This document shows positions 1 through 64,000 of a stretch of DNA of 64,000 bases, in pieces. Numbering within the stretch: the first letter of the stretch is position 1; every line of letters starts with the position of its first letter. The notes beneath the pieces are model-generated. The model was not told the DNA's origin. It made no database searches and saw only the letters and a program-made list of their open reading frames with translations. A program made the position numbers and the translations under genes. Location: NCBI RefSeq assembly GCF_040438645.1, contig NZ_CP159253.1, positions 310,001 to 374,000 of the forward strand, in the 5' to 3' direction. The stretch is from Mesorhizobium sp. WSM2240. GTDB taxonomy: Bacteria; Pseudomonadota; Alphaproteobacteria; Rhizobiales; Rhizobiaceae.

Positions 1-156
1 CATGATGATGTTCATGGACAGGACCGAACGGACAAGTTTGCCCGGTCGCCTGATCAGATAGAACAGATCGTCTACCGTCGCCTTCAGCCCCAGCGAGAAG
101 ACCAGCGCAAAGAGGCTGACTGTGACCCCAAGTGTGATCAGCTGTTGGACTGTCAT
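1..156 (-). CDS. BASS-type (bile acid:sodium symporter-like) membrane transporter, N-terminal part only
   Basis: Fifty-two residues are visible before the gene runs off the window at base 1. The start ATG (complement of 154-156) has an AGGA ribosome site a few bases upstream. The N-terminus is strongly hydrophobic, followed by a short basic loop (LIRRPGKLVRS) and the start of a second helix (LSMNII). This pattern fits the beginning of bile acid:sodium symporter/BASS proteins, but 52 residues are too few for certainty. It lies 30 bp downstream of the second sulfatase on the same strand, so it is probably the third gene of that operon. Eukaryotic relatives carry sulfated steroids, so transport of a sulfated substrate or product is an attractive guess only. 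Confidence 0.55.
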   Translation of the reverse strand, partial: MTVQQLITLGVTVSLFALVFSLGLKATVDDLFYLIRRPGKLVRSVLSMNIIM

Positions 157-186
157 TGTCCTGCTCGTTCTGCGATTCGCGATGCG

Positions 187-2553
187 TCAGTCCATCTTTG
201 TCGCCATTTCCAGCCGTTCCATTCCCGTGGGCTGCTTATGCTTGCCGAACTCGAACGTCACGCGCTCGATAACGCCGGTGAAGGGAAACAGGCCTTTCTC
301 GCCGTAGTCGTGACAGACGGGCGAGACACAATCCATTCCGACGTCCATGGTTTCGGTTCCACAGCGTTGCGGCACCTGTTCGTCAATGTGGCCTTTGGCG
401 ACCGCCTTCCCGTCTATCGAAAGGACGACGTCCGCCGGCGAACCCGGCTTCGGTGATACCGGCGTGAACGCGATGCTGATCGTGTGCTTGCCCGGCTTCA
501 GCACCTCCGGCGAGGTCACGTCGTAGCGGCGGATAGCGAAGAAGTTGTAGTGGAAGCGAACCTTGCCTTCCCAGAGGAACAGCGACCAGCCCGCCGCATC
601 GCCTCCAAGCGCGAAGATCACCCCTTCCGCTCCACCTTTGGGGATATCGACTGGAACGGTCAGCGTGAATGGGACGCCTACAAGCTTCGGTCCGCTGCCT
701 TCCGGCAGGCGGGTAAGGCCCGGATAGAATGTCACTTTGTCGCGTCCGGCGAAGTAGCTGGGCCGTAGCGTGGTATCGAGCCGCTCGGCGAAGCGGTCGT
801 CCAACGGCAGGACATTGTACTTTGCCGCCTCGGCCATAAACATATCCTGCAGCAGCCTTAGCCGTGCCGGCTCTTTGTCAGCCAGATCGACCGCCTGGCT
901 GAAATCATTCTCGATGTTGTATAACTCCCACTTGTCCTCATCGAAACTGAACGATCCGGACGTTTCCCACGGCAATCGACCGTGGCGACAGGAGGCGATC
1001 CAGCCGTCGGCGTACATCGCGCGGTTGCCCAGCATTTCGAAGTATTGATGCGTGCGCGTGCTGGGCGCCTTCGCGTTCTTCGCATCGAAGGTATAGGCGA
1101 AGCTGATGCCTTCGATCGGGCGCTGAATGTAGCCGTTGACCTCGCGGGGTTCGGCAATGCCGACGACCTCCATAAGGGTCGGCATGACGTCGATGCAGTG
1201 GTGGAACTGCGAGCGCACCTTGCCTTGGTCTTTTATGACTTTCGGCCAGGAGACGATCATGCAGTTGCGCGTCCCTCCGAAATGCGAGGCGACCTGTTTC
1301 GTCCACTGGAAGGGCGTGTCACCAGCCCATGCCCAGCCAACCGCGTAATGCGGGGACGTGCCTGGCATGCCCCAGCGGTCCATAAAACCGATCGATTCCT
1401 CCATGGTCGGCTGCCGACCGTTCAGGCTCATGATCTCGTTGGGCGTCCCGACCAGCGAGCCTTCACCGCTCGAGCCGTTGTCTCCGATGATATAGATGAC
1501 CAGCGTATTTTCGAGTTCGCCCATTGCCTCGATCGCATCGACGATCTGGCCCGTCTCGTAGTCGGCGTGCTCGAGAAAGTCCGCATAGTTCTCGGCCTGG
1601 CGCGCGAACAGCTTGCGATGTTCTTCCGGCTGGCTCTCCCAGGAAGGGATCTGTTCGGGGCGAGGCGTGAGCTTGCTTCCCTTCGGGATGACGCCCAACT
1701 TCAACTGGTTGGTGTGGACCAGTTCGCGGTACTTGTCCCAGCCCATGTCAAAGCGGCCGGCATTCTTGCCGCGCCAGTCAAGCGGCGGCTGATGCGGCGC
1801 ATGGGCCGCACCGGTCGAGAAATAGGCCATGAAGGGGCGATCGGGCGCGATCGCCTTCTGCTTGCGTATCCAGCCAACGCATTCCTCAGCGAGGTCGCGC
1901 GTCAACTGATAACCTTCTTCCGGCTTCTTCGGAGGCTCGACGGAATCGGTGTTACGAAGGAGCGACGGGTAGAACTGGTCTGTCTCGCCCGAGATGAAGC
2001 CGTAGAAATAATCAAACCCTTGGTTGGTGGGCCAGTTGTCGAACGGTCCGGCCGGGCTGGTCAAATTGTCGGGGACGTTATGGTTCTTGCCGAACCATGC
2101 ACACGTGTACCCAGTCTGCTTGAGCAATTCCGCGAAAGTTGCGCAGCCTTTCGGAATGATGCCACAATAGCCGGGATAGCCGGTGGCCATCTCCTGAATG
2201 ACGCCGGTCGCTACCGAATGGTGATTGCGTCCCGTCAGCATCGCGGCCCGCGTCGGCGAACACAGGGCGGTCGTGTGGAACTGGTTGTAGAGAAGGCCGC
2301 TCTTGGCGAGCCTCTCCGCGGTCGGCATGCGGACCAGTCCGCCGGTCACGCTTCCCCATCCGAACCCGACGTCGTCCAGCAGAACCAGCAGAATGTTTGG
2401 CGCACCTTTGGGCGCTTGCTTCGTCGGAGGGAAGTCAGGCGTCGACTCTGTAGCGTACATCCCGATCTTGGCGTTGGGAAAGCCCCACTCCGGCGTCGGG
2501 AGGTGATTGCGATCCAGATGAACAGGAAAGTTCTGGTTCTCTTTCTTTGGCAT
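187..2553 (-). CDS. Arylsulfatase, type I (formylglycine-dependent)
   Basis: The 788-residue protein has the type I sulfatase signature CSPTR, with Cys98 as the residue normally converted to formylglycine, followed by the TGRNHH segment. Asp60-Asp61 (LLDDVGFGWG) and the later GDNGSSGEG segment are expected calcium ligands. Type I sulfatases hydrolyse sulfate esters. The C-terminal 150 residues form a beta-rich, LamG-like tail found in long arylsulfatases. No Sec signal is visible. The start ATG follows AGGAGCCGACG, a good ribosome site. It lies 95 bp downstream of a second sulfatase with the same layout, so the two are cotranscribed paralogues. No formylglycine-generating enzyme is encoded in the window. 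The natural substrate cannot be told from sequence. Confidence 0.92.
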   Translation of the reverse strand: MPKKENQNFPVHLDRNHLPTPEWGFPNAKIGMYATESTPDFPPTKQAPKGAPNILLVLLDDVGFGWGSVTGGLVRMPTAERLAKSGLLYNQFHTTALCSPTRAAMLTGRNHHSVATGVIQEMATGYPGYCGIIPKGCATFAELLKQTGYTCAWFGKNHNVPDNLTSPAGPFDNWPTNQGFDYFYGFISGETDQFYPSLLRNTDSVEPPKKPEEGYQLTRDLAEECVGWIRKQKAIAPDRPFMAYFSTGAAHAPHQPPLDWRGKNAGRFDMGWDKYRELVHTNQLKLGVIPKGSKLTPRPEQIPSWESQPEEHRKLFARQAENYADFLEHADYETGQIVDAIEAMGELENTLVIYIIGDNGSSGEGSLVGTPNEIMSLNGRQPTMEESIGFMDRWGMPGTSPHYAVGWAWAGDTPFQWTKQVASHFGGTRNCMIVSWPKVIKDQGKVRSQFHHCIDVMPTLMEVVGIAEPREVNGYIQRPIEGISFAYTFDAKNAKAPSTRTHQYFEMLGNRAMYADGWIASCRHGRLPWETSGSFSFDEDKWELYNIENDFSQAVDLADKEPARLRLLQDMFMAEAAKYNVLPLDDRFAERLDTTLRPSYFAGRDKVTFYPGLTRLPEGSGPKLVGVPFTLTVPVDIPKGGAEGVIFALGGDAAGWSLFLWEGKVRFHYNFFAIRRYDVTSPEVLKPGKHTISIAFTPVSPKPGSPADVVLSIDGKAVAKGHIDEQVPQRCGTETMDVGMDCVSPVCHDYGEKGLFPFTGVIERVTFEFGKHKQPTGMERLEMATKMD

Positions 2554-2648
2554 CGTCGGCTCCTGAGGCTGGTCCCGACAACGTTCGGGAAACTGGGGCT
2601 GGAGGACGGCGGTGTTATTCCGCCGACCTCGTGGTCAGAAGCTGGTGA

Positions 2649-4979
2649 CTAGTCGACTGCCATTGCCGCCGCCGCCAGTTTCTCGAGGTCGAGATACTGG
2701 GTCTCCTCGACCGTCACTCCGACGAACTTGATGGTGCCGCCCTTGAATTCGCCGGGCGACTTGTAGCCTTCGCTCACCGCGTCACCGCTATCGCGGCCGA
2801 TGCAAAGACCGTCGCCGGAGAGCGTGAACTTGCCCAGCTGGGTCTTCATGTCGCCTTGCGCAACGACCTCGTCGTTCACGTAAAGGGTCGTCTTTCCGTG
2901 AGACTCGCCGTACTTGCCCGTCTTTTCCCGGATGAATTCCATGCCGAGTGTGTACTTGCCGGGCTTGAGGTCTTTCGAGACGAAGGTCTGCTCGGGCTTG
3001 ATGCCGAGGAAGTTGTAAACGTAGTGCAGCTTCTTGTCCTTGATGAACAGCGAGTGTCCACCAAAGCGCGAGCCGTGGGCAAATATGACGCCTTCGCACT
3101 TGGGATCGGTGATCTCGACGTCGGCCAGGATCTTGTAGGACCGCCCGCGCACATTGACCGCGACGCCTTCCGGCACCGGGGACGTGCCTGGGTAGTAGAT
3201 GTAGCGATTCCTTGGCGCTTCCTCGCTGGGGCGTTCCACACCAAGCAGTTCGGCGGCGCTGCGATCGTCGAGCGGAAGCACCTTGTTGGTCTCGGCTTCC
3301 TCGAACCACGCCTTGATCAGGGCTTCGAGCTTGTCTGGGTGCTTGTCTGCAACGTTCGTCGCTTCGGAGCGATCCTTATCGACATGGTAGAGTTCCCATT
3401 TGTCTTTGTCGAAGTTGCCCTTGCTCGTCAGCGGGGCATGCAGGGCAGCCGCCTTCCAGCCGTTCTCCCACATTCCGCGCGTACCCAGCATCGCGTAGTA
3501 CTGGCGCTTCTTCTTCGTCTTGGCGTCGGGCGTGGCGTCGAAGGTATAGCGCATCGACACACCGGATAGCGGGTATTGCTCGACGCCGCGATAGGTCTTC
3601 GGCATCTCCACGCCGCAAACGTCGAGGATCGTCGGAACGATGTCGGTGCAGTGGTGGTACTGGTTCCGTACTTCGCCCTTGGCCTTGATGCCCTTGGGCC
3701 ACGAAATGACCAGCGGGCAACAAGTGCCGCCGGCATATTCGGAATACCGCTTGAACATCTGGTAGGGCGTGGAGAAGGCGACGGCCCAGCCGGTCGGATA
3801 GTGGTTGTATGTCTCGGGACCGCCGAGCACCTCGAGATACTTCATGTTCTCCGACAGCTCGTCGGGATAGTTGTTGAAGAACTTGTTTTCGTTGACCGAA
3901 CCGTTCGGGCTGCCCTCGCCCGAAGCGCCGTTGTCGGAGCAGTAGAACACGATCGTGTTTTCGAGCTGTCCACTCTGCTCCAGATAGTCGATGAGCCTGC
4001 CGATCTGCACGTCGGTATATTCGGAGAATCCGGCATAGACTTCGGCCATGCGGGCGAACAGTCTCTTCTCGTCCGCGCTCAGGGAGTCCCAGGGCCTGAC
4101 GGCGTCGCCGGGGTTGGAGACATTATCAGGAACAGGATTGATTGGGGTAAGCTTGGTATCCTTTGGAAGAAGGCCCTTCTCAATCATGCGCGGCAGGACC
4201 CACTCGCGATACGCCTCGTAGCCGTCGTCGAACTTGCCTTTGTATTTGTCTATATACTCCTTCGGCGCATGGTGCGGCGCGTGGTTGGCGCCAGGGCACA
4301 GCCACATGAACCAGGGTTTGGACGGATTGCTGGCCTTCTGATCCCGGATCATCTGCAGCGCCTGGTCGACGAGATCCTTCGACAGGTGATAGCCGTCCTC
4401 CGGGCCATAGGGCTGGTCGATGAACTTGTTGTCGTCGACTAGGTCCGGATACCACTGGTTCGTCTCGCCGCCGATGAAGCCGTAATAGCGATCGAAACCC
4501 TTTTGCAGCGGCCATTCGGAACGATTCCCGCCCGCGCAGATGTCCTGTTCAGGGACGTTGTGTTGCTTCCCGAGCCAGTAGGTGCTCCAGCCAGACTCCT
4601 GCAGCACCTGACCGATCGTTGCGCATTCCGCGGGTGTGCGCCCACTCCACCCCGGAAACCCCTGAGCTCCTTCGGTGATGCACGACATGCCATTGAGGTG
4701 GTGATTGCGCCCGGTTAGAAAAGTGGAACGCGTGGGCGAGCACAACGCCGTCGTATGCCACTGCGAATAGGTCAGGCCGTTTTCGGCAAGCTTCTCCAGG
4801 GTCGGCATGTTGATTGCGCCACCGTAGGGCGCCCAGGCCGCCTGGCCGGTGTCGTCGTAAAGGATAATCAGGACATTTGGGGCTCCCTTAGGTGCACGAG
4901 GCGGGAGGTACGGTTCCCAGTCCGGCTTGGAATCTCTGACGTCGAGCTTGATAACGCCTTTGAATGGTTTCTTCGACAT
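2649..4979 (-). CDS. Arylsulfatase, type I (formylglycine-dependent)
   Basis: This 776-residue sulfatase is the first gene of a minus-strand operon. Cys80 in CSPTR is the formylglycine position and Asp42-Asp43 are metal ligands. A second metal-binding segment is CSDNGASGEGSP. The C-terminal domain again ends in a beta-rich tail. It is clearly homologous to its downstream neighbour, but the region after the first aspartates differs (DDTGQAAWAPYGG), so the pair may differ in substrate. The start is supported by GGAGCTAAATC just before ATG. The 5' region up to 5290 carries a 16-bp regulatory element shared with the two-component genes, suggesting control by the adjacent regulator. No signal peptide is seen. 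Confidence 0.92.
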   Translation of the reverse strand: MSKKPFKGVIKLDVRDSKPDWEPYLPPRAPKGAPNVLIILYDDTGQAAWAPYGGAINMPTLEKLAENGLTYSQWHTTALCSPTRSTFLTGRNHHLNGMSCITEGAQGFPGWSGRTPAECATIGQVLQESGWSTYWLGKQHNVPEQDICAGGNRSEWPLQKGFDRYYGFIGGETNQWYPDLVDDNKFIDQPYGPEDGYHLSKDLVDQALQMIRDQKASNPSKPWFMWLCPGANHAPHHAPKEYIDKYKGKFDDGYEAYREWVLPRMIEKGLLPKDTKLTPINPVPDNVSNPGDAVRPWDSLSADEKRLFARMAEVYAGFSEYTDVQIGRLIDYLEQSGQLENTIVFYCSDNGASGEGSPNGSVNENKFFNNYPDELSENMKYLEVLGGPETYNHYPTGWAVAFSTPYQMFKRYSEYAGGTCCPLVISWPKGIKAKGEVRNQYHHCTDIVPTILDVCGVEMPKTYRGVEQYPLSGVSMRYTFDATPDAKTKKKRQYYAMLGTRGMWENGWKAAALHAPLTSKGNFDKDKWELYHVDKDRSEATNVADKHPDKLEALIKAWFEEAETNKVLPLDDRSAAELLGVERPSEEAPRNRYIYYPGTSPVPEGVAVNVRGRSYKILADVEITDPKCEGVIFAHGSRFGGHSLFIKDKKLHYVYNFLGIKPEQTFVSKDLKPGKYTLGMEFIREKTGKYGESHGKTTLYVNDEVVAQGDMKTQLGKFTLSGDGLCIGRDSGDAVSEGYKSPGEFKGGTIKFVGVTVEETQYLDLEKLAAAAMAVD

Positions 4980-5638
4980 GATTTAGCTCCGTTGTTCGCC
5001 GCTGTTCATTTAGGGACGTAAGAGACGCCGGACTTTGCCGAAGCGATCGCGATCCTGCTGTTTCCTTCCCCTCGGCGCTCGACCTCGAATGGATCGTCAC
5101 CGATCCGTCGCTGTTCGTCTGATGTCGTCCTTCGATTTGATCGAGAAGAAGGGGTGGCCGTTATCGAGCCTGGCCGCATTGGTGGCATTATTGGCCGCCA
5201 CCGACCGGAGCAGCCTGGCAGACATAGGACCGAGCCTCCCACGAGCAAATCGCCGTCGTGATTCTCGCGAAACATCGCGGCGGCGCTAGTTGGACCAAAG
5301 GGCAAGTTTGACGGTGCGTCCGACAAAGCTGATGCCGTGCGACTTGTTTGCTGTGCAAGGGAACCGGAAAGAGCCGACCGTGTTTGGCACGACGTGACAA
5401 ATCGGCTGCCTGATCGGGTCTAATCAAACTTAGTGGGTGGTCACGTTTGATTTTGCCGGCACTTCCGCAAGCGGAAAACGAGACGTCGGTACAATCACGG
5501 GGTGAGTTGTTCGGGTTGCTCTTCTCAATCGCCAATGTAAGAATGACGATTGGCGGAGGGATGACACGGCTATGCTTGCATGCGGCTGCAAGGATTCGGC
5601 ACGATTCTCCCAATAGTGGTTGTGGCCACGGCGATCGT
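4980..5638. promoter_or_regulatory. Divergent intergenic region between sulfatase operon and sensor kinase
   Basis: About 600 bp separates the sulfatase start (4979, minus strand) from the kinase gene. It contains the first copy of the module's 16-bp element at 5290-5305 and, near its right end, the signal-peptide coding stretch at 5580-5670 that is out of frame with the kinase body. Apart from that I see no convincing gene: the open frames are short and unlike protein. It presumably holds the divergent promoters for the sulfatase operon and the sensor gene. Confidence 0.6.
5290..5305 (+). promoter_or_regulatory. Module element copy 1 (TTGGACCAAAGGGCAA)
   Basis: The sequence TTGGACCAAAGGGCAA differs at one base from copies at 8882 and 13291. 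The half-sites TTGGACC and GG(G/T)(G/C)CAA form an imperfect palindrome, typical of a dimeric helix-turn-helix regulator. It is 310 bp upstream of the first sulfatase and about 275 bp upstream of the kinase signal-peptide ATG. Confidence 0.7.
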
Positions 5639-5670
5639 ATGCGTTTTCTCAGCCCTACTGCTCCCCCCGG
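5580..5670 (+). other. Out-of-frame signal peptide of the sensor kinase (frame break at a C6 run)
   Basis: From ATG 5580 a frame encodes a textbook signal peptide/membrane anchor: charged start (MRLQGFG), then ILPIVVVATAIVCVFSALLL. It is in a different frame from the kinase body. Shifting back one base in the C6 run at 5662-5667 joins it to SNALAQQ-ATKSVLVLSS, giving a normal cleavage region and the start of the periplasmic domain. The run reads C-CCC-CCG in the upstream frame, the form of a -1 slippery heptamer. Either a base is missing (mutation or sequencing error) or frameshifting occurs. Confidence 0.6.
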
Positions 5671-8263
5671 GACAACGGGGGTTCAGTCAAATGCACTCGC
5701 ACAGCAAGCGACCAAGAGCGTGCTCGTCCTGTCGTCGAGCCACAGCGCTCTTCCCGCCGGCATAGAGATCACGAAAGGTATTCTCACAGCACTTCCAGCG
5801 GATGTGGGCCTCTATAACGAGTATCTCGATTCCGAAAGATTCTCTGGGATAGAGCATCTGGAGAACATGCGCCGGTTCATCGGCGAGAAGTACGCGGACA
5901 AGCCGATCAAGGTCGTTATGGCTCTTGGTCCGCAGGCGCTGGAATTCATGCGCGAGTACGGCGACGAGATCTTTCCCAGTGTCCCGGTTGTCTATTCGGG
6001 AGTCCGCAAAGAGCGTATCCACGACAATCCGCCACCGCCGAACTACGTCGGTATCGAAAGCCGGTTTGACCTGGCGGCGACGGTGGAACTGGCATTAGCT
6101 CTTCAAGCGGAAGCGAAGGAACTGGTTGTCGTCACTGGCGCCGCCGAGTTCGACAAAGCGTGGGAGGCGACAGCCAAAGCAGAACTTGGAACCTTCGCGA
6201 GCAGGCTGAAATTGCGCTACCTGTCTGGGCTGGCGATGGATGACCTGCTCACTACGGTGGCACAATTGCCGACAGATTCCATTGTTCTCTATCTGACCGT
6301 CTACCAGGACGGGTCGGGACGCCGTTTCATCCCGCGCGATGTCGCTGCGCGCCTGTCCCAGGCAGCCGGCGCGCCTGTCTACAGCGTTTACGATACCTAT
6401 CTCGGCCTAGGCATCGTCGGCGGCTATATGGACACGTTCGAAGCAGTGGGCGTCCAAGCGGGCAGCATCGCGCGCCGGATCCTTGAAGGCGAAAATCCGG
6501 CCGAGATGACCATCGATCCAAATGCCGGGCACTCGTACAGGATCGACTGGCGGCAACTGCAGCGCTGGGGCCTTGACCAGGCAAATCTACCGGCAGACGC
6601 GGAAATCCGATATCGGCCGCCGTCGTTGTGGGAGCAGTATCGCGAACTGGTGCTGGCGGCGGTGATTGTTTTCGCGCTTCAGTCCATGCTGATCACCGCC
6701 TTGTTGATCGAGCGGCACCGCCGGCGCCGAGCGGAGGGAAGTTTGCGTGAAGGTGAGGAGCGCATTGCACTTGCTGCCCAGTCAGCCAATCTTGGCCTCT
6801 GGCAATGGGACCTCGTGCGAGACCGCCTCTGGGTCACCGATCTTTGCCGAGCACTGCTCGGTATTGCGCCGGATACGGCTCTTTCGATGAGCTCTTTGCT
6901 TGACGTGGTCTCTCGAGAGGATCGAAAAGGGCTTCGGAAAACGATCGAGAAGCTCAGATCGACTGACAAAATGTACGAGTCCGAGTTCCGCATCACCTTG
7001 CCGGATGGCGAGATCCGGTGGATCGGAGTCACTGGCCGCTCAACGTTCGACGCCCGCGGCAAAGCGTTGCGCATGACAGGCGTCTTGACCGACTTGACCG
7101 AGCGCAAGCGGATTGTGGAGAAGCTGCGGGAAAGCGAGGAGAGATATCGAAATGTCGTGGAGACGCAGACCGAGCTCATCTGCCGGTATCTGCCCGACAC
7201 CACGTTGACATTCGTCAACGATACCTATTGCCGCTATTTCGGGAAGAGCCGTGAAGAACTCATTGGCAATAGGTTCATCGAATTTGTTCCGGAGTCGGCG
7301 CGGCTCGCTGCGCTCCGGTATGTCGAGTCCATTGGGAGCAAGGCGCCCATCGAAACGTACGAGCACGAAGTGCTGCGCCCGGACGGCAGCGTTGGCTGGC
7401 AGCAATGGGTCGACCGTGCAATTTTCGATTCGACCGGAAAGACCGTCGAGATCCAGGGTATCGGGCGCGACGTCACCGAACTTAAGAATGCCGAGAGCGA
7501 GGCACAGCAACGTCGCGAGGAGGTGATGCATCTCACTCGTGTGGCTGTCCTCGGCGAGCTTTCGGGTGCGCTGGCACACGAGTTGAACCAGCCGTTGGCC
7601 GCCATTCTCAGCGACGCGCAGGCCGCGAGGCGTATGATAAGCGGGCATGCACTGGACCTCGGCAACCTGACGGAAATTCTGGATGACATCGTCGCCGACG
7701 ACAACCGTGCCGGGGCCGTCATCAAGCGCCTGAGGGCGCTCCTGAAAAGAGGGGATCAGCAGTCGGCGCCCCACGACATCAATGAAATCGTCACGGATGT
7801 GCTTCAGTTTGCAAACCCGGAACTGGTCGCGCGGCGTGTCGCCGTGCAAACCGATTTCGCGCCTTCGTTGCCGAGCATCCTGGGGGACCGCGTCCAACTC
7901 CAGCAAGTGCTCCTCAACCTGATCCTCAATGGCTGCGAGGCCATGTTCAGTCTTGAGGCGGCTGCACGGCGCTTGAAGATCACGACGTCCAGCAATGGCA
8001 ACGGTCTCGTCGAGGCGAGGGTGTCGGACCACGGCACGGGCATAGAGCCTTCGACGCTGGAACGGATTTTCGAGCCGTTCGTAACGACGAAGAAGAGCGG
8101 CCTTGGCCTGGGACTATCGATATGCCGGTCCATCATCACTTCGCATGGCGGTCTCATATGGGCGCAAAACAATCCGGATCGGGGCGCAACCCTCGGTTTC
8201 GCGATTCCGGGAACAGTGGGAGAAAGCATTGCCGATCGACGCTCCGGTAGTCTTCGTCGTTGA
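5639..8263 (+). CDS. Membrane hybrid sensor histidine kinase with periplasmic-binding-protein-like sensor and PAS domains
   Basis: From the in-frame ATG at 5639 the protein has 874 residues; the frame is open further upstream to 5447, but that part looks non-coding. Domains in order: an extracytoplasmic ABC-substrate-binding-like region (about 5700-6620), one membrane helix (LVLAAVIVFALQSMLITALL, about 6650-6710), two PAS domains (about 6740-7110 and 7130-7490), a HisKA domain with phospho-accepting His in ALAHELNQPL (codon 7577-7579), and a HATPase domain with N box (LNLILNGCEAM), DHGTGI and GLGLGLSI motifs. The first in-frame methionines give no signal peptide, while one is encoded in another frame at 5580. 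The gene overlaps the following response regulator by 35 bp, so the two form a cognate pair. Confidence 0.85.
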   Translation: MRFLSPTAPPGTTGVQSNALAQQATKSVLVLSSSHSALPAGIEITKGILTALPADVGLYNEYLDSERFSGIEHLENMRRFIGEKYADKPIKVVMALGPQALEFMREYGDEIFPSVPVVYSGVRKERIHDNPPPPNYVGIESRFDLAATVELALALQAEAKELVVVTGAAEFDKAWEATAKAELGTFASRLKLRYLSGLAMDDLLTTVAQLPTDSIVLYLTVYQDGSGRRFIPRDVAARLSQAAGAPVYSVYDTYLGLGIVGGYMDTFEAVGVQAGSIARRILEGENPAEMTIDPNAGHSYRIDWRQLQRWGLDQANLPADAEIRYRPPSLWEQYRELVLAAVIVFALQSMLITALLIERHRRRRAEGSLREGEERIALAAQSANLGLWQWDLVRDRLWVTDLCRALLGIAPDTALSMSSLLDVVSREDRKGLRKTIEKLRSTDKMYESEFRITLPDGEIRWIGVTGRSTFDARGKALRMTGVLTDLTERKRIVEKLRESEERYRNVVETQTELICRYLPDTTLTFVNDTYCRYFGKSREELIGNRFIEFVPESARLAALRYVESIGSKAPIETYEHEVLRPDGSVGWQQWVDRAIFDSTGKTVEIQGIGRDVTELKNAESEAQQRREEVMHLTRVAVLGELSGALAHELNQPLAAILSDAQAARRMISGHALDLGNLTEILDDIVADDNRAGAVIKRLRALLKRGDQQSAPHDINEIVTDVLQFANPELVARRVAVQTDFAPSLPSILGDRVQLQQVLLNLILNGCEAMFSLEAAARRLKITTSSNGNGLVEARVSDHGTGIEPSTLERIFEPFVTTKKSGLGLGLSICRSIITSHGGLIWAQNNPDRGATLGFAIPGTVGESIADRRSGSLRR

Positions 8264-8879
8264 CGATGACGCGGCCATACTGCGGGCCTTGACGCGGCTT
8301 ATCGCGGCGAACGGGCTCGAAGCTCGACCATTCTCATCGCCGGCGGCGTTTCTCGACACGCACGACGCACAGCAACCCGGCTGCGCGATAATCGACATCG
8401 CGATGCCAGGTTTGAACGGCCTCGAATTGCAGGAGAGGATGGTCGAGCAAGGGTCACATCGACCAATAATTTTTCTCACCGGGTATGGGGATGTCCCGAC
8501 GAGCGTGCAAGCGATGAAGGCCGGAGCGGTGGATTTTCTGATGAAGCCCGTCGATGAGGAGGCTCTGCTGTCGGCAATCGCCGTCGCGATTGAGGAGGAT
8601 GCAGCGGCACGGGAGGACCAGGCCGAGCTCGAGCCCCTCCAGCGGCGCTACGCCGGCCTCACTTTACGCGAATGCCAGGTCTTTGCCCATGTGGTGTCGG
8701 GTCGGCTCAACAAGCAGATCGCTGGCGATCTTGGCATCGTCGAAAAAACGGTCAAAGTGCATAGGGCCCACGTGATGGAAAAAATGGGAGCGGGGTCGCT
8801 GGCCGAACTCGTTCGGATCGCAGAGCGTCTAGGGCTCGATCGACTGCCCGGACGTTATTCCGCGGAAAAAGTCGATTAA
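8229..8879 (+). CDS. Two-component response regulator, FixJ/NodW (LuxR) type
   Basis: The protein has an N-terminal receiver domain and a C-terminal LuxR-type helix-turn-helix. I place the start at TTG 8229 because GGGAGA lies 6 bp upstream and the receiver begins immediately afterwards; this gives 216 residues. Earlier in-frame starts lie deep inside the kinase gene. Asp12-Asp13 and phospho-acceptor Asp56 (IIDIAMPG), the Thr in FLTGYGD and Lys in FLMKPVD complete the receiver active site. The DNA-binding part reads LTLRECQVFAHVV...NKQIAGDLGIVEKTVKVHRAHVMEKM. It overlaps the kinase gene and is the best candidate to bind the 16-bp palindromic element repeated in this region. Confidence 0.9.
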   Translation: MPIDAPVVFVVDDDAAILRALTRLIAANGLEARPFSSPAAFLDTHDAQQPGCAIIDIAMPGLNGLELQERMVEQGSHRPIIFLTGYGDVPTSVQAMKAGAVDFLMKPVDEEALLSAIAVAIEEDAAAREDQAELEPLQRRYAGLTLRECQVFAHVVSGRLNKQIAGDLGIVEKTVKVHRAHVMEKMGAGSLAELVRIAERLGLDRLPGRYSAEKVD

Positions 8880-8881
8880 TG

Positions 8882-8897
8882 TTGGACCAAGGGGCAA
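8882..8897 (+). promoter_or_regulatory. Module element copy 2 (TTGGACCAAGGGGCAA)
   Basis: TTGGACCAAGGGGCAA starts two bases after the response-regulator stop codon and 54 bp before the next start. A possible -10 (GATAAAT, about 8922-8928) lies some 35 bp downstream of the element centre. That would put the element around -46, a usual position for a LuxR-type activator. The placement is inference. Confidence 0.72.
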
Positions 8898-8950
8898 CTA
8901 CGATTCCGTTTGTGGGACTGCGATAAATATTCAGCGCCTAGTTCTGGATC

Positions 8951-9340
8951 ATGGCAAACCCCACTTTGCGCATAGCCGTCGTCGACGACGACGCCTCCAT
9001 CCGAAGGGCGCTCGCGCGTCTGCTGGCCGCACTCGACTTCGAAGCCGCCACGTTTGCCACCGGAGCCGAGTTCCTCGACTCGCTGTCGGATAGGGTCCCG
9101 GATTGCCTGATGCTCGACCTGCATATGCCTAGCATGACGGGTCTCGAAGTTCAGGAGGCGCTTACTGAAGCGGGAATCGAGCTGCCAATCATCATTATTA
9201 CGGGGCACGACGAGCCGAAGGCGATCAGGCAGTCGCTGGAAGCGGGGGCAGCAGTCTGTCTGTCGAAGCCGCTCGACGACGAGCTCCTGCTCGAGACCAT
9301 CAACACCGCGGTTTACAGCACACCGAGATCATCAAAATAG
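8951..9340 (+). CDS. Stand-alone receiver-domain response regulator
   Basis: This 129-residue protein consists of a receiver domain only: Asp12-Asp13 (VVDDDASIRR), phospho-acceptor Asp56 (LMLDLHMPSM), the Thr in IIITGHD and Lys in CLSKPLDDE. It has no output domain. It lies downstream of the kinase-regulator pair with its own copy of the 16-bp element in the 71-bp gap. It may act as a phosphate sink or relay for the same kinase, or as feedback control, but the partner cannot be shown from sequence. No strong ribosome site is seen upstream; the ATG chosen is the one that starts directly before the first beta strand. Confidence 0.85.
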   Translation: MANPTLRIAVVDDDASIRRALARLLAALDFEAATFATGAEFLDSLSDRVPDCLMLDLHMPSMTGLEVQEALTEAGIELPIIIITGHDEPKAIRQSLEAGAAVCLSKPLDDELLLETINTAVYSTPRSSK

Positions 9341-9871
9341 TTGCGCATCCGCTCACGTCGATGCGAGCCGGTTGACCGCCTAGCAGAGATCGTGACGGGG
9401 CTGTTGCTCCCGCTCGAAACCGCCACAACGCTTGCGCGGGTGCGGATCGATGCGTCGCTGCCCGTTTTGGCTTGAGCGGCAATGTACATCGTTCAATCCG
9501 CGCGTGAGCGATGATGGCTGCGGCGTACGGAACACGATTATCAACTCACTTCTTCGCATGGACCAAGGTCCAACTGGCCCCGTCATCTGTCCGGCTACAG
9601 GATCGCCGAAGCAACGGCGGCGCTGGAGCGAATGGCGATCAGGTTCGACACAACTCTTCCTCTCCGCGACGCTCCGCCTCACGCGTCCCCGCCGCCTTGG
9701 ACGGACGGGCCTGCCCATCCCAAAGGAATCCGAATCTGAGACTTGAAGGATTGGTCCATATTTCAGAAATCGTCGGCGACTGGCTGAAAACTCGGGGCCG
9801 GCCATTTTTGAATAATCAGGCCGGTTACGAACAATGTGTACTGGCTAGGTAGGATGACAGGAGTTCGTCCG
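9341..9871. other. Intergenic region with one module element, no gene seen
   Basis: About 530 bp between the receiver gene and the MscS gene. Open frames are present on both strands but none has protein-like composition or a ribosome site. It contains the most symmetrical copy of the 16-bp element at 9558-9573. A half-site-like TTGGTCCA is found near 9751. It is probably a long regulated leader for the channel gene. Confidence 0.5.
9558..9573 (+). promoter_or_regulatory. Module element copy 3 (ATGGACCAAGGTCCAA)
   Basis: ATGGACCAAGGTCCAA is nearly a perfect palindrome (TGGACC-AA-GGTCCA) and shows the symmetry behind the less symmetrical copies. It lies 299 bp before the GTG start chosen for the MscS-family gene. 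Confidence 0.65.
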
Positions 9872-12016
9872 GTGAACAGGCCTGCAACAACGTCCGGTTT
9901 GAGATCGTGGTTTCTCCTAGCGGTGCTGTCCTTCATCGGTCTTGTCGCCATTTGCAATCCCTCAGCCGCGCAGACCACCCACCCGTCGGCGGAAGTGGCG
10001 CCGCCCGAGAAAGCGCAACAGCTCATCGAATTGCTCGACGATCCCGAGGTTCGGGCGTGGCTGGCGGGGGAAGCGCTGCCGTCCGACCCACCAGCGGCGG
10101 TGCAGATCGCCGGCTGGGAGCAAAGAATCCGCAATCATATCGGTGCTATGCGCAACGCGGTTTCGCACATTCCTGGCGAGATTGCGGAAGCCGCCCAGAT
10201 TGTGAGAGTCGAAATCAACAATCGGGGATTTGCCACGATATTTGTTCTGTTTGCCGCCGTGCTGGCTCTCGGTTTCGGCGCGGAATGGCTGTTCAGGCGG
10301 GCGATAAACGGAGCGCATCTGGCCGGCCGCGGACAGGCAGCCACTACGGGCTTGTCACCTGAAAGCAGCCGTGTCGACAAATCCCTTTCGGAGTTGGCCC
10401 CGCTCGCAGTGTTCTCCCTCGTCAGCGCCGGGGTCTTCCTGGCGTTCGAATGGCCCGACGTGCTGCGGCTGGTCATCCTGACCTATCTGGTTGCCTTCAT
10501 CATCGTACGACTGGTGATGGCCATGAGCAGGATTTTGCTAGCCCCAGATGGTGAGCATGTTTTAACAGGACCGGCAAAGCCGCGTCGGCTCATTCAGGCG
10601 AGCGACGCGGAAGCCAATTTCTGGTACCGGCGAGTGGCGATCTTCGCCAGCTATCTGATGGCCGGCTGGGCGACGGTCAGCCTGCTTCCGACGCTGGGGT
10701 TTTCGCCGGACGGAAGGCGCTTGGTCGCCTATCTGCTGGGTATCGGGCTTCTGGCCCTCGCCGTCGAGATGGTCTGGCGCCGCCCAGGCCGCGCGGCTAG
10801 GCAGCGCACAAGCGCAAAGGAATGGCTTCTTACCATTTACTTGGTCATTCTCTGGGGGCTCTGGGCCGCCGGCCTCAACGGTGTCTTGTGGCTCGGAATC
10901 TACGCCCTGCTGCTGCCAACAGCCTTGACGATAGCCGGTCAAGCGGCAGAGGCGTTCGCTGGGCGGCCAGACGAAGCCATCTCGGCGAATTCTGTTCGGA
11001 CCGTGATTATCGTCCGCGGTGCGCGTGCGCTGGTCATCCTGCTTGCGGTGCTGTGGCTTGGTATGATCTGGCGCCTGAACCCGGGCGCAATAGCGGAAGG
11101 AAACACGGTCTTGACCGAGATACTGCGCGGCCTGCTGCAGGGTGTGATCATCCTGCTCGTCGCCGATCTCGTCTGGCAACTGGCGAAAGCCTATATCGGC
11201 CGGAAGCTCGAAACGGCGACCGTGGATGGCTCAGTCAGCCCGGCTGAGGCGGCGCGCCGGGGCCGCTTGCGGACATTGCTGCCGATTTTCCGCAACATGC
11301 TCGGCGTCTTTATCGCGGCAGTGGCGATCCTCATGGTCCTTTCGGGATTGGGCGTGCAGATAGCTCCGCTGATCGCCGGCGCCGGCATATTCGGCGTGGC
11401 GATCGGCTTTGGCTCGCAGACCCTGGTCAAGGACGTGATCAGCGGCGTGTTCTACATGCTGGACGATGCGTTCCGCGTGGGCGAATACATCCAGAGCGGC
11501 AGCTACAAGGGAACCGTCGAATCGTTCAGCCTGCGCTCGGTCAAGCTGCGCCATCATCGCGGTCCGGTGTTCACTGTGCCGTTCGGCTCCTTGGGCGCGG
11601 TGCAGAACATGAGCCGGGACTGGGTGATCGACAAGTTCATGATCCGCGTGCCGTTCGATACCGATATCCAGCAGGTCAAGAAGTTGGTGAAAGGCATCGG
11701 CGCGGAACTGAAAGCCGACCCGGAACTGGCCCCGGAAATACTGGAAACCGTGAAGATGAAGGGTGTCGAGGAGATCGGCGATTTCGGCATCCAGCTGAGC
11801 TTCGCCTTCATGGCCAAGCCCGGGCACCAGTCGGTGGTGCGGCGTCGCGCTTACACGATGATCCGGCAGGCGTTCATAGAGAATGGTATCGAGTTCGCCC
11901 AGCCCACGGTTCAGGTGGGAGGTGACGAGAAGCAGGCGGCCGCTGCCGCCACCACGACCGCGATGATGCGCAAGAAGGCTGCCGAAGGCGGTGCAGGCCG
12001 AAAGGACGTAGCGTAA
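9872..12016 (+). CDS. Large MscS-family mechanosensitive channel
   Basis: I choose GTG 9872 (714 residues) because CAGGAG lies 8 bp upstream and translation then begins with a clean signal peptide ending in NPSAAQ; an ATG at 9836 is also in frame but poorly supported. A periplasmic N-terminal region is followed by several membrane helices. The MscS pore and upper beta domain follow: PLIAGAGIFGVAIGFGSQTL, then VKDVISGVFYMLDDAFRVGE and the conserved VPFGSLGAVQNMSRDW segment. The protein should release solutes when the membrane is stretched. Its length resembles extended MscS/YbdG-like channels rather than the minimal 280-residue form. An upstream module element suggests joint control with the sulfatases and two-component genes. 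Confidence 0.88.
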   Translation: MNRPATTSGLRSWFLLAVLSFIGLVAICNPSAAQTTHPSAEVAPPEKAQQLIELLDDPEVRAWLAGEALPSDPPAAVQIAGWEQRIRNHIGAMRNAVSHIPGEIAEAAQIVRVEINNRGFATIFVLFAAVLALGFGAEWLFRRAINGAHLAGRGQAATTGLSPESSRVDKSLSELAPLAVFSLVSAGVFLAFEWPDVLRLVILTYLVAFIIVRLVMAMSRILLAPDGEHVLTGPAKPRRLIQASDAEANFWYRRVAIFASYLMAGWATVSLLPTLGFSPDGRRLVAYLLGIGLLALAVEMVWRRPGRAARQRTSAKEWLLTIYLVILWGLWAAGLNGVLWLGIYALLLPTALTIAGQAAEAFAGRPDEAISANSVRTVIIVRGARALVILLAVLWLGMIWRLNPGAIAEGNTVLTEILRGLLQGVIILLVADLVWQLAKAYIGRKLETATVDGSVSPAEAARRGRLRTLLPIFRNMLGVFIAAVAILMVLSGLGVQIAPLIAGAGIFGVAIGFGSQTLVKDVISGVFYMLDDAFRVGEYIQSGSYKGTVESFSLRSVKLRHHRGPVFTVPFGSLGAVQNMSRDWVIDKFMIRVPFDTDIQQVKKLVKGIGAELKADPELAPEILETVKMKGVEEIGDFGIQLSFAFMAKPGHQSVVRRRAYTMIRQAFIENGIEFAQPTVQVGGDEKQAAAAATTTAMMRKKAAEGGAGRKDVA

Positions 12017-12105
12017 TTTGGGCGGAGAGTTCGATAAAGTTGTCGCGTCTGGGCGGCAATGCCGAATCGGTCCGGGCCCCCGGAATTCGTTAGGGCATAC
12101 GATTG

Positions 12106-12915
12106 TCAAAACCGCATGACCGCCCCGAAAAACCACCCATGCTGGACAATGTCGTAGACGAAGCCGTCATCTTGATAATCGACTCCGAGCGCGCGATAGC
12201 CTCCTACGGTCGCAATGCGGTCATTCCATTGATATCCGACGCCACCGAGAACATCCCATTCCAGATCCGCACTGGCGCCGAAACCGCCGATCATTCCCCA
12301 CGCCGTGAAATACCAGGGCGAATTGGTGTTGATGCGCGCCTTGGCCCCGATCATCGGATCGACCCACGTCGCACCGTCGCTGCCGCTAAAGGCAGCAATC
12401 TCCGGTCCGCCAGCCGCCAGCGCCGCCGATATCTCGTTGTCAACGCTCCAAATACGCGCGCCGGCCATCAGGTCGACAGTGGCATATTCTCTGGCGAAGG
12501 CCCGATATTCGCCCATCACAGTGGCCGTGAGGCTCTGTGTCTCCACTCTTGCGGACAGTGTGGCAGGTGCGCCGAGGACGGTTCGGGTAATGGATTGATC
12601 AGCCTCGGTCGACACGTAGATAAGATCGCCGAACAAACCCCAGGTTCCGTTGTGCAGTTCGCTCACCACCATGCCGCCGAAACGCAGATTGCTGAAAACG
12701 TCGCTGAAGCTCATATCGACGTCCACCGGCTGGCGTCCAAACAGGCCAACGTCGCCGTTCAGACCGGCTGCCCAAAGATAGGGGGCGATGCTGAATGTCC
12801 ATTCCTTCGCCTGGGGCGGCGGCGCCTCCTGTGGTAGATCAAGCGCGACATCAGCAGCGGATGCCGCCGAAGTCCATGCCAGGGCGGTGAGAAGGGTAAT
12901 CAGACTGCGGGTCAT
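12106..12915 (-). CDS. Outer-membrane beta-barrel protein
   Basis: I start at ATG 12915 because GGAGAAGCAATA precedes it; a start at 12936 is in frame but lacks this site. The 269-residue product begins with a signal peptide (MTRSLITLLTALAWTSAASA) and continues with alternating amphipathic strands. Tryptophan/tyrosine-rich segments such as WTFSIAPYLWAAGLNGDVG and the terminal AVMRF (C-terminal Phe) are typical of a small outer-membrane barrel. Proteins of this type are often annotated only as hypothetical outer-membrane protein. It is divergent from the DUF3300 gene and shares its intergenic region with two module elements. Its end is 90 bp from the end of the convergent MscS gene. Confidence 0.8.
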   Translation of the reverse strand: MTRSLITLLTALAWTSAASAADVALDLPQEAPPPQAKEWTFSIAPYLWAAGLNGDVGLFGRQPVDVDMSFSDVFSNLRFGGMVVSELHNGTWGLFGDLIYVSTEADQSITRTVLGAPATLSARVETQSLTATVMGEYRAFAREYATVDLMAGARIWSVDNEISAALAAGGPEIAAFSGSDGATWVDPMIGAKARINTNSPWYFTAWGMIGGFGASADLEWDVLGGVGYQWNDRIATVGGYRALGVDYQDDGFVYDIVQHGWFFGAVMRF

Positions 12916-13290
12916 TATTGCTTCTCCATTGCGCAATGTGTCTTATTTCTTTGGAAACAGGAAGCTGATGGAGGAACGGCCGAAGGCTTCCGGTCCGCCT
13001 TCCGGACTTTCGGCCCGTGGCGCAGGCCGACCTGCAGATTGATCGGCTGCTTGTCATGGTCACCAGCTTGCTGCCTTGAAATTGATCGGTGCTGACCAGG
13101 TTTCGTTCTCCCGGTCATGTGCCGATTCCATCTTGAGCGCAAAGATTGCCCTGCGTCATGCATTCCGACGCCTCGGCACCTTCAGATGTCTCGATAGTTT
13201 GCGTCTTTCCCCGGTGCGGCAGCGTGTTTTCCTCCCCTCCGGTGATAGGGAATGGGCCTAACTATCCGACGTAAGCCGACGCTAGGGAAG

Positions 13291-13306
13291 TTGGACCAAG
13301 GGGCAA
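13291..13306 (+). promoter_or_regulatory. Module element copy 4 (TTGGACCAAGGGGCAA)
   Basis: TTGGACCAAGGGGCAA, identical over all 16 bases to the copy at 8882. It lies 376 bp upstream of the barrel gene start and 164 bp upstream of the DUF3300 start. Confidence 0.72.
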
Positions 13307-13376
13307 TCCAACCGGATAGGCAATTGCCAATTTTCACAACGACAAGTCTCGCAATGGCTTTCATTTCCGGCTTGTG

Positions 13377-13392
13377 TTGCCCCAAGGTCCAA
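13377..13392 (-). promoter_or_regulatory. Module element copy 5, inverted (plus strand TTGCCCCAAGGTCCAA)
   Basis: On the minus strand it reads TTGGACCTTGGGGCAA, differing from copies 2 and 4 only in the two central bases. It lies 78 bp upstream of the DUF3300 start codon. Confidence 0.7.
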
Positions 13393-13469
13393 CTTTCCCC
13401 GCCTACCCTTGGCTGCCATCCTCTTCGAACTGGTCGTGAGACGCCTACAAGCCGAAGCGGAGGATCATC

Positions 13470-14852
13470 ATGGCAAGTTGGACTTCACTGCCCTTGGCTG
13501 CAGCAGTCGCCCTGGCCATGACGTTGGCGGGACCTCTCAATCATAGCGTTTTCGCTCAGGAGCAGACGGCGGCGGCCGACCCCGGCGCGCCGGCTGCGCA
13601 GGCGCCCGAACCGCTGAGCGCCGACGAACTGGAAGTGTTGGTGGCGCGCATCGCGCTCTATCCGGACGAGCTGGTCGCGCTGATATCGAGCGCCTCGCTC
13701 TACCCGCTGCAGATCGTCGAGGCGGCGCGGTTTCTCGACGACCACGCCAAGGATAATAGCCTGCAGCCGAAGGAGAGCTGGGACGGCAGCGTCATCTCGC
13801 TGCTCAACTATCCCGAGATCGTCAAGATGATGAGCGACGACCTCGACTGGACGCAGGCGCTCGCCGACGCGCTCGCATACCAGCAGAAGGATGTTCTCAT
13901 CGCCATCCAGCAGCTGCGTGAGGAGGCGGTGGCCAAAGGAATCATCAAGACCGACGACAAGGTCAAGGTGGAGAACTCGGGCGGCAACATCATCATCCAG
14001 CCGGCTAGTCCGGAGACAGTCTATGTGCCGCGCTACGAGCCGAGGATGCTCTACGAGCCGAACTACGTTGCGGCGCCGATTGCCTACTACCCCGACCCTT
14101 ACCCGACTTACTGGTACCCGACCGCCCCGTTCTTTGCCGCAGCGGTGACCGGCGCGATATGGGCGGCGGCGGTCGACTGGGACGACTGGGACGTGTGGGG
14201 CGGCCACTGGGACGGCAGCGACATCGATATCGACTGCAACGACTGCTTCAACGATCGCGATTTCGACGGCAAGATCAATTTCGACGACGTCGACTGGAAG
14301 AATGTCGACCGCTCGAAGCTCAACATCGACCGCGACCAGTTCGCCAAGTTCGATCGCACCGACATCAAGAACAAGCTCGAAGCCAACCGCACCAATTCCA
14401 TCCGCGACAGGGCGAAGCAGATCAACCGCGACCGTACCATCTCCAACAGGACCGCCAAGGCTCACGACATACGCAAGAGCACGTTGGAAGGCCTGCAGAA
14501 CAGGCCCGGCGGCGATCGGGCAAGGGCGGCCCGTCCGGACCGCCAGAGGCCGGCAGCACGCCCGGGCAGGGACCGGCGCGAGGCCTCGCGGCCGAACGTC
14601 CAGCGGCCAGCCACCGCCCATCGCCATGCCGGCAAGCCGAAGATGGCTCACAAGGTCGATCGCAGGCCGAAGCAGCACTCGGGGCTGGGTCATGTCGATC
14701 GCGGCAAGATATCGAAGGTGCATTCAAACCGTGGCCACAAGGCCATGGGGGGCGGTCACCGCGGTGGCGGAAGAGCTGTCCATCACGTCGGGGGCGGCGA
14801 ACGACATTTGCATCATGGCGGCGGACGTCGCGGCGGCGGCCGCAGGCGTTGA
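13470..14852 (+). CDS. Secreted DUF3300 protein
   Basis: The 460-residue protein starts with a Sec signal peptide and matches the DUF3300 core: LARIALYPDELV-like segment (ARIALYPDELVALISSAS), YPLQIVEAARFL, and the NYPEIVKMMSDDLDWTQALADA segment. After the core come an acidic low-complexity stretch (about residues 230-270, Asp/Trp rich), a basic Arg/Asn-rich region and a His/Gly/Arg-rich tail. The function of DUF3300 is unknown; it is commonly found next to DUF2950 genes, as here. The start ATG follows AGCGGAGGATC. A module element sits 78 bp upstream, and the DUF2950 gene follows after 22 bp, so they form a two-gene operon. Confidence 0.88.
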   Translation: MASWTSLPLAAAVALAMTLAGPLNHSVFAQEQTAAADPGAPAAQAPEPLSADELEVLVARIALYPDELVALISSASLYPLQIVEAARFLDDHAKDNSLQPKESWDGSVISLLNYPEIVKMMSDDLDWTQALADALAYQQKDVLIAIQQLREEAVAKGIIKTDDKVKVENSGGNIIIQPASPETVYVPRYEPRMLYEPNYVAAPIAYYPDPYPTYWYPTAPFFAAAVTGAIWAAAVDWDDWDVWGGHWDGSDIDIDCNDCFNDRDFDGKINFDDVDWKNVDRSKLNIDRDQFAKFDRTDIKNKLEANRTNSIRDRAKQINRDRTISNRTAKAHDIRKSTLEGLQNRPGGDRARAARPDRQRPAARPGRDRREASRPNVQRPATAHRHAGKPKMAHKVDRRPKQHSGLGHVDRGKISKVHSNRGHKAMGGGHRGGGRAVHHVGGGERHLHHGGGRRGGGRRR

Positions 14853-14874
14853 ACGCGGGGAGAGGAGCAAAACG

Positions 14875-15870
14875 ATGGGCACGATCCTTCACAAGATGCT
14901 GCGTACGCTCCCGACAGCCGCTCTGGTGGCGGGACTTGCGGCAGGGCCGCCTGCACCATCGGCCGCCCAGGAACAACCGGCCCAAGCGGCGGCAGATGCG
15001 GAAACAGGGGCCGAAGACATCGGCATCTTCGCCTTCGAGTCCGAGGACGAGCCTCCGCTGTTCGACGATCCGGCTCCAGCGATTGATGCCTTCAAGAAAG
15101 CCTTGGCCGACAACGACTTCGACGGTTTGGCAAAGTTGCTCGGCCTCGATGCCGCCAGACTTAAGGGCGCGGAAGGTGTTATGGACACCTTTGAGCAGAT
15201 ACGCGAGGGCGCGGCCAGGCAACTGGTTGTCGCCGACATCGAGAACGGCAAGGCGTTGCAGATCGGCGACAAGCTGTGGCCGTTCCCGTTTCCGCTCCTG
15301 AAAGGCGAGGAAGACGGCAAATGGGCCTTCGACACGCGGGCAGGCCTTGAGGAGATCGTCAACCGGCGCGTCGGCGAGAACGAACTGGAGGCTATCGCCG
15401 CCATGCGCGCTTATGTCGAGGCGCAGAAGGACTATGCCGGACAGGACCGCGATGGTGACGGGGTCGAGGAATTCGCGCAGAAGCTGATCAGCACCGAAGG
15501 CACGGCCGACGGGCTCTACTGGCCGACTGATGACGTCAACGGCGAAAGTCCGGCGGGCGACCTCAGCCAGGCTGAGCTGGACGACGCCGCGCAGGGCGAC
15601 GGCTATTTTGGCTACCGCTTCAAGATCCTGGCCGGCCAGGGCGACCGGATCGCAGGCGGCGCCTACGACTACGTCATCAACGGCAACATGATCGGCGGCT
15701 TCGCACTGATCGCCTGGCCAGTCAAATATGCCGAGACCGGCGTGCACACTTTCGCTGTCAACCAGCACGGCATCATCTATGAAGCCGATCTAGGCCCCGC
15801 GACCGAGGCCATCGTCAGATACATAGATCGCTTTAATCCCGACGAGAGCTGGAGCGTTGCCGCCGACTGA
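14875..15870 (+). CDS. Secreted DUF2950 protein
   Basis: I start at ATG 14875, 7 bp after AGAGGAG, giving 331 residues with a signal peptide that ends near PSAAQ; the same frame is open further upstream inside the DUF3300 gene, but that part is not coding. The features of DUF2950 are visible: AAIDAFKKALADNDFDGLAKLLG-like N-terminal part, GLEEIVNRRVGENELEAI, YVEAQKDYAGQDRDGDGV, LYWPTDDVNGESPAG, and the C-terminal GGFALIAWPVKYAETGVHTF followed by NQHGIIYEADLG. Biochemical role unknown. It is the second gene after DUF3300 and likely works with it in the cell envelope. Confidence 0.88.
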   Translation: MGTILHKMLRTLPTAALVAGLAAGPPAPSAAQEQPAQAAADAETGAEDIGIFAFESEDEPPLFDDPAPAIDAFKKALADNDFDGLAKLLGLDAARLKGAEGVMDTFEQIREGAARQLVVADIENGKALQIGDKLWPFPFPLLKGEEDGKWAFDTRAGLEEIVNRRVGENELEAIAAMRAYVEAQKDYAGQDRDGDGVEEFAQKLISTEGTADGLYWPTDDVNGESPAGDLSQAELDDAAQGDGYFGYRFKILAGQGDRIAGGAYDYVINGNMIGGFALIAWPVKYAETGVHTFAVNQHGIIYEADLGPATEAIVRYIDRFNPDESWSVAAD

Positions 15871-15926
15871 GGAGAGCCGACGCCCCCTTATCGGATGCAG
15901 ACCGTGCAGAACCTCCCGATGAGCCG

Positions 15927-16496
15927 GTGCAACTCATGATCCAACTGGCGTCCTTTCTTGCAAGGCCTCTTTTGGGCAAGCTGCCGGTTTCCAAGGGAGC
16001 GAAGGACAAAATTTCTGCAGTTAACGCCCTGCTGACCGGCGGTTCGGGCGAGACGTGGATTCCGCTTGCCAGGCAGCAGGCGACCCTGCCGGTCAAGACC
16101 CAGGTGCGAAGCCAATCCGCAACCGGCGAACAGGGGGAGTGCGACCACGAGGGCAAGCCGCTGCGCTGGGCGCAGTTCGACTGGCCGGCGCAGCAGGTCG
16201 ACTAATGTACCCTGCACAAGCTGAGCTGGCGTTTCTACCGGAATGGCCTGATCTGCCTCGAACTGGCAGCCAGCAAGGATGAGGCGGGCTTGGACACGCG
16301 CGATCTGGTCGGCCACTGCATCGAGCTTCGCGCCACCAGCGGCTTTCTCATAGGTGTATGGTCGGCCGCATTCATCATTTACAAAGGAGACGACCACACG
16401 GTCTTTCATACGGCGGCAACGGATGACTTCCTGCCGCTCAAGCTGCATTTCGATGAAATCGCCGACTCGCAGGACGGATTCGGTTTCAGGATTTGA
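15927..16496 (+). pseudogene. Hypothetical protein interrupted by an in-frame stop (TAA at 16203)
   Basis: Two protein-like stretches lie in one frame: 15927-16202, ending QFDWPAQQVD, and 16206-16496, beginning CTLHKLSWRFYRNGLICLE and ending DSQDGFGFRI. Only a TAA at 16203-16205 separates them, and the second part lacks a plausible start at its beginning. The simplest reading is one gene of about 190 residues with a nonsense mutation. Two separate small genes or stop read-through are alternatives. I do not recognise the family. The second part is acidic and alpha/beta-like; no signal or membrane segment is seen. No strong ribosome site precedes it. Confidence 0.45.
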
Positions 16497-17013
16497 GTGT
16501 CGAGCGGCTTGCCAGATTGACCTCTCGCCTGTCCGCTTGCCGTGCAGCGGCGTCCTGCATTTCTGACACCGCGGCTAAAATCATCTCGGGCAGAGACAAT
16601 GCTTTGCGATCCTTTAGCGATACCTCTTGTCGTGGCCGGATTCGAAATTCGATTTTCGACCGTGAGACCCGCAGGCCGCCGCCGATCTCCTCAACCTGCG
16701 GTTATGGGCAACGGCACCTCAGGGTCGGGTGCACCAAATTCCGTTGAAGGCCAGCTTTTCGAGAGCCAGTGGCACTTGCGTATGACCGGTTCGGGTCATG
16801 AGTGTCGGTTGCGCCCGGATGTCCGATTTCGGGAAGGAAAATCCGGCGCGGCAATTTCCGGATTCGGGGTCACGTCACGACGATACTCGCACCGACCTGA
16901 AGGTCCGCTATTGAAGATCGGAGGCCCGAAGCTGCCAGGCCGCTTCCGGCCCCCCGAGCGGTAGTGCCCTGCGCCGTTTCTCCTGCGGCCAATCAAGGCC
17001 GAGGAGAACTCAT
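16497..17013. other. Intergenic region with dispersed repeat A
   Basis: No gene is seen in these 517 bp. The right part (16820-16956) is repeat A, whose homologue lies at 31161-31294. Confidence 0.5.
16820..16956 (+). repeat. Dispersed repeat A, copy 1 (left of the recombinase)
   Basis: Homologous, with many substitutions, to 31161-31294. Shared landmarks in the same order are TTTCGG(G)AAGGAAAATC, GGTCACGACGAT-like sequence, CCGACC(T/C)GAA(G/T)GTCCGC, and AGCTGCCAG-CCGCT-GGCC. It lies immediately left of the tyrosine recombinase gene. Confidence 0.65.
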
Positions 17014-17646
17014 ATGGGCCATTCAAATTTCGATGACGCTAGCCGAGAACGCGGCGCCTGGAACGCTGGAAAGAAGGTGGGAACGAAGCGGCCGCTCACA
17101 CAAAAGCAAATCTGGGCCGTTCGCTTCTTCCTCGATCGAGAGCGACGCATTCGTGACCGTGCATTGTTCGACCTTGCGATCGACAGCAAGCTTCGCGGCT
17201 GCGACCTGGTCAAGATCAGGATTCGGCAACTGGTCGCCGGGCCGGAAATCAGAACCCGTGCGATCGTAGTTCAGCAAAAGACGGGTCGTCCGGTCCAGTT
17301 CGAGATCACCAGCGACGTGAGAGCCAGCCTTTTAGCCTGGCTCGAACGGCGAGGCGGCACGGTCGACAACTATGCATTCCCCAGCCGGGTCGATCACGCC
17401 CACCACATCAGCACGAGGCAGTACGCCCGCTTGGTTGACGAATGGGTGATCGCGTTTGGCCTGCGTCCGGAGGTATATGGCACTCACTCACTTCGTCGCA
17501 CGAAAGCATCAATGATCTACAAGGCGACGGGAAACCTCCGCGCTGTTCAGATCCTGCTCGGCCACTCCAAGATCGAAAACACCGTTCGGTATCTTGGTGT
17601 CGATGTCGAGGATGCGCTGCTCTTAGCTGAGCGGACTGAAATCTGA
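17014..17646 (+). CDS. Compact tyrosine recombinase/integrase
   Basis: This 210-residue protein is a tyrosine recombinase catalytic domain. The residues Arg61 (KLRGCDLV), Lys89 (VQQKTGRP), His158 and Arg161 (THSLRRTKA), His184 (LLGHSKIENT) and nucleophile Tyr193 (VRYLGV) are all present, so it may be active. The N-terminal SAM-like core-binding domain of phage integrases is missing or much reduced. The start is supported by GAGGAGAACTCAT before ATG. The gene stands alone, with repeat A on its left and repeat B on its right, and a hairpin follows the stop. Similar small recombinases are frequent in rhizobial genomes; the target site is not known to me. Confidence 0.88.
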   Translation: MGHSNFDDASRERGAWNAGKKVGTKRPLTQKQIWAVRFFLDRERRIRDRALFDLAIDSKLRGCDLVKIRIRQLVAGPEIRTRAIVVQQKTGRPVQFEITSDVRASLLAWLERRGGTVDNYAFPSRVDHAHHISTRQYARLVDEWVIAFGLRPEVYGTHSLRRTKASMIYKATGNLRAVQILLGHSKIENTVRYLGVDVEDALLLAERTEI

Positions 17647-17650
17647 CATT

Positions 17651-17686
17651 GAAGCGGTCACCCGATGCATCGCGGATGACCGCTTC
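17651..17686 (+). terminator. Hairpin after the recombinase gene
   Basis: GAAGCGGTCA at 17651-17660 pairs with TGACCGCTTC at 17677-17686, and CGATGCATCG inside the loop is itself self-complementary. No T-run follows, so it is a terminator-like or protective 3' hairpin rather than a classical intrinsic terminator. Confidence 0.5.
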
Positions 17687-17721
17687 GGCTCCCAAGATAC
17701 TTTGCGGTTCGGTCTGTCCTG

Positions 17722-17853
17722 GGTGGATTCCTGCCCGACCGCTTCTGGCCGGCGCAGCTGGGAAAGCGGCCATTCAGATGGCCGCCGCACGTCGACCGCA
17801 ACGCGCCCCCATCTCAGCCGTAGAGATCGGCTTCGCAGCTTCTTGAAAGCGGA
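17722..17853 (+). repeat. Dispersed repeat B, copy 1 (right of the recombinase)
   Basis: Closely similar to 32402-32540, for example GCCCGAC-GCTTCTGG-CGGCG-AGCTGGGAAAGCGG in both. It contains a hairpin at 17766-17785 (GCGGCCAT-TCAG-ATGGCCGC). Confidence 0.7.
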
Positions 17854-18902
17854 CCTTGCCGGCGATCACGCTGGAGATCGTGGTTACGCCATTTCCTGCC
17901 ATTCCCGGCGCATCTCCAAAGCCGCCGTTCGTCCGACCGCTTGAGTCGACCCAGAGCAGTCGTGGATGTGCTCGGCCCAGCTGTCTGTGCTCACTGCACG
18001 AGGTATCTGATCGACGTGGTGCAGTCGCAGTCGGAATGATGCAAAACTGCGAGGCAGCCGATCATGCGTCGGCGTTGGCCTTGTGCTGCCCGCATTCGCG
18101 CTCTGGCGGCCTTCCATACCACCTTTGCTTCTCGCCGCCGCTGCGAATATCGTGGCGGCATATGTAGCCCTGCGGATGCTCACCGAGTGCGTTAAAAATC
18201 TCACCCGTTTCCAGTACTTCGTATCTCCATGAAAGCATTCGCCAAGAGCCTACCAAACCTGCGGGCAACGCACTCAATTGTGATCTCCACAACCAAGGAA
18301 ACTGTCATTACAGCCCTCATCAGTAACCGTAGCCCCTGGCGTGGTGTAACCGACGGCGCGGTCGCCGCGCTCCCCCGACAAGGACCGGCAAGATCAGCAT
18401 GTCACGGCCGACAGGCTGATGAGATGGTCATCACTCATCTGGCTGATGGTCTCAAGCGTCATGCAGCAGGCGATCGAGCGATTTCACGCGACGCGCGCAG
18501 GCCGGCCCAGGGCCACGCATGTAGTACAGTTCGGGCCGGTACTGCGGAGCAACGAATTCGCGAAAGGCTGATACCAGCTTAGCAATGAGAGCCCATGATC
18601 CCATGACACCGATCCCCGTCCGACACACTTCGTTCCAGTTCTATTCACCGCGTGAGGTCACATGTTCGGAGCTTGCCTGACGATCTCTGACCGATGAAAT
18701 GCCGTATGACGATCGATACAATGCGCGAGCCGCATGGGTGACGCGCTCAAGCGAGCGCAAGGTGCTGAGAATTGTGCCTCGGGGCCCCGTGAGCAGAAGG
18801 TTCGCCGTGGATCTCGCGATCGGCGAGGTCATCCTCGCACACTTGCCGACATCCGCTGCCATTTCCCGAAGCGGCCGTTCACTTGTCTCGAGCGGCGCTA
18901 CA

Positions 18903-19295
18903 TCAAAATCCCCGCGGCAAGGCAACCGCAAAGAAGATCAGACCTACGTAGGTCAATTGATGCACGAATTGATCGGCGCCATGAAGTGCCCAGTATGCGC
19001 GCGTGTTGGGACCCGCATGGCTCCGCGCCGATAACCCGGCCTTGGTGTAGTCGGTCGCGTAGTGGACCGCGAATTCTGCGGCGGACAGGAGCACGATCAC
19101 AGCGGGCTCCTGTCCGGCAATGAGGAAGGCCGGCAGCGAACCCAAAGCATGTAGGCCCGCATGGGCATAGCCGCCGGCGCAGCGCAGATCGCCCTTGCCG
19201 CGCAGCATCCAGCCCGGCTGAAGCAGATAGTCGGCGACGAAATGCTTGAGCTGGAAGCATAGAAGCATTGCGAGCGTCAAAGTCATCATCTGCAT
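18903..19295 (-). CDS. DUF3307 integral membrane protein
   Basis: The product is about 130 residues and matches DUF3307: KHFVADYLLQPGWMLRGKG near the N-terminus, then a His-containing helix (GYAHAGLHALGSLPAFL) and the HYATDYTK segment. Four membrane helices are likely. I prefer ATG 19295 because GGAGG lies 6 bp before it; ATG 19301 is directly adjacent to that site. It lies 77 bp downstream of the adenylate cyclase gene on the same strand and may be the last gene of the bufferin-cyclase operon. DUF3307 has no established function. Confidence 0.8.
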   Translation of the reverse strand: MQMMTLTLAMLLCFQLKHFVADYLLQPGWMLRGKGDLRCAGGYAHAGLHALGSLPAFLIAGQEPAVIVLLSAAEFAVHYATDYTKAGLSARSHAGPNTRAYWALHGADQFVHQLTYVGLIFFAVALPRGF

Positions 19296-19372
19296 GACCA
19301 TCCTCCATGGCCGCGTTGTTCGATTGCTGGAGCATGCTCCGAAAGTCCCAAGGCTGTCGGAATAGGCTGCAG

Positions 19373-21304
19373 CTAGTCGGTAACTCCGGGTTCCATTCCG
19401 ACTCCATCGGAATGGAACTCCAGCGTGTGCACCAGGACCGGGACCGCCTTGCCGCGAACGTTGGCAACGCCGAGCGGCCGCAAGGGCAATCCTTCGCCCG
19501 CCTGTGCGACGGTCATGTCGCTGAGCACAATTTCAGCGCCGTGTTCCTTGGCGACCCCTACAAGGCGGCTGGCGAGATTGACTGTGTCGCCGATGGCCGT
19601 GTAGCTCAGCCTTTCAACCGATCCGACATTTCCGACGAGCGCGATCCCGCTGTTGATGCCGATCCGCACCCTTATGTCGCGGTGATCCGGCGAGACGGCA
19701 GGAAGCGCATGCATTGCCGCCCGGATCGCTAACGCCGCGCGGCATGCCCGACGAGCATGATCGGGCACCGGCGCCGGCGCATTCCAGATCGCCATGACTG
19801 CATCGCCGATGAATTTGTCTACGGTGCCGCCCTCCGAATGAATGGCCTCGACAGCAAGCGTCAGAAAGTTGGTGAGATGCGGCTGGACGTCCGGCCCGAG
19901 CCGCTCGGTGAGCTCGGTGAAGCCCGGCAGATCGGCGAACATGACGGTGACCTCCACCAGCTTGCCGCCGGGCGCGGGTTTCAATCCGCCGGCGACGAGC
20001 GGCCTGACGACATCGAGCGGCATGTATTTGGCGAAGGCGGACAGGCCGGCGGCCATGCGCTTCAGCGCTTCGGAGAAATCGTTGAGTTCGGCAAGGAATG
20101 TCGGGACGTGGCGGACCTGATCGAGCGAGAACCGCTCGATTTCGCGGAGCTGGGCGGCAAGCGCACCTATCGGCCGCGCGAACAGCAGGTTCGAAAACAG
20201 CACCGCCGCCGCCGCCGCCAGCACGACCAGGCCGACAACGACGAGCAGCACGCGACGCGTGTTGCGGTCGATCTCTCCGGCGAACGCCGAACGCGGGATA
20301 GCCGTGAGGAGCCGCCACTGCTCGAAGGGAAGCGCGAAGGATGAGACATAGACCGGGCCGACTTCGCCGCCATCGGCCAGCGTGCGGAACTCCTTGCCGC
20401 TGGTCCGGGCAATCGCCGCGCTCGCCGCGGCCGCCAGCGCGTCGTCGCGCGGAAAGTCGGCGAGATGCGCCGGCATGAGGCTGTCCGGTGCGCCCGATGC
20501 CGCCAGGACCTTGTCGTCGCCGCCCAACATGAAAGCGCGGCCGTGGCCGGATATCTGCAGGCCGCGCAGCGTTTTCGACAGATTGGAGAAGCTGACGGCC
20601 ACCATGACGACGCCCTGATACCGGCCGTAGAGTTCGACCCGTTTGGACACGACGACCGAGGGTTCGAAACCGTCGGGCAGAACGTCGATCACACTCCAGA
20701 CCGGTTCCGCCGCCGCCATCGCCCGGCGATACCAGGGCGCTCCAAGCGCGACATAGGCCGTCTCGCTGTGGATGCGCTCCTCGAACATCACGTCGCCGGG
20801 TATCGGGTGGTAGATGTCGCGCCGCAGGGGCCGCGGCATGCCCGGCGTTCCGGCCCCGATCTCCACCATCTCGATCTTGCCGCCGGCTGCAGCGTGCGAG
20901 CCGAAAAACCGCCCGTCGGGAAAACCGAAGCCGATCCAGCCGATCGCCGGCTGCTCGCGCATCAGCGACAGGAACAGGAATTCGCGCTTTACTTCGTCGT
21001 CGGCCTTGATCGTTCCCTGAAAAAGGATCGAGCGGATAATCTCGGCCGTCCCCGCCACGATGGCGAGCGTGGATGTCAGTTCGCCGCGCACGGTGTCGGC
21101 GCTCTGCGCGTCGAGGCTGGCGACGATCTTTTCCACGTTGCGCGTCGCCGTGTGCTCCCAGATGAGATGCACCGACGCAGCGGTGGAAATGACCGCGACC
21201 AGAAGCAGGGCCGTCATGGCCCGCCCCAGCGCGATGCGCGGCAGGTGCGGGCTAGCGGTCGCGGCGTTCGGTAATGAGGCGCGCGCTGCGGTCGAATGTT
21301 GCAT
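19373..21304 (-). CDS. Membrane class III adenylate cyclase with extracytoplasmic Cache-like sensor
   Basis: From ATG 21304 the protein has 643 residues; ATG 21217 is an alternative start, and the open frame extends further upstream without support. An N-terminal membrane helix (MTALLLVAVISTAASVHLIW), a 300-residue extracytoplasmic region with Cache-like features, and a second helix (RVLLVVVGLVVLAAAAAVLF) precede a class III cyclase domain. The metal-binding aspartates are in MFADLPGFTEL and DKFIGDAVMAIW; Lys in DKFIGD and Asp in TAIGDTVNLASRL are the adenine-specifying pair, so cAMP is the likely product. The start overlaps the end of the NADH dehydrogenase-like gene by 53 bp, showing co-transcription with the bufferin operon upstream. 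Confidence 0.87.
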   Translation of the reverse strand: MQHSTAARASLPNAATASPHLPRIALGRAMTALLLVAVISTAASVHLIWEHTATRNVEKIVASLDAQSADTVRGELTSTLAIVAGTAEIIRSILFQGTIKADDEVKREFLFLSLMREQPAIGWIGFGFPDGRFFGSHAAAGGKIEMVEIGAGTPGMPRPLRRDIYHPIPGDVMFEERIHSETAYVALGAPWYRRAMAAAEPVWSVIDVLPDGFEPSVVVSKRVELYGRYQGVVMVAVSFSNLSKTLRGLQISGHGRAFMLGGDDKVLAASGAPDSLMPAHLADFPRDDALAAAASAAIARTSGKEFRTLADGGEVGPVYVSSFALPFEQWRLLTAIPRSAFAGEIDRNTRRVLLVVVGLVVLAAAAAVLFSNLLFARPIGALAAQLREIERFSLDQVRHVPTFLAELNDFSEALKRMAAGLSAFAKYMPLDVVRPLVAGGLKPAPGGKLVEVTVMFADLPGFTELTERLGPDVQPHLTNFLTLAVEAIHSEGGTVDKFIGDAVMAIWNAPAPVPDHARRACRAALAIRAAMHALPAVSPDHRDIRVRIGINSGIALVGNVGSVERLSYTAIGDTVNLASRLVGVAKEHGAEIVLSDMTVAQAGEGLPLRPLGVANVRGKAVPVLVHTLEFHSDGVGMEPGVTD

Positions 21305-22583
21305 AGGCCCAGGCCCAGTCGAGAAACACGACGATGCGGTTGCGGAATCCGACAAGGAACCACAGATGCGCGAAGCTCCAAAGCAGCCAGGCGAGGAAGC
21401 CGCCGAACCGGAAGCGGCCGAGATCGGCCACCGCGGCCTTGCGCCCGATGGTGGCGAGATTGCCGTAATCTGCATAGCGGAACGGTGGCACCTCGCTTCC
21501 GGCAAGCCGCGCCTTGATCAGGCCGGCCACATAGCGGCCCATCTGCTTGGCGGCCGGCGCCACGCCCGGCACAGGGCGGCCATCCCCTCCCTTTACGGAT
21601 GCGGTATCGCCGATGACATAAACGCCTTCGCGGCCGGGCACGTGCAAATGATCGTCGACGACGACGCGGCCGGCACGGTCGGACGGGACGCCAAGCCATT
21701 TCGCTGCGCGCGACGCCATGACGCCCGCGGCCCAGAGGACGCATGCGGAGCTGATCCGCTGTCCGTTGGAAAGGGTCACGCCATGTTCGTCGCATTCTGT
21801 GACGGCGGCGCCGAGCCTGACCTCTGCTCCCAGCTTTTCGAGCTGGCGCCTAGCGGAATCGGAGAGATTCTCCGGAAACGCGGTGAGCAGCCGCGCGTCG
21901 GCTTCGACGAGCACGACCCGGGCAGTGGAGGAATCGATCTTGCGAAAGTCGTTCACGATTGCCTTGCGTGCAAGTTCGACGATGGCGCCGGCGAGTTCGA
22001 CGCCGGTCGGCCCGCCGCCGACCACTACGAAGGTCAGAAGCTTTTGGCGAAGCTCCGGATCTTCGGTGACTTCGGCCTTTTCGAACGCGGTCAGGATGCG
22101 GGCGCGGATTTCGGTGGCGTCGGCGATCGTCTTGAGGCCGGGAGCAGTCTCTTCCCAGTCATCATGGCCGAAATAGGCATGTCGCGCGCCAGTGGCTATG
22201 ACCAGATAATCGTATGGCAAGCGCCTGTTGGCGGTCAGAACGGTCTGCGTCGCAGTGTCGACGCCTTCCACCTTCTCCATCAGAACGGTCGCATTCTTCT
22301 GGCCGGCGACGATGCGCCGGATGGGCATGGCTATCTGGGCCGGCGAAAGGCCGGCGGTCGCGACCTGATAGAGCAGCGGCTGAAACAGATGATAGTTCCG
22401 GCGGTCGACGATGGTGACGTCGACGGGAGCGTTGCGCAGCCCAAGCGCCGCGTTGAGGCCGCCGAAGCCGCCGCCAAGAATAACGACCCGCGGCCGCAGC
22501 GCCGGTTCAGCGCCCGCGCCGGTTTGCGGCTCGTCCAGTTCAGCGACCGTCATGACGACCTCGCCGGCGGATTGGCGCAGCAT
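21252..22583 (-). CDS. Type II NADH dehydrogenase-like FAD/NAD(P) oxidoreductase
   Basis: The 443-residue protein carries an FAD-binding glycine motif (VVILGGGFGGLNAALGL), the NDH-2 segment NYHLFQPLLYQVATAGL, a second dinucleotide site (FVVVGGGPTGVELAGAI) and the late GVYVIGDTASVKGG motif. A C-terminal amphipathic/hydrophobic region (FLAWLLWSFAHLWFLVGF) suits membrane attachment. It would pass electrons from NAD(P)H to quinone without proton pumping. The gap to the upstream doxX gene is 3 bp and the cyclase gene overlaps its 3' end, so it belongs to the bufferin operon. A sulfide:quinone reductase-like role is less likely because the NDH-2 motifs are strong. Confidence 0.9.
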   Translation of the reverse strand: MLRQSAGEVVMTVAELDEPQTGAGAEPALRPRVVILGGGFGGLNAALGLRNAPVDVTIVDRRNYHLFQPLLYQVATAGLSPAQIAMPIRRIVAGQKNATVLMEKVEGVDTATQTVLTANRRLPYDYLVIATGARHAYFGHDDWEETAPGLKTIADATEIRARILTAFEKAEVTEDPELRQKLLTFVVVGGGPTGVELAGAIVELARKAIVNDFRKIDSSTARVVLVEADARLLTAFPENLSDSARRQLEKLGAEVRLGAAVTECDEHGVTLSNGQRISSACVLWAAGVMASRAAKWLGVPSDRAGRVVVDDHLHVPGREGVYVIGDTASVKGGDGRPVPGVAPAAKQMGRYVAGLIKARLAGSEVPPFRYADYGNLATIGRKAAVADLGRFRFGGFLAWLLWSFAHLWFLVGFRNRIVVFLDWAWAYATFDRSARLITERRDR

Positions 22584-22586
22584 CGG

Positions 22587-23060
22587 TCACGCTCCGCGAC
22601 GGAAGTAACTGGCAGCCAGGTGATCCAACGATACAACGCCTGCGCCGCGCGCGAACACCAGAAGAAGCAGCGAGGCCCACATGAGATGCTCGGCCCAGTG
22701 CCCCGGGAAGACGAAGACCTGGATCACGGCGACAACGCCGAGAAGCATCAGCGCACCGATGCGCGCGAACAGGCCGAAGAACAGCAGAGCGGCGCCGGCG
22801 ATTTCGGCGGCGGTCGCGAGCGGCGCGGCGATTGCCGGGCTGATCAGCGGCAGATTGTATTCGAAAGCGAAAAGCTGCAGCGTCACCGGCCAGGAGGCGA
22901 GCTTGGTCTGTGCCGATTGCCAGAACACGACAGCGACCGCGACGCGGCCGGCCAGCTGAACGAGCGAGAACGGCAGGCGGCCCGCCAGGTTAAGCGCGTT
23001 GCGGTAGGTAGCGATAAGGCTGCGGCTGCCGCTTGCGGGCATGTCTTGCGTCATAGTCAT
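22587..23060 (-). CDS. DoxX-family membrane protein (bufD-like)
   Basis: I start at ATG 23060 (157 residues), 6 bp after GGAGA; ATG 23072 overlaps that site. The protein has about four membrane helices and the DoxX pattern: RVAVAVVFWQSAQTKLASWP, then a helix with AEIAGAALLFFGLFARIGALML and a final segment ending in SYFRRGA. DoxX proteins are frequent in bufferin-type operons and are thought to help with membrane redox steps, but their exact role is not settled. It sits between bufC1 and the NADH dehydrogenase-like gene, 22 bp and 3 bp away. Confidence 0.88.
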   Translation of the reverse strand: MTMTQDMPASGSRSLIATYRNALNLAGRLPFSLVQLAGRVAVAVVFWQSAQTKLASWPVTLQLFAFEYNLPLISPAIAAPLATAAEIAGAALLFFGLFARIGALMLLGVVAVIQVFVFPGHWAEHLMWASLLLLVFARGAGVVSLDHLAASYFRRGA

Positions 23061-23082
23061 GCGATTCTCCATTTTTTGCTGG

Positions 23083-23853
23083 TCAGCGGTTAAAGCGGAT
23101 GCCGGTCACCAGACCGTCGCCGAAAAGGCTGACGAGTGCGCCAAGAACATCGAACATCGGTTCATGGGTAAGGGAGCGGGAAACCGCCTTCTCCAGGCCG
23201 AGCCCCATCTTCAGCGAATAGCGGAAGGAGAACTGCGCGCTGCTGAGGCCGAGGAAGCGGATGGTGTCGCCCTGCCGCCAAAGCGCGATGCGCTCGGCGC
23301 GGCGCTCCCAGCTTTCGGTCATAGCCGGGCTGGCGCCGTTCTGATGCGCCGACCAGATGGACAGCACCGGCCAGTGGGAGATGACGAGGCGCAGCGAAGG
23401 CTGAAGCGCGAGTTCCGGGGCAGCCCCTGAAGCATCGCCGTCCAGAGTAGCAAGTGTGAGCGGTGGCAGCGACGCCGCGTCCAGCGCTTCGGCGATCGCC
23501 CATTCCAGCCGCGCCGTTTCCGCGACGAAGGGCATTTCGGCCAGGCCTTCAAAAGTCCTCAGAAAATTCGGGAAGTCTGCGCCGTAGCGGACCAGCCGCG
23601 GCTCGCTCGGCGGATCGCGGCGGATGAATTCGCTCGCCGCGTAGCGGAAGAAGCGCTCGTCGACCATCCGCACCGTGACGGGGAAAACCGCTATCAGGGT
23701 CGCTGTCAGCGAGGCGCGCGTATTGTTTTCGTAGATTCGAAGCCGGCGGTAGGGATTGCCCCGTCCGGCGGAGACCAGCGACGAAACGCCGGAATGCGGC
23801 CTGCCGAGCACGGTTTGTGCGATGGTGTTCTGCAGGCGTTCAAGCGACGACAT
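23083..23853 (-). CDS. bufC1: BufC/HvfC-type partner protein (DUF2063)
   Basis: I start at ATG 23853, 7 bp after GGGAGG, giving 256 residues. The N-terminal part (LERLQNTIAQTVLG and the RLRIYENNTRASLTATLIAVFPVTVRMV segment) is the DUF2063 domain; the rest forms a second domain rich in aromatic residues. In bufferin and hvf clusters this protein is the partner of the MNIO enzyme and recruits the precursor peptide. It overlaps the upstream MNIO gene by 14 bp, which supports translational coupling and complex formation. DUF2063 was once called putative DNA-binding; nothing in the gene context supports that. Confidence 0.88.
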   Translation of the reverse strand: MSSLERLQNTIAQTVLGRPHSGVSSLVSAGRGNPYRRLRIYENNTRASLTATLIAVFPVTVRMVDERFFRYAASEFIRRDPPSEPRLVRYGADFPNFLRTFEGLAEMPFVAETARLEWAIAEALDAASLPPLTLATLDGDASGAAPELALQPSLRLVISHWPVLSIWSAHQNGASPAMTESWERRAERIALWRQGDTIRFLGLSSAQFSFRYSLKMGLGLEKAVSRSLTHEPMFDVLGALVSLFGDGLVTGIRFNR

Positions 23854-24865
23854 GGCGGGTCCTCCCAGATGCATGGTGCGTGGACGGGCGCACGGGCTTC
23901 ACCGCCTCGAATGCGGCGAGCACAGGCATGCCGCGCTGCAAGGGATCGCGCTCGAAGGGCAGGATGATGCCGGGAGCGCGGCGCGGGGCCGCCGAGCTTT
24001 CGGTTTCCTGGCGCTTGCCGAAAGCGATCGAAGCAGCGAGCATATCCGCCCACATCGCCTCGCCCAGAAGCACGTCGAGCGCGGGGACCTCCGTATCCCA
24101 TTCAATAAGTGTCGGACGCGGGCCGAACTTCTCTATAGCGCCGGCATAGAGCGCCCAGACCGCGGGCGGAACGCGCGATCCGTGATCATCGATCAGAACG
24201 ATGTCGTCGCCGACGTCGTTGACGGCGTGGCCGGCCAGATGGATCTCGCCGATGGCGTCCGCGGGCAGCACGTCGATGAATTGAGCGGCGTCAAAGCCAA
24301 TATTGTGTGCGGAAACGTAGACGTTGTTCACGTCGAGCAGCAGACCGCAGCCGGTGCGCTTGACGAGCTCGGCGAGGAACTCGGCCTCGCTCATCGTCGA
24401 TCCGCTGAATTCGATGTAGGCGGAAAGGTTTTCTATCAGGATGCGGCGCTGAAGCGTCTCCTGAATGAGATCGACGTTGGCGGCGACGATCGCCAGCGCC
24501 GCTTCATCGTAGCACAGCGGCAAAAGGTCGTTGAGGTAGGCGCCGTCGGCGACGCTCCAGGCAAGGTGCTCGGATACGAGATCGGGTTCGAAACGTTCGC
24601 AGACCCCGCGCAGCCGTTGGAGATGCGCGCGGTCTACGCCTGCGGCGCTGCCGAGCGACAGGCCGACGCCATGCACCGACAGCGGATAGATCTGGCGCAG
24701 CTTCTCCAGCGCCGAAACCGCGGCGGAATCGCCCATGTAGTTTTCGGCGTGCACCTCCAGCCAACCCGCCGACGGACGGCGGCTCAGCATTTCGGCGATA
24801 TGCGCCGAGCGAAGACCGATGCCCGCGGCCTGCGGGATCGGAAGGTTAGGAAGCTTGTTGGGCAT
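23840..24865 (-). CDS. bufB1: MNIO (DUF692) enzyme of bufferin maturation
   Basis: This 341-residue TIM-barrel protein belongs to the multinuclear non-heme iron oxidases (DUF692). Typical segments are GIGLRSAHIAEML, WLEVHAENYMG, LSVHGVGLSLGS, SEHLAWS, ILIENLSAYIEF, LLLDVNNVYVSA, and EIHLAGHAVND, which supply the His, Glu, Asp and Asn ligands for the iron cluster. Family members oxidise cysteines of a precursor peptide; BufB makes thiooxazole groups in the copper-binding bufferins. The precursor gene lies 33 bp upstream and the partner protein overlaps downstream. The start ATG follows a GAAAGAGAAG stretch. Confidence 0.92.
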   Translation of the reverse strand: MPNKLPNLPIPQAAGIGLRSAHIAEMLSRRPSAGWLEVHAENYMGDSAAVSALEKLRQIYPLSVHGVGLSLGSAAGVDRAHLQRLRGVCERFEPDLVSEHLAWSVADGAYLNDLLPLCYDEAALAIVAANVDLIQETLQRRILIENLSAYIEFSGSTMSEAEFLAELVKRTGCGLLLDVNNVYVSAHNIGFDAAQFIDVLPADAIGEIHLAGHAVNDVGDDIVLIDDHGSRVPPAVWALYAGAIEKFGPRPTLIEWDTEVPALDVLLGEAMWADMLAASIAFGKRQETESSAAPRRAPGIILPFERDPLQRGMPVLAAFEAVKPVRPSTHHASGRTRHVVA

Positions 24866-24898
24866 CGGTCTTCTCTTTCGGGTTGGCTGGAATGGCGG

Positions 24899-25168
24899 TC
24901 AGGCCTTGGGTTCGGTGGAACCGCCGGCGAGCTTTCCGCAGGTGCCGGCCGGCACGTAGATCCAGGCGTCCGCCTGGTCGTCGGCGGTAGAGGTGCCGGC
25001 GCAGGAATGCGTCGCCGTCTGGCAGTCGTTCTGGCCGGCTTTGACGACGCCGTAGCATTTCTCGAACGAGAAATCGGGCTGGGCGGCCGGGCCTGCGAAG
25101 GCGGCGCTCGCGCCGAGCGTCGTCATTGCCGCGAAGGCGGAATAGATAAGCGGTTTGGTGTCGATCAT
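24899..25168 (-). CDS. bufA1: Bufferin precursor (BufA1, DUF2282), exported Cys-containing peptide
   Basis: The 89-residue peptide starts at ATG 25168, with AGGAGATGACATC just before it. It has a signal-peptide-like N-terminus ([20 protein letters not shown]). The core contains exactly four cysteines: [22 protein letters not shown] and GTCGKL, the pattern of the BufA1/DUF2282 family. These cysteines are modified by the MNIO enzyme next door to give a copper-binding peptide that protects the periplasm. A tryptophan near the end ([11 protein letters not shown]) is also conserved in the family. It is the first gene of a long minus-strand operon. Copper binding here is inferred from the family. 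Confidence 0.92.
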
Positions 25169-25310
25169 GATGTCATCTCCTGGTTTGTGGTTGGTCAGAC
25201 CGGCATTCGGCCCGTCCGACGCCAACTCTCCCCGATCGCGGCGCTCGACTGAAATGCTCTCTCCGCATGGATTCGATAGGCGCGCCGAATGCGCCGCATG
25301 AAGCCGTGAA

Positions 25311-25340
25311 AACCCCTCCGGAGGGGCGGCCGGAGGGGTT
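25311..25340 (-). terminator. Terminator hairpin after the patatin gene
   Basis: AACCCCTCCG at 25311-25320 and CGGAGGGGTT at 25331-25340 form a perfect 10-bp stem with a 10-nt loop. On the minus strand the stem is followed by a short T-run (GGGGTTTTC). A second hairpin (CCTGTGCT at 25345-25352 with AGCACAGG at 25366-25373) lies between it and the patatin stop. Together they should separate the patatin transcript from the bufferin operon. Confidence 0.65.
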
Positions 25341-25406
25341 GAAACCTGTGCTTGAGGAGGGTGCGAGCACAGGCTCGAGAAACCGTTTGCTGGAGCGGGA
25401 GAACTC

Positions 25407-26474
25407 CTACAAATAGCGGCTCTCTACATCGACGGTGGACTGTTCTCCGATCTGGCCGTAGTGGCGCTCCAGCCATTCGTCAGCCTTCTCGCGGCCCTTG
25501 TCGCGCAGCTCGGTCAGGGCGCCCCAGTCGGCGTTGAGTTTGCTGGCGACGCCGAGCTTCTTCATCGTGCCATCGTCGGATATTCCGTGGATGTAGACGC
25601 GCTTGAGGTCGAGCCCTTTGCCGGCTTCCGAGTCGATCAGCTTGGTGACAAAGGCGATGGCGCGCATCTCGCGCAGCAGCGAGGAGTTGAAGCTTATTTC
25701 GTTGATGCGGTTAAGGATCTCGATTGCGCTATGCGGCAGCTCGGCGCGCTCGATCGGATTGATATGAACGATCAGCACGTCGGGCGTCTCGGCCGAATAA
25801 ATAAGCGGAAAGATTGCCGGATTGCCCATGTAGCCGCCGTCCCAATAGGCCTCGCCGTCTATCTCGACAGCCTGGAACAGGAAGGGCAGGCAAGCCGACG
25901 CTATGATCGCGTCGACCGACAGCTCGTCGTTCGAGAACACCTTGACCTTGCCGGTGCGCACATTGGTGGCGCAGATGTTGAGCTTGAGCGCGCAGCGGTT
26001 GCGGCGCACCGCTTCGATGTCGATCGACTGCTCCAGCACCGATTTCAGCGGATTGAAATTCAGCGGATTGAATTGGTAGGGCGACATCAGCCGCGTCACC
26101 AGATCGAACATCAGGAAAGCCGGCGAGTTCTCCAGTGAACGCGTACCGGTGACGCGGTCGAACAGGCTCGGCTGCAACGGGCTGAAGGAGGACGCATGGC
26201 TGACGCGTCGCCAGAAATTGGCAAGTGCGGTCTGCGCGCCCTTTTTGCCGCCCTCGGCCAGCCCGTAGGCCATGACCGCGGCGTTCATGGCGCCGGCGCT
26301 GGTCGCCACCACGCCTTCGAAGGAGAGGTTCTGCTCGTCGAGCAGACGATCCAGCACGCCCCAGGTGAAGGCGCCGTGGGCGCCGCCGCCCTGCAAAGCA
26401 AGGTTGAGCGTTTTTTGCGGGCGCGCCACCGCGGCGGCGGCGCCCAGCTTCACGACATCGGCGTGGGTGTTCAT
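25407..26474 (-). CDS. Patatin-like phospholipase/esterase
   Basis: The 355-residue protein has the oxyanion loop [20 protein letters not shown], the nucleophile segment [13 protein letters not shown] with the catalytic Ser, and the catalytic Asp in [11 protein letters not shown]. The first residue of the usual GxSxG motif is Ala (ATSAG). No signal peptide is seen, so it is likely a cytosolic lipase acting on acyl esters. The ATG follows GGGAGGGAAAG. It lies 40 bp downstream of the 3-hydroxybutyrate dehydrogenase gene on the same strand; the pairing suggests a link to polyhydroxybutyrate or membrane-lipid turnover, which is inference only. Confidence 0.9.
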
Positions 26475-26514
26475 CTTTCCCTCCCGGGACGGCTGCGGGC
26501 AATTGCGCGGCTGG

Positions 26515-27345
26515 TCAGTGGGCGGTCCAGCCGCCGTCGACCGGCAAGGCCGTTCCGGTGATGGATGCGGCGCAGTCGCTGCACAGGAACACGGTAAGCG
26601 CGCCCATCTCCTCCACGGTGGCGAAGCGCCGGGTCGGCTGGTTCTTCAGGAACACGTCGCGAATAACGGCGTCGCGGGCGATGTTGTGAGACTTGGCCTG
26701 GTCCTCGATCTGCTTCTCGACCAGAGGTGTCCAGACGTAGCCAGGGCATATGGCGTTGGAGGTGACGCCGTGTTCGGCGCCCTCGAGCGCGACCACCTTG
26801 GTCAGGCCGACGATGCCGTGCTTGGCAGCTACATAGGCCGACTTGAAGGGCGACGCAATCAGCCCGTGAGCGGAGGCGATGTTGACGATGCGGCCGTAGC
26901 CGCGGCCCTTCATCTGTTCGAACGTCGCCTGGATCAGGTGAAAGGCTGAGGAAAGGTTGATCGCCAGTATCTGGTCCCATTTGGCGGCGGGGAACTCGCC
27001 TATCGGTGCGACATGCTGGATACCGGCATTGTTGACCACGATATCGATCTGGCCGAAGCGAGCGATGGCGCGTTGCACCATCATGCGGATGGCGTCGGCG
27101 TTCGACATATCGGCGCAATCATAGGCGACGTCCACGTCGTTCTCCGTGGCGATCGCCGCGCGCTGCGTCTCGATCTCGACGGGATCGCCGAAGCCGTTCA
27201 GCATCACCGCCGCTCCGTTCCGGGCGAGAGCCTGCGCGATGCCCAGGCCGATGCCGCTGGTCGAGCCGGTCACGACAGCCGTGCGGCCTTCCAGGGGACG
27301 GCGAAGAGCCAGTTCGTTGGATTCAGATATGTCGACGTTGAGCAT
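26515..27345 (-). CDS. bdhA: D-3-hydroxybutyrate dehydrogenase (SDR family)
   Basis: This 276-residue short-chain dehydrogenase has the cofactor motif TGSTSGIGLGIA, NNAG, the catalytic Ser (NIASAHGLIASPFKSAY) with Tyr-x-x-x-Lys (YVAAK), and the C-terminal ALPVDGGWTAH typical of 3-hydroxybutyrate dehydrogenases. It oxidises D-3-hydroxybutyrate to acetoacetate with NAD+, in polyhydroxybutyrate breakdown. The PTRRFATVEEMGALTVFL segment also fits the family. A short N-terminal extension precedes the Rossmann fold. The ribosome site lies inside a predicted hairpin (27349-27375). A LysR gene is divergent from it. Confidence 0.92.
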   Translation of the reverse strand: MLNVDISESNELALRRPLEGRTAVVTGSTSGIGLGIAQALARNGAAVMLNGFGDPVEIETQRAAIATENDVDVAYDCADMSNADAIRMMVQRAIARFGQIDIVVNNAGIQHVAPIGEFPAAKWDQILAINLSSAFHLIQATFEQMKGRGYGRIVNIASAHGLIASPFKSAYVAAKHGIVGLTKVVALEGAEHGVTSNAICPGYVWTPLVEKQIEDQAKSHNIARDAVIRDVFLKNQPTRRFATVEEMGALTVFLCSDCAASITGTALPVDGGWTAH

Positions 27346-27348
27346 TTC

Positions 27349-27375
27349 GGTCTCCGTTGATGCGTTTCGGAGACC
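27349..27375 (-). promoter_or_regulatory. Hairpin that can cover the bdhA ribosome-binding site
   Basis: On the minus strand GGTCTCCG and CGGAGACC form a perfect 8-bp stem with an 11-nt loop, and ATG follows three bases after the second arm (GAA). The ribosome site GGAG is inside the second arm, so the folded leader should block translation of bdhA. Confidence 0.55.
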
Positions 27376-27423
27376 CTGGGCGATGGCCGCTCAACAATAA
27401 AATGCCGGTGTGCTATCAAATCC

Positions 27424-27433
27424 ATACGCGTAT
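27424..27433. promoter_or_regulatory. Candidate LysR operator (ATACGCGTAT)
   Basis: A perfect 10-bp palindrome lies 36 bp upstream of the LysR start and 78 bp upstream of bdhA, in the divergent promoter region. The position fits a LysR-type binding site (T-N-A-like dyad). Binding is not shown. Confidence 0.4.
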
Positions 27434-27468
27434 TGCATTGGCTGAACGGCACGCGTGCGCACTAGGGG

Positions 27469-28389
27469 ATGGGCATGGACATTCATCACATCCGATACTT
27501 CCTCGCCGTCTGTGAAACACGCAATTTCACGCGCGCCGCGGAGAAGTGCAACGTCACCCAGCCGGCGCTGAGCCGCGCTGTACAGCAACTCGAGGACGAG
27601 GTCGGCGGTCTCCTGTTCCGGCGTGAGCGCAACCTCACCCACATCACCGACCTCGGGGCACTGCTCAGGCCGCGCTTCCAGCAGATACTCGATGAGCTGA
27701 CCGGAGTGCGCCAGGAGGCGTCGCGCTTCCTCTGCTTGAAGGATGCGCATTTGAAGGTCGGCATCATGTGCACGATCGGTCCGCGCCGCTTCACCGGCCT
27801 GCTCACCGATTTCAATATGCGCCACAAGGGCATCCAGCTCCAGCTCGTGGAAGGCGTACCCGGCCGACTCTCGCAATTGCTAGAAGCCGGCGAGATCGAC
27901 GTCGCGATCATGTCTTCCAGCGACAGCTTCCCGGAACGTTTCGACGTCACCTCGCTGTTTCGCGAGCGCTTCATGCTGGCCTTCCCGACTGGCCACAGGC
28001 TGACCCAGCACGATGTCGTGCCGATCACCGCGATCGACGGCGAGATCTATCTCAGGCGGGTCAATTGCGAATACTGGGATCACCTGTCGGAGATATGCAC
28101 ATCCAAGGGCGTACGGCTGCGCATCTCCTATTCAAGCGAGCGCGAGGACTGGATCCAGAACATGGTCGCCGGCGGGCTCGGCATCTGCTTCCTGCCCGAA
28201 TACACGGCCGTCATACCGGGCCTGCAGATACGTCCGGTATCCGAGCCGGACGTTACGCGCGACGTGTGCCTGGTCACCGTCGCTGGCCGCCGCTTCTCGC
28301 CGGCGGTGTCGACCTTCGTCGGAGCTGTCAAATCCTATGGCTGGGCTGAAGGCGGATCGATCGCATCCCCACGTCGCAGTGCGGCGTGA
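27469..28389 (+). CDS. LysR-family transcriptional regulator
   Basis: The 306-residue protein has the LysR N-terminal winged helix (MDIHHIRYFLAVCETRNF followed by AAEKCNVTQPALSRAVQQLEDEVGG) and an effector-binding domain beginning near residue 95 (LKVGIMCTIGP). The start may be ATG 27469 or 27475. It is divergent from bdhA with a short shared promoter, the usual arrangement for a LysR regulator and its target. The effector is unknown. Similar regulators are sometimes called CbbR- or HcaR-like on the basis of the N-terminal sequence, but I would not assign one here. Confidence 0.92.
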   Translation: MGMDIHHIRYFLAVCETRNFTRAAEKCNVTQPALSRAVQQLEDEVGGLLFRRERNLTHITDLGALLRPRFQQILDELTGVRQEASRFLCLKDAHLKVGIMCTIGPRRFTGLLTDFNMRHKGIQLQLVEGVPGRLSQLLEAGEIDVAIMSSSDSFPERFDVTSLFRERFMLAFPTGHRLTQHDVVPITAIDGEIYLRRVNCEYWDHLSEICTSKGVRLRISYSSEREDWIQNMVAGGLGICFLPEYTAVIPGLQIRPVSEPDVTRDVCLVTVAGRRFSPAVSTFVGAVKSYGWAEGGSIASPRRSAA

Positions 28390-28582
28390 GCTGAACCCGG
28401 ATAGGCGGCCTCGTTTGTCGCCGCCCGCCGGGCAGCTCCGCCTATGCTTCCGGGCGCACGCGATAGCTTCAGGCTATAGAATTCAAAAGCAGGTGGCATT
28501 TCGCTAAGCCGCTGCAACCGGCCAATCTCCTGGCCATGCCCCGCACGTTCCCGCGCCGGGCTCAACAAAGGAGAAATCGCAA

Positions 28583-29083
28583 ATGTTCCTGAAAACCATC
28601 GCTGTCCGCAACCCGGCGAAGCTCGCTCTGGCATTCGGCCTTTTGGCCTCCGCCGCGGCGTTTTCCGCCGCCCCCGTCCACGCCGGCGAATGCCCCGCCG
28701 ATCAGGTCGCCGCCGGCGCCATGCAGCCGGGCGCGACCGCACCCAAGGATGTTGCCGACGAGGTTCTCGCCTCCATCGACCTCAGCTCGAAGGGCGCAGA
28801 CTGGAAAGGCAACATGTTCCGGTTGCGCAAGCTTGTTGTGCAGCCCGGCGGCATCGTGCCGTGGCACGATCATAAGGCGCGCCCGGCGAACATCTACATC
28901 GTCGAAGGCGCGATCACCGAATACCGCAGCGACTGCAAGGTGGCCATCGAGCACAAGGCCGGCGAAGTCACCGAGGAGTTCGGTGATCTGGCGCATTGGT
29001 GGCAGAACAACGGCTCGGCGCCCGCCGTGCTGATCTCGGCCGATATCCTACCGCCGGAGATGGATGACGACCACACGATGTGA
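28583..29083 (+). CDS. Secreted cupin-domain protein
   Basis: The 166-residue product starts at ATG 28583 after AAAGGAGAAATCGCAA. A signal peptide ends in VHAGECPADQ. A single cupin domain follows, with metal-binding residues in the segments GGIVPWHDHKARPANIYIVEG and a second motif near GDLAHWWQNNGSAPAV. Proteins of this kind often sit next to transporters; here a MFS gene follows, after a hairpin. The substrate is not known. The tail is acidic and His-containing (DDDHTM). Confidence 0.85.
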   Translation: MFLKTIAVRNPAKLALAFGLLASAAAFSAAPVHAGECPADQVAAGAMQPGATAPKDVADEVLASIDLSSKGADWKGNMFRLRKLVVQPGGIVPWHDHKARPANIYIVEGAITEYRSDCKVAIEHKAGEVTEEFGDLAHWWQNNGSAPAVLISADILPPEMDDDHTM

Positions 29084-29109
29084 GGCCGACGAGACCCGTT
29101 CCAGCCAGC

Positions 29110-29140
29110 GCGTCTCCGAACCCGGCCGGTTCGGGGACGC
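29110..29140 (+). terminator. Hairpin between cupin and MFS genes
   Basis: GCGTCTCCGAACC and GGTTCGGGGACGC pair over 13 positions with one T-G wobble and a 5-nt loop. No T-run follows. It may be a 3' end structure or attenuator. Confidence 0.45.
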
Positions 29141-29199
29141 CAACGCATCGGGCATGAAGTCGACGTTTACAAGCACTCCCGCCGCGCCAGGAGGCACTA

Positions 29200-30399
29200 A
29201 TGACCAGCCATGAACAAACCGCTCCGACCCATCTCGGCATGATCGCGGCCGATTCCTTGCGCTTTGCGGTGATCGCTCTGATCGCGTTCCTCACCCTCGT
29301 CGACCTGTTCGCTGCGCAGGCGATCCTGCCTTCGCTGGTCCAAAAATTCGGCGTCAGCCGCGCGACGATGGGCTTTGCGGTCAACGCCAGCACTTTCGGC
29401 ATGGCGATAGCGGGAATTGCCGTCGCGCTGTTCGGGCGCAACATCAACCGGCGCAACGGGATCTGGGTGAGCCTCGTGCTGCTTTCCATCCCGACCGTGC
29501 TGTTGTCGACGACCAGCGACATCACGACCTTCGCGATGTTGCGCGTCGCGCAGGGGCTCTTCATGTCGGCGGCGTTCACGCTGACAGTCGCTTATCTCGC
29601 GGAGCATTTTTCGCCGGCCCAGTCGGCCGGCGCTTTAGCCGCCTACGTCACCGGCAACGTCGCCAGCAACTTTTTCGGCCGCATCCTCTCCGCGGCCGTC
29701 GCCGACAATTTTGGCATCTCGGTCAACTTCCTTACCTTCGCCGCGCTCAACATCGCCGGCGCGCTGCTTGTCTGGCTGACGCTGAAGAAGACCGAGCGGA
29801 TGATGACGGGCGGCGGCGCGCAGGCGACCGCCGGTCCGGCCTTGAAATATCACCTGATGGATGGCGAACTGAGGCGCGGCTTCGCCATCGGGTTCTTGAT
29901 CCTGTTCGTCTTCATCGGCACCTTCACCTATGTGACCTTCGAGCTTGCTGCGCCGCCGCTGGCGCTCTCGCCGATGGCGCTGGGCCTCGTCTATTTCGTA
30001 TTCCTGCCCTCAATGCTGACCACGCCGCTTGCCGGCCGGGTCGCGGGACGATTGGGCGCCGGCCGCGGCATCGGCCTGACGCTCGGCCTCGCCGCCGCCG
30101 GTCTCCTGGCGCTGCTTGCGCCGAATCTGCCGGCCGTGCTTGCCGGAATGGCGACAGTCGCAGTAGGCACGTTCCTCGCCCAGGCGATCGCGACCGGCCA
30201 TGTCGGCCGAGCCGCGAAACACGACAAGGCGGCAGCGAGCGGCATCTATCTTGCCTCCTACTATACCGGGGGTCTGGTCGGCAGCTTCGTCATCGGGCAG
30301 GTCTACGATCGTCTTGGCTGGACCGCCTCGGTTGCCGTCATGGTCCTCGCCCTTGTGGCGGCGATCGCTCTGGCGAGGCGGTTGTCGCCGAATGGCTGA
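29200..30399 (+). CDS. MFS transporter
   Basis: The 399-residue protein has about 12 hydrophobic helices and the MFS loop patterns, for example FGRNINRRNG between helices 2 and 3 and the basic loop after helix 6. The N-terminal helices (IALIAFLTLVDLFAAQAILP) and the central GPALKYHLMDGELRRGFAIG loop fit drug/metabolite exporters of the DHA type. The start ATG follows CAGGAGGCACTA. It follows the cupin gene and precedes the DUF302 gene, but each gene has its own hairpin or leader, so a common operon is uncertain. Substrate unknown. Confidence 0.9.
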   Translation: MTSHEQTAPTHLGMIAADSLRFAVIALIAFLTLVDLFAAQAILPSLVQKFGVSRATMGFAVNASTFGMAIAGIAVALFGRNINRRNGIWVSLVLLSIPTVLLSTTSDITTFAMLRVAQGLFMSAAFTLTVAYLAEHFSPAQSAGALAAYVTGNVASNFFGRILSAAVADNFGISVNFLTFAALNIAGALLVWLTLKKTERMMTGGGAQATAGPALKYHLMDGELRRGFAIGFLILFVFIGTFTYVTFELAAPPLALSPMALGLVYFVFLPSMLTTPLAGRVAGRLGAGRGIGLTLGLAAAGLLALLAPNLPAVLAGMATVAVGTFLAQAIATGHVGRAAKHDKAAASGIYLASYYTGGLVGSFVIGQVYDRLGWTASVAVMVLALVAAIALARRLSPNG

Positions 30400-30547
30400 A
30401 CGGCGTGAGCGCCTCCGCGCCCGAGTGCGCGCAGCCATAAGCCACGTTCATCAAATCAGGCAGCGAACGGCATTATCCATCCGCCGCACGCTCCAGCATC
30501 TTTCTCTAAGCCCGTCATCGGACGGGCCTCACTCACGGAGAAGAGAA

Positions 30548-31033
30548 ATGATCCATTCAGTCAAATCGATACGGGCGGCGACAGGGCTCGCCCTGGCGCT
30601 GGCCGGTTCCGCCCTCGCCATCCCGGCAAACGCCGAAACGGCATCGGTCGGCGTCATCGCCGTCAAGAGCGACTATTCGGTCGCAGAAACCGTGGCGCGC
30701 ATTAAGAAGGATGTCGCCAAGAAGGGCATCATGTTTTTCGGCGTCATCGACCAGGCCAAGCTCGGCAACGCAGCCGGCAACATGGTCAGGCCGTCGCGGC
30801 TCGTCATGTTCGGCAATCCGGCGCTGGGCACCACCTTCATAACCGCAAACCCGAAGGCGGCGCTCGACTGGCCGGTGCGCGTCGTCGTCTACCAGGGCGC
30901 CGACGGGTCGGTTTATGCCGCCTATAGCGATTTCGGCTACATCGCCAAGCGCCACGGAATCGAGAACCGGACCAAGGAATTCAATATGGCGACGGAGGTC
31001 ATCCAGTCCGTCACCTCCAGCATCAGGAAATGA
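30548..31033 (+). CDS. Secreted DUF302 protein
   Basis: I start at ATG 30548, after ACGGAGAAGAGAA, giving 161 residues; the frame is open further upstream inside the MFS gene but that part is not coding. A signal peptide ends near ANAETAS. The DUF302 domain follows: SVAETVARIKKDVAKKGIMFF, then GVIDQAKLGNAAGNMVRPSRLVMFGNP in two steps, and DWPVRVVVYQGADGSVY. DUF302 proteins are small secreted or periplasmic proteins of unknown biochemical role. A strong hairpin follows the stop codon. Confidence 0.9.
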   Translation: MIHSVKSIRAATGLALALAGSALAIPANAETASVGVIAVKSDYSVAETVARIKKDVAKKGIMFFGVIDQAKLGNAAGNMVRPSRLVMFGNPALGTTFITANPKAALDWPVRVVVYQGADGSVYAAYSDFGYIAKRHGIENRTKEFNMATEVIQSVTSSIRK

Positions 31034-31040
31034 CTATGAG

Positions 31041-31070
31041 CGATGCCGGGATTTTGCGATCCCGGCATCG
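31041..31070 (+). terminator. Strong hairpin after DUF302 gene
   Basis: CGATGCCGGGAT (31041-31052) and ATCCCGGCATCG (31059-31070) form a perfect 12-bp stem with a 6-nt loop, 7 bases after the stop codon. No T-run follows. Confidence 0.6.
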
Positions 31071-31160
31071 ACCGCATCACAGGGATTAAGCGAACGTCTG
31101 CCCATCGAACGAATTAATCGCTCGTTAAAGTCCGACGGGGTCTCGAGCGCTGGCTGAGTC

Positions 31161-31294
31161 CAAAGTCGGCTTTCGGAAGGAAAATCGGTCCGGGAAGGTC
31201 AGGAATGGGTCAGGTCACGACGATGCCCAAGCCGACCCGAATGTCCGCAATCAAAGATCTGCGGCCGGGAGCTGCCAGTCCGCTAGCGGCCGCC
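31161..31294 (+). repeat. Dispersed repeat A, copy 2 (left of the methyltransferase)
   Basis: Homologue of 16820-16956 in the same orientation relative to the gene it precedes. It contains GACCCGAATGTCCGCAATC at its centre and AGCTGCCAGTCCGCTAGCGG near its right end. Confidence 0.65.
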
Positions 31295-31401
31295 CAACGG
31301 ACGGACGGCAAACGCTTCAAGGCGCAAGCCGCAACCAGAGTGACATTCGGGAGCCTCTGTTGCAGGATGATGTCGGCTCCAGCGATGGGACGAGTTTTGC
31401 A

Positions 31402-32202
31402 ATGCCTGTGCAGGATCGAAAACTCTGGGGTGCAAGCGACGCCTATGAACGTTACATGGGCCGATGGAGCCGCCGGATCGCTCGCATCTTTACCGAGTGG
31501 CTCGATGTTGGTCCTGGCGAACGGTGGCTCGATGTGGGCTGCGGGACGGGTGTTTTAAGCTCCGCCATCCTGGCTCGAAGCGAACCAGCCGAGATCGTCG
31601 GCATCGACAGTTCCGAAACGTTCCTGAATTCCGCTCGCACAATGCTTTCAGATGAGCGCGTCCGTCTCATGCAAGGTGACGCGCAGGCGCTCCCTCAACC
31701 TGACAACAGCTTCGACGCTGCCGTATGCGGCCTCGTGCTCAACTTTGTACCGAACAAGGAGGCAGCCCTCCGGGAGATGGTCCGCGTCGTCCGGCGCGGC
31801 GGCATCACAGGCCTGTATGTGTGGGACTACGCTGGGCACATGCAGGTGATGCGGACGTTCTTCGACGTCGCCACACGCCTCGATCCAGGAGCCTCGGAGT
31901 ACGATGACGGCGTCAAGGCGCCAATCTGCCGCCCTGGACCGCTGCAACAGCTGTTTGAACGTGCTGAATTGGATGAGGTCGAGGTGCGGGCAATCGACAT
32001 CCCGGCTGCATTCCAAGACTTCGATGACTATTGGTCGCCATTCCTCGGCGGCACCGGCTCTGCGCCGAAATACTGCCTCTCGCTTGACAGCGACACACGA
32101 GAGCGGCTCCGGGACGAGCTTGAGCGGCGACTTCCGACGGGACCTGACGGAGAGATCCTGCTGGCGATAAGAGCCTGGGGCGTCAAGGGACGCGTTCGGT
32201 AG
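31402..32202 (+). CDS. Class I SAM-dependent methyltransferase (UbiE/Methyltransf_11 type)
   Basis: I prefer ATG 31402 (266 residues, MPVQDRKLWGASDAYERYMG); the frame is open to 31360. The SAM-binding motif is WLDVGCGTGVLSSAI, followed by the acidic strand end VGIDSS, motif II around GDAQALPQPDNSFDAAVCG, and ALREMVRVVRRGG. The acceptor is not known. The gene stands alone with repeat A on its left and repeat B on its right, like the recombinase at 17 kb, so I suspect it is cassette cargo. No good ribosome site is seen. Similar orphan methyltransferases occur widely in rhizobial accessory DNA. Confidence 0.88.
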   Translation: MPVQDRKLWGASDAYERYMGRWSRRIARIFTEWLDVGPGERWLDVGCGTGVLSSAILARSEPAEIVGIDSSETFLNSARTMLSDERVRLMQGDAQALPQPDNSFDAAVCGLVLNFVPNKEAALREMVRVVRRGGITGLYVWDYAGHMQVMRTFFDVATRLDPGASEYDDGVKAPICRPGPLQQLFERAELDEVEVRAIDIPAAFQDFDDYWSPFLGGTGSAPKYCLSLDSDTRERLRDELERRLPTGPDGEILLAIRAWGVKGRVR

Positions 32203-32651
32203 AGCCTTGGCGGTACGCCTTGGGGAGCAACGTCCTTTGACCGCATGATCGATGTCAAAGCAGTCAATCCGGTAGCGGCCCTCGTTCTGGCGTACAAGCC
32301 AAACTGAACGAACAGCAAGTTTCGGGCGTTGGGGGGGAAGTATCCGGAATGGCCAATAAGGGGTCGCTTGCTGCCCGACCCGTCTCGGGTCGGCGACGGC
32401 CGGGAATGGTGGTATCCCGCCCGACGGCTTCTGGGCGGCGAAGCTGGGAAAGCGGCTGTTCAGGTGGCCCGCCGCATTTCGACGGCAACGCGCCTCATGT
32501 CGGTCGTTCAGGCCGTCATCAGCATTCTCTGAAAGCAGAGACCGACGATGCTTGCGGGTCGGCTGGACAGTTGATGCAGTTGATGTCCTTACCACGAGCT
32601 GTGACAGGCCGTTTTGGCCCTGTAGTGCCCCCCGTTTCGCCGGACACCCGG
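32203..32651. other. Intergenic region with repeat B copy 2 and IS end
   Basis: No gene. It holds repeat B copy 2 (32402-32540) and ends in the terminus of an IS3-type remnant (from 32621). Confidence 0.5.
32402..32540 (+). repeat. Dispersed repeat B, copy 2 (right of the methyltransferase)
   Basis: Closely similar to 17722-17853 over most of its length. Shared parts include GGCG-AGCTGGGAAAGCGGC, CGCCGCA--TCGAC-GCAACGCGCC, and a tail ending in CTGAAAGCAGA versus TTGAAAGCGGA. Confidence 0.7.
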
Positions 32652-32775
32652 CTACTGGGTTTGGGCTCGGATGAACTCCCGTGGGGAGCGCATTCGGAGC
32701 GCTGAGTGAGGATGGATCTCGTTGTACAACTCAACGACGGAACGCCCACGGGACCGGCCAACGCGAGCTTCTTTA
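32621..32775 (-). mobile_element. IS3-type insertion sequence remnant (3' end of orfB)
   Basis: The minus strand encodes the last 35 or so residues of an IS3-family transposase (VVELYNEIHPHSALRMRS, then PREF), fused in frame to the truncated ATPase reading frame. The stretch TGTAGTGCCCCCCGTTTCGC at 32621, followed by CGGACAC, resembles the terminal inverted repeat of such elements. The rest of the element is gone. The left junction with ATPase sequence is at about 32770, judged by the change of protein character. Confidence 0.6.
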
Positions 32776-33627
32776 TCCATGGCCTCCTTGGGCGGGTTGA
32801 CGAAGTCCTTGAGGTCTTCCTGATTAAGGTCTCGAAGTCCTTTTAGTGAATATGTCGAAATTCGTCCCCGTACGATATCGCGTATGTATTCTTGAGAGGC
32901 GGTATCCGTTGATATGCGTTGATACTCTTTTACCGAAATTATAAAAGAGGCAATAAGTGTCTCAATATCTTCCATTCCAAAACTGACAATCTCCTTAGAG
33001 TTAATGTCCTCGCGCGCTGTGATCTGGGTCTCTTGGATGCGAGTTCTAAAGCGTTCCTCAATGTCGGGAAAGATTGAGTGAATGTCCTTTTCGATACGGC
33101 GATATGTGGGCATATATAAGACGCGGCCAAGGCCCAAAGACTTAAGCATATTGTCGACGGATAAGGCATTCGAGCTTAATCCGATCTCGCGGCTGAGTAG
33201 CCTCTTAAAATGCGCCACGTCAGTAGACGGAATGCTCAGAACCTCCGAAATTACATCCCGATCCAGCTTCGTGAGTGTGGGTTTCAAAAGGCGATCTAGT
33301 TCATTGCGCTCGGACAACAGACTGAAGTAAGGTACGCAACCTTGGAGTTGAGCGGGGCAAGGCGTCTAAGGAGTTGATGTCCGAGCGCGTTACAGAGAGT
33401 TCGCCAAAGTCATAGACTAGGGTGAGCCGTATGAAGTCATACTCTGCCAGACGACTCCATTGGCGGCTAAGAAAAAGATAAAATAGACTTAGAAAAGTGC
33501 TCTTGCCGGTCCCATTTGGGCAGACGATGATCGAGGCCATCTGGCTGATGTCAAGGTGATAGGTTGTACCGCCCAATATTCCCTCGGCCCTAAAAGCTCG
33601 AAGTCGCGGCGGTTCGTTTTCAGCCAT
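32770..33627 (-). pseudogene. AAA/RecF-like ATPase gene, frameshifted and truncated
   Basis: The start at 33627 follows AGGGGGCAAACGAA. The first part (33301-33627) has an ATP-binding loop, IVCPNGTGKSTFLSLFYLFL, then reads off into a premature stop. The continuation (GCVPYFSLLSERNELDRLL and onward, to about 32770) is in another frame, so a one-base change lies near 33350, next to a G4 run. The C-terminal half, with signature and Walker B motifs, is missing, replaced by an IS3-type transposase end. Base composition is clearly more AT-rich than the neighbourhood. I take it as a decayed acquired ATPase, perhaps of a defence or DNA-repair system; the original function cannot be assigned. Confidence 0.75.
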
Positions 33628-33768
33628 TTCGTTTGCCCCCTAGTTCGACATGAATGGGGGCTCCGGCACTGCCATGTCAAGGCATGTGTTTGTCGGGGGG
33701 TCGACGCTTTATCCCTCACGGGGAGGACAGTGTGGTGCAGCATCGCATGTCAACCAATTCTTGCGGTT

Positions 33769-33815
33769 CTGTTCGAATGGGTAAAAAGCTGTTCGAATGA
33801 GCCCTGTTCGAACAG
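33769..33815. repeat. Three CTGTTCGAA repeats upstream of the ATPase pseudogene
   Basis: CTGTTCGAA occurs at 33769, 33789 and 33804; the last is part of a perfect 12-bp palindrome, CTGTTCGAACAG. Spacings are 20 and 15 bp. They are about 150 bp before the pseudogene start and may be operators of its lost regulator. They do not fit the alphaproteobacterial LexA box (GTTC-N7-GTTC). Confidence 0.5.
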
Positions 33816-33918
33816 ATTTTCGTCATTCTGCGTAAGCTGATGTATGTCGCAGTAAGGTCTATTTAGGAGCGTAGTCCTAGACCGTTTCGGCTAAACCATT
33901 GATTTCTTGGAGATTTTT

Positions 33919-33994
33919 TGGTGCCGCTTGCGTGACTCGAACACGCGACCCCATCATTACGAATGATGTGCTCTACCAACTGAGCTAAAGCGGC
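33919..33994 (-). tRNA. tRNA-Thr (anticodon CGT)
   Basis: Read on the minus strand it gives a 76-nt tRNA with encoded CCA. The acceptor stem GCCGCTT pairs with AAGCGGC; the D arm contains TAGCTCAGTTGGTAGAGC; the anticodon stem CATCA/TGATG encloses the loop TTCGTAA (anticodon CGT); the T arm contains GTTCGAGTC. It reads ACG codons. The decayed ATPase/IS region lies directly on its 3' side, as often seen where elements insert at tRNA genes. Confidence 0.95.
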
Positions 33995-34080
33995 AGCCGT
34001 GGTCGCGACTTGGCGGCGCGGCCGAATGTGCGCCTGATAGCTTCATTGCGCGGCGAATTCAAGCCGCGTCGCGGCGAAAT

Positions 34081-34132
34081 CGCAGGCATTGGTTTACGGA
34101 AGCGCGGGCCCACAAGTCGCAGGCATTGGTTT
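34081..34132. repeat. Short tandem duplication (37-bp period)
   Basis: CGCAGGCATTGGTTT occurs at 34081-34095 and again at 34118-34132, with related flanks, upstream of the next gene. It lies in the 253-bp non-coding gap after tRNA-Thr, in which nothing else is seen. Confidence 0.6.
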
Positions 34133-34247
34133 CCCGGAACTGCGTGGGCTGTGCCGGCCGCGCCGAATGTCGGATGCTGGCTGTTGATTGATGCCGCCGC
34201 TGCGGCTAACGATCATGAAATGCTGGCCGCATCAAGGGGATAACGGA

Positions 34248-35465
34248 TTGGACGCGATTGAAAAGGCGATCCGTAACGCCTTCGAGAAAGGGAATGCCGA
34301 GGACCGGGCGTTCCGCGAGAAAGTCTATCGCTCGGCATTCGCCGCGCTCGACCGCGCCCTTCAGGCCAATCCGAGCCTGACGGTCGAGGCGGCGATCAAT
34401 CGCCGCAAGGCCATGCAAGCCAAGATCACCGAGATCGAATCCGAATTCCAGCCGGCGGCCGCCGCCCGTGCCGCGCCCGAGCCCTCGGCCGGCGTTGCTC
34501 CTGAAGTTGCGGCGGACGGCAGTGTCGCGCCGGAGCCCAGGATCGACGGCGCGCCGGACCGTGCCGCAAGAACTGACTCGGAACCGATAGCGGTCGCTAA
34601 GCCTGGCGGCGAACCGAGATTCGACGTCAGCGTCGAGCCGGAGCGCCGCGGGGCGGCCGAGCCCTCGGCCAGAGCGCCCGAAGTGTCGTTCGATCGGCGC
34701 GCGGAGCCGCGGGTTTCCGCGCCCACGCCCGACATCGGCGGGGCGCGCTCGCCGACGCTTCCCGGCGACGCCGCCGCCGAGGTGGCGCCCGACCGCGACG
34801 AGCGGCGCGCTCGCAGGCGCCGCCTGCCTTTCGCCCAAATGTTTCTTGCAGCGACGGTGCTGGCGGCCATCGGCATAGGCGGCTGGTGGGCGTTCCAGAC
34901 CGGTCTTTTGAAAACGCCGGCCGAACGCGACACGACCGTGCCAAACCCGCCGGCGACGGTCGAGAGCGAGGATTTCATTCCCGAGGCGGAAGCGCCGCCG
35001 CTACTGCCCGGCCAGGCCGACGCTGAGCGCGACTGGATCACGGTGTTCTCGCCGGAAAACGCCTCGCAGGTTGCGGCGCCGGCCGACACCAGCGCCGAGG
35101 TGATGGAAGACGATTCCGGCAGTTTCCTGCGCATCCGGTCGGGCGAATCCGGCTCGGCGATCGTGTTCGACGTTGGTCAGGGCATTCTCGAACAAATCGC
35201 CGGCAAAAAGGCGACTTTCGACATCGTCGCCCGCGCCGAGGAAGGCCAGGAGACGGAAATGTCGGTAGACTGCAATTTCGGCGAGCTGGGCGATTGCGGC
35301 CGCAGGCGCTATGCCGTGGGCTACCAGCGCGGCGACTATCTGTTCGAACTCGATTTTCCGAACGCCAGTCCGGGGTCCGGCGGCACCATCGCCATCAACT
35401 CGGATTTTTCGAACCAGGGCAAGGCCGTCGACATCTACGCGATCCGGGTGTCGGTTGCGGAGTAG
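34248..35465 (+). CDS. Single-pass membrane protein of unknown function
   Basis: I start at TTG 34248 because AGGGGA lies 8 bp upstream and the coding character (LDAIEKAIRNAFEKGNAEDR) begins there; ATG 34188 is in frame but less protein-like. The 405-residue product has an N-terminal helical domain, a long Pro/Ala/Glu-rich disordered region (about 75-195), an arginine-rich stretch (ERRARRRRLPFAQ), one membrane helix (MFLAATVLAAIGIGGWWAF), and a C-terminal beta-rich domain with two cysteines (VDCNFGELGDCGRR). The Arg cluster before the helix suggests the N-terminus stays in the cytoplasm and the C-terminal domain is periplasmic. No family recognised with confidence. Confidence 0.75.
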   Translation: MDAIEKAIRNAFEKGNAEDRAFREKVYRSAFAALDRALQANPSLTVEAAINRRKAMQAKITEIESEFQPAAAARAAPEPSAGVAPEVAADGSVAPEPRIDGAPDRAARTDSEPIAVAKPGGEPRFDVSVEPERRGAAEPSARAPEVSFDRRAEPRVSAPTPDIGGARSPTLPGDAAAEVAPDRDERRARRRRLPFAQMFLAATVLAAIGIGGWWAFQTGLLKTPAERDTTVPNPPATVESEDFIPEAEAPPLLPGQADAERDWITVFSPENASQVAAPADTSAEVMEDDSGSFLRIRSGESGSAIVFDVGQGILEQIAGKKATFDIVARAEEGQETEMSVDCNFGELGDCGRRRYAVGYQRGDYLFELDFPNASPGSGGTIAINSDFSNQGKAVDIYAIRVSVAE

Positions 35466-35475
35466 GCGTGCGTCC

Positions 35476-35608
35476 TTCGACAGGCTCAGGATGAGGACCG
35501 CGGGTGGTGACGTCAGCCAGTTAAGTTGGCGCTACCTGCAGCTGTTGCCCCAACGATTGATCTGTCGTTTGAGGTCGCACAAACCGTCCTCATCCTGAGC
35601 CTGTCGAA
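35476..35608. repeat. Inverted dispersed repeat between convergent genes
   Basis: TTCGACAGGCTCAGGATGAG at 35476-35495 (match continuing to 35500) and its reverse complement at 35584-35608 agree at 23 of 25 positions; part of the unit recurs at 35609-35625. Such units are widely dispersed in rhizobial genomes. Their place between two gene ends suggests a shared terminator or REP-like role. Confidence 0.75.
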
Positions 35609-35649
35609 ATCCTGAGCCTGTCGACGGGCGCACCAGGCATCGGCAGCGC

Positions 35650-37251
35650 TCAGTCCAGCAACGCCTGCAATGTCTCGATCCGGTCGGCCTCGTGGGTGGG
35701 TTTGTCCCAGCGCAGCCGCGAAATGCGCGGGAAGCGCATCGCCACGCCGGATTTGTGGCGCGTCGAGCGGTTCAGCCCCTCGAAGGCGATTTCGAGCACC
35801 AGGCCGTGGTTGCGGTCGGCGCGCACCGAGCGCACCGGACCGAAACGCTCGATCGTGTTGTCGCGCACGAATTTGTCGATCTGCTTGAGCTCCTCGTCGG
35901 TGAAGCCGAAATAGGCCTTGCCGACCGGCACCAGCTCCTCGGCGCCCTCCGGTCCCGACCAGACGCCGAACGTATAATCGGAATAGAAGCTCGAGCGCTT
36001 GCCGTGGCCGCGCTGCGCATACATCAGCACCGCGTCGACCGTGTGCGGATCGCGCTTCCATTTGAACCACGGACCTTTCGGCCGCCCGGCGAGATAGGGG
36101 GAATCGCGGCGCTTCAGCATCACGCCTTCGATCACCGGATGCGGCGGATGCCTGCGCATCTCCTCCAGCGCCGCCCAGTCGGCGAAAGGCGCGAGCGGCG
36201 ACAGGTCGAAGCGCGAAGGGTCCAGCTGGGCGACGAAGGCTTCCAGATGGCCGCGCCGCTCGATGAAGGGCAGGGGACGCCTGTCCTCGGCGCCGTCCTG
36301 CAGGATGTCGTAGCAGCGCACGAACACCGGGTATTGCTCACGGATCTTGGCCGAGACCGCCTTGCGGTTCAGCCGCTGCTGCAGTTCTGAGAATGTGCCC
36401 GTCGCCTTCAGCGGGTCGCCGACCAGCAATTCGCCGTCGAGGGCACCGTCGAAATCCATGGCGTCCACCAGATCGGGAAACGCCCCGGAGATGTCGTCGC
36501 CGGTGCGCGAATAGAGCCGCCGGATGCCGCCTTCCGAAACTGCCTGGACGCGGATGCCGTCCCATTTCCATTCGGCGGCGTAGTCGGCCGGGTCGAGCTT
36601 TTCGAGGTCGCCGTCGCCGAATGGGTTGGAGAGCATGACCGGACGGAACAGCGCCCTGGCCGATTTTACCGGCTTGTCGGCTTTGCCCTCCAGCCAGGCG
36701 AACAGCTCGATGTAAGGCGGCGAGAGCCCGTGCCAAAGCTCCTCGATCTCGCCGACCTCGACCTTGCCGAAATCGGCGAGCGCCTGCTTCGCCAGCCGCG
36801 CCGAGACGCCGATGCGCAGGCCGCCGGTGACCAGCTTGATGATGGCGTAGCGTGCCGAAATGCCGGCATTGTCGAGGAGCCGCGCCAGCACCTTCGGCCC
36901 ATCCGAGCGGCTGGCCGCCTGCAGCGCCGCAACCGTCTCGCCGAGCGTGAGCGCATGGTTGGGCTTGAGATGCGCCGGCGGGTCGGGCCAAACCAGCGAT
37001 ACGGTCTCGGCGAGATCGCCGACATAGTCGTAGGAATAGCCGAACAGCACCGGGTCCATGCGCTCCATGACTAGCATGCGCAGCATGGCCGGCTTGACCG
37101 CGGCGATACTGAGATCGCCGGTGATTGCGGCGAGCGCCAGCCCGCGGTCGGGATCCTCGACGCTGCGGAAATAATCGGTCAGCAGAATTAGCTTGCCGTT
37201 GCGCGACGGCATCATGACGAGGCGGTCGAGCAACTCGGCGAAGCGGTTCAT
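35650..37251 (-). CDS. ATP-dependent DNA ligase (ligase-associated repair cluster)
   Basis: The 533-residue protein has an N-terminal DNA-binding domain, the adenylation domain with nucleophile Lys229 in the KWDG motif (AEWKWDGIR), GELLVGD, the EGVMLKRRDSPYLAG and WFKWKRDP motifs, and a C-terminal OB domain. It seals nicks using ATP. It lies 49 bp downstream of the ligase-associated exonuclease on the same strand, and the associated helicase and endonuclease genes follow on the other strand at 40.6-43.9 kb. This gene set is a known accessory DNA repair cluster. The ligase is not the essential NAD-dependent LigA. Confidence 0.93.
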   Translation of the reverse strand: MNRFAELLDRLVMMPSRNGKLILLTDYFRSVEDPDRGLALAAITGDLSIAAVKPAMLRMLVMERMDPVLFGYSYDYVGDLAETVSLVWPDPPAHLKPNHALTLGETVAALQAASRSDGPKVLARLLDNAGISARYAIIKLVTGGLRIGVSARLAKQALADFGKVEVGEIEELWHGLSPPYIELFAWLEGKADKPVKSARALFRPVMLSNPFGDGDLEKLDPADYAAEWKWDGIRVQAVSEGGIRRLYSRTGDDISGAFPDLVDAMDFDGALDGELLVGDPLKATGTFSELQQRLNRKAVSAKIREQYPVFVRCYDILQDGAEDRRPLPFIERRGHLEAFVAQLDPSRFDLSPLAPFADWAALEEMRRHPPHPVIEGVMLKRRDSPYLAGRPKGPWFKWKRDPHTVDAVLMYAQRGHGKRSSFYSDYTFGVWSGPEGAEELVPVGKAYFGFTDEELKQIDKFVRDNTIERFGPVRSVRADRNHGLVLEIAFEGLNRSTRHKSGVAMRFPRISRLRWDKPTHEADRIETLQALLD

Positions 37252-37300
37252 GGGGCGGCTCGTGCGGAGGCCGGGCGAGGGGGCGCTTGCGAAATCAAAG

Positions 37301-38311
37301 CTAGTCCCCCTCGTCCTCGTAGCCGACGAGGTGCAGCGGGCGGGCGGAAATACCGGAAAGCTCGCACCAGCGCACCAGCGCCTCCTCGCGGCCGTGCGTC
37401 ACCCAGACCTCGCCAGCGCCGGTCTCGGTAATGGTGTCGGTCAGTTCGTCCCAGTCGGCGTGGTCGGAAATGATCAGCGGCAGTTCGACGCCGAGTTGCT
37501 TGGCGCGCTGGCGGATGCGCATCCAGCCCGAAGCGTAGCAGGCGATCGGATCGGGAAAGCGCCGCGCCCAACGGTCGACGAAGGCGGACGGCGTGCCGAC
37601 CACGATGGCGCCGGCGAAATCGGCCTTCGAGCCGGTCTCGACGGTCGCCGGCTGCAAATCGCCGAGCGCGACGCCTTGGCTCTCATAATATTCACAGAGC
37701 CTGGCCAGTGCGCCGTGGATGTAGATGGTTTCATGGTAGCCAGCGTCGCGCAGAAGGCGGATGACGCGCTGCGCCTTGCCGAGCGCGTAGGCGCCGATCA
37801 GGTGGGAGCGCTCCGGAAATTGCCTGGCCGATGTGAGCACGCGGGTGATTTCCTCGATGTCCGATGGATGCCTGAACACCGGCAGGCCAAAGGTCGCCTC
37901 GGTGATGAACACGTCGCATGGGATCGGGACAAAAGCCGCGCAGGTCGCGTCCGGCTGGCGCTTGTAGTCACCGGAGGCGACGATGCGGAGGCCGCCATAT
38001 TCGACCGCGATCTGCGCCGAGCCGAGCACGTGGCCGGCCGGGTGGAAGGTCACGTCGACGCCGTTCACAGTGATGGTTTCGCCGAGCCTTGCAACCTGCG
38101 TCGACCCCGCGAAATCTTCACCGCAGCGGATCGCCATGATGTCGAGCGTCTCGCGTGTGGCCAGCACCGAGCCGTGCCCGGGGCGGGCATGGTCGGAATG
38201 GCCGTGGGTGATTAGCGCGCGCTCGACCGGGCGGACCGGATCGATGAAGAAATCGCCGGGGGCGCAATAGAGGCCGCCGGGTTTCGGGCAGAGCAGGTCG
38301 CGGGCGCGCAT
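37301..38311 (-). CDS. Ligase-associated DNA exonuclease (metallo-beta-lactamase fold)
   Basis: The 336-residue protein has the beta-lactamase-fold metal motif HGHSDHARPGHGS, the later EATFGLPVFRHPS and GAYALGKAQRVIRLL segments of the beta-CASP nuclease group, and a C-terminal ISDHADWDELTDTITETG with the last His ligand. It is the exonuclease of the ligase-helicase-PdeM repair set. It is transcribed before the ligase gene. Its start lies 91 bp from the end of an inserted IS630-type element; the element lies outside the coding region, but could have altered its promoter. Confidence 0.93.
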   Translation of the reverse strand: MRARDLLCPKPGGLYCAPGDFFIDPVRPVERALITHGHSDHARPGHGSVLATRETLDIMAIRCGEDFAGSTQVARLGETITVNGVDVTFHPAGHVLGSAQIAVEYGGLRIVASGDYKRQPDATCAAFVPIPCDVFITEATFGLPVFRHPSDIEEITRVLTSARQFPERSHLIGAYALGKAQRVIRLLRDAGYHETIYIHGALARLCEYYESQGVALGDLQPATVETGSKADFAGAIVVGTPSAFVDRWARRFPDPIACYASGWMRIRQRAKQLGVELPLIISDHADWDELTDTITETGAGEVWVTHGREEALVRWCELSGISARPLHLVGYEDEGD

Positions 38312-38391
38312 GGCTCCAAGATAGGCATTTGTTCCGTTGTGGAAAGCCTGTTGAAATTCGCTGCTGACAGGCCGATAGAGCTAGAGGCAAA

Positions 38392-39609
38392 GGGGGACAG
38401 TTTTACCCGGTCTGGCCGATAACCCGAAATTGCTCGGGTCGAACGATAACGAAATTGTCGTTGACGGTATCGCGGATGGTCTTCCAGTTCCGCGGCAGGG
38501 TGGATTTGAAGAAGCGCATGATGGCGTCGGCGAAGGCGCGGAAATTGTCGTAGTAGCGGTTGTGGGTGACATGCTCGTGCATGACTTTCCACAATCGCTC
38601 GATGGCGTTGAGATTGGGGGCGTAAGCGGGCAGGAAATGCAGCCGGATGCGGCATCCTGGCCGCGTCAGCCAGCCTCTGACGGCCTCGCCGCGGTGAACC
38701 GGCGCCCGGTCGAGGATAAGGTGGATCACACGTTTGTTTGGGTTGGCGCGCTCCAGCTTGGCAAGCAGATCGATCGTCGTCTGTGTCGACATCTTCAGTG
38801 TTTCGATCAGCTGCAGGTCGAAGTTCTCCAGGCACAGTGCGCCCATGAGGTTCATGCGTTCACGGCCCTTGCCGCGCTTGACGGCGAGCTTGTCGCCGCG
38901 CCGGATCCAGCCATAGGCCGGCCGGCTTTGATACTCGGGATGCACGGCATCGCTGAAGTAGACGATCTCGTCGGGCTCGAGCCGGTTGAGCAGCTTATCG
39001 TAGCAGGTCACGAAAGCTTCCTGCGCCGCCGCGTCGGCCTTGGCCGGCAGCCCCTTGGGCTTGCGGTAATCGAAACCCAGCCGGTGCAACAGCTGGATCA
39101 TTCCCGGTTTGGAATAGGCGATCCCGTAGCGCCGTTCGACATGCGCCATCACCGCCGCCGTGCTCGGAAAAAGCTTGGCCGACAACGTCTCGACCAGTTC
39201 GGCTTCCTGGCAGCGCGACAGCTTGCTCTGGCTGCCCTTCCAGCCGAAGCTCCGCAACGCTTGCGTTCCGTCGGTGGTAAAAGCCTTGTGCCAGCCGCGC
39301 ACCGTGTCGTCGTCGAGGTAGAGCGCCCGCGCTACATCTTCACAGCTCCAGCCGTCGTCCAGCAGCAGGATGGCGTTGGCACGGCGCGCAACCCCGTGCC
39401 TCTCCGTCGGCCGCCGCACCACCGCCTGCAGATAGGCACGCCCTTCCTCGCTGAGAAAACCGCCGCGAATCATGCGGCCAAAAGAATCGACCCCAAACTA
39501 CCTGTCAACCTCTTCTTCGCGTTGTCAGCGAGTCGGGGTATTACTTTTTGCCCCCTGCGCGACCTGTAGACGGCCGCGCCCTTCCCGGGCAACAAAGTAA
39601 ACTGTCCCC
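38392..39609 (-). mobile_element. IS630-family insertion sequence
   Basis: The element spans about 1.2 kb with one transposase gene. The left end reads GGGGGACAGTTTTACCC (38392-38408) and the right end GTAAACTGTCCCC (39597-39609), which are inverted copies of GGGGACAGTTT(T)AC. A related sequence (TTACTTTTTGCCCCC, near 39541) lies just inside the right end, so the right terminus may be rearranged or may carry part of a second element. I cannot identify the TA target duplication with confidence. It separates the exonuclease gene from the methyltransferase gene. Confidence 0.75.
38403..39473 (-). CDS. IS630-family transposase
   Basis: The 356-residue protein has an N-terminal helix-turn-helix (ILLLDDGWSCEDVARALYLD) and the DDE catalytic core with Asp in VYFSDAVHPEYQ, Asp in LILDRAPVHRG and Glu in LNAIERLWKVMHE. 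Length and motifs fit a complete, probably functional transposase of IS630 type, with no frameshift. The gene fills most of the element and reads toward the left end. Confidence 0.9.
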   Translation of the reverse strand: MIRGGFLSEEGRAYLQAVVRRPTERHGVARRANAILLLDDGWSCEDVARALYLDDDTVRGWHKAFTTDGTQALRSFGWKGSQSKLSRCQEAELVETLSAKLFPSTAAVMAHVERRYGIAYSKPGMIQLLHRLGFDYRKPKGLPAKADAAAQEAFVTCYDKLLNRLEPDEIVYFSDAVHPEYQSRPAYGWIRRGDKLAVKRGKGRERMNLMGALCLENFDLQLIETLKMSTQTTIDLLAKLERANPNKRVIHLILDRAPVHRGEAVRGWLTRPGCRIRLHFLPAYAPNLNAIERLWKVMHEHVTHNRYYDNFRAFADAIMRFFKSTLPRNWKTIRDTVNDNFVIVRPEQFRVIGQTG

Positions 39610-39638
39610 GGCACTGCTCCACCAAGGACTATTCCATT

Positions 39639-40550
39639 TTGAAACCGCTAGAAACCTGTTCCGGCGACCTTCTGGCCGACCGCCGCGCCGACTATGCCGA
39701 GATGCTGTTCGGCTCGGGTGAGCACACGCAGGCGGCCGAACTGATGCTCGGCGCGCTCGAACTCGCGCCCGGCTGGGCGATGGGCTGGTTCCGCCTCGGC
39801 GAATTCCATGAGGCGGCGGGCGCACTCGACCAGGCGTCGGAAGCCTGGCGCATGGTGCTGAAGCTCGATCCGGCTGACCGGTCGGGTGCGGCGCTGAAGC
39901 TCGCGCTGACCGGCGCTGCGCCCGCGGCCGACGCGCCGCCGAGCGCCTTTGTCGAGGCGCTGTTCGACCAGTATGCGGAGAAATTCGATGACGCGCTGGT
40001 GCGCGGTCTCGAATACCGCGTGCCGGACCTGCTCGCGGAGGCCATCCGCACCGTCGGCCGGGAGCACTTCGGTCTCGTCCTCGACCTCGGCTGCGGCACC
40101 GGCCTGATGGGCGAGCGGCTGCGGCCGGTCGCTGACGTGCTGGAAGGCTACGACATTTCCGCCGAGATGTTGAGGAAGGCGCGCGGCAAGGGCGTCTATG
40201 ACCGGCTTATGAAGGCAGACCTGCAGACGATCCAGCTTGCGCCGGCGAGCGCCGATCTCGTCACAGCGGCCGACGTGTTCATGTATCTCGGCGCCCTGGA
40301 CAGGATTGCCGCCAAGGTGGCGGTGGCGCTACGCAGCGGCGGCCTGTTTGCCTTCTCGGTCGAGCGCCATCCCGGCACGGAAGATTTTATCCTGCGCGAC
40401 ACCCGCCGCTATGCGCATTCGGAGGCCTACATCCGCGACCTGATGGCGCGAAATGGATTCGCGGTGCCGTCGCTGGAGATGCACATTATCAGGCAGGACC
40501 GCAGCGAGCCTGTTGAAGGGCTGATCGTGGTGGCTGAGCACGTTGACTGA
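39639..40550 (+). CDS. TPR-containing SAM-dependent methyltransferase
   Basis: The 303-residue protein starts with one or two TPR repeats (ADYAEMLFGSGEHTQAAELM, then WFRLGEFHEAAGALDQASEAW), followed by a class I methyltransferase domain with the motif LVLDLGCGTGLMGERL, the acidic strand end EGYDIS, and AADVFMYLGAL. Substrate unknown. It lies next to the DNA ligase-associated helicase (70 bp upstream of it) on the same strand, an order I recall from related rhizobia. The IS630 element ends 30 bp upstream of its ATG, so expression may depend on a promoter from the element. Confidence 0.88.
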   Translation: MKPLETCSGDLLADRRADYAEMLFGSGEHTQAAELMLGALELAPGWAMGWFRLGEFHEAAGALDQASEAWRMVLKLDPADRSGAALKLALTGAAPAADAPPSAFVEALFDQYAEKFDDALVRGLEYRVPDLLAEAIRTVGREHFGLVLDLGCGTGLMGERLRPVADVLEGYDISAEMLRKARGKGVYDRLMKADLQTIQLAPASADLVTAADVFMYLGALDRIAAKVAVALRSGGLFAFSVERHPGTEDFILRDTRRYAHSEAYIRDLMARNGFAVPSLEMHIIRQDRSEPVEGLIVVAEHVD

Positions 40551-40620
40551 TCGATGGCTGATCACGGTTTGTTCACAAAATCGCTTGGCGGCTTGAGCGG
40601 TCCGCGCTAGTTCTTGGCGC

Positions 40621-43140
40621 GTGAACACGCTGACCCGCCCCCAGATGCAGCATGAAACGGCCGCGCTACTGCCGGAGCGGTTCGTCAAATGGTTTGCCGA
40701 GCGCGGCTGGTCGCCCCGGCCGCATCAGCTTGATCTGCTCGGCAAGGCGCAGGCGGGAAAGTCGGTTCTGCTGATCGCGCCGACCGGGGCCGGCAAGACA
40801 CTGGCCGGCTTCCTGCCGACACTGACGGACCTGGAGCACCGGCCGAGGCGAAGGCCGGGCGAGGCGCGCCGCGGCATTCACACGCTCTACATCTCGCCGC
40901 TGAAGGCGCTGGCCGTCGATATCGAGCGCAATCTGGGAAAGCCGGTCAGCGAGATCGGCCTGCCGGTGACGATGGAGACACGCACCGGCGACACGCCGGT
41001 GCACAAGCGCCAGCGCCAGAAGCTCGCCCCGCCCGACATTCTCATGACCACGCCCGAGCAACTGGCCTTGCTGATCGCCGCCTCGGATGCGCAGCGCTTC
41101 TTCGAGGACCTGCGCTACGTCGTGCTCGACGAGTTGCATTCGCTGGTAACCTCGAAACGCGGCCACCTGCTCTCGCTCGGCCTGGCGCGGCTGCGCCGCT
41201 ACGTGCCGTCGCTGCAGGCCATCGGCCTGTCTGCGACCGTTGCGGAGCCGGACGAACTGCGCTGCTGGCTGGTCGGCCAGAACCCGCCTGGCGACATGGC
41301 CGACCTGATCACCGTCGCCGGCGGGGCGAAACCCGAAATCACCATACTCGATTCCGAAGAGCACGTGCCGTGGTCGGGACATTCGGCGCGCTACGCCACG
41401 CCCGAAATCTACGATGCGGTCAAAAGGCACAAGACGACGCTGCTCTTCGTCAATACCCGCAGCCAGGCCGAATTGCTGTTCCAGGAGCTCTGGCGCGTCA
41501 ACGACGACAGTTTGCCGATAGCGCTTCATCACGGCTCGCTTGATGTCGCCCAGCGCCGGCGCGTGGAAAAAGCGATGGAGACCAACAGCCTGCGCGCCAT
41601 AGTCGCCACCTCGACGCTCGACCTCGGCATCGACTGGGGCGATGTCGACCTCGTCGTCCATGTCGGCGCGCCGAAGGGGGCGAGCCGGCTGGCGCAGCGT
41701 ATCGGCCGCTCCAACCACCGCATGGATGAGCCGAGCCGCGCGATGCTCATTCCCGCCAATCGCTTCGAGGTGCTGGAATGCCGTGCGGCGCTGGATGCAA
41801 ATTATCTCGGCGCGCAGGACACGCCGCCACTGGTCGATGGCGGGCTCGACGTCCTGTCCCAGCATGTGCTGGGCTGCGCCTGCGGCGCGCCTTTCTTTGC
41901 GGACGAGCTGTTCGAGGAGGTTAGGAGCGCAGCGCCCTACGCCAACCTCGACCGGGCAACTTTCGACCGCGTCGTAGAATTCGTCGCCACCGGCGGCTAT
42001 TCGCTGAAGAGCTACGAGCGCTACGCCCGCATCAGGCGCACCAAGGACGGCGCGTGGCGCGTTTCCAACCCGCGCGTTGCGCAGCAGTACCGGCTGAATG
42101 TCGGAACCATCATAGAGGTGCCGGCGCTCAACGTGCGTTACGTCAAGGCCGGAAGCAAGGGTTCGGTCTCGCGCGGGGGGGCAGTGCTCGGCAAGATCGA
42201 GGAGGCGTTTCTCGAGACGCTGACCTATGGCGACACATTCATGTTCGCCGGCAAGGTGCTGCGCTTCGAGGGCATTCGCGAGAACGAGTGCTTCGTCTCG
42301 AACGCGCCGGGCGCCGATGCAAAGGTGCCGTACTATGGCGGCGGCAAGTTCCCGCTCTCGACCTATCTGGCCGAGCAGGTGCGCGCCATGCTGGCTGATC
42401 CTGACCGCTGGAAGAATCTGCCGAACCAGGTCGCCGACTGGCTGCGCATACAGGCGGAAAAATCCGTTCTCCCGCGACGCCAGGATCTGCTGATCGAAAC
42501 CTTCCCTCGCGGCGAGCGCCATTACATGGTCGCCTATCCGTTCGAGGGACGGCTGGCGCACCAGACGCTGGGCATGCTGCTGACACGCCGGCTGGAGCGG
42601 GCCGGCGCGCGCCCGCTCGGCTTCGTGGCGACCGACTACGCCATGGCGATCTGGTCGCTCGGCGACATGGGCCACATGTTCAAACGCGGCCAGCCGAGCC
42701 TGGGCCAGCTCTTTGACGAGGATATGTTGGGCGACGATCTCGAAGCCTGGCTCGCCGACAGCTGGCTCCTGAAGCGCACCTTCCGCAATTGCGCGCTGAT
42801 CTCAGGCCTGATCGAAAAGCGTCATCCCGGCCAGGAAAAGAGCGGCAGGCAGGTGACCGTGTCGGCCGATCTCATCTACGATGTGCTGCGCAGCCACGAG
42901 CCCGACCACATCCTTTTGCAGGCGACGCGCGCGGATGCGGCGACCGGCCTTCTCGACGTCAGGAGACTTGCCGAGATGCTGTCGCGCATCCGCAGCCGAA
43001 TCGTGCATAAGGATCTAGAGCGGATTTCGCCGCTCGCCGTGCCGATCATGCTCGAGGTGGGCAAGATGCCGGTCCATGGCGAGGCCGGGGATTCGCTGCT
43101 CACCGAAGCCGCCGATCTGGTCGAAGAGGCGATGGGTTAG
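40621..43140 (+). CDS. Ligase-associated DEXH-box helicase (Lhr-like)
   Basis: The start is GTG 40621. The 839-residue protein has the Walker A loop APTGAGKT (residues 53-60), TTPEQLALL, the DEXH box DELH in VVLDELHSL, SAT in GLSATVAEP, and the helicase C-terminal motif QRIGRSNHR. Lhr-specific winged-helix and beta-rich domains follow. The family is the helicase of the ligase-exonuclease-PdeM repair set and unwinds DNA or RNA-DNA with 3'-5' polarity. The stop codon overlaps nothing, but the PdeM gene starts 1 bp later, so the two are translationally coupled. Confidence 0.94.
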   Translation: MNTLTRPQMQHETAALLPERFVKWFAERGWSPRPHQLDLLGKAQAGKSVLLIAPTGAGKTLAGFLPTLTDLEHRPRRRPGEARRGIHTLYISPLKALAVDIERNLGKPVSEIGLPVTMETRTGDTPVHKRQRQKLAPPDILMTTPEQLALLIAASDAQRFFEDLRYVVLDELHSLVTSKRGHLLSLGLARLRRYVPSLQAIGLSATVAEPDELRCWLVGQNPPGDMADLITVAGGAKPEITILDSEEHVPWSGHSARYATPEIYDAVKRHKTTLLFVNTRSQAELLFQELWRVNDDSLPIALHHGSLDVAQRRRVEKAMETNSLRAIVATSTLDLGIDWGDVDLVVHVGAPKGASRLAQRIGRSNHRMDEPSRAMLIPANRFEVLECRAALDANYLGAQDTPPLVDGGLDVLSQHVLGCACGAPFFADELFEEVRSAAPYANLDRATFDRVVEFVATGGYSLKSYERYARIRRTKDGAWRVSNPRVAQQYRLNVGTIIEVPALNVRYVKAGSKGSVSRGGAVLGKIEEAFLETLTYGDTFMFAGKVLRFEGIRENECFVSNAPGADAKVPYYGGGKFPLSTYLAEQVRAMLADPDRWKNLPNQVADWLRIQAEKSVLPRRQDLLIETFPRGERHYMVAYPFEGRLAHQTLGMLLTRRLERAGARPLGFVATDYAMAIWSLGDMGHMFKRGQPSLGQLFDEDMLGDDLEAWLADSWLLKRTFRNCALISGLIEKRHPGQEKSGRQVTVSADLIYDVLRSHEPDHILLQATRADAATGLLDVRRLAEMLSRIRSRIVHKDLERISPLAVPIMLEVGKMPVHGEAGDSLLTEAADLVEEAMG

Positions 43141-43141
43141 A

Positions 43142-43855
43142 ATGAACGTAGCGCTGAGGCCTGTTGCGGCCGGGAAAGACGGGACGATCCTGATTGCGGG
43201 CGAGCGAGCTGTCTGCGACCAGCGCGGCGTGCTCTATTTTCCCGAACTGGACCTTCTGGCCGTCTCGGACCTGCACCTGGAGAAGGGCTCGTCCTTCGCG
43301 CGGCGCGGCGTTCTCCTGCCGCCCTACGACACGGCCGCGACCCTTTTGCGCCTGCAGACGATAATTAACGCTTATCGTCCCCGGACGGTGATCAGCCTCG
43401 GCGACAGCTTTCACGACGGCGAAGGTTCAGCGCGCCTGCCCGAGCCATTCCGCAATTTTCTTTGCGCCATGATGGCAGGCCGCGACTGGTTCTGGGTCGC
43501 CGGAAATCACGACCCCGATGCGCCCGCCGGCCTGCCGGGCGAGACGGTGCGCGAAATCGCGATCGGCGGGCTGGTGTTCCGCCACGAGCCGTCGGCGGTT
43601 CCGGTGGCTGGCGAGATCGCCGGCCATCTTCACCCCTGCGCACGGATCGTGCAGCGCGGCCGCTCCGTGCGCCGCCGCTGCTTCGCCAGCGATGGCGACA
43701 GGCTCGTCATGCCGGCCTTCGGCAGCTACACCGGCTCGCTGAACGTGCTCGATCGCGCCTATGCCGGCCTGTTCCGCTGGGAAGCCTTCGTCGCCTACAT
43801 GCTGGGATCAAGCCGCATTTTCGCCATCTCCGGCGCGATGCTGCGGCCGGGATAA
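43142..43855 (+). CDS. pdeM: Ligase-associated DNA damage response endonuclease PdeM
   Basis: The 237-residue protein starts at ATG 43142, one base after the helicase stop. It is a calcineurin-like metallophosphoesterase: AVSDLHLEKGSSFARRG (first Asp-x-His), LGDSFHDGEGS, GNHDPDAP and GEIAGHLHPCARI give the two-metal site. The C-terminus (FGSYTGSLNV) fits the PdeM subfamily. It completes the ligase-exonuclease-helicase-nuclease set. Precise substrate not established here. Confidence 0.93.
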   Translation: MNVALRPVAAGKDGTILIAGERAVCDQRGVLYFPELDLLAVSDLHLEKGSSFARRGVLLPPYDTAATLLRLQTIINAYRPRTVISLGDSFHDGEGSARLPEPFRNFLCAMMAGRDWFWVAGNHDPDAPAGLPGETVREIAIGGLVFRHEPSAVPVAGEIAGHLHPCARIVQRGRSVRRRCFASDGDRLVMPAFGSYTGSLNVLDRAYAGLFRWEAFVAYMLGSSRIFAISGAMLRPG

Positions 43856-43909
43856 ATCAAGCACTGCCGGCCGGCAAAAGGGAGGCCTTCTGCGCTTCTT
43901 GACCCAGCC

Positions 43910-44701
43910 TCAATCCCTGCGGAAGATGAGGCGCCCGAGCCAGCCGGTCACCATTGCGAGGCCGACCGCGACAAAGCCATAGAAGGTGGCGTGATTGCTC
44001 GACAGGCGAAAGAGCATCTGCTCGAAGCCGGACTTCAGTATGGCCAGTTGCGCCGAGGTTTCCCTCACGAACACGCCGTTGCGGAACAGGAAGGCGCGCG
44101 CCTTGTGCGTGCCGACGGGGATGTTCGGCGCCAGCGTCACCGTCGCGCGGAAGAGGTTTGCCGATAGGAATTGGACGCCGCCGATGCGCTCGTTGTAAAG
44201 GCCGGTCGCCTTCTTGCGCTCGCGCAACGCGGCCTCGAACTGCTCGAGCGTTGCCGGGCTGCTGTCAGGATCGGCTGGCTGAATGTGAAGATAGTCGGCG
44301 CCGAGGGCCAGTTGCCGGTAGTTGGTCGGGCCGGTGATGTCCTGCGGCATCCGCGTCGTGGCGACAGAATAGGATTGCGGCACGTTGACGAACGTTTCCG
44401 ACTGCATGTTGACCCAGACGCCGAGCACGCGGTCCTTGCGCCGCACAACCACCGGCCGTGCGGGCCCCTCCAGCACGACTATGACATCATAGCGGCCCTG
44501 CCGGCTGATCAGCGGATCGGCGTTCTCGATGGAGCCGAAGATGGTCAGGTTGGCGCCGGAAAAGTCCGCGGTGATCTCGATACGGTCGGTCGACAGGCCG
44601 ATCTGGATCCGTTCCGGGTCAGCTTGCGCCAGCGCGGCGGAGGGCAGGCAGCAGAGCGCGGCCAGCAGCATCGCGGCGAGCGCTTTTGTTCTGCCGGTCA
44701 T
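43910..44701 (-). CDS. TIGR02186-family membrane-anchored protein
   Basis: The 263-residue protein starts with a signal peptide (ALAAMLLAALCCLPSAALAQ), continues with a beta-rich domain typical of TIGR02186 (IQIGLSTDRIEITADFSGANL, VVLEGPARPVVVRRKDRVLG), and ends with one membrane helix (HATFYGFVAVGLAMVTGWLG). Most of it should face the periplasm. Its start codon overlaps the stop of the upstream TauE/SafE permease by 4 bp (ATGA), and the two families are regularly paired, so this is probably an accessory subunit of the permease. No biochemical activity is established. Confidence 0.9.
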   Translation of the reverse strand: MTGRTKALAAMLLAALCCLPSAALAQADPERIQIGLSTDRIEITADFSGANLTIFGSIENADPLISRQGRYDVIVVLEGPARPVVVRRKDRVLGVWVNMQSETFVNVPQSYSVATTRMPQDITGPTNYRQLALGADYLHIQPADPDSSPATLEQFEAALRERKKATGLYNERIGGVQFLSANLFRATVTLAPNIPVGTHKARAFLFRNGVFVRETSAQLAILKSGFEQMLFRLSSNHATFYGFVAVGLAMVTGWLGRLIFRRD

Positions 44702-45624
44702 GGCTCCCCCGTCAGCCCTGTGAGTGAATAGAGGCTGGGTGGCGGCAGGAAAAGACCGAAGGCAAGGCGTACTGCGACCGCCAGCACCAGCATCCCAAGC
44801 AGCGCCCGCAACTGCTCGCCGCGCAGCTTCTGGCCGGCTTTCGCGCCATATTGCGCGCCGGCAACGCCGCCCAGCATGAGCACGAACGCCAGGACAATAT
44901 CGACCGTCTGGTTCGTGGTGGCGTGGACGATGGTGGTGAATGCAGCAACGAAGATGATCTGGAACAGCGAGGTGCCGACGACGACGTTTGTCGGCACCTT
45001 CAGCAGATAGATCAAAGCCGGCACCATGATGAAGCCGCCGCCCACGCCCATGATCGAGGACAGAAAGCCGATGCCGGCGCCCAGCGCCAGAACCGGGATT
45101 ACGCTGACGAAGAGCTTAGAGGCGCGAAAGCGCATTTTCAGCGGCAGGCGGTGGATCCAGTTGTGCTGGCCGGGTTTCTTCAGCGTCGGGGCCGCGCCGC
45201 CTTTGGCGCGCCTGATGGCGTTGACGCTCTCAACCAACATCAAGCCGCCGACGAGGCCGAGAAAGACGACGTAGAGCAGGGATATGAACAGGTCGAGCTG
45301 GCCGAGGGCGCGCAGCAGCGTGAACGCATAGATGCCGATCGTGGATCCGACGATGCCGCCGGCCAGAAGCACCGTGCCGAGCTTGAAATCGAGCGTTCCG
45401 CGCTTGAAATGCGCTAGCGCCCCGGAAAAGGACGATGCGATGACCTGGTTGGCGCCGGTGGCGACCGCAATGGCGGGAGGGATGTTGTAGAAGATCAGGA
45501 GCGGCGTGATCAGAAACCCGCCGCCGACGCCGAACATGCCCGACAGGAAGCCAACCGCCGCGCCCATCGCAAGCAGCACCAATACATTAACGGACATTTC
45601 AGCGATCGGGAGATAGATGCCCAC
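44698..45624 (-). CDS. TauE/SafE-family permease
   Basis: The 308-residue protein has eight or so membrane helices and the family's duplicated glycine motifs: GAAVGFLSGMFGVGGGFLITP in the first half and GAGIGFLSSIMGVGGGFIMVP in the second. The segment TGANQVIASSFSGALAHF is also typical. TauE/SafE proteins export sulfite, sulfoacetate or related organic anions. The gene is the first of a two-gene unit with the TIGR02186 partner, coupled by ATGA. ATG 45624 and 45594 (MSVNVLVLLA) are possible starts; the former is kept although the ribosome site is weak. Confidence 0.92.
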   Translation of the reverse strand: MGIYLPIAEMSVNVLVLLAMGAAVGFLSGMFGVGGGFLITPLLIFYNIPPAIAVATGANQVIASSFSGALAHFKRGTLDFKLGTVLLAGGIVGSTIGIYAFTLLRALGQLDLFISLLYVVFLGLVGGLMLVESVNAIRRAKGGAAPTLKKPGQHNWIHRLPLKMRFRASKLFVSVIPVLALGAGIGFLSSIMGVGGGFIMVPALIYLLKVPTNVVVGTSLFQIIFVAAFTTIVHATTNQTVDIVLAFVLMLGGVAGAQYGAKAGQKLRGEQLRALLGMLVLAVAVRLAFGLFLPPPSLYSLTGLTGEP

Positions 45625-45804
45625 CCGTCAAACTCGATTGTATGTGCCTGTCGGCGAAGACCGTCCCTTGTCCTCGGGTTATACGGCTCTTGCGCCGACA
45701 ATGCGGCGAAGTCAAACTTCACCGCATTGTCGAAATAAAAACCATCTCAACAGGTTATCATCGAATCCGTAACCAAAGCGTTCCGGTAGCGACGCTTGGT
45801 AGGA

Positions 45805-48800
45805 TCATTTGCGCGCAATCAGCGCGCGAACCAGCTTTTCGTCGATCTCGCCGGTCGCCGCCATGTCGTTGTCCTTCTGGAAAGCGATGATCGCGTTCTT
45901 GGTCTTCTTGCCCATGACGCCGTCGGCGCTGCCGGCATCATATCCGTTCTTGTTCAAGATGGACTGGATATTCTGCACCGCCTTCTTCATATCGATGCCG
46001 GCGGTGGTGTCGGCGCTTTCCCGCCAGGAGTCGGGTATGTCGACGACGTTGGCCTGCGGGTCGAGCGGCTTGGCCTTCCACAGTTCGGCCGCCGCGCGGG
46101 CGCGTTCGAGCTGTTCGGGGCGCAGCGCATTGGCAATCTCGTCGCGCTTGGCGGAGGCGTCGCGGTCGCCCGCCTTGGCCACCAGTGCGAACCATTTGTA
46201 GGATTCCTCGAGGTTCTGCGTCATGCCGACGCCCTTGGCCGCGAGGATGCCGAGGTTGAACTGGCTGTCCTTGACGCCGAGTTCGGCCGCGTCGGTGAAC
46301 CAGCGTGCCGCCGATTCATTGTCGGCCGTGCCGTCTGCGCCCATGGCGAACAGCACCGCGAGATTGTGCATGGCGCTGGCGTTGCCCTGTGCCGCCGCGA
46401 GCTGGTACCAGGTCTTCGACTTCTGCACGTCGCGTTCGACGCCAACGCCTTTCTCATAGAGGTTGCCGATGCGGTACTGTGCCGGCGCGAAGCCGAGTTC
46501 TGCTGATTTCTCGTACCATTTCGCCGCTTCTTTCATGTCGGCGGTCACGCCGCGGCCGTCGGCATAGCGCGAAGCAATTTCGAACAACGCCTTGGCGTCG
46601 CCGGCATCCGCCGCCTCGCGAAGCGCCACCGGTCCGGCCTCGACAGGCACGGTTATCGCAGGCATTGCAGTGGAGGGTACGGCGGTTGCCGTTAATACGG
46701 GGTCCATCTCCGGCTGCGGTTCGGCAGTCGGTGCGGTTGAGGGAGTTTCGTCCGCAGAGGCCGGCTCGGTCGGCTGTACGCCTCCGGCCTGAGCGGCCGG
46801 TTCTTCCGGCGAAGTCTCGGTAGCGTGGGTGTCTTCCCACGCCTCCTGGGGGGAGTCGGATGGCGTTTCCTCGTCGACCTTGCGCACCGCGATCTCTTCG
46901 TCCGGCGCGACGCCTTCCAGTTCAGCGTCCGGTGCGGTTTCCTCCAGCGCCACCTGCGGTGAGGCGTCGTCCTGCGCTGGCTCCGGGGTCGAGGCTGTTT
47001 CGATCAGCTGCTTGGCGACGAGCGGGACAGCCGAAATTTCCGCGATCTCGCCACCGTCCGCCAGGAATGCCTTGCCGAGTTGAAGGCCGGCAAGCGCGAT
47101 GACAATGCCGGCGCTGGCCATCAGGATGGTCTTGCGCCGCTTCTTCAAGAGGTCGCCGATCCTGAGCGCCCGCACCGGTCCGCCTAGATCGGCGTTGCGC
47201 TTCAGCACTTCGGCCTCAGCCGCCGCCGCCTGTGCAGCGCGGCGCGCAGCCGCGATGAAATCGGATTTGGCCGCGTCGGGCTCGTTCGGCTTGGCGGGTT
47301 GGCCTCGTTCGTCGCGCACGCGCTTCATGATCGCGTTGAGGTCGGGGCCGCCCGAACCGGGCTCCAGCGGACGGTTGGCAAGTTTGGGGTCGAGCGGTTC
47401 GTCGAGATCGACGCTGGGGGCTTCGCTCGCGGCAGCGGCCGGGGCCGAACCCGCCAGCGGCGGCGTTTCCTTGTCCTTGCGGCCGGTCAGCGCGCGCGCG
47501 ATGCCGCCAAACATGGAGCGTCTGCCGGAAGGCTCGTTCTCTGCGATGCTATCGGAACCGAGGGCGGCCTCCGCAGCCGCTGCGGCGGCTTCGGCGGGCG
47601 TCAGCTGGCCGCGCCCTGCGGGAGCGACGTCCTCCGCGGCATGAAGCGGCATGGCGTCATCGAAATCGAGAGACGGCGCGTCCTGCAGCGACAGCTTGCG
47701 CTGCGGCGCCGGCTTGGGAGCGGCCGGGGCTTCGTCGGAATTCTCCAACGAGCCGAGGCGGTCGACGATCTTGATCAGCGTGTCGTGAATGGCTTCGAAA
47801 GTCTTGGTGTTGCGTTCATCGGAACGGCGGGTCAGCGCTTCCAGTGCTTTCAGATCCTGGGCGAGGCCGGTGACGGCGGCCGTGTGCGTCTGCGAGCCGT
47901 CGAGCGAGCGCACCGCATTCTCGGCGGCCTGCCGCGCAGCTTCGAGGATCGATTCGCGGCTGCCGGCGATCGACTTCTCGATATCGTCGAGACGCGGCCC
48001 GATGTCGTCGAATTCCGGCAGGGGCGTTCCGGGGCGAGTGAGGTGGTTGGAAAGCCCGGCCACCTGCGCTTCCAAGCTGCGGATCAGTTCCGGATCGATG
48101 CCGGCGAACTGCGACGATGAGGCATCGAGCCGGCTCGAAATGCTCTCCAGCCGCGCTTCCAGCCCGCGTATGGCATCGCTGCCGGGCTCGCCGGCTCCAC
48201 CCGAGCCGATCTTGTCGGCCAGCGCTGCAAAACGCGCATCGATAGCGTTCATGATCGCGGCGTTGTCAAAGGTTGCGTCCGGCACCCTCTGGTCGAGCCG
48301 GTCGGCCACTTCGTCGAGGCGGCGTTCGAGGTCGCGGAACAGCATGTTGCCCTGTTCCAGCGCGTCGCCCTGCCGGCGCTCGATCATGCTGGACAACAGG
48401 TCGAAGCGCTGCTCGATGCCCTGAAAGATGTACTCGGCATCCGGCGTCGTCGGGACGCGGTCGATCTTCTCGGCGATCCCGGCGATCTGCCTTGCCAGCC
48501 GTTCCACCACCTGATCGGGCACGTTGGCGTGCGCGGCGAGTTCGTCGACGCGCTGCGACAGGAAGTTGATGCGTTCGATGACCTCGCCGGACGGGCGCTC
48601 CTCAGCGACTTCATCGATCTGCCGCGCCAGCGCCGAGATACGGGCCTCTATGCGCTCGAATGGCTCGGGGTCGAAGTTGGGCATTTGCGCGGCGGCCGTC
48701 GAAGCGACGATTGCGCGCGAGATCTCGTCGAGACGCTCCTCGATCAGGGCAAACGTCTCGGACCCGCCATGCTCCTGCTGGCGAGCAAAATGATCGACGG

Positions 48801-49587
48801 CGCCGGCCAGCGTGCGCACTTTCTCTTCGAGCGAGCGCAGCGACAGCGATTCGGGAAGATTGTTGACCGCATCACTGATCTGCTCGAGCCGCGCTGTCAG
48901 CGCCGCCAGGCCGGGCTCTCCGGCCCGCTGACGCGCGTCGGCGCGATCCTCGAAATCGCTCCAGCGACGGTCGAATTCGTCCCAGCGGCGGTCGACCGAA
49001 AGCACGGTCTCCTCGCGCGCCAGCGTGTCGAGAGCCGCCTTCACCTGCTCCAGTTCCAGCCGGAGCATGTTGATGCTCTTGTCGTCGCTGCGTTCCGAAA
49101 GCGTCTGGATAGCGGTCGAGATGCGCTCGAACTCACGGCCGAGTTCTTCGCCCACCCGCGTTGCAGCGCCTGACGAATAGGCCCGCTCAATGTCCTTGCG
49201 AAGGACCTCGAATTCACGGCGAATGCCGGAAGTGACCTGCAGGCGCAGTTCCTCGCGCAGCGCCTTCAACTCGCCTGCGATCTTGCCGGCCGCGGCGATC
49301 CCGTCCTCCTGCCCGCGCAGGCGGTCCATGTCGCGTGCGATCGACTGGTAAGGCTGCTCGCGCATACGCGACGAGTGGGGCGTGTTGGAGTCAAGGCGCG
49401 CCTGTGGGCTCGTGCGATCCGTTTCGCCACGTGCATAATCGTCGGCGCGTTCGGGCGAGCGGCCCAACCGCTGCTCGAGCGTTTCCAGCGAGCGGTTCAG
49501 CTGCTCGAGCGTGGTATGCGGCCTGCGCTGTCTTCCGGCATTCAGTGTGTCGAGATATGACCGCTTGCTGTTCATCGAAACGCCCAT
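45805..49587 (-). CDS. podJ: PodJ-like polar localisation protein (coiled coil, Sel1 repeats, peptidoglycan binding)
   Basis: I start at ATG 49587 because GGAGAAA lies about 9 bp before it, giving 1260 residues. The N-terminal 600 or more residues are a charged coiled coil (for example LEQLNRSLETLEQRLG and many Ile/Leu heptads). A Pro/Ala-rich part with a basic stretch precedes one membrane helix (ILMASAGIVIALAGLQLG). The periplasmic part is Glu/Pro rich, then has four Sel1-type repeats (AAKWYEKSAELGFAPAQYRI and following), and a C-terminal peptidoglycan-binding domain (GYDAGSADGVMGKKTKNAI). This order is that of PodJ, which organises the old/new cell pole in alphaproteobacteria. Confidence 0.88.
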   Translation of the reverse strand: MGVSMNSKRSYLDTLNAGRQRRPHTTLEQLNRSLETLEQRLGRSPERADDYARGETDRTSPQARLDSNTPHSSRMREQPYQSIARDMDRLRGQEDGIAAAGKIAGELKALREELRLQVTSGIRREFEVLRKDIERAYSSGAATRVGEELGREFERISTAIQTLSERSDDKSINMLRLELEQVKAALDTLAREETVLSVDRRWDEFDRRWSDFEDRADARQRAGEPGLAALTARLEQISDAVNNLPESLSLRSLEEKVRTLAGAVDHFARQQEHGGSETFALIEERLDEISRAIVASTAAAQMPNFDPEPFERIEARISALARQIDEVAEERPSGEVIERINFLSQRVDELAAHANVPDQVVERLARQIAGIAEKIDRVPTTPDAEYIFQGIEQRFDLLSSMIERRQGDALEQGNMLFRDLERRLDEVADRLDQRVPDATFDNAAIMNAIDARFAALADKIGSGGAGEPGSDAIRGLEARLESISSRLDASSSQFAGIDPELIRSLEAQVAGLSNHLTRPGTPLPEFDDIGPRLDDIEKSIAGSRESILEAARQAAENAVRSLDGSQTHTAAVTGLAQDLKALEALTRRSDERNTKTFEAIHDTLIKIVDRLGSLENSDEAPAAPKPAPQRKLSLQDAPSLDFDDAMPLHAAEDVAPAGRGQLTPAEAAAAAAEAALGSDSIAENEPSGRRSMFGGIARALTGRKDKETPPLAGSAPAAAASEAPSVDLDEPLDPKLANRPLEPGSGGPDLNAIMKRVRDERGQPAKPNEPDAAKSDFIAAARRAAQAAAAEAEVLKRNADLGGPVRALRIGDLLKKRRKTILMASAGIVIALAGLQLGKAFLADGGEIAEISAVPLVAKQLIETASTPEPAQDDASPQVALEETAPDAELEGVAPDEEIAVRKVDEETPSDSPQEAWEDTHATETSPEEPAAQAGGVQPTEPASADETPSTAPTAEPQPEMDPVLTATAVPSTAMPAITVPVEAGPVALREAADAGDAKALFEIASRYADGRGVTADMKEAAKWYEKSAELGFAPAQYRIGNLYEKGVGVERDVQKSKTWYQLAAAQGNASAMHNLAVLFAMGADGTADNESAARWFTDAAELGVKDSQFNLGILAAKGVGMTQNLEESYKWFALVAKAGDRDASAKRDEIANALRPEQLERARAAAELWKAKPLDPQANVVDIPDSWRESADTTAGIDMKKAVQNIQSILNKNGYDAGSADGVMGKKTKNAIIAFQKDNDMAATGEIDEKLVRALIARK

Positions 49588-50021
49588 CTGCCAGTTTCTC
49601 CGGCCGCCTGGGCCGGTTTGGAATCCGTTGCCGAGTGCGACCGCAGCGAAGCCACGGAAACGAAGCGTGGCTGCGCCGCGCTCCGGAAACCGTGAAGAAC
49701 TAGGTACAAAATAGCCACGGAAGACCGACACGCGCACAATTCGCCCAACGTGGTAAACAAGCCGTTAACCAAGCTTAAGATCGGGCAAGGATTGTTTAAA
49801 AACGATGGTGCATTCGGCGCGGCGGTGCGACACTCTATCAGCGAAGACAAGGCTTGCGCGGCCAAGTTCGCCCGATTATATCATTTACGTAAACGTAAAA
49901 GTGCGGGAACCCGCTCAGCTTACGCACCCAACAGTTGAAACCATAGCTGGAAGCCAACGCCCCGAATGCTTCCGACCGGCGCAAAGCGGCCCGACCGCAG
50001 CGCCCCACACGGGGAAAGCAA
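49588..50021. promoter_or_regulatory. Divergent region of podJ and merR
   Basis: A 434-bp non-coding stretch. It contains a LiuR-like operator at 49884 before the MerR gene. No other gene is seen. Confidence 0.6.
49884..49899. promoter_or_regulatory. MerR-type operator upstream of merR
   Basis: TTTACGTAAACGTAAA is a near-perfect 16-bp dyad matching the TTTACGTAAACG-type boxes bound by MerR regulators of acyl-CoA catabolism. It lies 123 bp before the merR ATG, in an autoregulation position. Confidence 0.65.
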
Positions 50022-50498
50022 ATGACGATGAAACCCATGAAAGCCGGCGACAATGCTGGCGCTACAGACAACATGTTCGTCGATTCGGGCGAGGCCGGGG
50101 ACGGCTTTCTCAGGATCGGCGAGATGGCCAAGAAGTTCGGCGTGACGCTGCGCACGCTTCGTTTCTACGAAGACAAGGGACTGCTGCATCCTCAGCGTGA
50201 CGGCAGCACCCGGCTCTATACCCGGCGCGACAAGGCGCGGCTGAAGCTGATCCTGCTCGGCCGCAAGGTCGGCTTCTCGCTGCGCGATGTGAAGCAGATG
50301 ATGGATCTCTACGATCCTTCCGGCACGAACACCAAGCAGCTTCGCCTGGCGCTCGACAAATCCGAAAAGCAGCTCGCCCGCCTGCAGAAGCAGAAGCAGG
50401 TGATCGAGGACGCTATCGATGAGTTGACGGCTTCGATGACCCTCGTACGCAAGATGCTTGCCGAGCGGCCCAACGCCCAGACGAACAGCGCCGCCTGA
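50022..50498 (+). CDS. MerR-family regulator (LiuR-like) of fatty/branched acyl-CoA catabolism
   Basis: The 158-residue protein starts at ATG 50022 after GGGGAAAGCAA. A 30-residue tail precedes the MerR winged helix (LRIGEMAKKFGVTLRTLRFYEDKGLLHPQR) and a coiled-coil dimer helix rich in Lys/Gln (LDKSEKQLARLQKQKQVIEDAI). No Cys metal site is present, so it is not a metal sensor. It lies next to the acyl-CoA dehydrogenase operon, and both promoters carry the same kind of palindrome. In related bacteria such regulators respond to acyl-CoA or the breakdown of leucine/fatty acids. Confidence 0.9.
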   Translation: MTMKPMKAGDNAGATDNMFVDSGEAGDGFLRIGEMAKKFGVTLRTLRFYEDKGLLHPQRDGSTRLYTRRDKARLKLILLGRKVGFSLRDVKQMMDLYDPSGTNTKQLRLALDKSEKQLARLQKQKQVIEDAIDELTASMTLVRKMLAERPNAQTNSAA

Positions 50499-50532
50499 AG
50501 GTGTGTTGATGTTCAGGGATACCGGCCTGCAA

Positions 50533-50602
50533 ATGGCGGCTTTCTACGCTTCCGGTGCTCACGTACTTAAATGTACGCTCCGCTCCGGTTCTCGAAATCC
50601 GC
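50533..50602. repeat. Large imperfect palindrome
   Basis: GGCGGCTTTCTACGCTTCCGG on the left is mirrored imperfectly by CCGGTTCTCGAAATCCGCC on the right around GTACTTAAATGTAC. Similar palindromes occur as dispersed elements in proteobacterial genomes. It lies just downstream of merR. Confidence 0.45.
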
Positions 50603-50689
50603 CATTTTCGTCGCTGCGCGCCCTCTTCGATTCCGGCGCGGCCTGACCTGAATCGCAACACATTTAGGCGACGGCAAATTGTAGACGAG

Positions 50690-50715
50690 AAGGCGCGGGT
50701 TTCCCGCGCCTTTTT
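50690..50715 (+). terminator. Intrinsic terminator after merR
   Basis: AAGGCGCGGG (50690-50699) pairs with CCCGCGCCTT (50703-50712) around a TTT loop, followed by more T. A textbook intrinsic terminator for the merR transcript. Confidence 0.9.
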
Positions 50716-50794
50716 CGTTCGCATGGACGCGTACGGTGCAATCCGGCGCCTGTGATCCGCTTGTCCACAAGACATTCCATCCGTGCATGACGGC

Positions 50795-50820
50795 AATTGA
50801 CGTTTACGCAAACGTCAATT
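50795..50820. promoter_or_regulatory. Operator of the beta-oxidation operon
   Basis: AATTGACGTTT and AAACGTCAATT are perfect 11-bp inverted arms around ACGC. It is 86 bp before the first acyl-CoA dehydrogenase ATG and resembles the element at 49884 (shared CGTTTACG/CGTAAACG core). It is the likely MerR target. Confidence 0.75.
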
Positions 50821-50905
50821 ATTGCTATGACCGTTCGATCGAGGCCGCCAGCGCCCGGCAGGCGCTTTTCATGGCCGTCAGAAATCGCGTGCTGGAGGAA
50901 GAGAG

Positions 50906-52699
50906 ATGCCGACATACAAAGCGCCGGTTCAGGACACGCTTTTCGTGCTGAACGAAGTGCTGGGCTACGAGCGCTACAGCAATCTCCCCGGTTTTTCCGA
51001 TGCCACGCCCGACGTGCTCGAGGCGATACTCGCCGAGGGCGCAAAGCTTGCCGAGAACGTCATCCTGCCGACAAACCGCGTGGGCGACATAGAGGGCTGC
51101 GTCCGCCACGAGGACGGCTCCGTCACGACGCCCAAGGGCTTCAAGGAAGCCTTCGACCAATATCGCGAAGGTGGCTGGATGGGTCTGGCGGCGCCGGCCG
51201 AATATGGCGGGCAAGGCCTGCCTTACACCGTCCATTCGGCTGTCGGCGAATATCTCTCCTCCGCCAATATGGCGCTGATGATGTATCCCGGCCTCACCCA
51301 GGGCGCCATCGCGGCGATCCTCGTCCATGGCTCGGACGAGCAGAAGCAGTCGTTTCTGCCAAAGATGGTAGAAGGTCTCTGGACCGGCACCATGAACCTG
51401 ACCGAGCCGCATTGCGGCACCGATCTCGGCCTGCTGCGCACCAAGGCGGTTCCCAATGGTGACGGCGGCTATAAGATTTCCGGCCAGAAGATTTTCATCT
51501 CGGCCGGCGAGCACGACATGGCCGAGAACATCGTCCATCTGGTGCTGGCCCGTATCGAGGGCGCGCCTGAAGGCGTCAAGGGCATCTCGCTGTTCATCGT
51601 GCCCAAGTTCAAGTTGAAGGACGGCGGGTTGGGCGATCGCAACGGCGTGTCCTGCGGCTCGATCGAAGAGAAGATGGGCATCCACGGCAACTCGACTTGC
51701 GTCCTGAACTATGACGAGGCCGAGGGCCATCTGCTCGGTGAGCCGAATGGCGGCCTGAAGGCGATGTTCACGATGATGAACGAGGCGCGTCTATCGGTCG
51801 GCATGCAGGGGTTGTGCATCTCGGAGATCGCCTACCAGAACGCCGTCGCCTATGCCCGCGACCGCATCCAGGGCCGCTCGCTGACCGGGCCCAAGGCGCC
51901 GGACAAGAAGGCCGATCCGATCATCGTCCACCCCGACATCCGCCGCAATCTGATGACTATGAAGGCGTTCAACGAGGCCGGCCGCGCGCTGATCCTGTGG
52001 ACAGCGATCAAGTCGGATCTCGCGCATCGTTCCGGCGACGACAAGGAGCGCCAGGCGGCCGACGACCACATGGGCCTGATGACGCCGATCATCAAAGGCG
52101 TGCTGACCGACAAGGGTTTTGACCATGCCGTGATGGCGCAACAGGTGTTTGGCGGGCACGGCTATATCGAAGAGCACGGCATGAGCCAGTTCGTGCGCGA
52201 TGCTCGCATCGCCATGATCTATGAAGGCGCGAACGGCATCCAGGCGCTCGACCTCGTCGGCCGCAAGCTGGCACAGAATGGCGGCCGCGCGGTGCAGGCC
52301 TTCTTCAAGGAGGTCGGCGAGTTCTGCGAGGAGAACCGCGCCGACGAGAAAATGACGCCGTTCACCAAACAGCTCAAGAAGGGGCTCAACGACCTGCAGG
52401 CCGCGACCATGTGGCTGATGCAGAACGGCATGCAGAACCCCGACAATGCGGGCGCGGCCTCGACCGACTATTTGCATCTCTTCGGCCTGGTCTCGCTAGG
52501 CTATATGTGGGCGCAGATGGTCAAGGTCGCGCAGGGCAAGCTGGCGAACGGAGCCGGCGAAACCGCGTCCTTCTACGAAAACAAGCTGGTCACCGGCCGC
52601 TATTTCATGGAACGTGTGATGCCGGAAACGTCGGCGCACCTGGCCCGCATTTCAAGCGGCGCGGGATCCATGATGGCGCTGCCGGCCGAAGCGTTCTAA
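50906..52699 (+). CDS. Acyl-CoA dehydrogenase (long form with C-terminal domain)
   Basis: The 597-residue flavoprotein has the extra N-terminal domain of long acyl-CoA dehydrogenases ([19 protein letters not shown]), the catalytic core with the substrate/FAD segments [38 protein letters not shown] and [23 protein letters not shown], and an extra C-terminal domain. It forms a 2,3-double bond in acyl-CoA and passes electrons to electron-transfer flavoprotein. It is the first gene of a five-gene beta-oxidation operon. The start ATG follows GGAGGAAGAG. Chain-length preference cannot be told from sequence. Confidence 0.93.
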
Positions 52700-52730
52700 T
52701 CCGGCTGTACCGACGGGAGAGCAAACAGCA

Positions 52731-53900
52731 ATGACCAGCCCCGCCGAAATCCTCTCTCTGCCCAAGCCCGAATGGGCCGGCGACGATGTCGCCATGCTCT
52801 ACGACATGGCGACGCGGTTTCTCTCCGAAGAAATCGCGCCCCGCTACGATGAGTTCGAGAAGGCAGAGATGTTCGACCGCGAAAGCTGGGAAAAGGCCGG
52901 CGCGGCGGGCCTGCTCTGCGCCTCGATGCCGGAGGAATATGGCGGCTCGGGCGGCACCTTCGCGCATGAGAGCGCCATCATCGAGGCGATCAGCCATGTC
53001 GGCGTCGACGGCTTCGGCATCGGCCTGCACAATTCGATCGTCGCGCCTTACATTCTCCACTACGGCTCAGAAGAGCAGAAGAAGAAGTGGCTGCCGAGGA
53101 TGGCCACCGGCGAGTTGATCGGCGCCATCGCCATGACCGAGCCGGGAGCCGGATCCGACCTGCAGGGCGTGAAGACCTCGGCCAAGCGCGACGGCAACCA
53201 GTATTCGATCAATGGCTCAAAAACCTTCATCACCAACGGCCAGCTCGCCAATTTGATCATCGTCGTCACCAAAACCGATCCCTCGAAGGGCGCCAAGGGC
53301 ACCTCGCTGATCGTCGTCGAGACCGACGAGGTCGAGGGCTTCGAACGCGGCCGCAACCTCGACAAGATCGGCCTGAAATCGAACGACACGTCGGAGCTTT
53401 TTTTCAAGGACGTGCGCGTGCCGACCTCCAATCTGCTCGGCCACGAGGAAGGGCAGGGATTCATCCAGTTGATGCAGCAATTGCCGCAGGAGCGCCTCCA
53501 GATCGGCACCACCGCAATTGCTGCTGTCGAGCGTGCGCTGGCCCTGACCATCGATTACGTCAAGGAGCGCAAGGCCTTCGGCAAGGCGATCCTCGAATTC
53601 CAGAACACCCAGTTCAAGCTTGCCGAGCTCAAGACCGAAGCAACTATCGGCCGCGTCTTCTACAATGATTGCGTGGCACGCCACATCGATGGGGGGCTCG
53701 ATCCTGTAACCGCCTCCATGGCCAAGTACTGGCTGACCGATTTGCAGGGCAAGGTGATGGACGAATGCCTTCAACTGCATGGCGGTTATGGCTACATGAA
53801 TGAATATCCGATCGCCCGCATGTTCCGCGACGCCCGCGTCCAGGGCATCTATGGCGGTACCAACGAGATCATGAAACTGCTGATCGCACGCTCGCTCTAG
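52731..53900 (+). CDS. Acyl-CoA dehydrogenase
   Basis: The 389-residue protein has the regular acyl-CoA dehydrogenase fold: AMTEPGAGSDLQGVKTSA and ITNGQLANLIIVVTKTD (FAD and substrate contacts), SNDTSELFFKDVRVP, and the C-terminal QLHGGYGYMNEYPIARMFRDA. It is different from the first, longer enzyme and may take shorter or branched substrates, so the operon would cover two substrate ranges. The ATG follows GGGAGAGCAAACAGCA. It lies 31 bp downstream of the first dehydrogenase and 27 bp upstream of the thiolase. Confidence 0.93.
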   Translation: MTSPAEILSLPKPEWAGDDVAMLYDMATRFLSEEIAPRYDEFEKAEMFDRESWEKAGAAGLLCASMPEEYGGSGGTFAHESAIIEAISHVGVDGFGIGLHNSIVAPYILHYGSEEQKKKWLPRMATGELIGAIAMTEPGAGSDLQGVKTSAKRDGNQYSINGSKTFITNGQLANLIIVVTKTDPSKGAKGTSLIVVETDEVEGFERGRNLDKIGLKSNDTSELFFKDVRVPTSNLLGHEEGQGFIQLMQQLPQERLQIGTTAIAAVERALALTIDYVKERKAFGKAILEFQNTQFKLAELKTEATIGRVFYNDCVARHIDGGLDPVTASMAKYWLTDLQGKVMDECLQLHGGYGYMNEYPIARMFRDARVQGIYGGTNEIMKLLIARSL

Positions 53901-53927
53901 CAGCGGTCCCGGCATTCGAGGAGAAAG

Positions 53928-55139
53928 ATGATGGCCGAAGCCTATGTTTACGACGCCGTGCGCACGCCGCGCGGCCGCGGCAAGAAGGACGGGGCGTTGC
54001 ACGAAGTGCCGGCGGTTCGTCTCGGCGCGAAGGTTCTGGAAGCGCTGCGCGACCGCAACGGACTCGACACCGGCACTGTCGACGACATCATCTTCGGCTG
54101 CGTCGACCCGGTCGGCGAAGCCGGTTCGGTGATCCCGCGCTCCTCGGCCTTCGAGGCAGGCTACGCAATGACGGCGCCCGGCATCCAGATCTCGCGCTTC
54201 TGCGCCTCGGGGCTCGATGCGATCAATCTGGGTGCGGCCAAGATCGCCCAGGGCTCGGACGAGATCGTCATCGCCGGCGGCGTGGAATCCATGTCGCGCG
54301 TCGGCATGGGCATGTCGGGCGGCGCCTGGTTCATGGACCCGTCGGTTGGCCTGCCCGCCTATTTCATGCCGCAGGGCGTTTCGGCCGATCTGATCGCCAC
54401 CAAATACGGCTTTTCGCGCGACGACGTTGACGCCTATGCGGTCGAGAGCCAGAAGCGCGCCGCGAATGCCTGGGAGAAGGGTTACTTCAAGAACTCGGTC
54501 GTGCCGGTGAAGGACCAGAACGGCCTGACCATCCTCGACCGTGACGAGCACATGCGCCCGACGACCGACATGCAGTCGCTGGCCTCGCTCAACCCCTCCT
54601 TCACCATGCCTGGCGAGATGGGCGGCTTCGGCGCCGTCGCCGTGCAGCGCTATCCGGAAATCGAGGAGGTCAACTACGTCCATCACGCCGGTAATTCTTC
54701 CGGCATCGTCGACGGCGCCGCCGCTGTCCTGCTCGGCTCAAAAAAAGCCGGCAAGACCATGGGGATGAATCCTCGCGCCCGCATCCGCGCGCTGGCCAAT
54801 ATCGGCTCTGAGCCGGCGATCATGCTGACCGGCCCGGTCGACGTGACCGAAAAGCTGCTGATGCGCGCCAAGATGAAGCTGTCGGACATCGACCTGTTCG
54901 AGCTCAACGAGGCCTTTGCCTCGGTGGTGCTGCGCTACATGCAGGCCTTTGACATTCCGCACGACAAGATCAACGTCAATGGCGGCGCCATCGCCATGGG
55001 CCATCCGCTCGGCGCGACCGGCGCGATGATCTTCGGCACGGTGCTCGACGAACTGGAGCGCCGCGACCTGAACACCGCGTTGGTGACACTCTGCATCGGC
55101 GCCGGCATGGGCACCGCTACCATCATCGAACGCGTCTGA
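53928..55139 (+). CDS. Acetyl-CoA acyltransferase (thiolase)
   Basis: The 403-residue protein has the nucleophile Cys in [15 protein letters not shown], the [12 protein letters not shown] segment, the catalytic His in [18 protein letters not shown] and the second Cys in [11 protein letters not shown]. It performs the final thiolytic step of beta-oxidation. The start is either of two adjacent ATGs at 53928 and 53931 after GAGGAGAAAG. It lies between the short acyl-CoA dehydrogenase and the multifunctional FadB/J-type protein, the usual order. Confidence 0.94.
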
Positions 55140-55155
55140 CCGGGGAGAAGAAGAA

Positions 55156-57375
55156 ATGGCTTACAAGAATTTCACGGTCGAGACCGACGGCGACGGCATC
55201 GCGCTGGTCACCTGGGACATGCCCGACAAATCGATGAACATCTTCACCGAGGAGGTGATGAACGAGCTCGAGGCCATCGTTGGTCAGGTGGCGTCGGATG
55301 CGGCGGTAAAGGGCGCGGTGATCACCTCGGGCAAGGAGAGTTTTTCCGGCGGCGCGGACCTCACCATGCTGAAGCGCATGCTGACGCTGTTCCATGAGGA
55401 AGAGGCCAAGGACCACGACAAGGCGGTCAGGATGCTGTTCGACGGCGCAGGCCGGATGGGCGGGCTGTTCCGTAAACTAGAAACCTCCGGAAAACCGTGG
55501 GTGTCGGCGATCAACGGCACCTGCATGGGCGGCGCGTTCGAGATGTCGCTGGCCTGCCATGGCCGCGTCGCTGCCGATTCCGACAAGGTGAAGATGGCGT
55601 TGCCGGAAGTGAAGGTCGGCATCTTCCCGGGCGCCGGCGGCACCCAGCGCGTTCCCCGCCTGGCGCAGCCGCAGGAAGCGCTGCAGATGCTGACCTCCGG
55701 CCAGAACCTCACTCCGCAGAAGGCCAAGGCGATGGGCCTGATCCACGAGATCGCGCCTCCCGAAAAACTCATCGAAGCCGCCAAGGCGATGATCAAAAAC
55801 GGCCTGAAGCCGGTCCAGCCCTGGGACGAGAAGGGTTTCAAGCTGCCCGGCGGTCCCGTCTATTCGGCGGCGGGCGCGAATCTCTGGCCGCCGGCGATCG
55901 CCATCCTGCGCCGCGAGACCTACGGCAATTATCCGGCCGCGTCCGCCATCCTGAAATGCGTATATGAAGGCCTGCTGGTGCCGTTCGACACGGGGCTCAG
56001 GATCGAACAGCGCTATTTCACCGAGATCATGCAGACTACCGAAGCGGCGATGATGATCCGCTCGCTGTTCGTATCGCTGCAGGAACTGAACAAGGGCGCG
56101 CGCCGCCCGGTTGGCGTTCCCGACACGAAGTTCAAGAAGATCGGCGTGCTTGGCGCTGGCTTCATGGGCGCGGGCATCGCCTATGTCACGGCAAAGGCTG
56201 GCATTCCGGTCGTGCTGCTCGACCGCGACATGCCGTCCGCCGAAAAGGGCAAGGCGCATTCCGAAAACCTGATTTCCGAACAGGTCAAGAAAGGCCGGGC
56301 AAAGCCGGAGGAGAAGGAAAAGCTGCTTTCCCTCATCACGCCGACGGCTGACTATGCGGCGCTGGACGGCTGCGACCTCGTCATCGAGGCGGTGTTCGAG
56401 GATTCCGAGGTGAAGAAGACGGCGATCGAAAAGGCCGAGGCAGTGCTGAAGTCCTCCGCCGTCTTCGCCTCCAACACCTCCACCATTCCGATCACCGGGC
56501 TCGCCAAGAATTCGGCGCGGCCGAAGAACTTCATCGGCATCCATTTCTTCTCGCCGGTCGACAGGATGATGCTGGTCGAGATCATTCTCGGCAAGAAGAC
56601 CGGCGACAAGGCGCTGGCCATGGCGATCGACTATGTCCGCGCCATCAAGAAGACGCCGATCGTCGTCAACGATACGCGCGGCTTCTACGTCAACCGCTGC
56701 GTGCTGCGCTACATGTCGGAATCCTACAGGATGCTGATCGAAGGCGTGCCCGCGCCGATGATCGAGAATGCCGCGAAGATGGCCGGCATGCCTGTCGGCC
56801 CGCTCGCGCTGACCGACGAGACCGCGATCGATCTCGCCCAGAAGATTATGAAGCAGACCATCCGCGATCTCGGCGAGAAAGCCGTCGATCCCGAGCAGAT
56901 GAAACTCATCGACACGATGGTCGACACGCACGGGCGCCACGGCCGGAAGAACGGCAAAGGCTTCTACGATTATCCCGCCAAACCCGCGAAGAAGAAGCTG
57001 TGGCCCGGCCTGAAGGATCTCTACCCGCAGCTTGCCCCGGAAAAGGTCGATGTCGAGGAACTGAAGCAGCGTTTCCTCGTCACCATCGCTTTGGAAGCGG
57101 CGCGCGTGATGGAGGAGGGCATCGTCACCGACCCACGCGAGGCCGATGTCGGCTCCATTCTGGCCTTCGGATTCGCGCCCTACACCGGCGGTGCGCTGTC
57201 CTACATCGACGGGATGGGGGCGAAGAAATTCCTCAAGTTGGCGAAAGGCCTGCAGAAGAAATTCGGCGCGCAGTTCAAGGCGCCGAAACTGCTCGTCGAC
57301 ATGGCGGACAAGGGCGAGACGTTCTACGAGCGCTTCGATCCCTACAAGAAGGACGAGGTGCGAAAGGCGGCCTGA
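55156..57375 (+). CDS. FadB/FadJ-type enoyl-CoA hydratase/3-hydroxyacyl-CoA dehydrogenase
   Basis: The 739-residue bifunctional protein has a crotonase domain first ([35 protein letters not shown], and [20 protein letters not shown]). The NAD-binding 3-hydroxyacyl-CoA dehydrogenase part follows, from about residue 325 ([20 protein letters not shown]), with catalytic His in [17 protein letters not shown] and a C-terminal dimer domain. It hydrates trans-2-enoyl-CoA and oxidises the 3-hydroxy product. The start follows GGGGAGAAGAA and lies 16 bp after the thiolase stop. Confidence 0.94.
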
Positions 57376-57388
57376 CCGGACGCCCCGC

Positions 57389-57931
57389 ATGTATGTCTGG
57401 GCTCGTTTTGCTCGAATGGCCGCGACGGTGAAAAGCCGCGGGCCTTACCGGCTGGGCGGGACGAGCCGCCTGGCCTTCCGCTGCTTGCCGACCGACATCG
57501 ATTTCAACATCCATCTGAACAATGCGCGCTATCTCATGCTGGCCGATCTCGGCCGCATGGACATCTTTCTACGCTCAGGCCTTCTGAAGCTGATGCGCGA
57601 GAAGAAATGGGCGCCGATGATGGGCGGCGTGCAGTCGGTCTTCGTCCGCGAGATCAGGCTGTGGAGGCGTTTCGAGGTGGTCTCTTCGATCGAGACCTGG
57701 GACGGCACGCAGGTCATCGGCCGCCATCAGTTCATCCTCGACAATGGCGAGACTGCCGCGCTGGTGATGACGACGGCGGGCATTTACGAGCCCGCCAACC
57801 GCCGCTTCATCGAGATCGACCAGGTGATCGCCGCCCTGGGCGTAGAGACCAAGCCGCGCCAGCCGAGCGAAGCCGAACGGATATTCATGGCTTCGCACAC
57901 CGGGCTGAGGGCCTTGGCGAAGGAGGGGTGA
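57389..57931 (+). CDS. Thioesterase-family protein (Them6/4HBT-like)
   Basis: The 180-residue protein starts at ATG 57389, 13 bp after the FadJ-type gene; ATG 57416 (MAATVKSRG) is a second choice. The hot-dog fold features are visible: FRCLPTDIDFNIHLNNARYLMLADLGR, with the catalytic Asp-His region, and MMGGVQSVFVREIRLWRRFEV. It likely releases fatty acids from acyl-CoA or acts on an acyl chain related to the operon. It is the last gene of the operon. Confidence 0.88.
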   Translation: MYVWARFARMAATVKSRGPYRLGGTSRLAFRCLPTDIDFNIHLNNARYLMLADLGRMDIFLRSGLLKLMREKKWAPMMGGVQSVFVREIRLWRRFEVVSSIETWDGTQVIGRHQFILDNGETAALVMTTAGIYEPANRRFIEIDQVIAALGVETKPRQPSEAERIFMASHTGLRALAKEG

Positions 57932-58048
57932 CGCCTCCCGCCCGCAACGGAGTTTGGAGCAGCGCCGGGTCAACTCGGCTGGACAACTCCCACACCACGC
58001 GCTAGAAAGTTAAAAAGGTATTTTTTCCTGTCTGGCACGGAGAACGCC

Positions 58049-58699
58049 ATGCTCTCGCATGAACGTGTCTGGGCCGCCATCGACGCGCTGGCGGCGCGCT
58101 ATTCGCTTTCGGCGTCGGGTCTTGCCAAGCGCGCGGGCCTCGATTCCACGGCCTTCAACAAGTCGAAGCGGCTGTCGGCAGATGGCCGGCCGCGCTGGCC
58201 GTCGACGGAATCGCTCGCCAAAATCATCGAGGCGACGAACTCCTCGCTCGACGAGTTCCTCGCGCTGATCGACGGCAAGTCTGGCCCTAAAGACAAGCCT
58301 TTGCCGGTGCAGGCCTCATCGGTGCCGCTGCTCGGTTTCGCGCAGGCCGGCGCAGGCGGCTTCTTCGACGATGCCGGCTTTCCGGTCGGGCAGGGTTTTG
58401 ACCTGATCGAACTGCCGTCACGGGCCGGCGACAATTCCTATGCGCTGAAAGTGCAGGGCGATTCCATGCTGCCGCTCTATCGCGACGGCGACGTGCTGAT
58501 CGTCGAGCCGGGGGCGAGGGTGAACAAAGGCGACCGCGTCGTGGTCAAGACCGGCAGCGGCGAGGTGATGGCCAAGGTCCTGGCGCGCCAGAGCGCGAAG
58601 GAAATCGAGCTTCAGTCGATAAATCCCGATCATCCGGACCGAGTCGTCGCCGCAAAGGACGTCGAATGGCTGGCCCGCATCGTCTGGGCAAGCCAGTAG
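58049..58699 (+). CDS. S24/LexA-like repressor with helix-turn-helix
   Basis: The 216-residue protein has an N-terminal HTH domain (SASGLAKRAGLDSTAFNKSKR) and a C-terminal S24 peptidase-like domain with Ser in LKVQGDSMLPLYRDGD and Lys in GEVMAKVLARQ, the catalytic pair of self-cleaving repressors. No classical Ala-Gly cleavage pair is clear, although AQAGAGG lies in the linker. Such repressors respond to DNA damage or phage state. Target genes are not visible. The start ATG follows ACGGAGAACGCC. Confidence 0.88.
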   Translation: MLSHERVWAAIDALAARYSLSASGLAKRAGLDSTAFNKSKRLSADGRPRWPSTESLAKIIEATNSSLDEFLALIDGKSGPKDKPLPVQASSVPLLGFAQAGAGGFFDDAGFPVGQGFDLIELPSRAGDNSYALKVQGDSMLPLYRDGDVLIVEPGARVNKGDRVVVKTGSGEVMAKVLARQSAKEIELQSINPDHPDRVVAAKDVEWLARIVWASQ

Positions 58700-58707
58700 C
58701 CGCGCCG

Positions 58708-59469
58708 ATGCGTGCGGGCATCGCAGCGGGTGCGTTCCTGGGCCTCGTCGGCCTGGGTTTTGCCATCATGGCCGGCGGGCACACGCTGATCCCGCGGGAA
58801 ATGCCGCCTGAGGCCTCCAGTATCGCATCGCCCGACGGACCCAAGACCGCGGCAGTTCCAAAGATCGACCCGCCGCGTCCGACCATTCGGCCGCGTGGCG
58901 CGGGGCGGGACGGGCAGACGGGTCCCGAAGAGTTTGAGCGCATCTCCCCGCGCGCGCCGCTCGGCGAAATTGGCCTCGCGCTGCCGCCGAAACCGGCAAT
59001 GCCCAGTGATTGGGAGGGGACCATCCTCTATCGGCCGGTCGCGCCGGCGGCCGGGCTGGTCGAGGCGATGGGGCACACGGTTGCCATAGCCGGGGTGGAT
59101 GCAGTCGCAGCCGATGAAACCTGCTCGTTCGAGGGCAAGGAATGGGCCTGCGGCATCAGAGCCCGCACCGCCTTCCGCCTTTGGCTGCGCGGTAGGGCGG
59201 TCACCTGCGCGGTGACGCCCGAGGCCGGCCCGAAGACCGTCACCGCCGCCTGCCGGCTCGGCAAGCAGGACGTCGGCCAGTGGCTGGTGTCCAATGGCTG
59301 GGCTCGTGCGGCCGAAGGCGGTCCCTATGGCGAGGCCGGGGAAAAGGCCCGGGCCGCGAAAAAGGGCATATTCGGCCGCCCGCCGGACAAGGATTCCTTG
59401 CCGCCGCCTCCGTCCGCAGTCAGCACATTGCCTAAGCCGCCAACTGCCCCGACAGCGCCCTCCGAATGA
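58708..59469 (+). CDS. Thermonuclease (SNase)-like membrane-anchored protein
   Basis: The protein (253 residues from ATG 58708; ATG 58666 inside the previous gene is also in frame) starts with a membrane helix ([22 protein letters not shown]). After a Pro-rich linker comes an SNase-like domain: [32 protein letters not shown] and [31 protein letters not shown]. Not all catalytic residues of staphylococcal nuclease are clear, so activity is doubtful. It overlaps the convergent lysyl-tRNA synthetase gene by 38 bp at its 3' end. Confidence 0.82.
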
Positions 59470-61084
59470 GCGCGCGTGTTTCGTCGATGCCGTAGAGCGC
59501 CACGAACGAGCCGAAGCGCGGGCCGCGCTCCTGGCCGATCAGCACCTGATAGATCATCTGGAAGAAGGCGACCGAAACGCCGGGTCCGCCTTCCGGGCTC
59601 TTCTTGTTGTGGTCCTGATAGCGCTCGATTTTGCGCGCGACATTGAGCGAGGCGTTCTGGATAGCTTCGCCGTCGGCATCGGCCGGCAGCGTGCCAAGCG
59701 CGTCCGACAGCGCCTGAAGCGCCTCGCGCTCCACTGCGTCGGGAGATCTGTAGACCTTGGCCGGCTTCACGAAATCGTCGAAGTAGCGGATGGCGTAGCC
59801 GGCGAGCCGGTCGAGTTCTGGATGCGACTGCGGCGTCACGCCAGCGACATGGCGCGAGATGAAGCCCCACAGCACGCTCTTGTCGTGGGCGTTGGATGCG
59901 CTGACCAGATTGAGCAACAGGGCGAACGGCACCGGCAGTTCGATCTCCGGCGGGTTGCCGTCGTGCATATGCCAGACCGGATTGCCGAGCCGCGTCTTCC
60001 AGTCCTGTTTCTGATAGGCCGACAGGAAGGTGTAGTACTCGTCGACGGCCTTCGGGATGACGTCGAAATAGAGCTTCTTCGCCGTCTTCGGCTTCTGGTA
60101 CATATAGAGGCCAAGGCTCTCGGTCGGCGCATAGGCGAGCCACTGGTCGATGGTGATGCCGTTGCCCTTCGACTTCGAAATCTTCTGCCCGTTCTCGTCG
60201 AGGAAGAGTTCGTAGACGAAGTGTGCCGGCGCGCGTCCGCCGAGCGCCTCGCAAATGCGGTCATAGACGCCCATGTTCGGTCCGTGGTCTTTGCCGAACA
60301 TCTCGAAGTCGACGCCGAGCGCCGCCCAGCGCGCTCCGAAATCCGGCTTCCATTGCAGCTTGACCCTGCCACCGGTGACCGGCAGCGTGGTTTCCGTGCC
60401 ATCCTCGTCGTAGAAGGTGATGGTGCCGGCGGCGGCATCGACATGCTTCATCGGCACATAGAGCACCCGGCCGGACTTCGGCGAAATCGGCAGGAAAGGA
60501 CTGTAGGTTGCCTGCCGTTCCTCGCCCAGCGTCGGCAGCATGATCGCCATGATCGTTTCGTAGCGTTCGGCCACGCGCTTCAGAATGGTGTCGAAGCGAC
60601 CCGACTTGTAGTAGTCGGTCGCACTCGCGAATTCGTAGTCGAAGCCGAACGTGTCGAGGAAGCGCCGCAGCATCGCGTTGTTGTGATGCCCGAAGCTTTC
60701 ATAGTCGCCGCCGAACGGGTTCGGAACCGAGGTCAGCGGCATGTGCAGATACGGCTCCAGGAACGCGCGGTCAGGCACGCTATCGGGAATCTTGCGCATC
60801 CCATCCATGTCGTCGGAGAAGCAGAGCAGCTTGGTGGCGACCTTGTCTTCGGTCAGGATGCGGAAGGCGTGGCGCACCATGGAGGTACGCGCCACCTCGC
60901 CGAACGTGCCGATATGCGGCAGGCCGGACGGGCCGTAGCCGGTCTCGAACAGCACCGTCTCGGGAAAATCCCGCCCCTTGTAGCGGTCGACGATCTTTTT
61001 CGCTTCTTCGAACGGCCAAGCCTTGCTTTCGGCGGCGGCCGCTAGGATTTCGGGGTTGAGATCGATCACGTTTGATCTCGCCAT
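59432..61084 (-). CDS. lysS: Lysyl-tRNA synthetase, class I
   Basis: The 550-residue protein is an archaeal-type class I LysRS, as is usual in alphaproteobacteria. The HIGH-like motif is HIGT at residues 57-60 ([13 protein letters not shown]) and the KMSKS-like motif is KISKSKGN. It charges tRNA-Lys. The start ATG lies upstream of TARSN-like ([12 protein letters not shown]) with a weak ribosome site. It is convergent with, and overlaps, the thermonuclease gene by 38 bp. Confidence 0.95.
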
Positions 61085-61301
61085 TGTGCCTGTCCTGTAT
61101 TCCTGCCGGCGGTCGTTGCTGCTTCAGTGCTTGCGGGGATGCTCGGCAATCCCGGCCATGCGTTCGCGCGTACGTCGCCGGCCGAGTTTGCAGGTGGTCT
61201 CTATGCGGGCGGGCCGGGGGCGTCAACATTGGCCCGGTTTTTCCTTGCGAGGGCACGGCCGCGTTCCTACCTTCGCTGCAACGAAAATGAAGGGGGCAGC
61301 A

Positions 61302-61715
61302 ATGGCTTTGCCGACCGCGCACGAGGCGCTTATCTATCTGATGGTGGTAACCTCCGCCTCCGACCGCGACATGACCGATGTTGAACTGGCGCGGATCGGC
61401 AATGTGGTGCGGTCCTGGCCGATCTTCGAGGGTTTCGACGACGAGAAGCTCATCGAAATCGCGCAGGACTGTCAGCAGATGCTTCACCATGACGGCGGTC
61501 TTGGAGGCGTCCTTTCGACAGCACGCAAGGCCATACCGAAAAATCTTCACGACACTGCTTACGCCTTGGCTTTCGAGGTGGCGACAGCCGATCTCGAAAT
61601 GCGCATGGAAGAGCTTCGCGTGCTGCAGCTTCTGCGCCTGCATCTCGCCATCGATGCCGCGACGATCGCGGCGATCGAGCGGGCGACGAAGGCGCGTCAC
61701 CGGACGCTGACATAG
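61302..61715 (+). CDS. TerB-family (tellurite resistance-like) protein
   Basis: I start at ATG 61302, 5 bp after AGGGGGC, giving 137 residues; the frame is open upstream but not coding. The all-helical TerB fold is visible: HEALIYLMVVTSASDRDMTDVE with the acidic motif for metal binding, IARIGNVVRSWPIFEGF, and AFEVATADLEMRMEELRVLQLLR. TerB-like proteins take part in phage, stress or metal responses; the function here is unknown. It is 6 bp upstream of the sterol desaturase-like gene, a likely operon. Confidence 0.88.
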   Translation: MALPTAHEALIYLMVVTSASDRDMTDVELARIGNVVRSWPIFEGFDDEKLIEIAQDCQQMLHHDGGLGGVLSTARKAIPKNLHDTAYALAFEVATADLEMRMEELRVLQLLRLHLAIDAATIAAIERATKARHRTLT

Positions 61716-61721
61716 GATGGA

Positions 61722-62564
61722 ATGATGGGCGAAGGCGCTGTTTTTCCGGAAGCCTGGATTCGAGGGGCCGTGTTCCTTGCGGTCTTCGGCTCGCTGGCGG
61801 TGCTGGAGCTATGGTCGCCGCGCCTCGAACGTGACGAGTTGCGCGGCGCGCTGAAATCGCGGCGTTGGTTCACCAACATCTCGATGGTCGTCCTGTCGTC
61901 GCTGGTTTTGCGGGTAATCTTTCCGGCCGCCGCCGTCGGCGCAGCGCTCTGGGCGGAGGCGCGGGGATGGGGATTGCTCAGGCTCGCCGGCGTGGATGGC
62001 TTTGCAAGCGGGCTGATCGCGTTCGTCGTGCTCGATTTCGCGGTCTGGCTTGAACACGTCGCCAGCCACAAGATATCGCTTCTGTGGCGCATCCACCGGA
62101 TGCATCACGCCGACACCGGTTTCGATGTCACGACGGGGCTGCGGTTTCATCCGCTCGAGATCGTGCTGTCCATGGTCTGGAAGGCCGCCGTCGTGGTGGC
62201 GCTCGGCCCGCCGGTGCTCGCAGTGCTGGTTTTTGAGATCATACTCAACGCCGGCGCGATGTTCAGCCACTCCAATCTGCGCATCGGATCCCGCGCGGAT
62301 CGCTGGCTGCGCCGTGTCATCGTCACGCCGGACATGCACCGCGTCCATCACTCCAACGATCTGGCCGAGACGGACTCGAATTACGGTTTCAATCTCTCGT
62401 TGTGGGACAGGCTGTTCAGGACCTATGTCGACCAGCCAAAAAAAGGCCATGACGGCATCGCGATAGGGCTTTCGGGCTATTCCGCGAGCGAGGCCGCGCG
62501 GCTCGGGCGCTCGCTAGCCCTGCCGTTCGTTTCACGGCCGAACGCCTATATCAGAAGAAGCTGA
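61722..62564 (+). CDS. Sterol desaturase/fatty acid hydroxylase-family protein
   Basis: The 280-residue integral membrane protein carries the iron-binding His boxes of the family: WLEHVASHK, LWRIHRMHHAD and MHRVHHSND. Several membrane helices surround them. It should be a di-iron membrane oxygenase, hydroxylating or desaturating a lipid. ATG 61722 and 61725 are both possible. It is preceded by the TerB-like gene after 6 bp and overlaps the convergent binding-protein gene by 14 bp. Confidence 0.9.
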   Translation: MMGEGAVFPEAWIRGAVFLAVFGSLAVLELWSPRLERDELRGALKSRRWFTNISMVVLSSLVLRVIFPAAAVGAALWAEARGWGLLRLAGVDGFASGLIAFVVLDFAVWLEHVASHKISLLWRIHRMHHADTGFDVTTGLRFHPLEIVLSMVWKAAVVVALGPPVLAVLVFEIILNAGAMFSHSNLRIGSRADRWLRRVIVTPDMHRVHHSNDLAETDSNYGFNLSLWDRLFRTYVDQPKKGHDGIAIGLSGYSASEAARLGRSLALPFVSRPNAYIRRS

Positions 62565-63393
62565 CCGGGAAATATCGCAGGTAAAGCTCGGCGAATACGC
62601 CCTTCACCGCGATCTGATGCAGGGCTGCGTCGAAAGCGGCGGCCAGGGCCGGCTCGCCGGCTCGGGTGGCGATCGCCAGCCCCGAGCCCAGATATTCCGG
62701 CGCGAGATAGGCGCCACCGGCAAACCGGCAACATCCGCCGGCTTCGTTTCCCGCCAGCCAAAAGCCGAGCCGCATGCCGTCGCCAAAGGCGGCGGCGATC
62801 TCGGCGGCTTTCAGATCCTGGAGCATCCAGTCCTGCCTGGAATAGGTGACGACTTTCACGCCCGGAAAATTGGCGCGCAGCAGGCGTTCGTGCGCCGAGC
62901 CGGCGATGACGCCGACACGCTTGTCCTGCAGCTTGTCGAATACCGGCTCAGACACCGCCGTCGTCTTCGGCATGACGAAGCGTGCGGGAAAACGCAGATA
63001 GGGCCGCGAAAACGCATATTTAAGCCGCGCTTCCTGCGTTATGGCGACGCCGGCTATGATCGCCTCGCCTTGCCCGCTTTGCAGCATGCCGTCCAGTTCC
63101 GCCCAGGGGACAGCCTGCATCTGGCATTTGTCGGAAATGTTGAACTCGGCGCATATGGCCCGCGCCAGGTCGATGTGGAACCCCGAAATGCGGCCCTCGC
63201 CATCCAGAAAATTGAAGGGCGGGAAATCCGTCGTGGTCAGGAACCGCAGCCTGGTCAGCCCGGACAGGTCGGGCTTCGGCAGACGCTCCTTGGCGTCCCA
63301 GAACATCGGCACCTGCGGTTCGGCCGCTTGGGCGGTGCCGCAGGCAAGGGCCGATGCGCAAAACACGGCCAGCAGGACAGCACGAAATTTCAT
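62551..63393 (-). CDS. Periplasmic solute-binding protein (SBP_bac_3)
   Basis: I start at ATG 63393, 6 bp after GGAG; this gives 280 residues with a signal peptide ending ACGTAQAAEP. The fold of family 3 solute-binding proteins is seen: LRFLTTTDFPPFNFLDGEG, ISGFHIDLARAICAEF, and AIIAGVAITQEARLKYAFSRPY. It may bind amino acids or similar. No permease or ATPase lies next to it; some such orphan proteins act as sensors or serve distant transporters. Confidence 0.88.
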   Translation of the reverse strand: MKFRAVLLAVFCASALACGTAQAAEPQVPMFWDAKERLPKPDLSGLTRLRFLTTTDFPPFNFLDGEGRISGFHIDLARAICAEFNISDKCQMQAVPWAELDGMLQSGQGEAIIAGVAITQEARLKYAFSRPYLRFPARFVMPKTTAVSEPVFDKLQDKRVGVIAGSAHERLLRANFPGVKVVTYSRQDWMLQDLKAAEIAAAFGDGMRLGFWLAGNEAGGCCRFAGGAYLAPEYLGSGLAIATRAGEPALAAAFDAALHQIAVKGVFAELYLRYFPVSFF

Positions 63394-63781
63394 TTTGACT
63401 CCGGGCGAGGGACGGAAGCTTGTTTCTAGCGCCGGTCGGATGCGATGCCCAGCCATCCGTCGGCGGGAGCGCTCCGGCAAGGCCGAAACTCGCTTGGGCG
63501 GCTTTATGGTTACCCAATTCCTACCCAAACCCAACAAATTTTTCTCGATGCAACCCAGGGTTAATGGCGGCAATCCGATTGCGCGCATAACATCGCTCAA
63601 TTGCAAGTGGCAACGGGGGGTTGCCGGTGGGGTGCGGTTTCTTGCAGCCGCCGCTTTCATGCGGCGGTATTCCGGTGCCTGATATCTTTCTTTTCGGCAA
63701 TGCCGGCAGGCGTTGGCCCGGATGCCGGCTGTGCCGTGAAGCGCAGTTCTCTCCATCATCGTACGGCGTGTCATGGGCATC
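63394..63781. other. Intergenic region, no gene seen
   Basis: 388 bp between the binding-protein start and the 3' end of the last gene. A hairpin (CCGCCGC-TTTCAT-GCGGCGG, near 63648-63667) lies in it; no T-run follows. The rest holds nothing I can identify. Confidence 0.5.
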
Positions 63782-64000
63782 CTAGACGTCGATTTTCCCA
63801 GACATCATTCCAGCGCGATAGGCAGCGTAGCCGTCGGTTTTTCGGATATCGATGCTCCCGCAGGCGAGGCAGGCATCAGCCTCTTTGCCGCTCTTCTCCT
63901 TCCGGAACTTGACGACCGGCAGCCCGTTCTCGACCGTGTCGGGGTACCGTTCCAGACCGCGGTGCGCATCGCATCGAGCGCCGGCTCCCATGGAACCACT
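63782..64000 (-). CDS. Unidentified protein, C-terminal end
   Basis: The frame ending at 63782 reads (to the right edge) ERYPDTVENGLPVVKFRKEK, then SGKEADACLACGSIDIRKTD and GYAAYRAGMMSGKIDV. The composition is protein-like, with two cysteines (CLAC) that could be part of a metal site or disulfide. A second frame (stop near 63805) is Ser/Arg/Pro-rich and less likely. The gene continues beyond the window. No family recognised. Confidence 0.4.
   Translation of the reverse strand, partial: SGSMGAGARCDAHRGLERYPDTVENGLPVVKFRKEKSGKEADACLACGSIDIRKTDGYAAYRAGMMSGKIDV

Follow-up and report, generated by a model that had tools for sequence, protein, structure and literature searches.

A conserved dyad as probable operator of a FixJ-like regulator in a sulfatase-centred module of Mesorhizobium sp. 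WSM2240

Five copies of a palindromic element lie within one gene module of the window (the whole stretch of 64 kb that was analysed), and sequence comparison indicates that this element is very probably the operator through which the FixJ-like response regulator at positions 8229–8879 would activate a sulfatase-centred regulon upon ligand sensing. A search for TTGGACCAAGGGGCAA with up to three mismatches returned exactly five sites in the window, at 5290, 8882, 9558 and 13291 on the plus strand and 13377 on the minus strand. In 100 shuffled sequences, the mean was 0.29 sites and the largest number was 2. The copies at 8882 and 13291 had the same 16 bases. All five were intergenic; the one overlap was that of the 9558 copy with a mechanical ORF, which has no Pfam match. 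The window scan and the shuffles thus bore out the first-pass annotation, which had described these five copies, the identical pair and their intergenic positions.

In the whole 6.70-Mb genome, matches to TTGGACCAAGGGGCAA with 0–1 mismatch were found in the module only. The strict dyad TTGSMCCWWGGKSCAA had three genome sites, all in the module, and none in the backwards control. At up to three mismatches there were 28 strand hits, five of them in the module; the other 23 equalled the number in the backwards control (23). Nineteen of these 23 fell inside predicted ORFs, including one site with two mismatches also located within an ORF, and the 3-kb loci around the 23 hits contained no module homologs at E 1e-6. 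The confinement of the element to the module, as claimed from the window, therefore holds at 0–1 mismatch for the genome, and at this stringency the random genome-wide spread that had been named as counting against the proposal was not seen.

Within the window, the module begins with two sulfatase genes on the minus strand, sulfatase A (187–2553, 788 aa; PF00884, 3.1e-54, 184.8 bits) and sulfatase B (2649–4979, 776 aa; 1.9e-61, 208.5 bits). Both are classed as type I (Cys) sulfatases by a PF00884 score above the cut-off of 25 bits and by the CxPxR motif, here CSPTR. On the plus strand follow the sensor kinase (5684–8263, counted from the sensor domain), with a periplasmic binding protein-like sensor, PAS domains, HisKA and HATPase; the FixJ-like regulator, the presumed dyad binder, with receiver and GerE domains (PF00072, PF00196 and alignment); a single-domain receiver without a DNA-binding domain (8951–9340; PF00072 and comparison with relatives); and an MscS-type channel (9836–12016; PF00924). 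An exported protein without a Pfam family (12106–12915, minus strand) was called barrel-like in the first-pass annotation and has homologs in four other loci of the A type defined below. The plus-strand genes for a DUF3300 protein (13470–14852; PF11737, 9.8e-47) and a DUF2950 protein (conserved part 14902–15870; PF11453, 1.3e-92) come last. To the left of the window, SBF transporter, FGE (sulfatase activator; PF03781, 285.8 bits, cut-off 23.3) and HAD hydrolase genes continue the module in the same genome. The module as first described is therefore corrected: it extends past the left edge of the window.

We propose TTGGACC-NN-GGTCCAA as the ideal form of the dyad, with one half often degenerate. 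Half-site order gave the copies found by pattern scan a possible direction. At 5290–5305, between sulfatase B and the kinase, the strong half points towards the sulfatases; at 13291–13306 it points towards the barrel gene and at 13377–13392 towards DUF3300, these three directions being our own assignment. The copy at 9558–9573 lies 5' of the MscS gene, and that at 8882–8897 occupies the gap between regulator and receiver.

This gap was compared across 23 loci, including the window's own, that carry the triad (A loci), namely this kinase together with the FixJ-like regulator and a single-domain receiver. Look-alike FixJ systems (B and C loci) served as comparison. A matching dyad was present in the gap of all 23 A loci, with scores of 10–14 of 14. 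In 22 of them its centre was located 43–46 nt upstream of the receiver ATG; in the window the distance was 61 nt. By chance, random 130-bp pieces reach a score of 10 in 4.0% of cases, and within the 23 gap regions themselves the backwards pattern did not exceed 9. Twelve of the A loci were fetched once the consensus was fixed; in this hold-out set all 12 gaps scored at least 10 and 11 scored at least 11, and 11 of the 12 loci had a site of at least 12. Sites of at least 12 of 14 numbered 17 in the A loci and none in B or C, the look-alike set comprising eight loci. Two of eight C loci scored 10 of 14 downstream of the regulator gene. The helix-turn-helix (HTH) helix of the regulator differs among the A, B and C groups. 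Dyad and spacing were kept although the relatives' regulators are only 41–60% identical to the window's, and the flanks differ. The comparison with relatives indicates that the element is functional.

A -10-like box, GATAAAT, follows the gap dyad at 8922–8928 (plus strand), with a spacing kept in relatives. In the barrel direction, GATAGT at 13261–13266 (minus strand) scored 5.7. At the expected spacing no such box was found for 5290, 9558 and 13377 (best scores −0.4, −2.0 and 0.7, respectively). A -10 score of at least 3 was reached by 14 of 42 sites, taking the better of two directions, with a chance rate of 6.1% for one direction; the box is thus enriched, and a box common to every site was rejected. 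No conserved -35 was visible in 22 aligned gaps. The operator copy at 5290 has a half-site order that by our assignment points to the sulfatases and not to the kinase. Kinase autoregulation from 5290 was set aside on this ground, which is weakened because the direction was assigned by us and the genes flanking most gaps diverge.

The neighbours of the A loci most often included sulfatases (20 of 23), HAD hydrolase (15 of 23) and FGE (13 of 23). The three loci without a visible sulfatase were L033, on a short contig, L191 and L192. DUF3300 (6 of 23), barrel (5), DUF2950 (4) and MscS (1, the window itself) were less constant. Dyad copies were also found distant from the kinase, on another contig before a sulfatase in one genome (G267) and before an FGE fragment and a sulfatase in another (G756). 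Of the gene set first attributed to the regulon, the sulfatases were retained, the other four families proved less constant, and HAD and FGE were steadier. The suggested scan of relatives placed the element before sulfatase and FGE genes and together with the triad, with MscS linked in the window only. We propose that the regulon core across relatives consists of type I sulfatases, FGE and HAD hydrolase.

In genus g143, 8 of the 11 genomes with the kinase carried the perfect dyad, against 6 of the 155 that lack it (Fisher 4e-8); in three of these six exceptions the dyad stands before an FGE or sulfatase gene, which speaks for the proposal. Counting against it, 5 of 11 A genomes lacked the strict pattern and 3 of 14 others contained it, and when one mismatch to the perfect dyad was allowed, 5 of the 23 A genomes still gave no match. 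Across the order, 15 of the 388 genomes lacking the A kinase contained the strict motif, close to the background given by the backwards pattern (11 of 397), and the motif was rejected as a sole marker. Two same-genus genomes had neither a regulator at E 1e-60 nor the strict motif, and in the genome-contig scan five loci (two sensor relatives, L063 and L064 among them) had no site within one mismatch of the IUPAC dyad. Some dyad hits had no target seen nearby (G386, within genes read as an ABC transporter, G766, G768 and G812), as was the case for the TTGGACCTAAGTCCAA matches in G526 and G703. A plasmid search with the kinase returned 353 records, none with 80% query coverage; since the alignments of the best 30 start at residue 355 or later, these matches lack the sensor.

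It is quite unlikely that the dyad is bound by a different transcription factor, with its gene elsewhere, and that the two-component genes are just some of the targets of that factor. Three of the six kinase-negative g143 genomes with the dyad would fit this explanation, as the site precedes an FGE or sulfatase gene there and no A kinase was found at E 1e-200. Against it, the site tracks the triad in every A locus and the kinase within g143, HTH differences accompany site differences, and apart from the regulator no DNA-binding protein was shared by all compared loci (by homology, some genes being unclassified). The FixJ/LuxR-type regulator, already named in the first-pass annotation, is thus still the best candidate binder, in keeping with the absence of high-scoring sites from the look-alike loci.

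There is a small chance that the regulator binds as a repressor relieved by the signal, or that the main role of the receiver site is to restrain the gene it precedes. Activation does not follow from the position of the dyad by itself, and for some of the window's sites the common spacing holds no -10-like box; but with the dyad some 45 bp upstream of the inferred start and no -35 conserved in the aligned gaps, activation would be the better fit. That the copies spread inside the module as a mobile or REP-like repeat, or as an RNA hairpin, is hardly credible. In favour of this reading are the identical pair of copies and the position of four of the five within 4.5 kb; the persistence of dyad and spacing between diverged regulators and differing flanks argues against it, as does the lack of such copies elsewhere in the genome, and the site position in the hold-out loci contradicts it.

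The closest solved folds and profile matches of the sensor were PF04392 (ABC_sub_bind) proteins (3lft, 6hni/6hnj and 3lkv), with TM 0.57–0.66 and 13–16% identity in the best matches; by its title, 3lft is a structure with L-Trp. Against PF04392 itself (cut-off 25.9 bits), two of six sensors scored above the cut-off (L068, 28.8; L090, 28.0), the window's (16.1) and L099 (15.9) below, and L032 and L104 had no match. The fold of the sensor thus resembles that of PF04392-type binding proteins; those are free proteins and not kinases, whereas here the domain is part of one. Because of this fold, a small ligand seems a likelier signal than general envelope stress. Of the suggestion that the kinase senses an envelope signal, the sensor kinase remains, and the envelope-stress reading is weakened.

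In the model that we propose, the kinase would bind a small molecule through its periplasmic binding-protein domain and would phosphorylate the FixJ-like regulator. A regulator dimer would then occupy the dyad and activate promoters with a -10-like box about 25 bp beyond it. The predicted targets are the sulfatase pair (from 5290), the receiver (8882), MscS (9558), the barrel gene (13291) and DUF3300/DUF2950 (13377). The receiver, itself a target, would probably feed back by drawing phosphate from the kinase.

A PAS kinase with a FixJ-family regulator and, after these two, a single-domain receiver with a regulated promoter resembles FixL–FixJ oxygen sensing, of which the FixT receiver is the feedback element in some Alphaproteobacteria. 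The window's system differs in its binding-protein sensor fold, its sulfatase neighbours and its scores below the curated cut-offs (regulator, NF006900, 201.3 bits against 255; kinase, NF041777, 250 against 850). The tetrathionate system TtrS–TtrR also has a FixJ-family regulator, and TtrS a periplasmic sensor; the neighbours are different and both scores were again below cut-off (NF040749, the regulator's second NCBIfam match, 164.3 against 290; NF040750, kinase, 117 against 750). Bacterial sulfatases are controlled by sulfur supply. Type I sulfatases are regulated in both cases, here probably by a two-component system that acts through a dedicated operator.

A bare repeat thus becomes a defined and directly testable regulon with operator, regulator, kinase and gene set. 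It would tie a FixJ-like subfamily to sulfatases and sulfatase maturation, add a predicted feedback receiver, with a promoter whose site is kept more constantly than any other in the regulon, and give DUF3300/DUF2950 a physiological context. More tentatively, the whole may be a dedicated sulfate-ester sensing system, perhaps for aryl sulfates or other aromatics, in which a PAS kinase bearing a binding-protein sensor, a directional operator and a self-limiting receiver switch on sulfatases, FGE and HAD with DUF3300/DUF2950. If so, DUF3300/DUF2950 would have a role in using sulfated compounds at the cell surface.

The five copies of the 16-bp palindromic element reported in the first-pass annotation were all recovered by a pattern search of the window, at positions 5290 (TTGGACCAAAGGGCAA), 8882 and 13291 (both TTGGACCAAGGGGCAA), 9558 (ATGGACCAAGGTCCAA) and 13377 (minus strand, TTGGACCTTGGGGCAA). 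Shuffled windows contained 0.29 matches on average and two at most. In the 6.70 Mb of the genome (4 contigs) the matches with up to one mismatch were these copies alone, and two mismatches added one place, inside an ORF. The strict dyad TTGSMCCWWGGKSCAA occurred three times in the genome, always in the module. The module encodes two sulfatases, a sensor kinase, a FixJ-like regulator (8229–8879), a single-domain receiver (8951–9340), MscS, a barrel-like exported protein (12106–12915) without a Pfam family, DUF3300 and DUF2950. Directly to the left of the window are the genes for an SBF transporter, the sulfatase activator FGE (PF03781, 4.6e-85) and a HAD hydrolase. Both sulfatases contain CSPTR, a motif of the type modified by FGE. 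The kinase gene looks interrupted at 5560–5760 by a real frameshift or an assembly error, because a hydrophobic, signal-peptide-like stretch before the sensor is in a different reading frame from it.

The regulator is rare, with matches at E 1e-60 or better in 3 of 297 family genomes, its own included. A kinase profile (A1, nine kinases) was run on 397 order-level genomes. Class A, the loci with kinase, regulator and receiver, was defined by a full-length kinase match (E 1.2e-228 or better; 9 genomes, of which seven had contributed to the profile) and was enlarged by G267, G152, G703, G213 and ten genomes of one genus, g143 (E 1e-200 or better). The resulting 23 loci, window included, are all the class A matches of these searches. 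Class B kinases share the sensor (E 1e-128 to 1e-178; 14 loci, all compared) and class C kinases the catalytic part only (8 hand-picked loci compared). The consensus TTGGACC-NN-GGTCCAA, with 14 scored positions, was set with eleven A loci, two of which (G626 and G526) were noticed first through the motif, the kinase profile alone also finding both. For the dyad, the remaining 12 A loci form a hold-out set; the spacing rule comes from all 23 jointly.

Sites matching at least 12 of the 14 positions numbered 17 in 196 kb of the eleven A loci (one for the backwards control), and none was found in 266 kb of class B or 152 kb of class C. At 11 of 14 the counts were 30 in A, 5 in B and 3 in C (controls 6, 2 and 1). 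All 23 A loci had a best score of 10–14 in the 130 bp preceding the receiver ATG (two loci at 10, eleven at 11, seven at 12, two at 13 and one at 14); 4.0% of random 130-bp pieces from the same loci reached 10, and the backwards pattern never exceeded 9. All 12 hold-out gaps scored at least 10 and 11 of them at least 11, and every hold-out locus except L182 had a site matching at least 12 of 14 positions. In the 8 C loci, the region that follows the regulator gene gave best matches of 8–10, two loci reaching 10. The dyad centre was 43–46 nt upstream of the receiver ATG in 22 of 23 A loci (the ATG of L135 being picked by hand) and 61 nt in the window, despite a distance to the regulator stop varying from −26 to 168 nt.

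In g143, where the kinase scan covered all 166 genomes, the perfect dyad was present in 8 of 11 genomes with an A kinase vs 6 of 155 without (Fisher 4e-8), a genome being taken to lack the kinase when none of its roughly five scored candidates matched at E 1e-200; the backwards pattern occurred in 8 of 166. Among the six kinase-negative exceptions, the site precedes an FGE-sulfatase-HAD set in G767 and G851 and a sulfatase homolog in G860, and nothing related was found at the site in G766, G768 and G812. Order-wide, the strict motif was found in 4 of 9 A genomes vs 15 of 388 others (Fisher 4e-4; backwards 11 of 397). TTGSMCCNNGGKSCAA was present in 6 of 11 A genomes vs 3 of 14 others. With up to one mismatch, the perfect dyad had 30 places in the 23 A genomes vs 8 backwards, five genomes having none.

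Homologs within the fetched stretches (8.6–20 kb) of classes A, B and C, respectively, were counted for sulfatase (20/23, 2/14, 0/8), HAD (15/23, 1/14, 0/8), FGE (13/23, 1/14, 0/8), DUF3300 (6/23, 5/14, 0/8), barrel (5/23, 2/14, 0/8), DUF2950 (4/23, 6/14, 0/8) and MscS (1/23, 0/14, 0/8). The queries came from A loci, so that in seven of these, the window being one, the sulfatase match is to the locus itself; the FGE and HAD genes beside the window lie outside it and are left out of the counts. Sulfatases were backed by Pfam in nine A loci and the window, and by tblastn in the remaining ones; no sulfatase was found in the fetched stretches of L033 (a short contig), L191 and L192. DUF1254/DUF1214 genes are present in L033 (5208–7597) and L192 (13315–14742), and in G526 a multihaem cytochrome with TPR repeats (L091, 14064–16016) adjoins the HAD gene of the module. 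On other contigs of G267, four strict sites were associated with a sulfatase (L165), an autotransporter (L166), an outer-membrane efflux protein (L167) and a GntR regulator (L164); in L165–L167 the mechanical ORF begins before or at the site, and the reading of the target depends on the true starts. A truncated receiver-domain copy (L167, 9812–10390, contig C34) begins at the strict site and adjoins the efflux gene. In G756 a perfect site is followed first by a 44-residue C-terminal remnant of FGE (L217, 2825–2956, contig C7) and then by a sulfatase homolog, an arrangement resembling a decayed second FGE operon.

Targets were assigned to 31 of 42 sites; the window receiver site and ten that lacked a clear target were omitted. 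The gene-side half-site was better than the far half in 18, equal in 13 and worse in none, and [CT][TA] followed the half-site in 31/31 on the gene side and 22/31 on the far side. The window receiver site departs from this half-site rule. This assignment was not blind, as most sites lie in divergent gaps and for nine the side of the sulfatase or barrel gene was preferred to that of the kinase. Six sites were read as leaving no choice (window 9558, L032 9260, L165, L166, L213 and L214); at four of them the gene-side half was the better one, and at the other two the halves were equal. When 22 receiver gaps were aligned on the dyad (L135 omitted), a −10-like box appeared at 41–46, about 25 bp past the dyad, with T at 46 in 17/22 and A at 41 in 15/22; the window has GATAAAT there (score 5.1). 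From this distance, the dyad would lie near −45 and transcription would start near the ATG in most relatives. A score of at least 3 in the better direction was reached at 14 of 42 sites, chance being 6.1% for one direction. Window site 13291 has a box on the barrel side (5.7); sites 5290, 9558 and 13377 score under 3.

In the helix-turn-helix, a conserved T is preceded by K (EKT, LKT, VKT) in all 19 A regulators compared (out of 23), by I or V in nine C-locus regulators and by R in the two class B regulators of G129. Both regulator-receiver gaps of G129 contain, at matching positions, a putative variant dyad flanked by GATA (GATATTG[CT]CC...), also found in L138 between the kinase and HAD genes and before a sulfatase (L138 6369, 9009 and 17446; L139 8445). 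In these few cases the residue appears to correlate with the type of site.

The PF04392 cut-off was passed by two of six sensors, the window sensor not among them. The AlphaFold model of the window sensor (33-row alignment, pLDDT 92.3, pTM 0.85) was closest to 3lft, 6hni, 6hnj and 3lkv (TM 0.57–0.66), which a profile search with the sensor also retrieves. According to its entry title 3lft has L-Trp bound; an aromatic ligand would be a guess. Six class B loci with this sensor type (L141, L143, L145, L146, L147 and L149) lie near DUF3300 or DUF2950, without the site or a homolog of the window regulator within the stretch, and class B is an independent link of the sensor family to this pair.

The scan of related genomes proposed in the first-pass annotation bears out the co-occurrence with the kinase and the association with sulfatases, and leaves MscS, at a single A locus, outside the shared set. 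The element is a real, conserved predicted operator, most likely that of the FixJ-like regulator, and in these comparisons of sequence the sulfatases and their activating enzyme, FGE, form the core of the predicted regulon.
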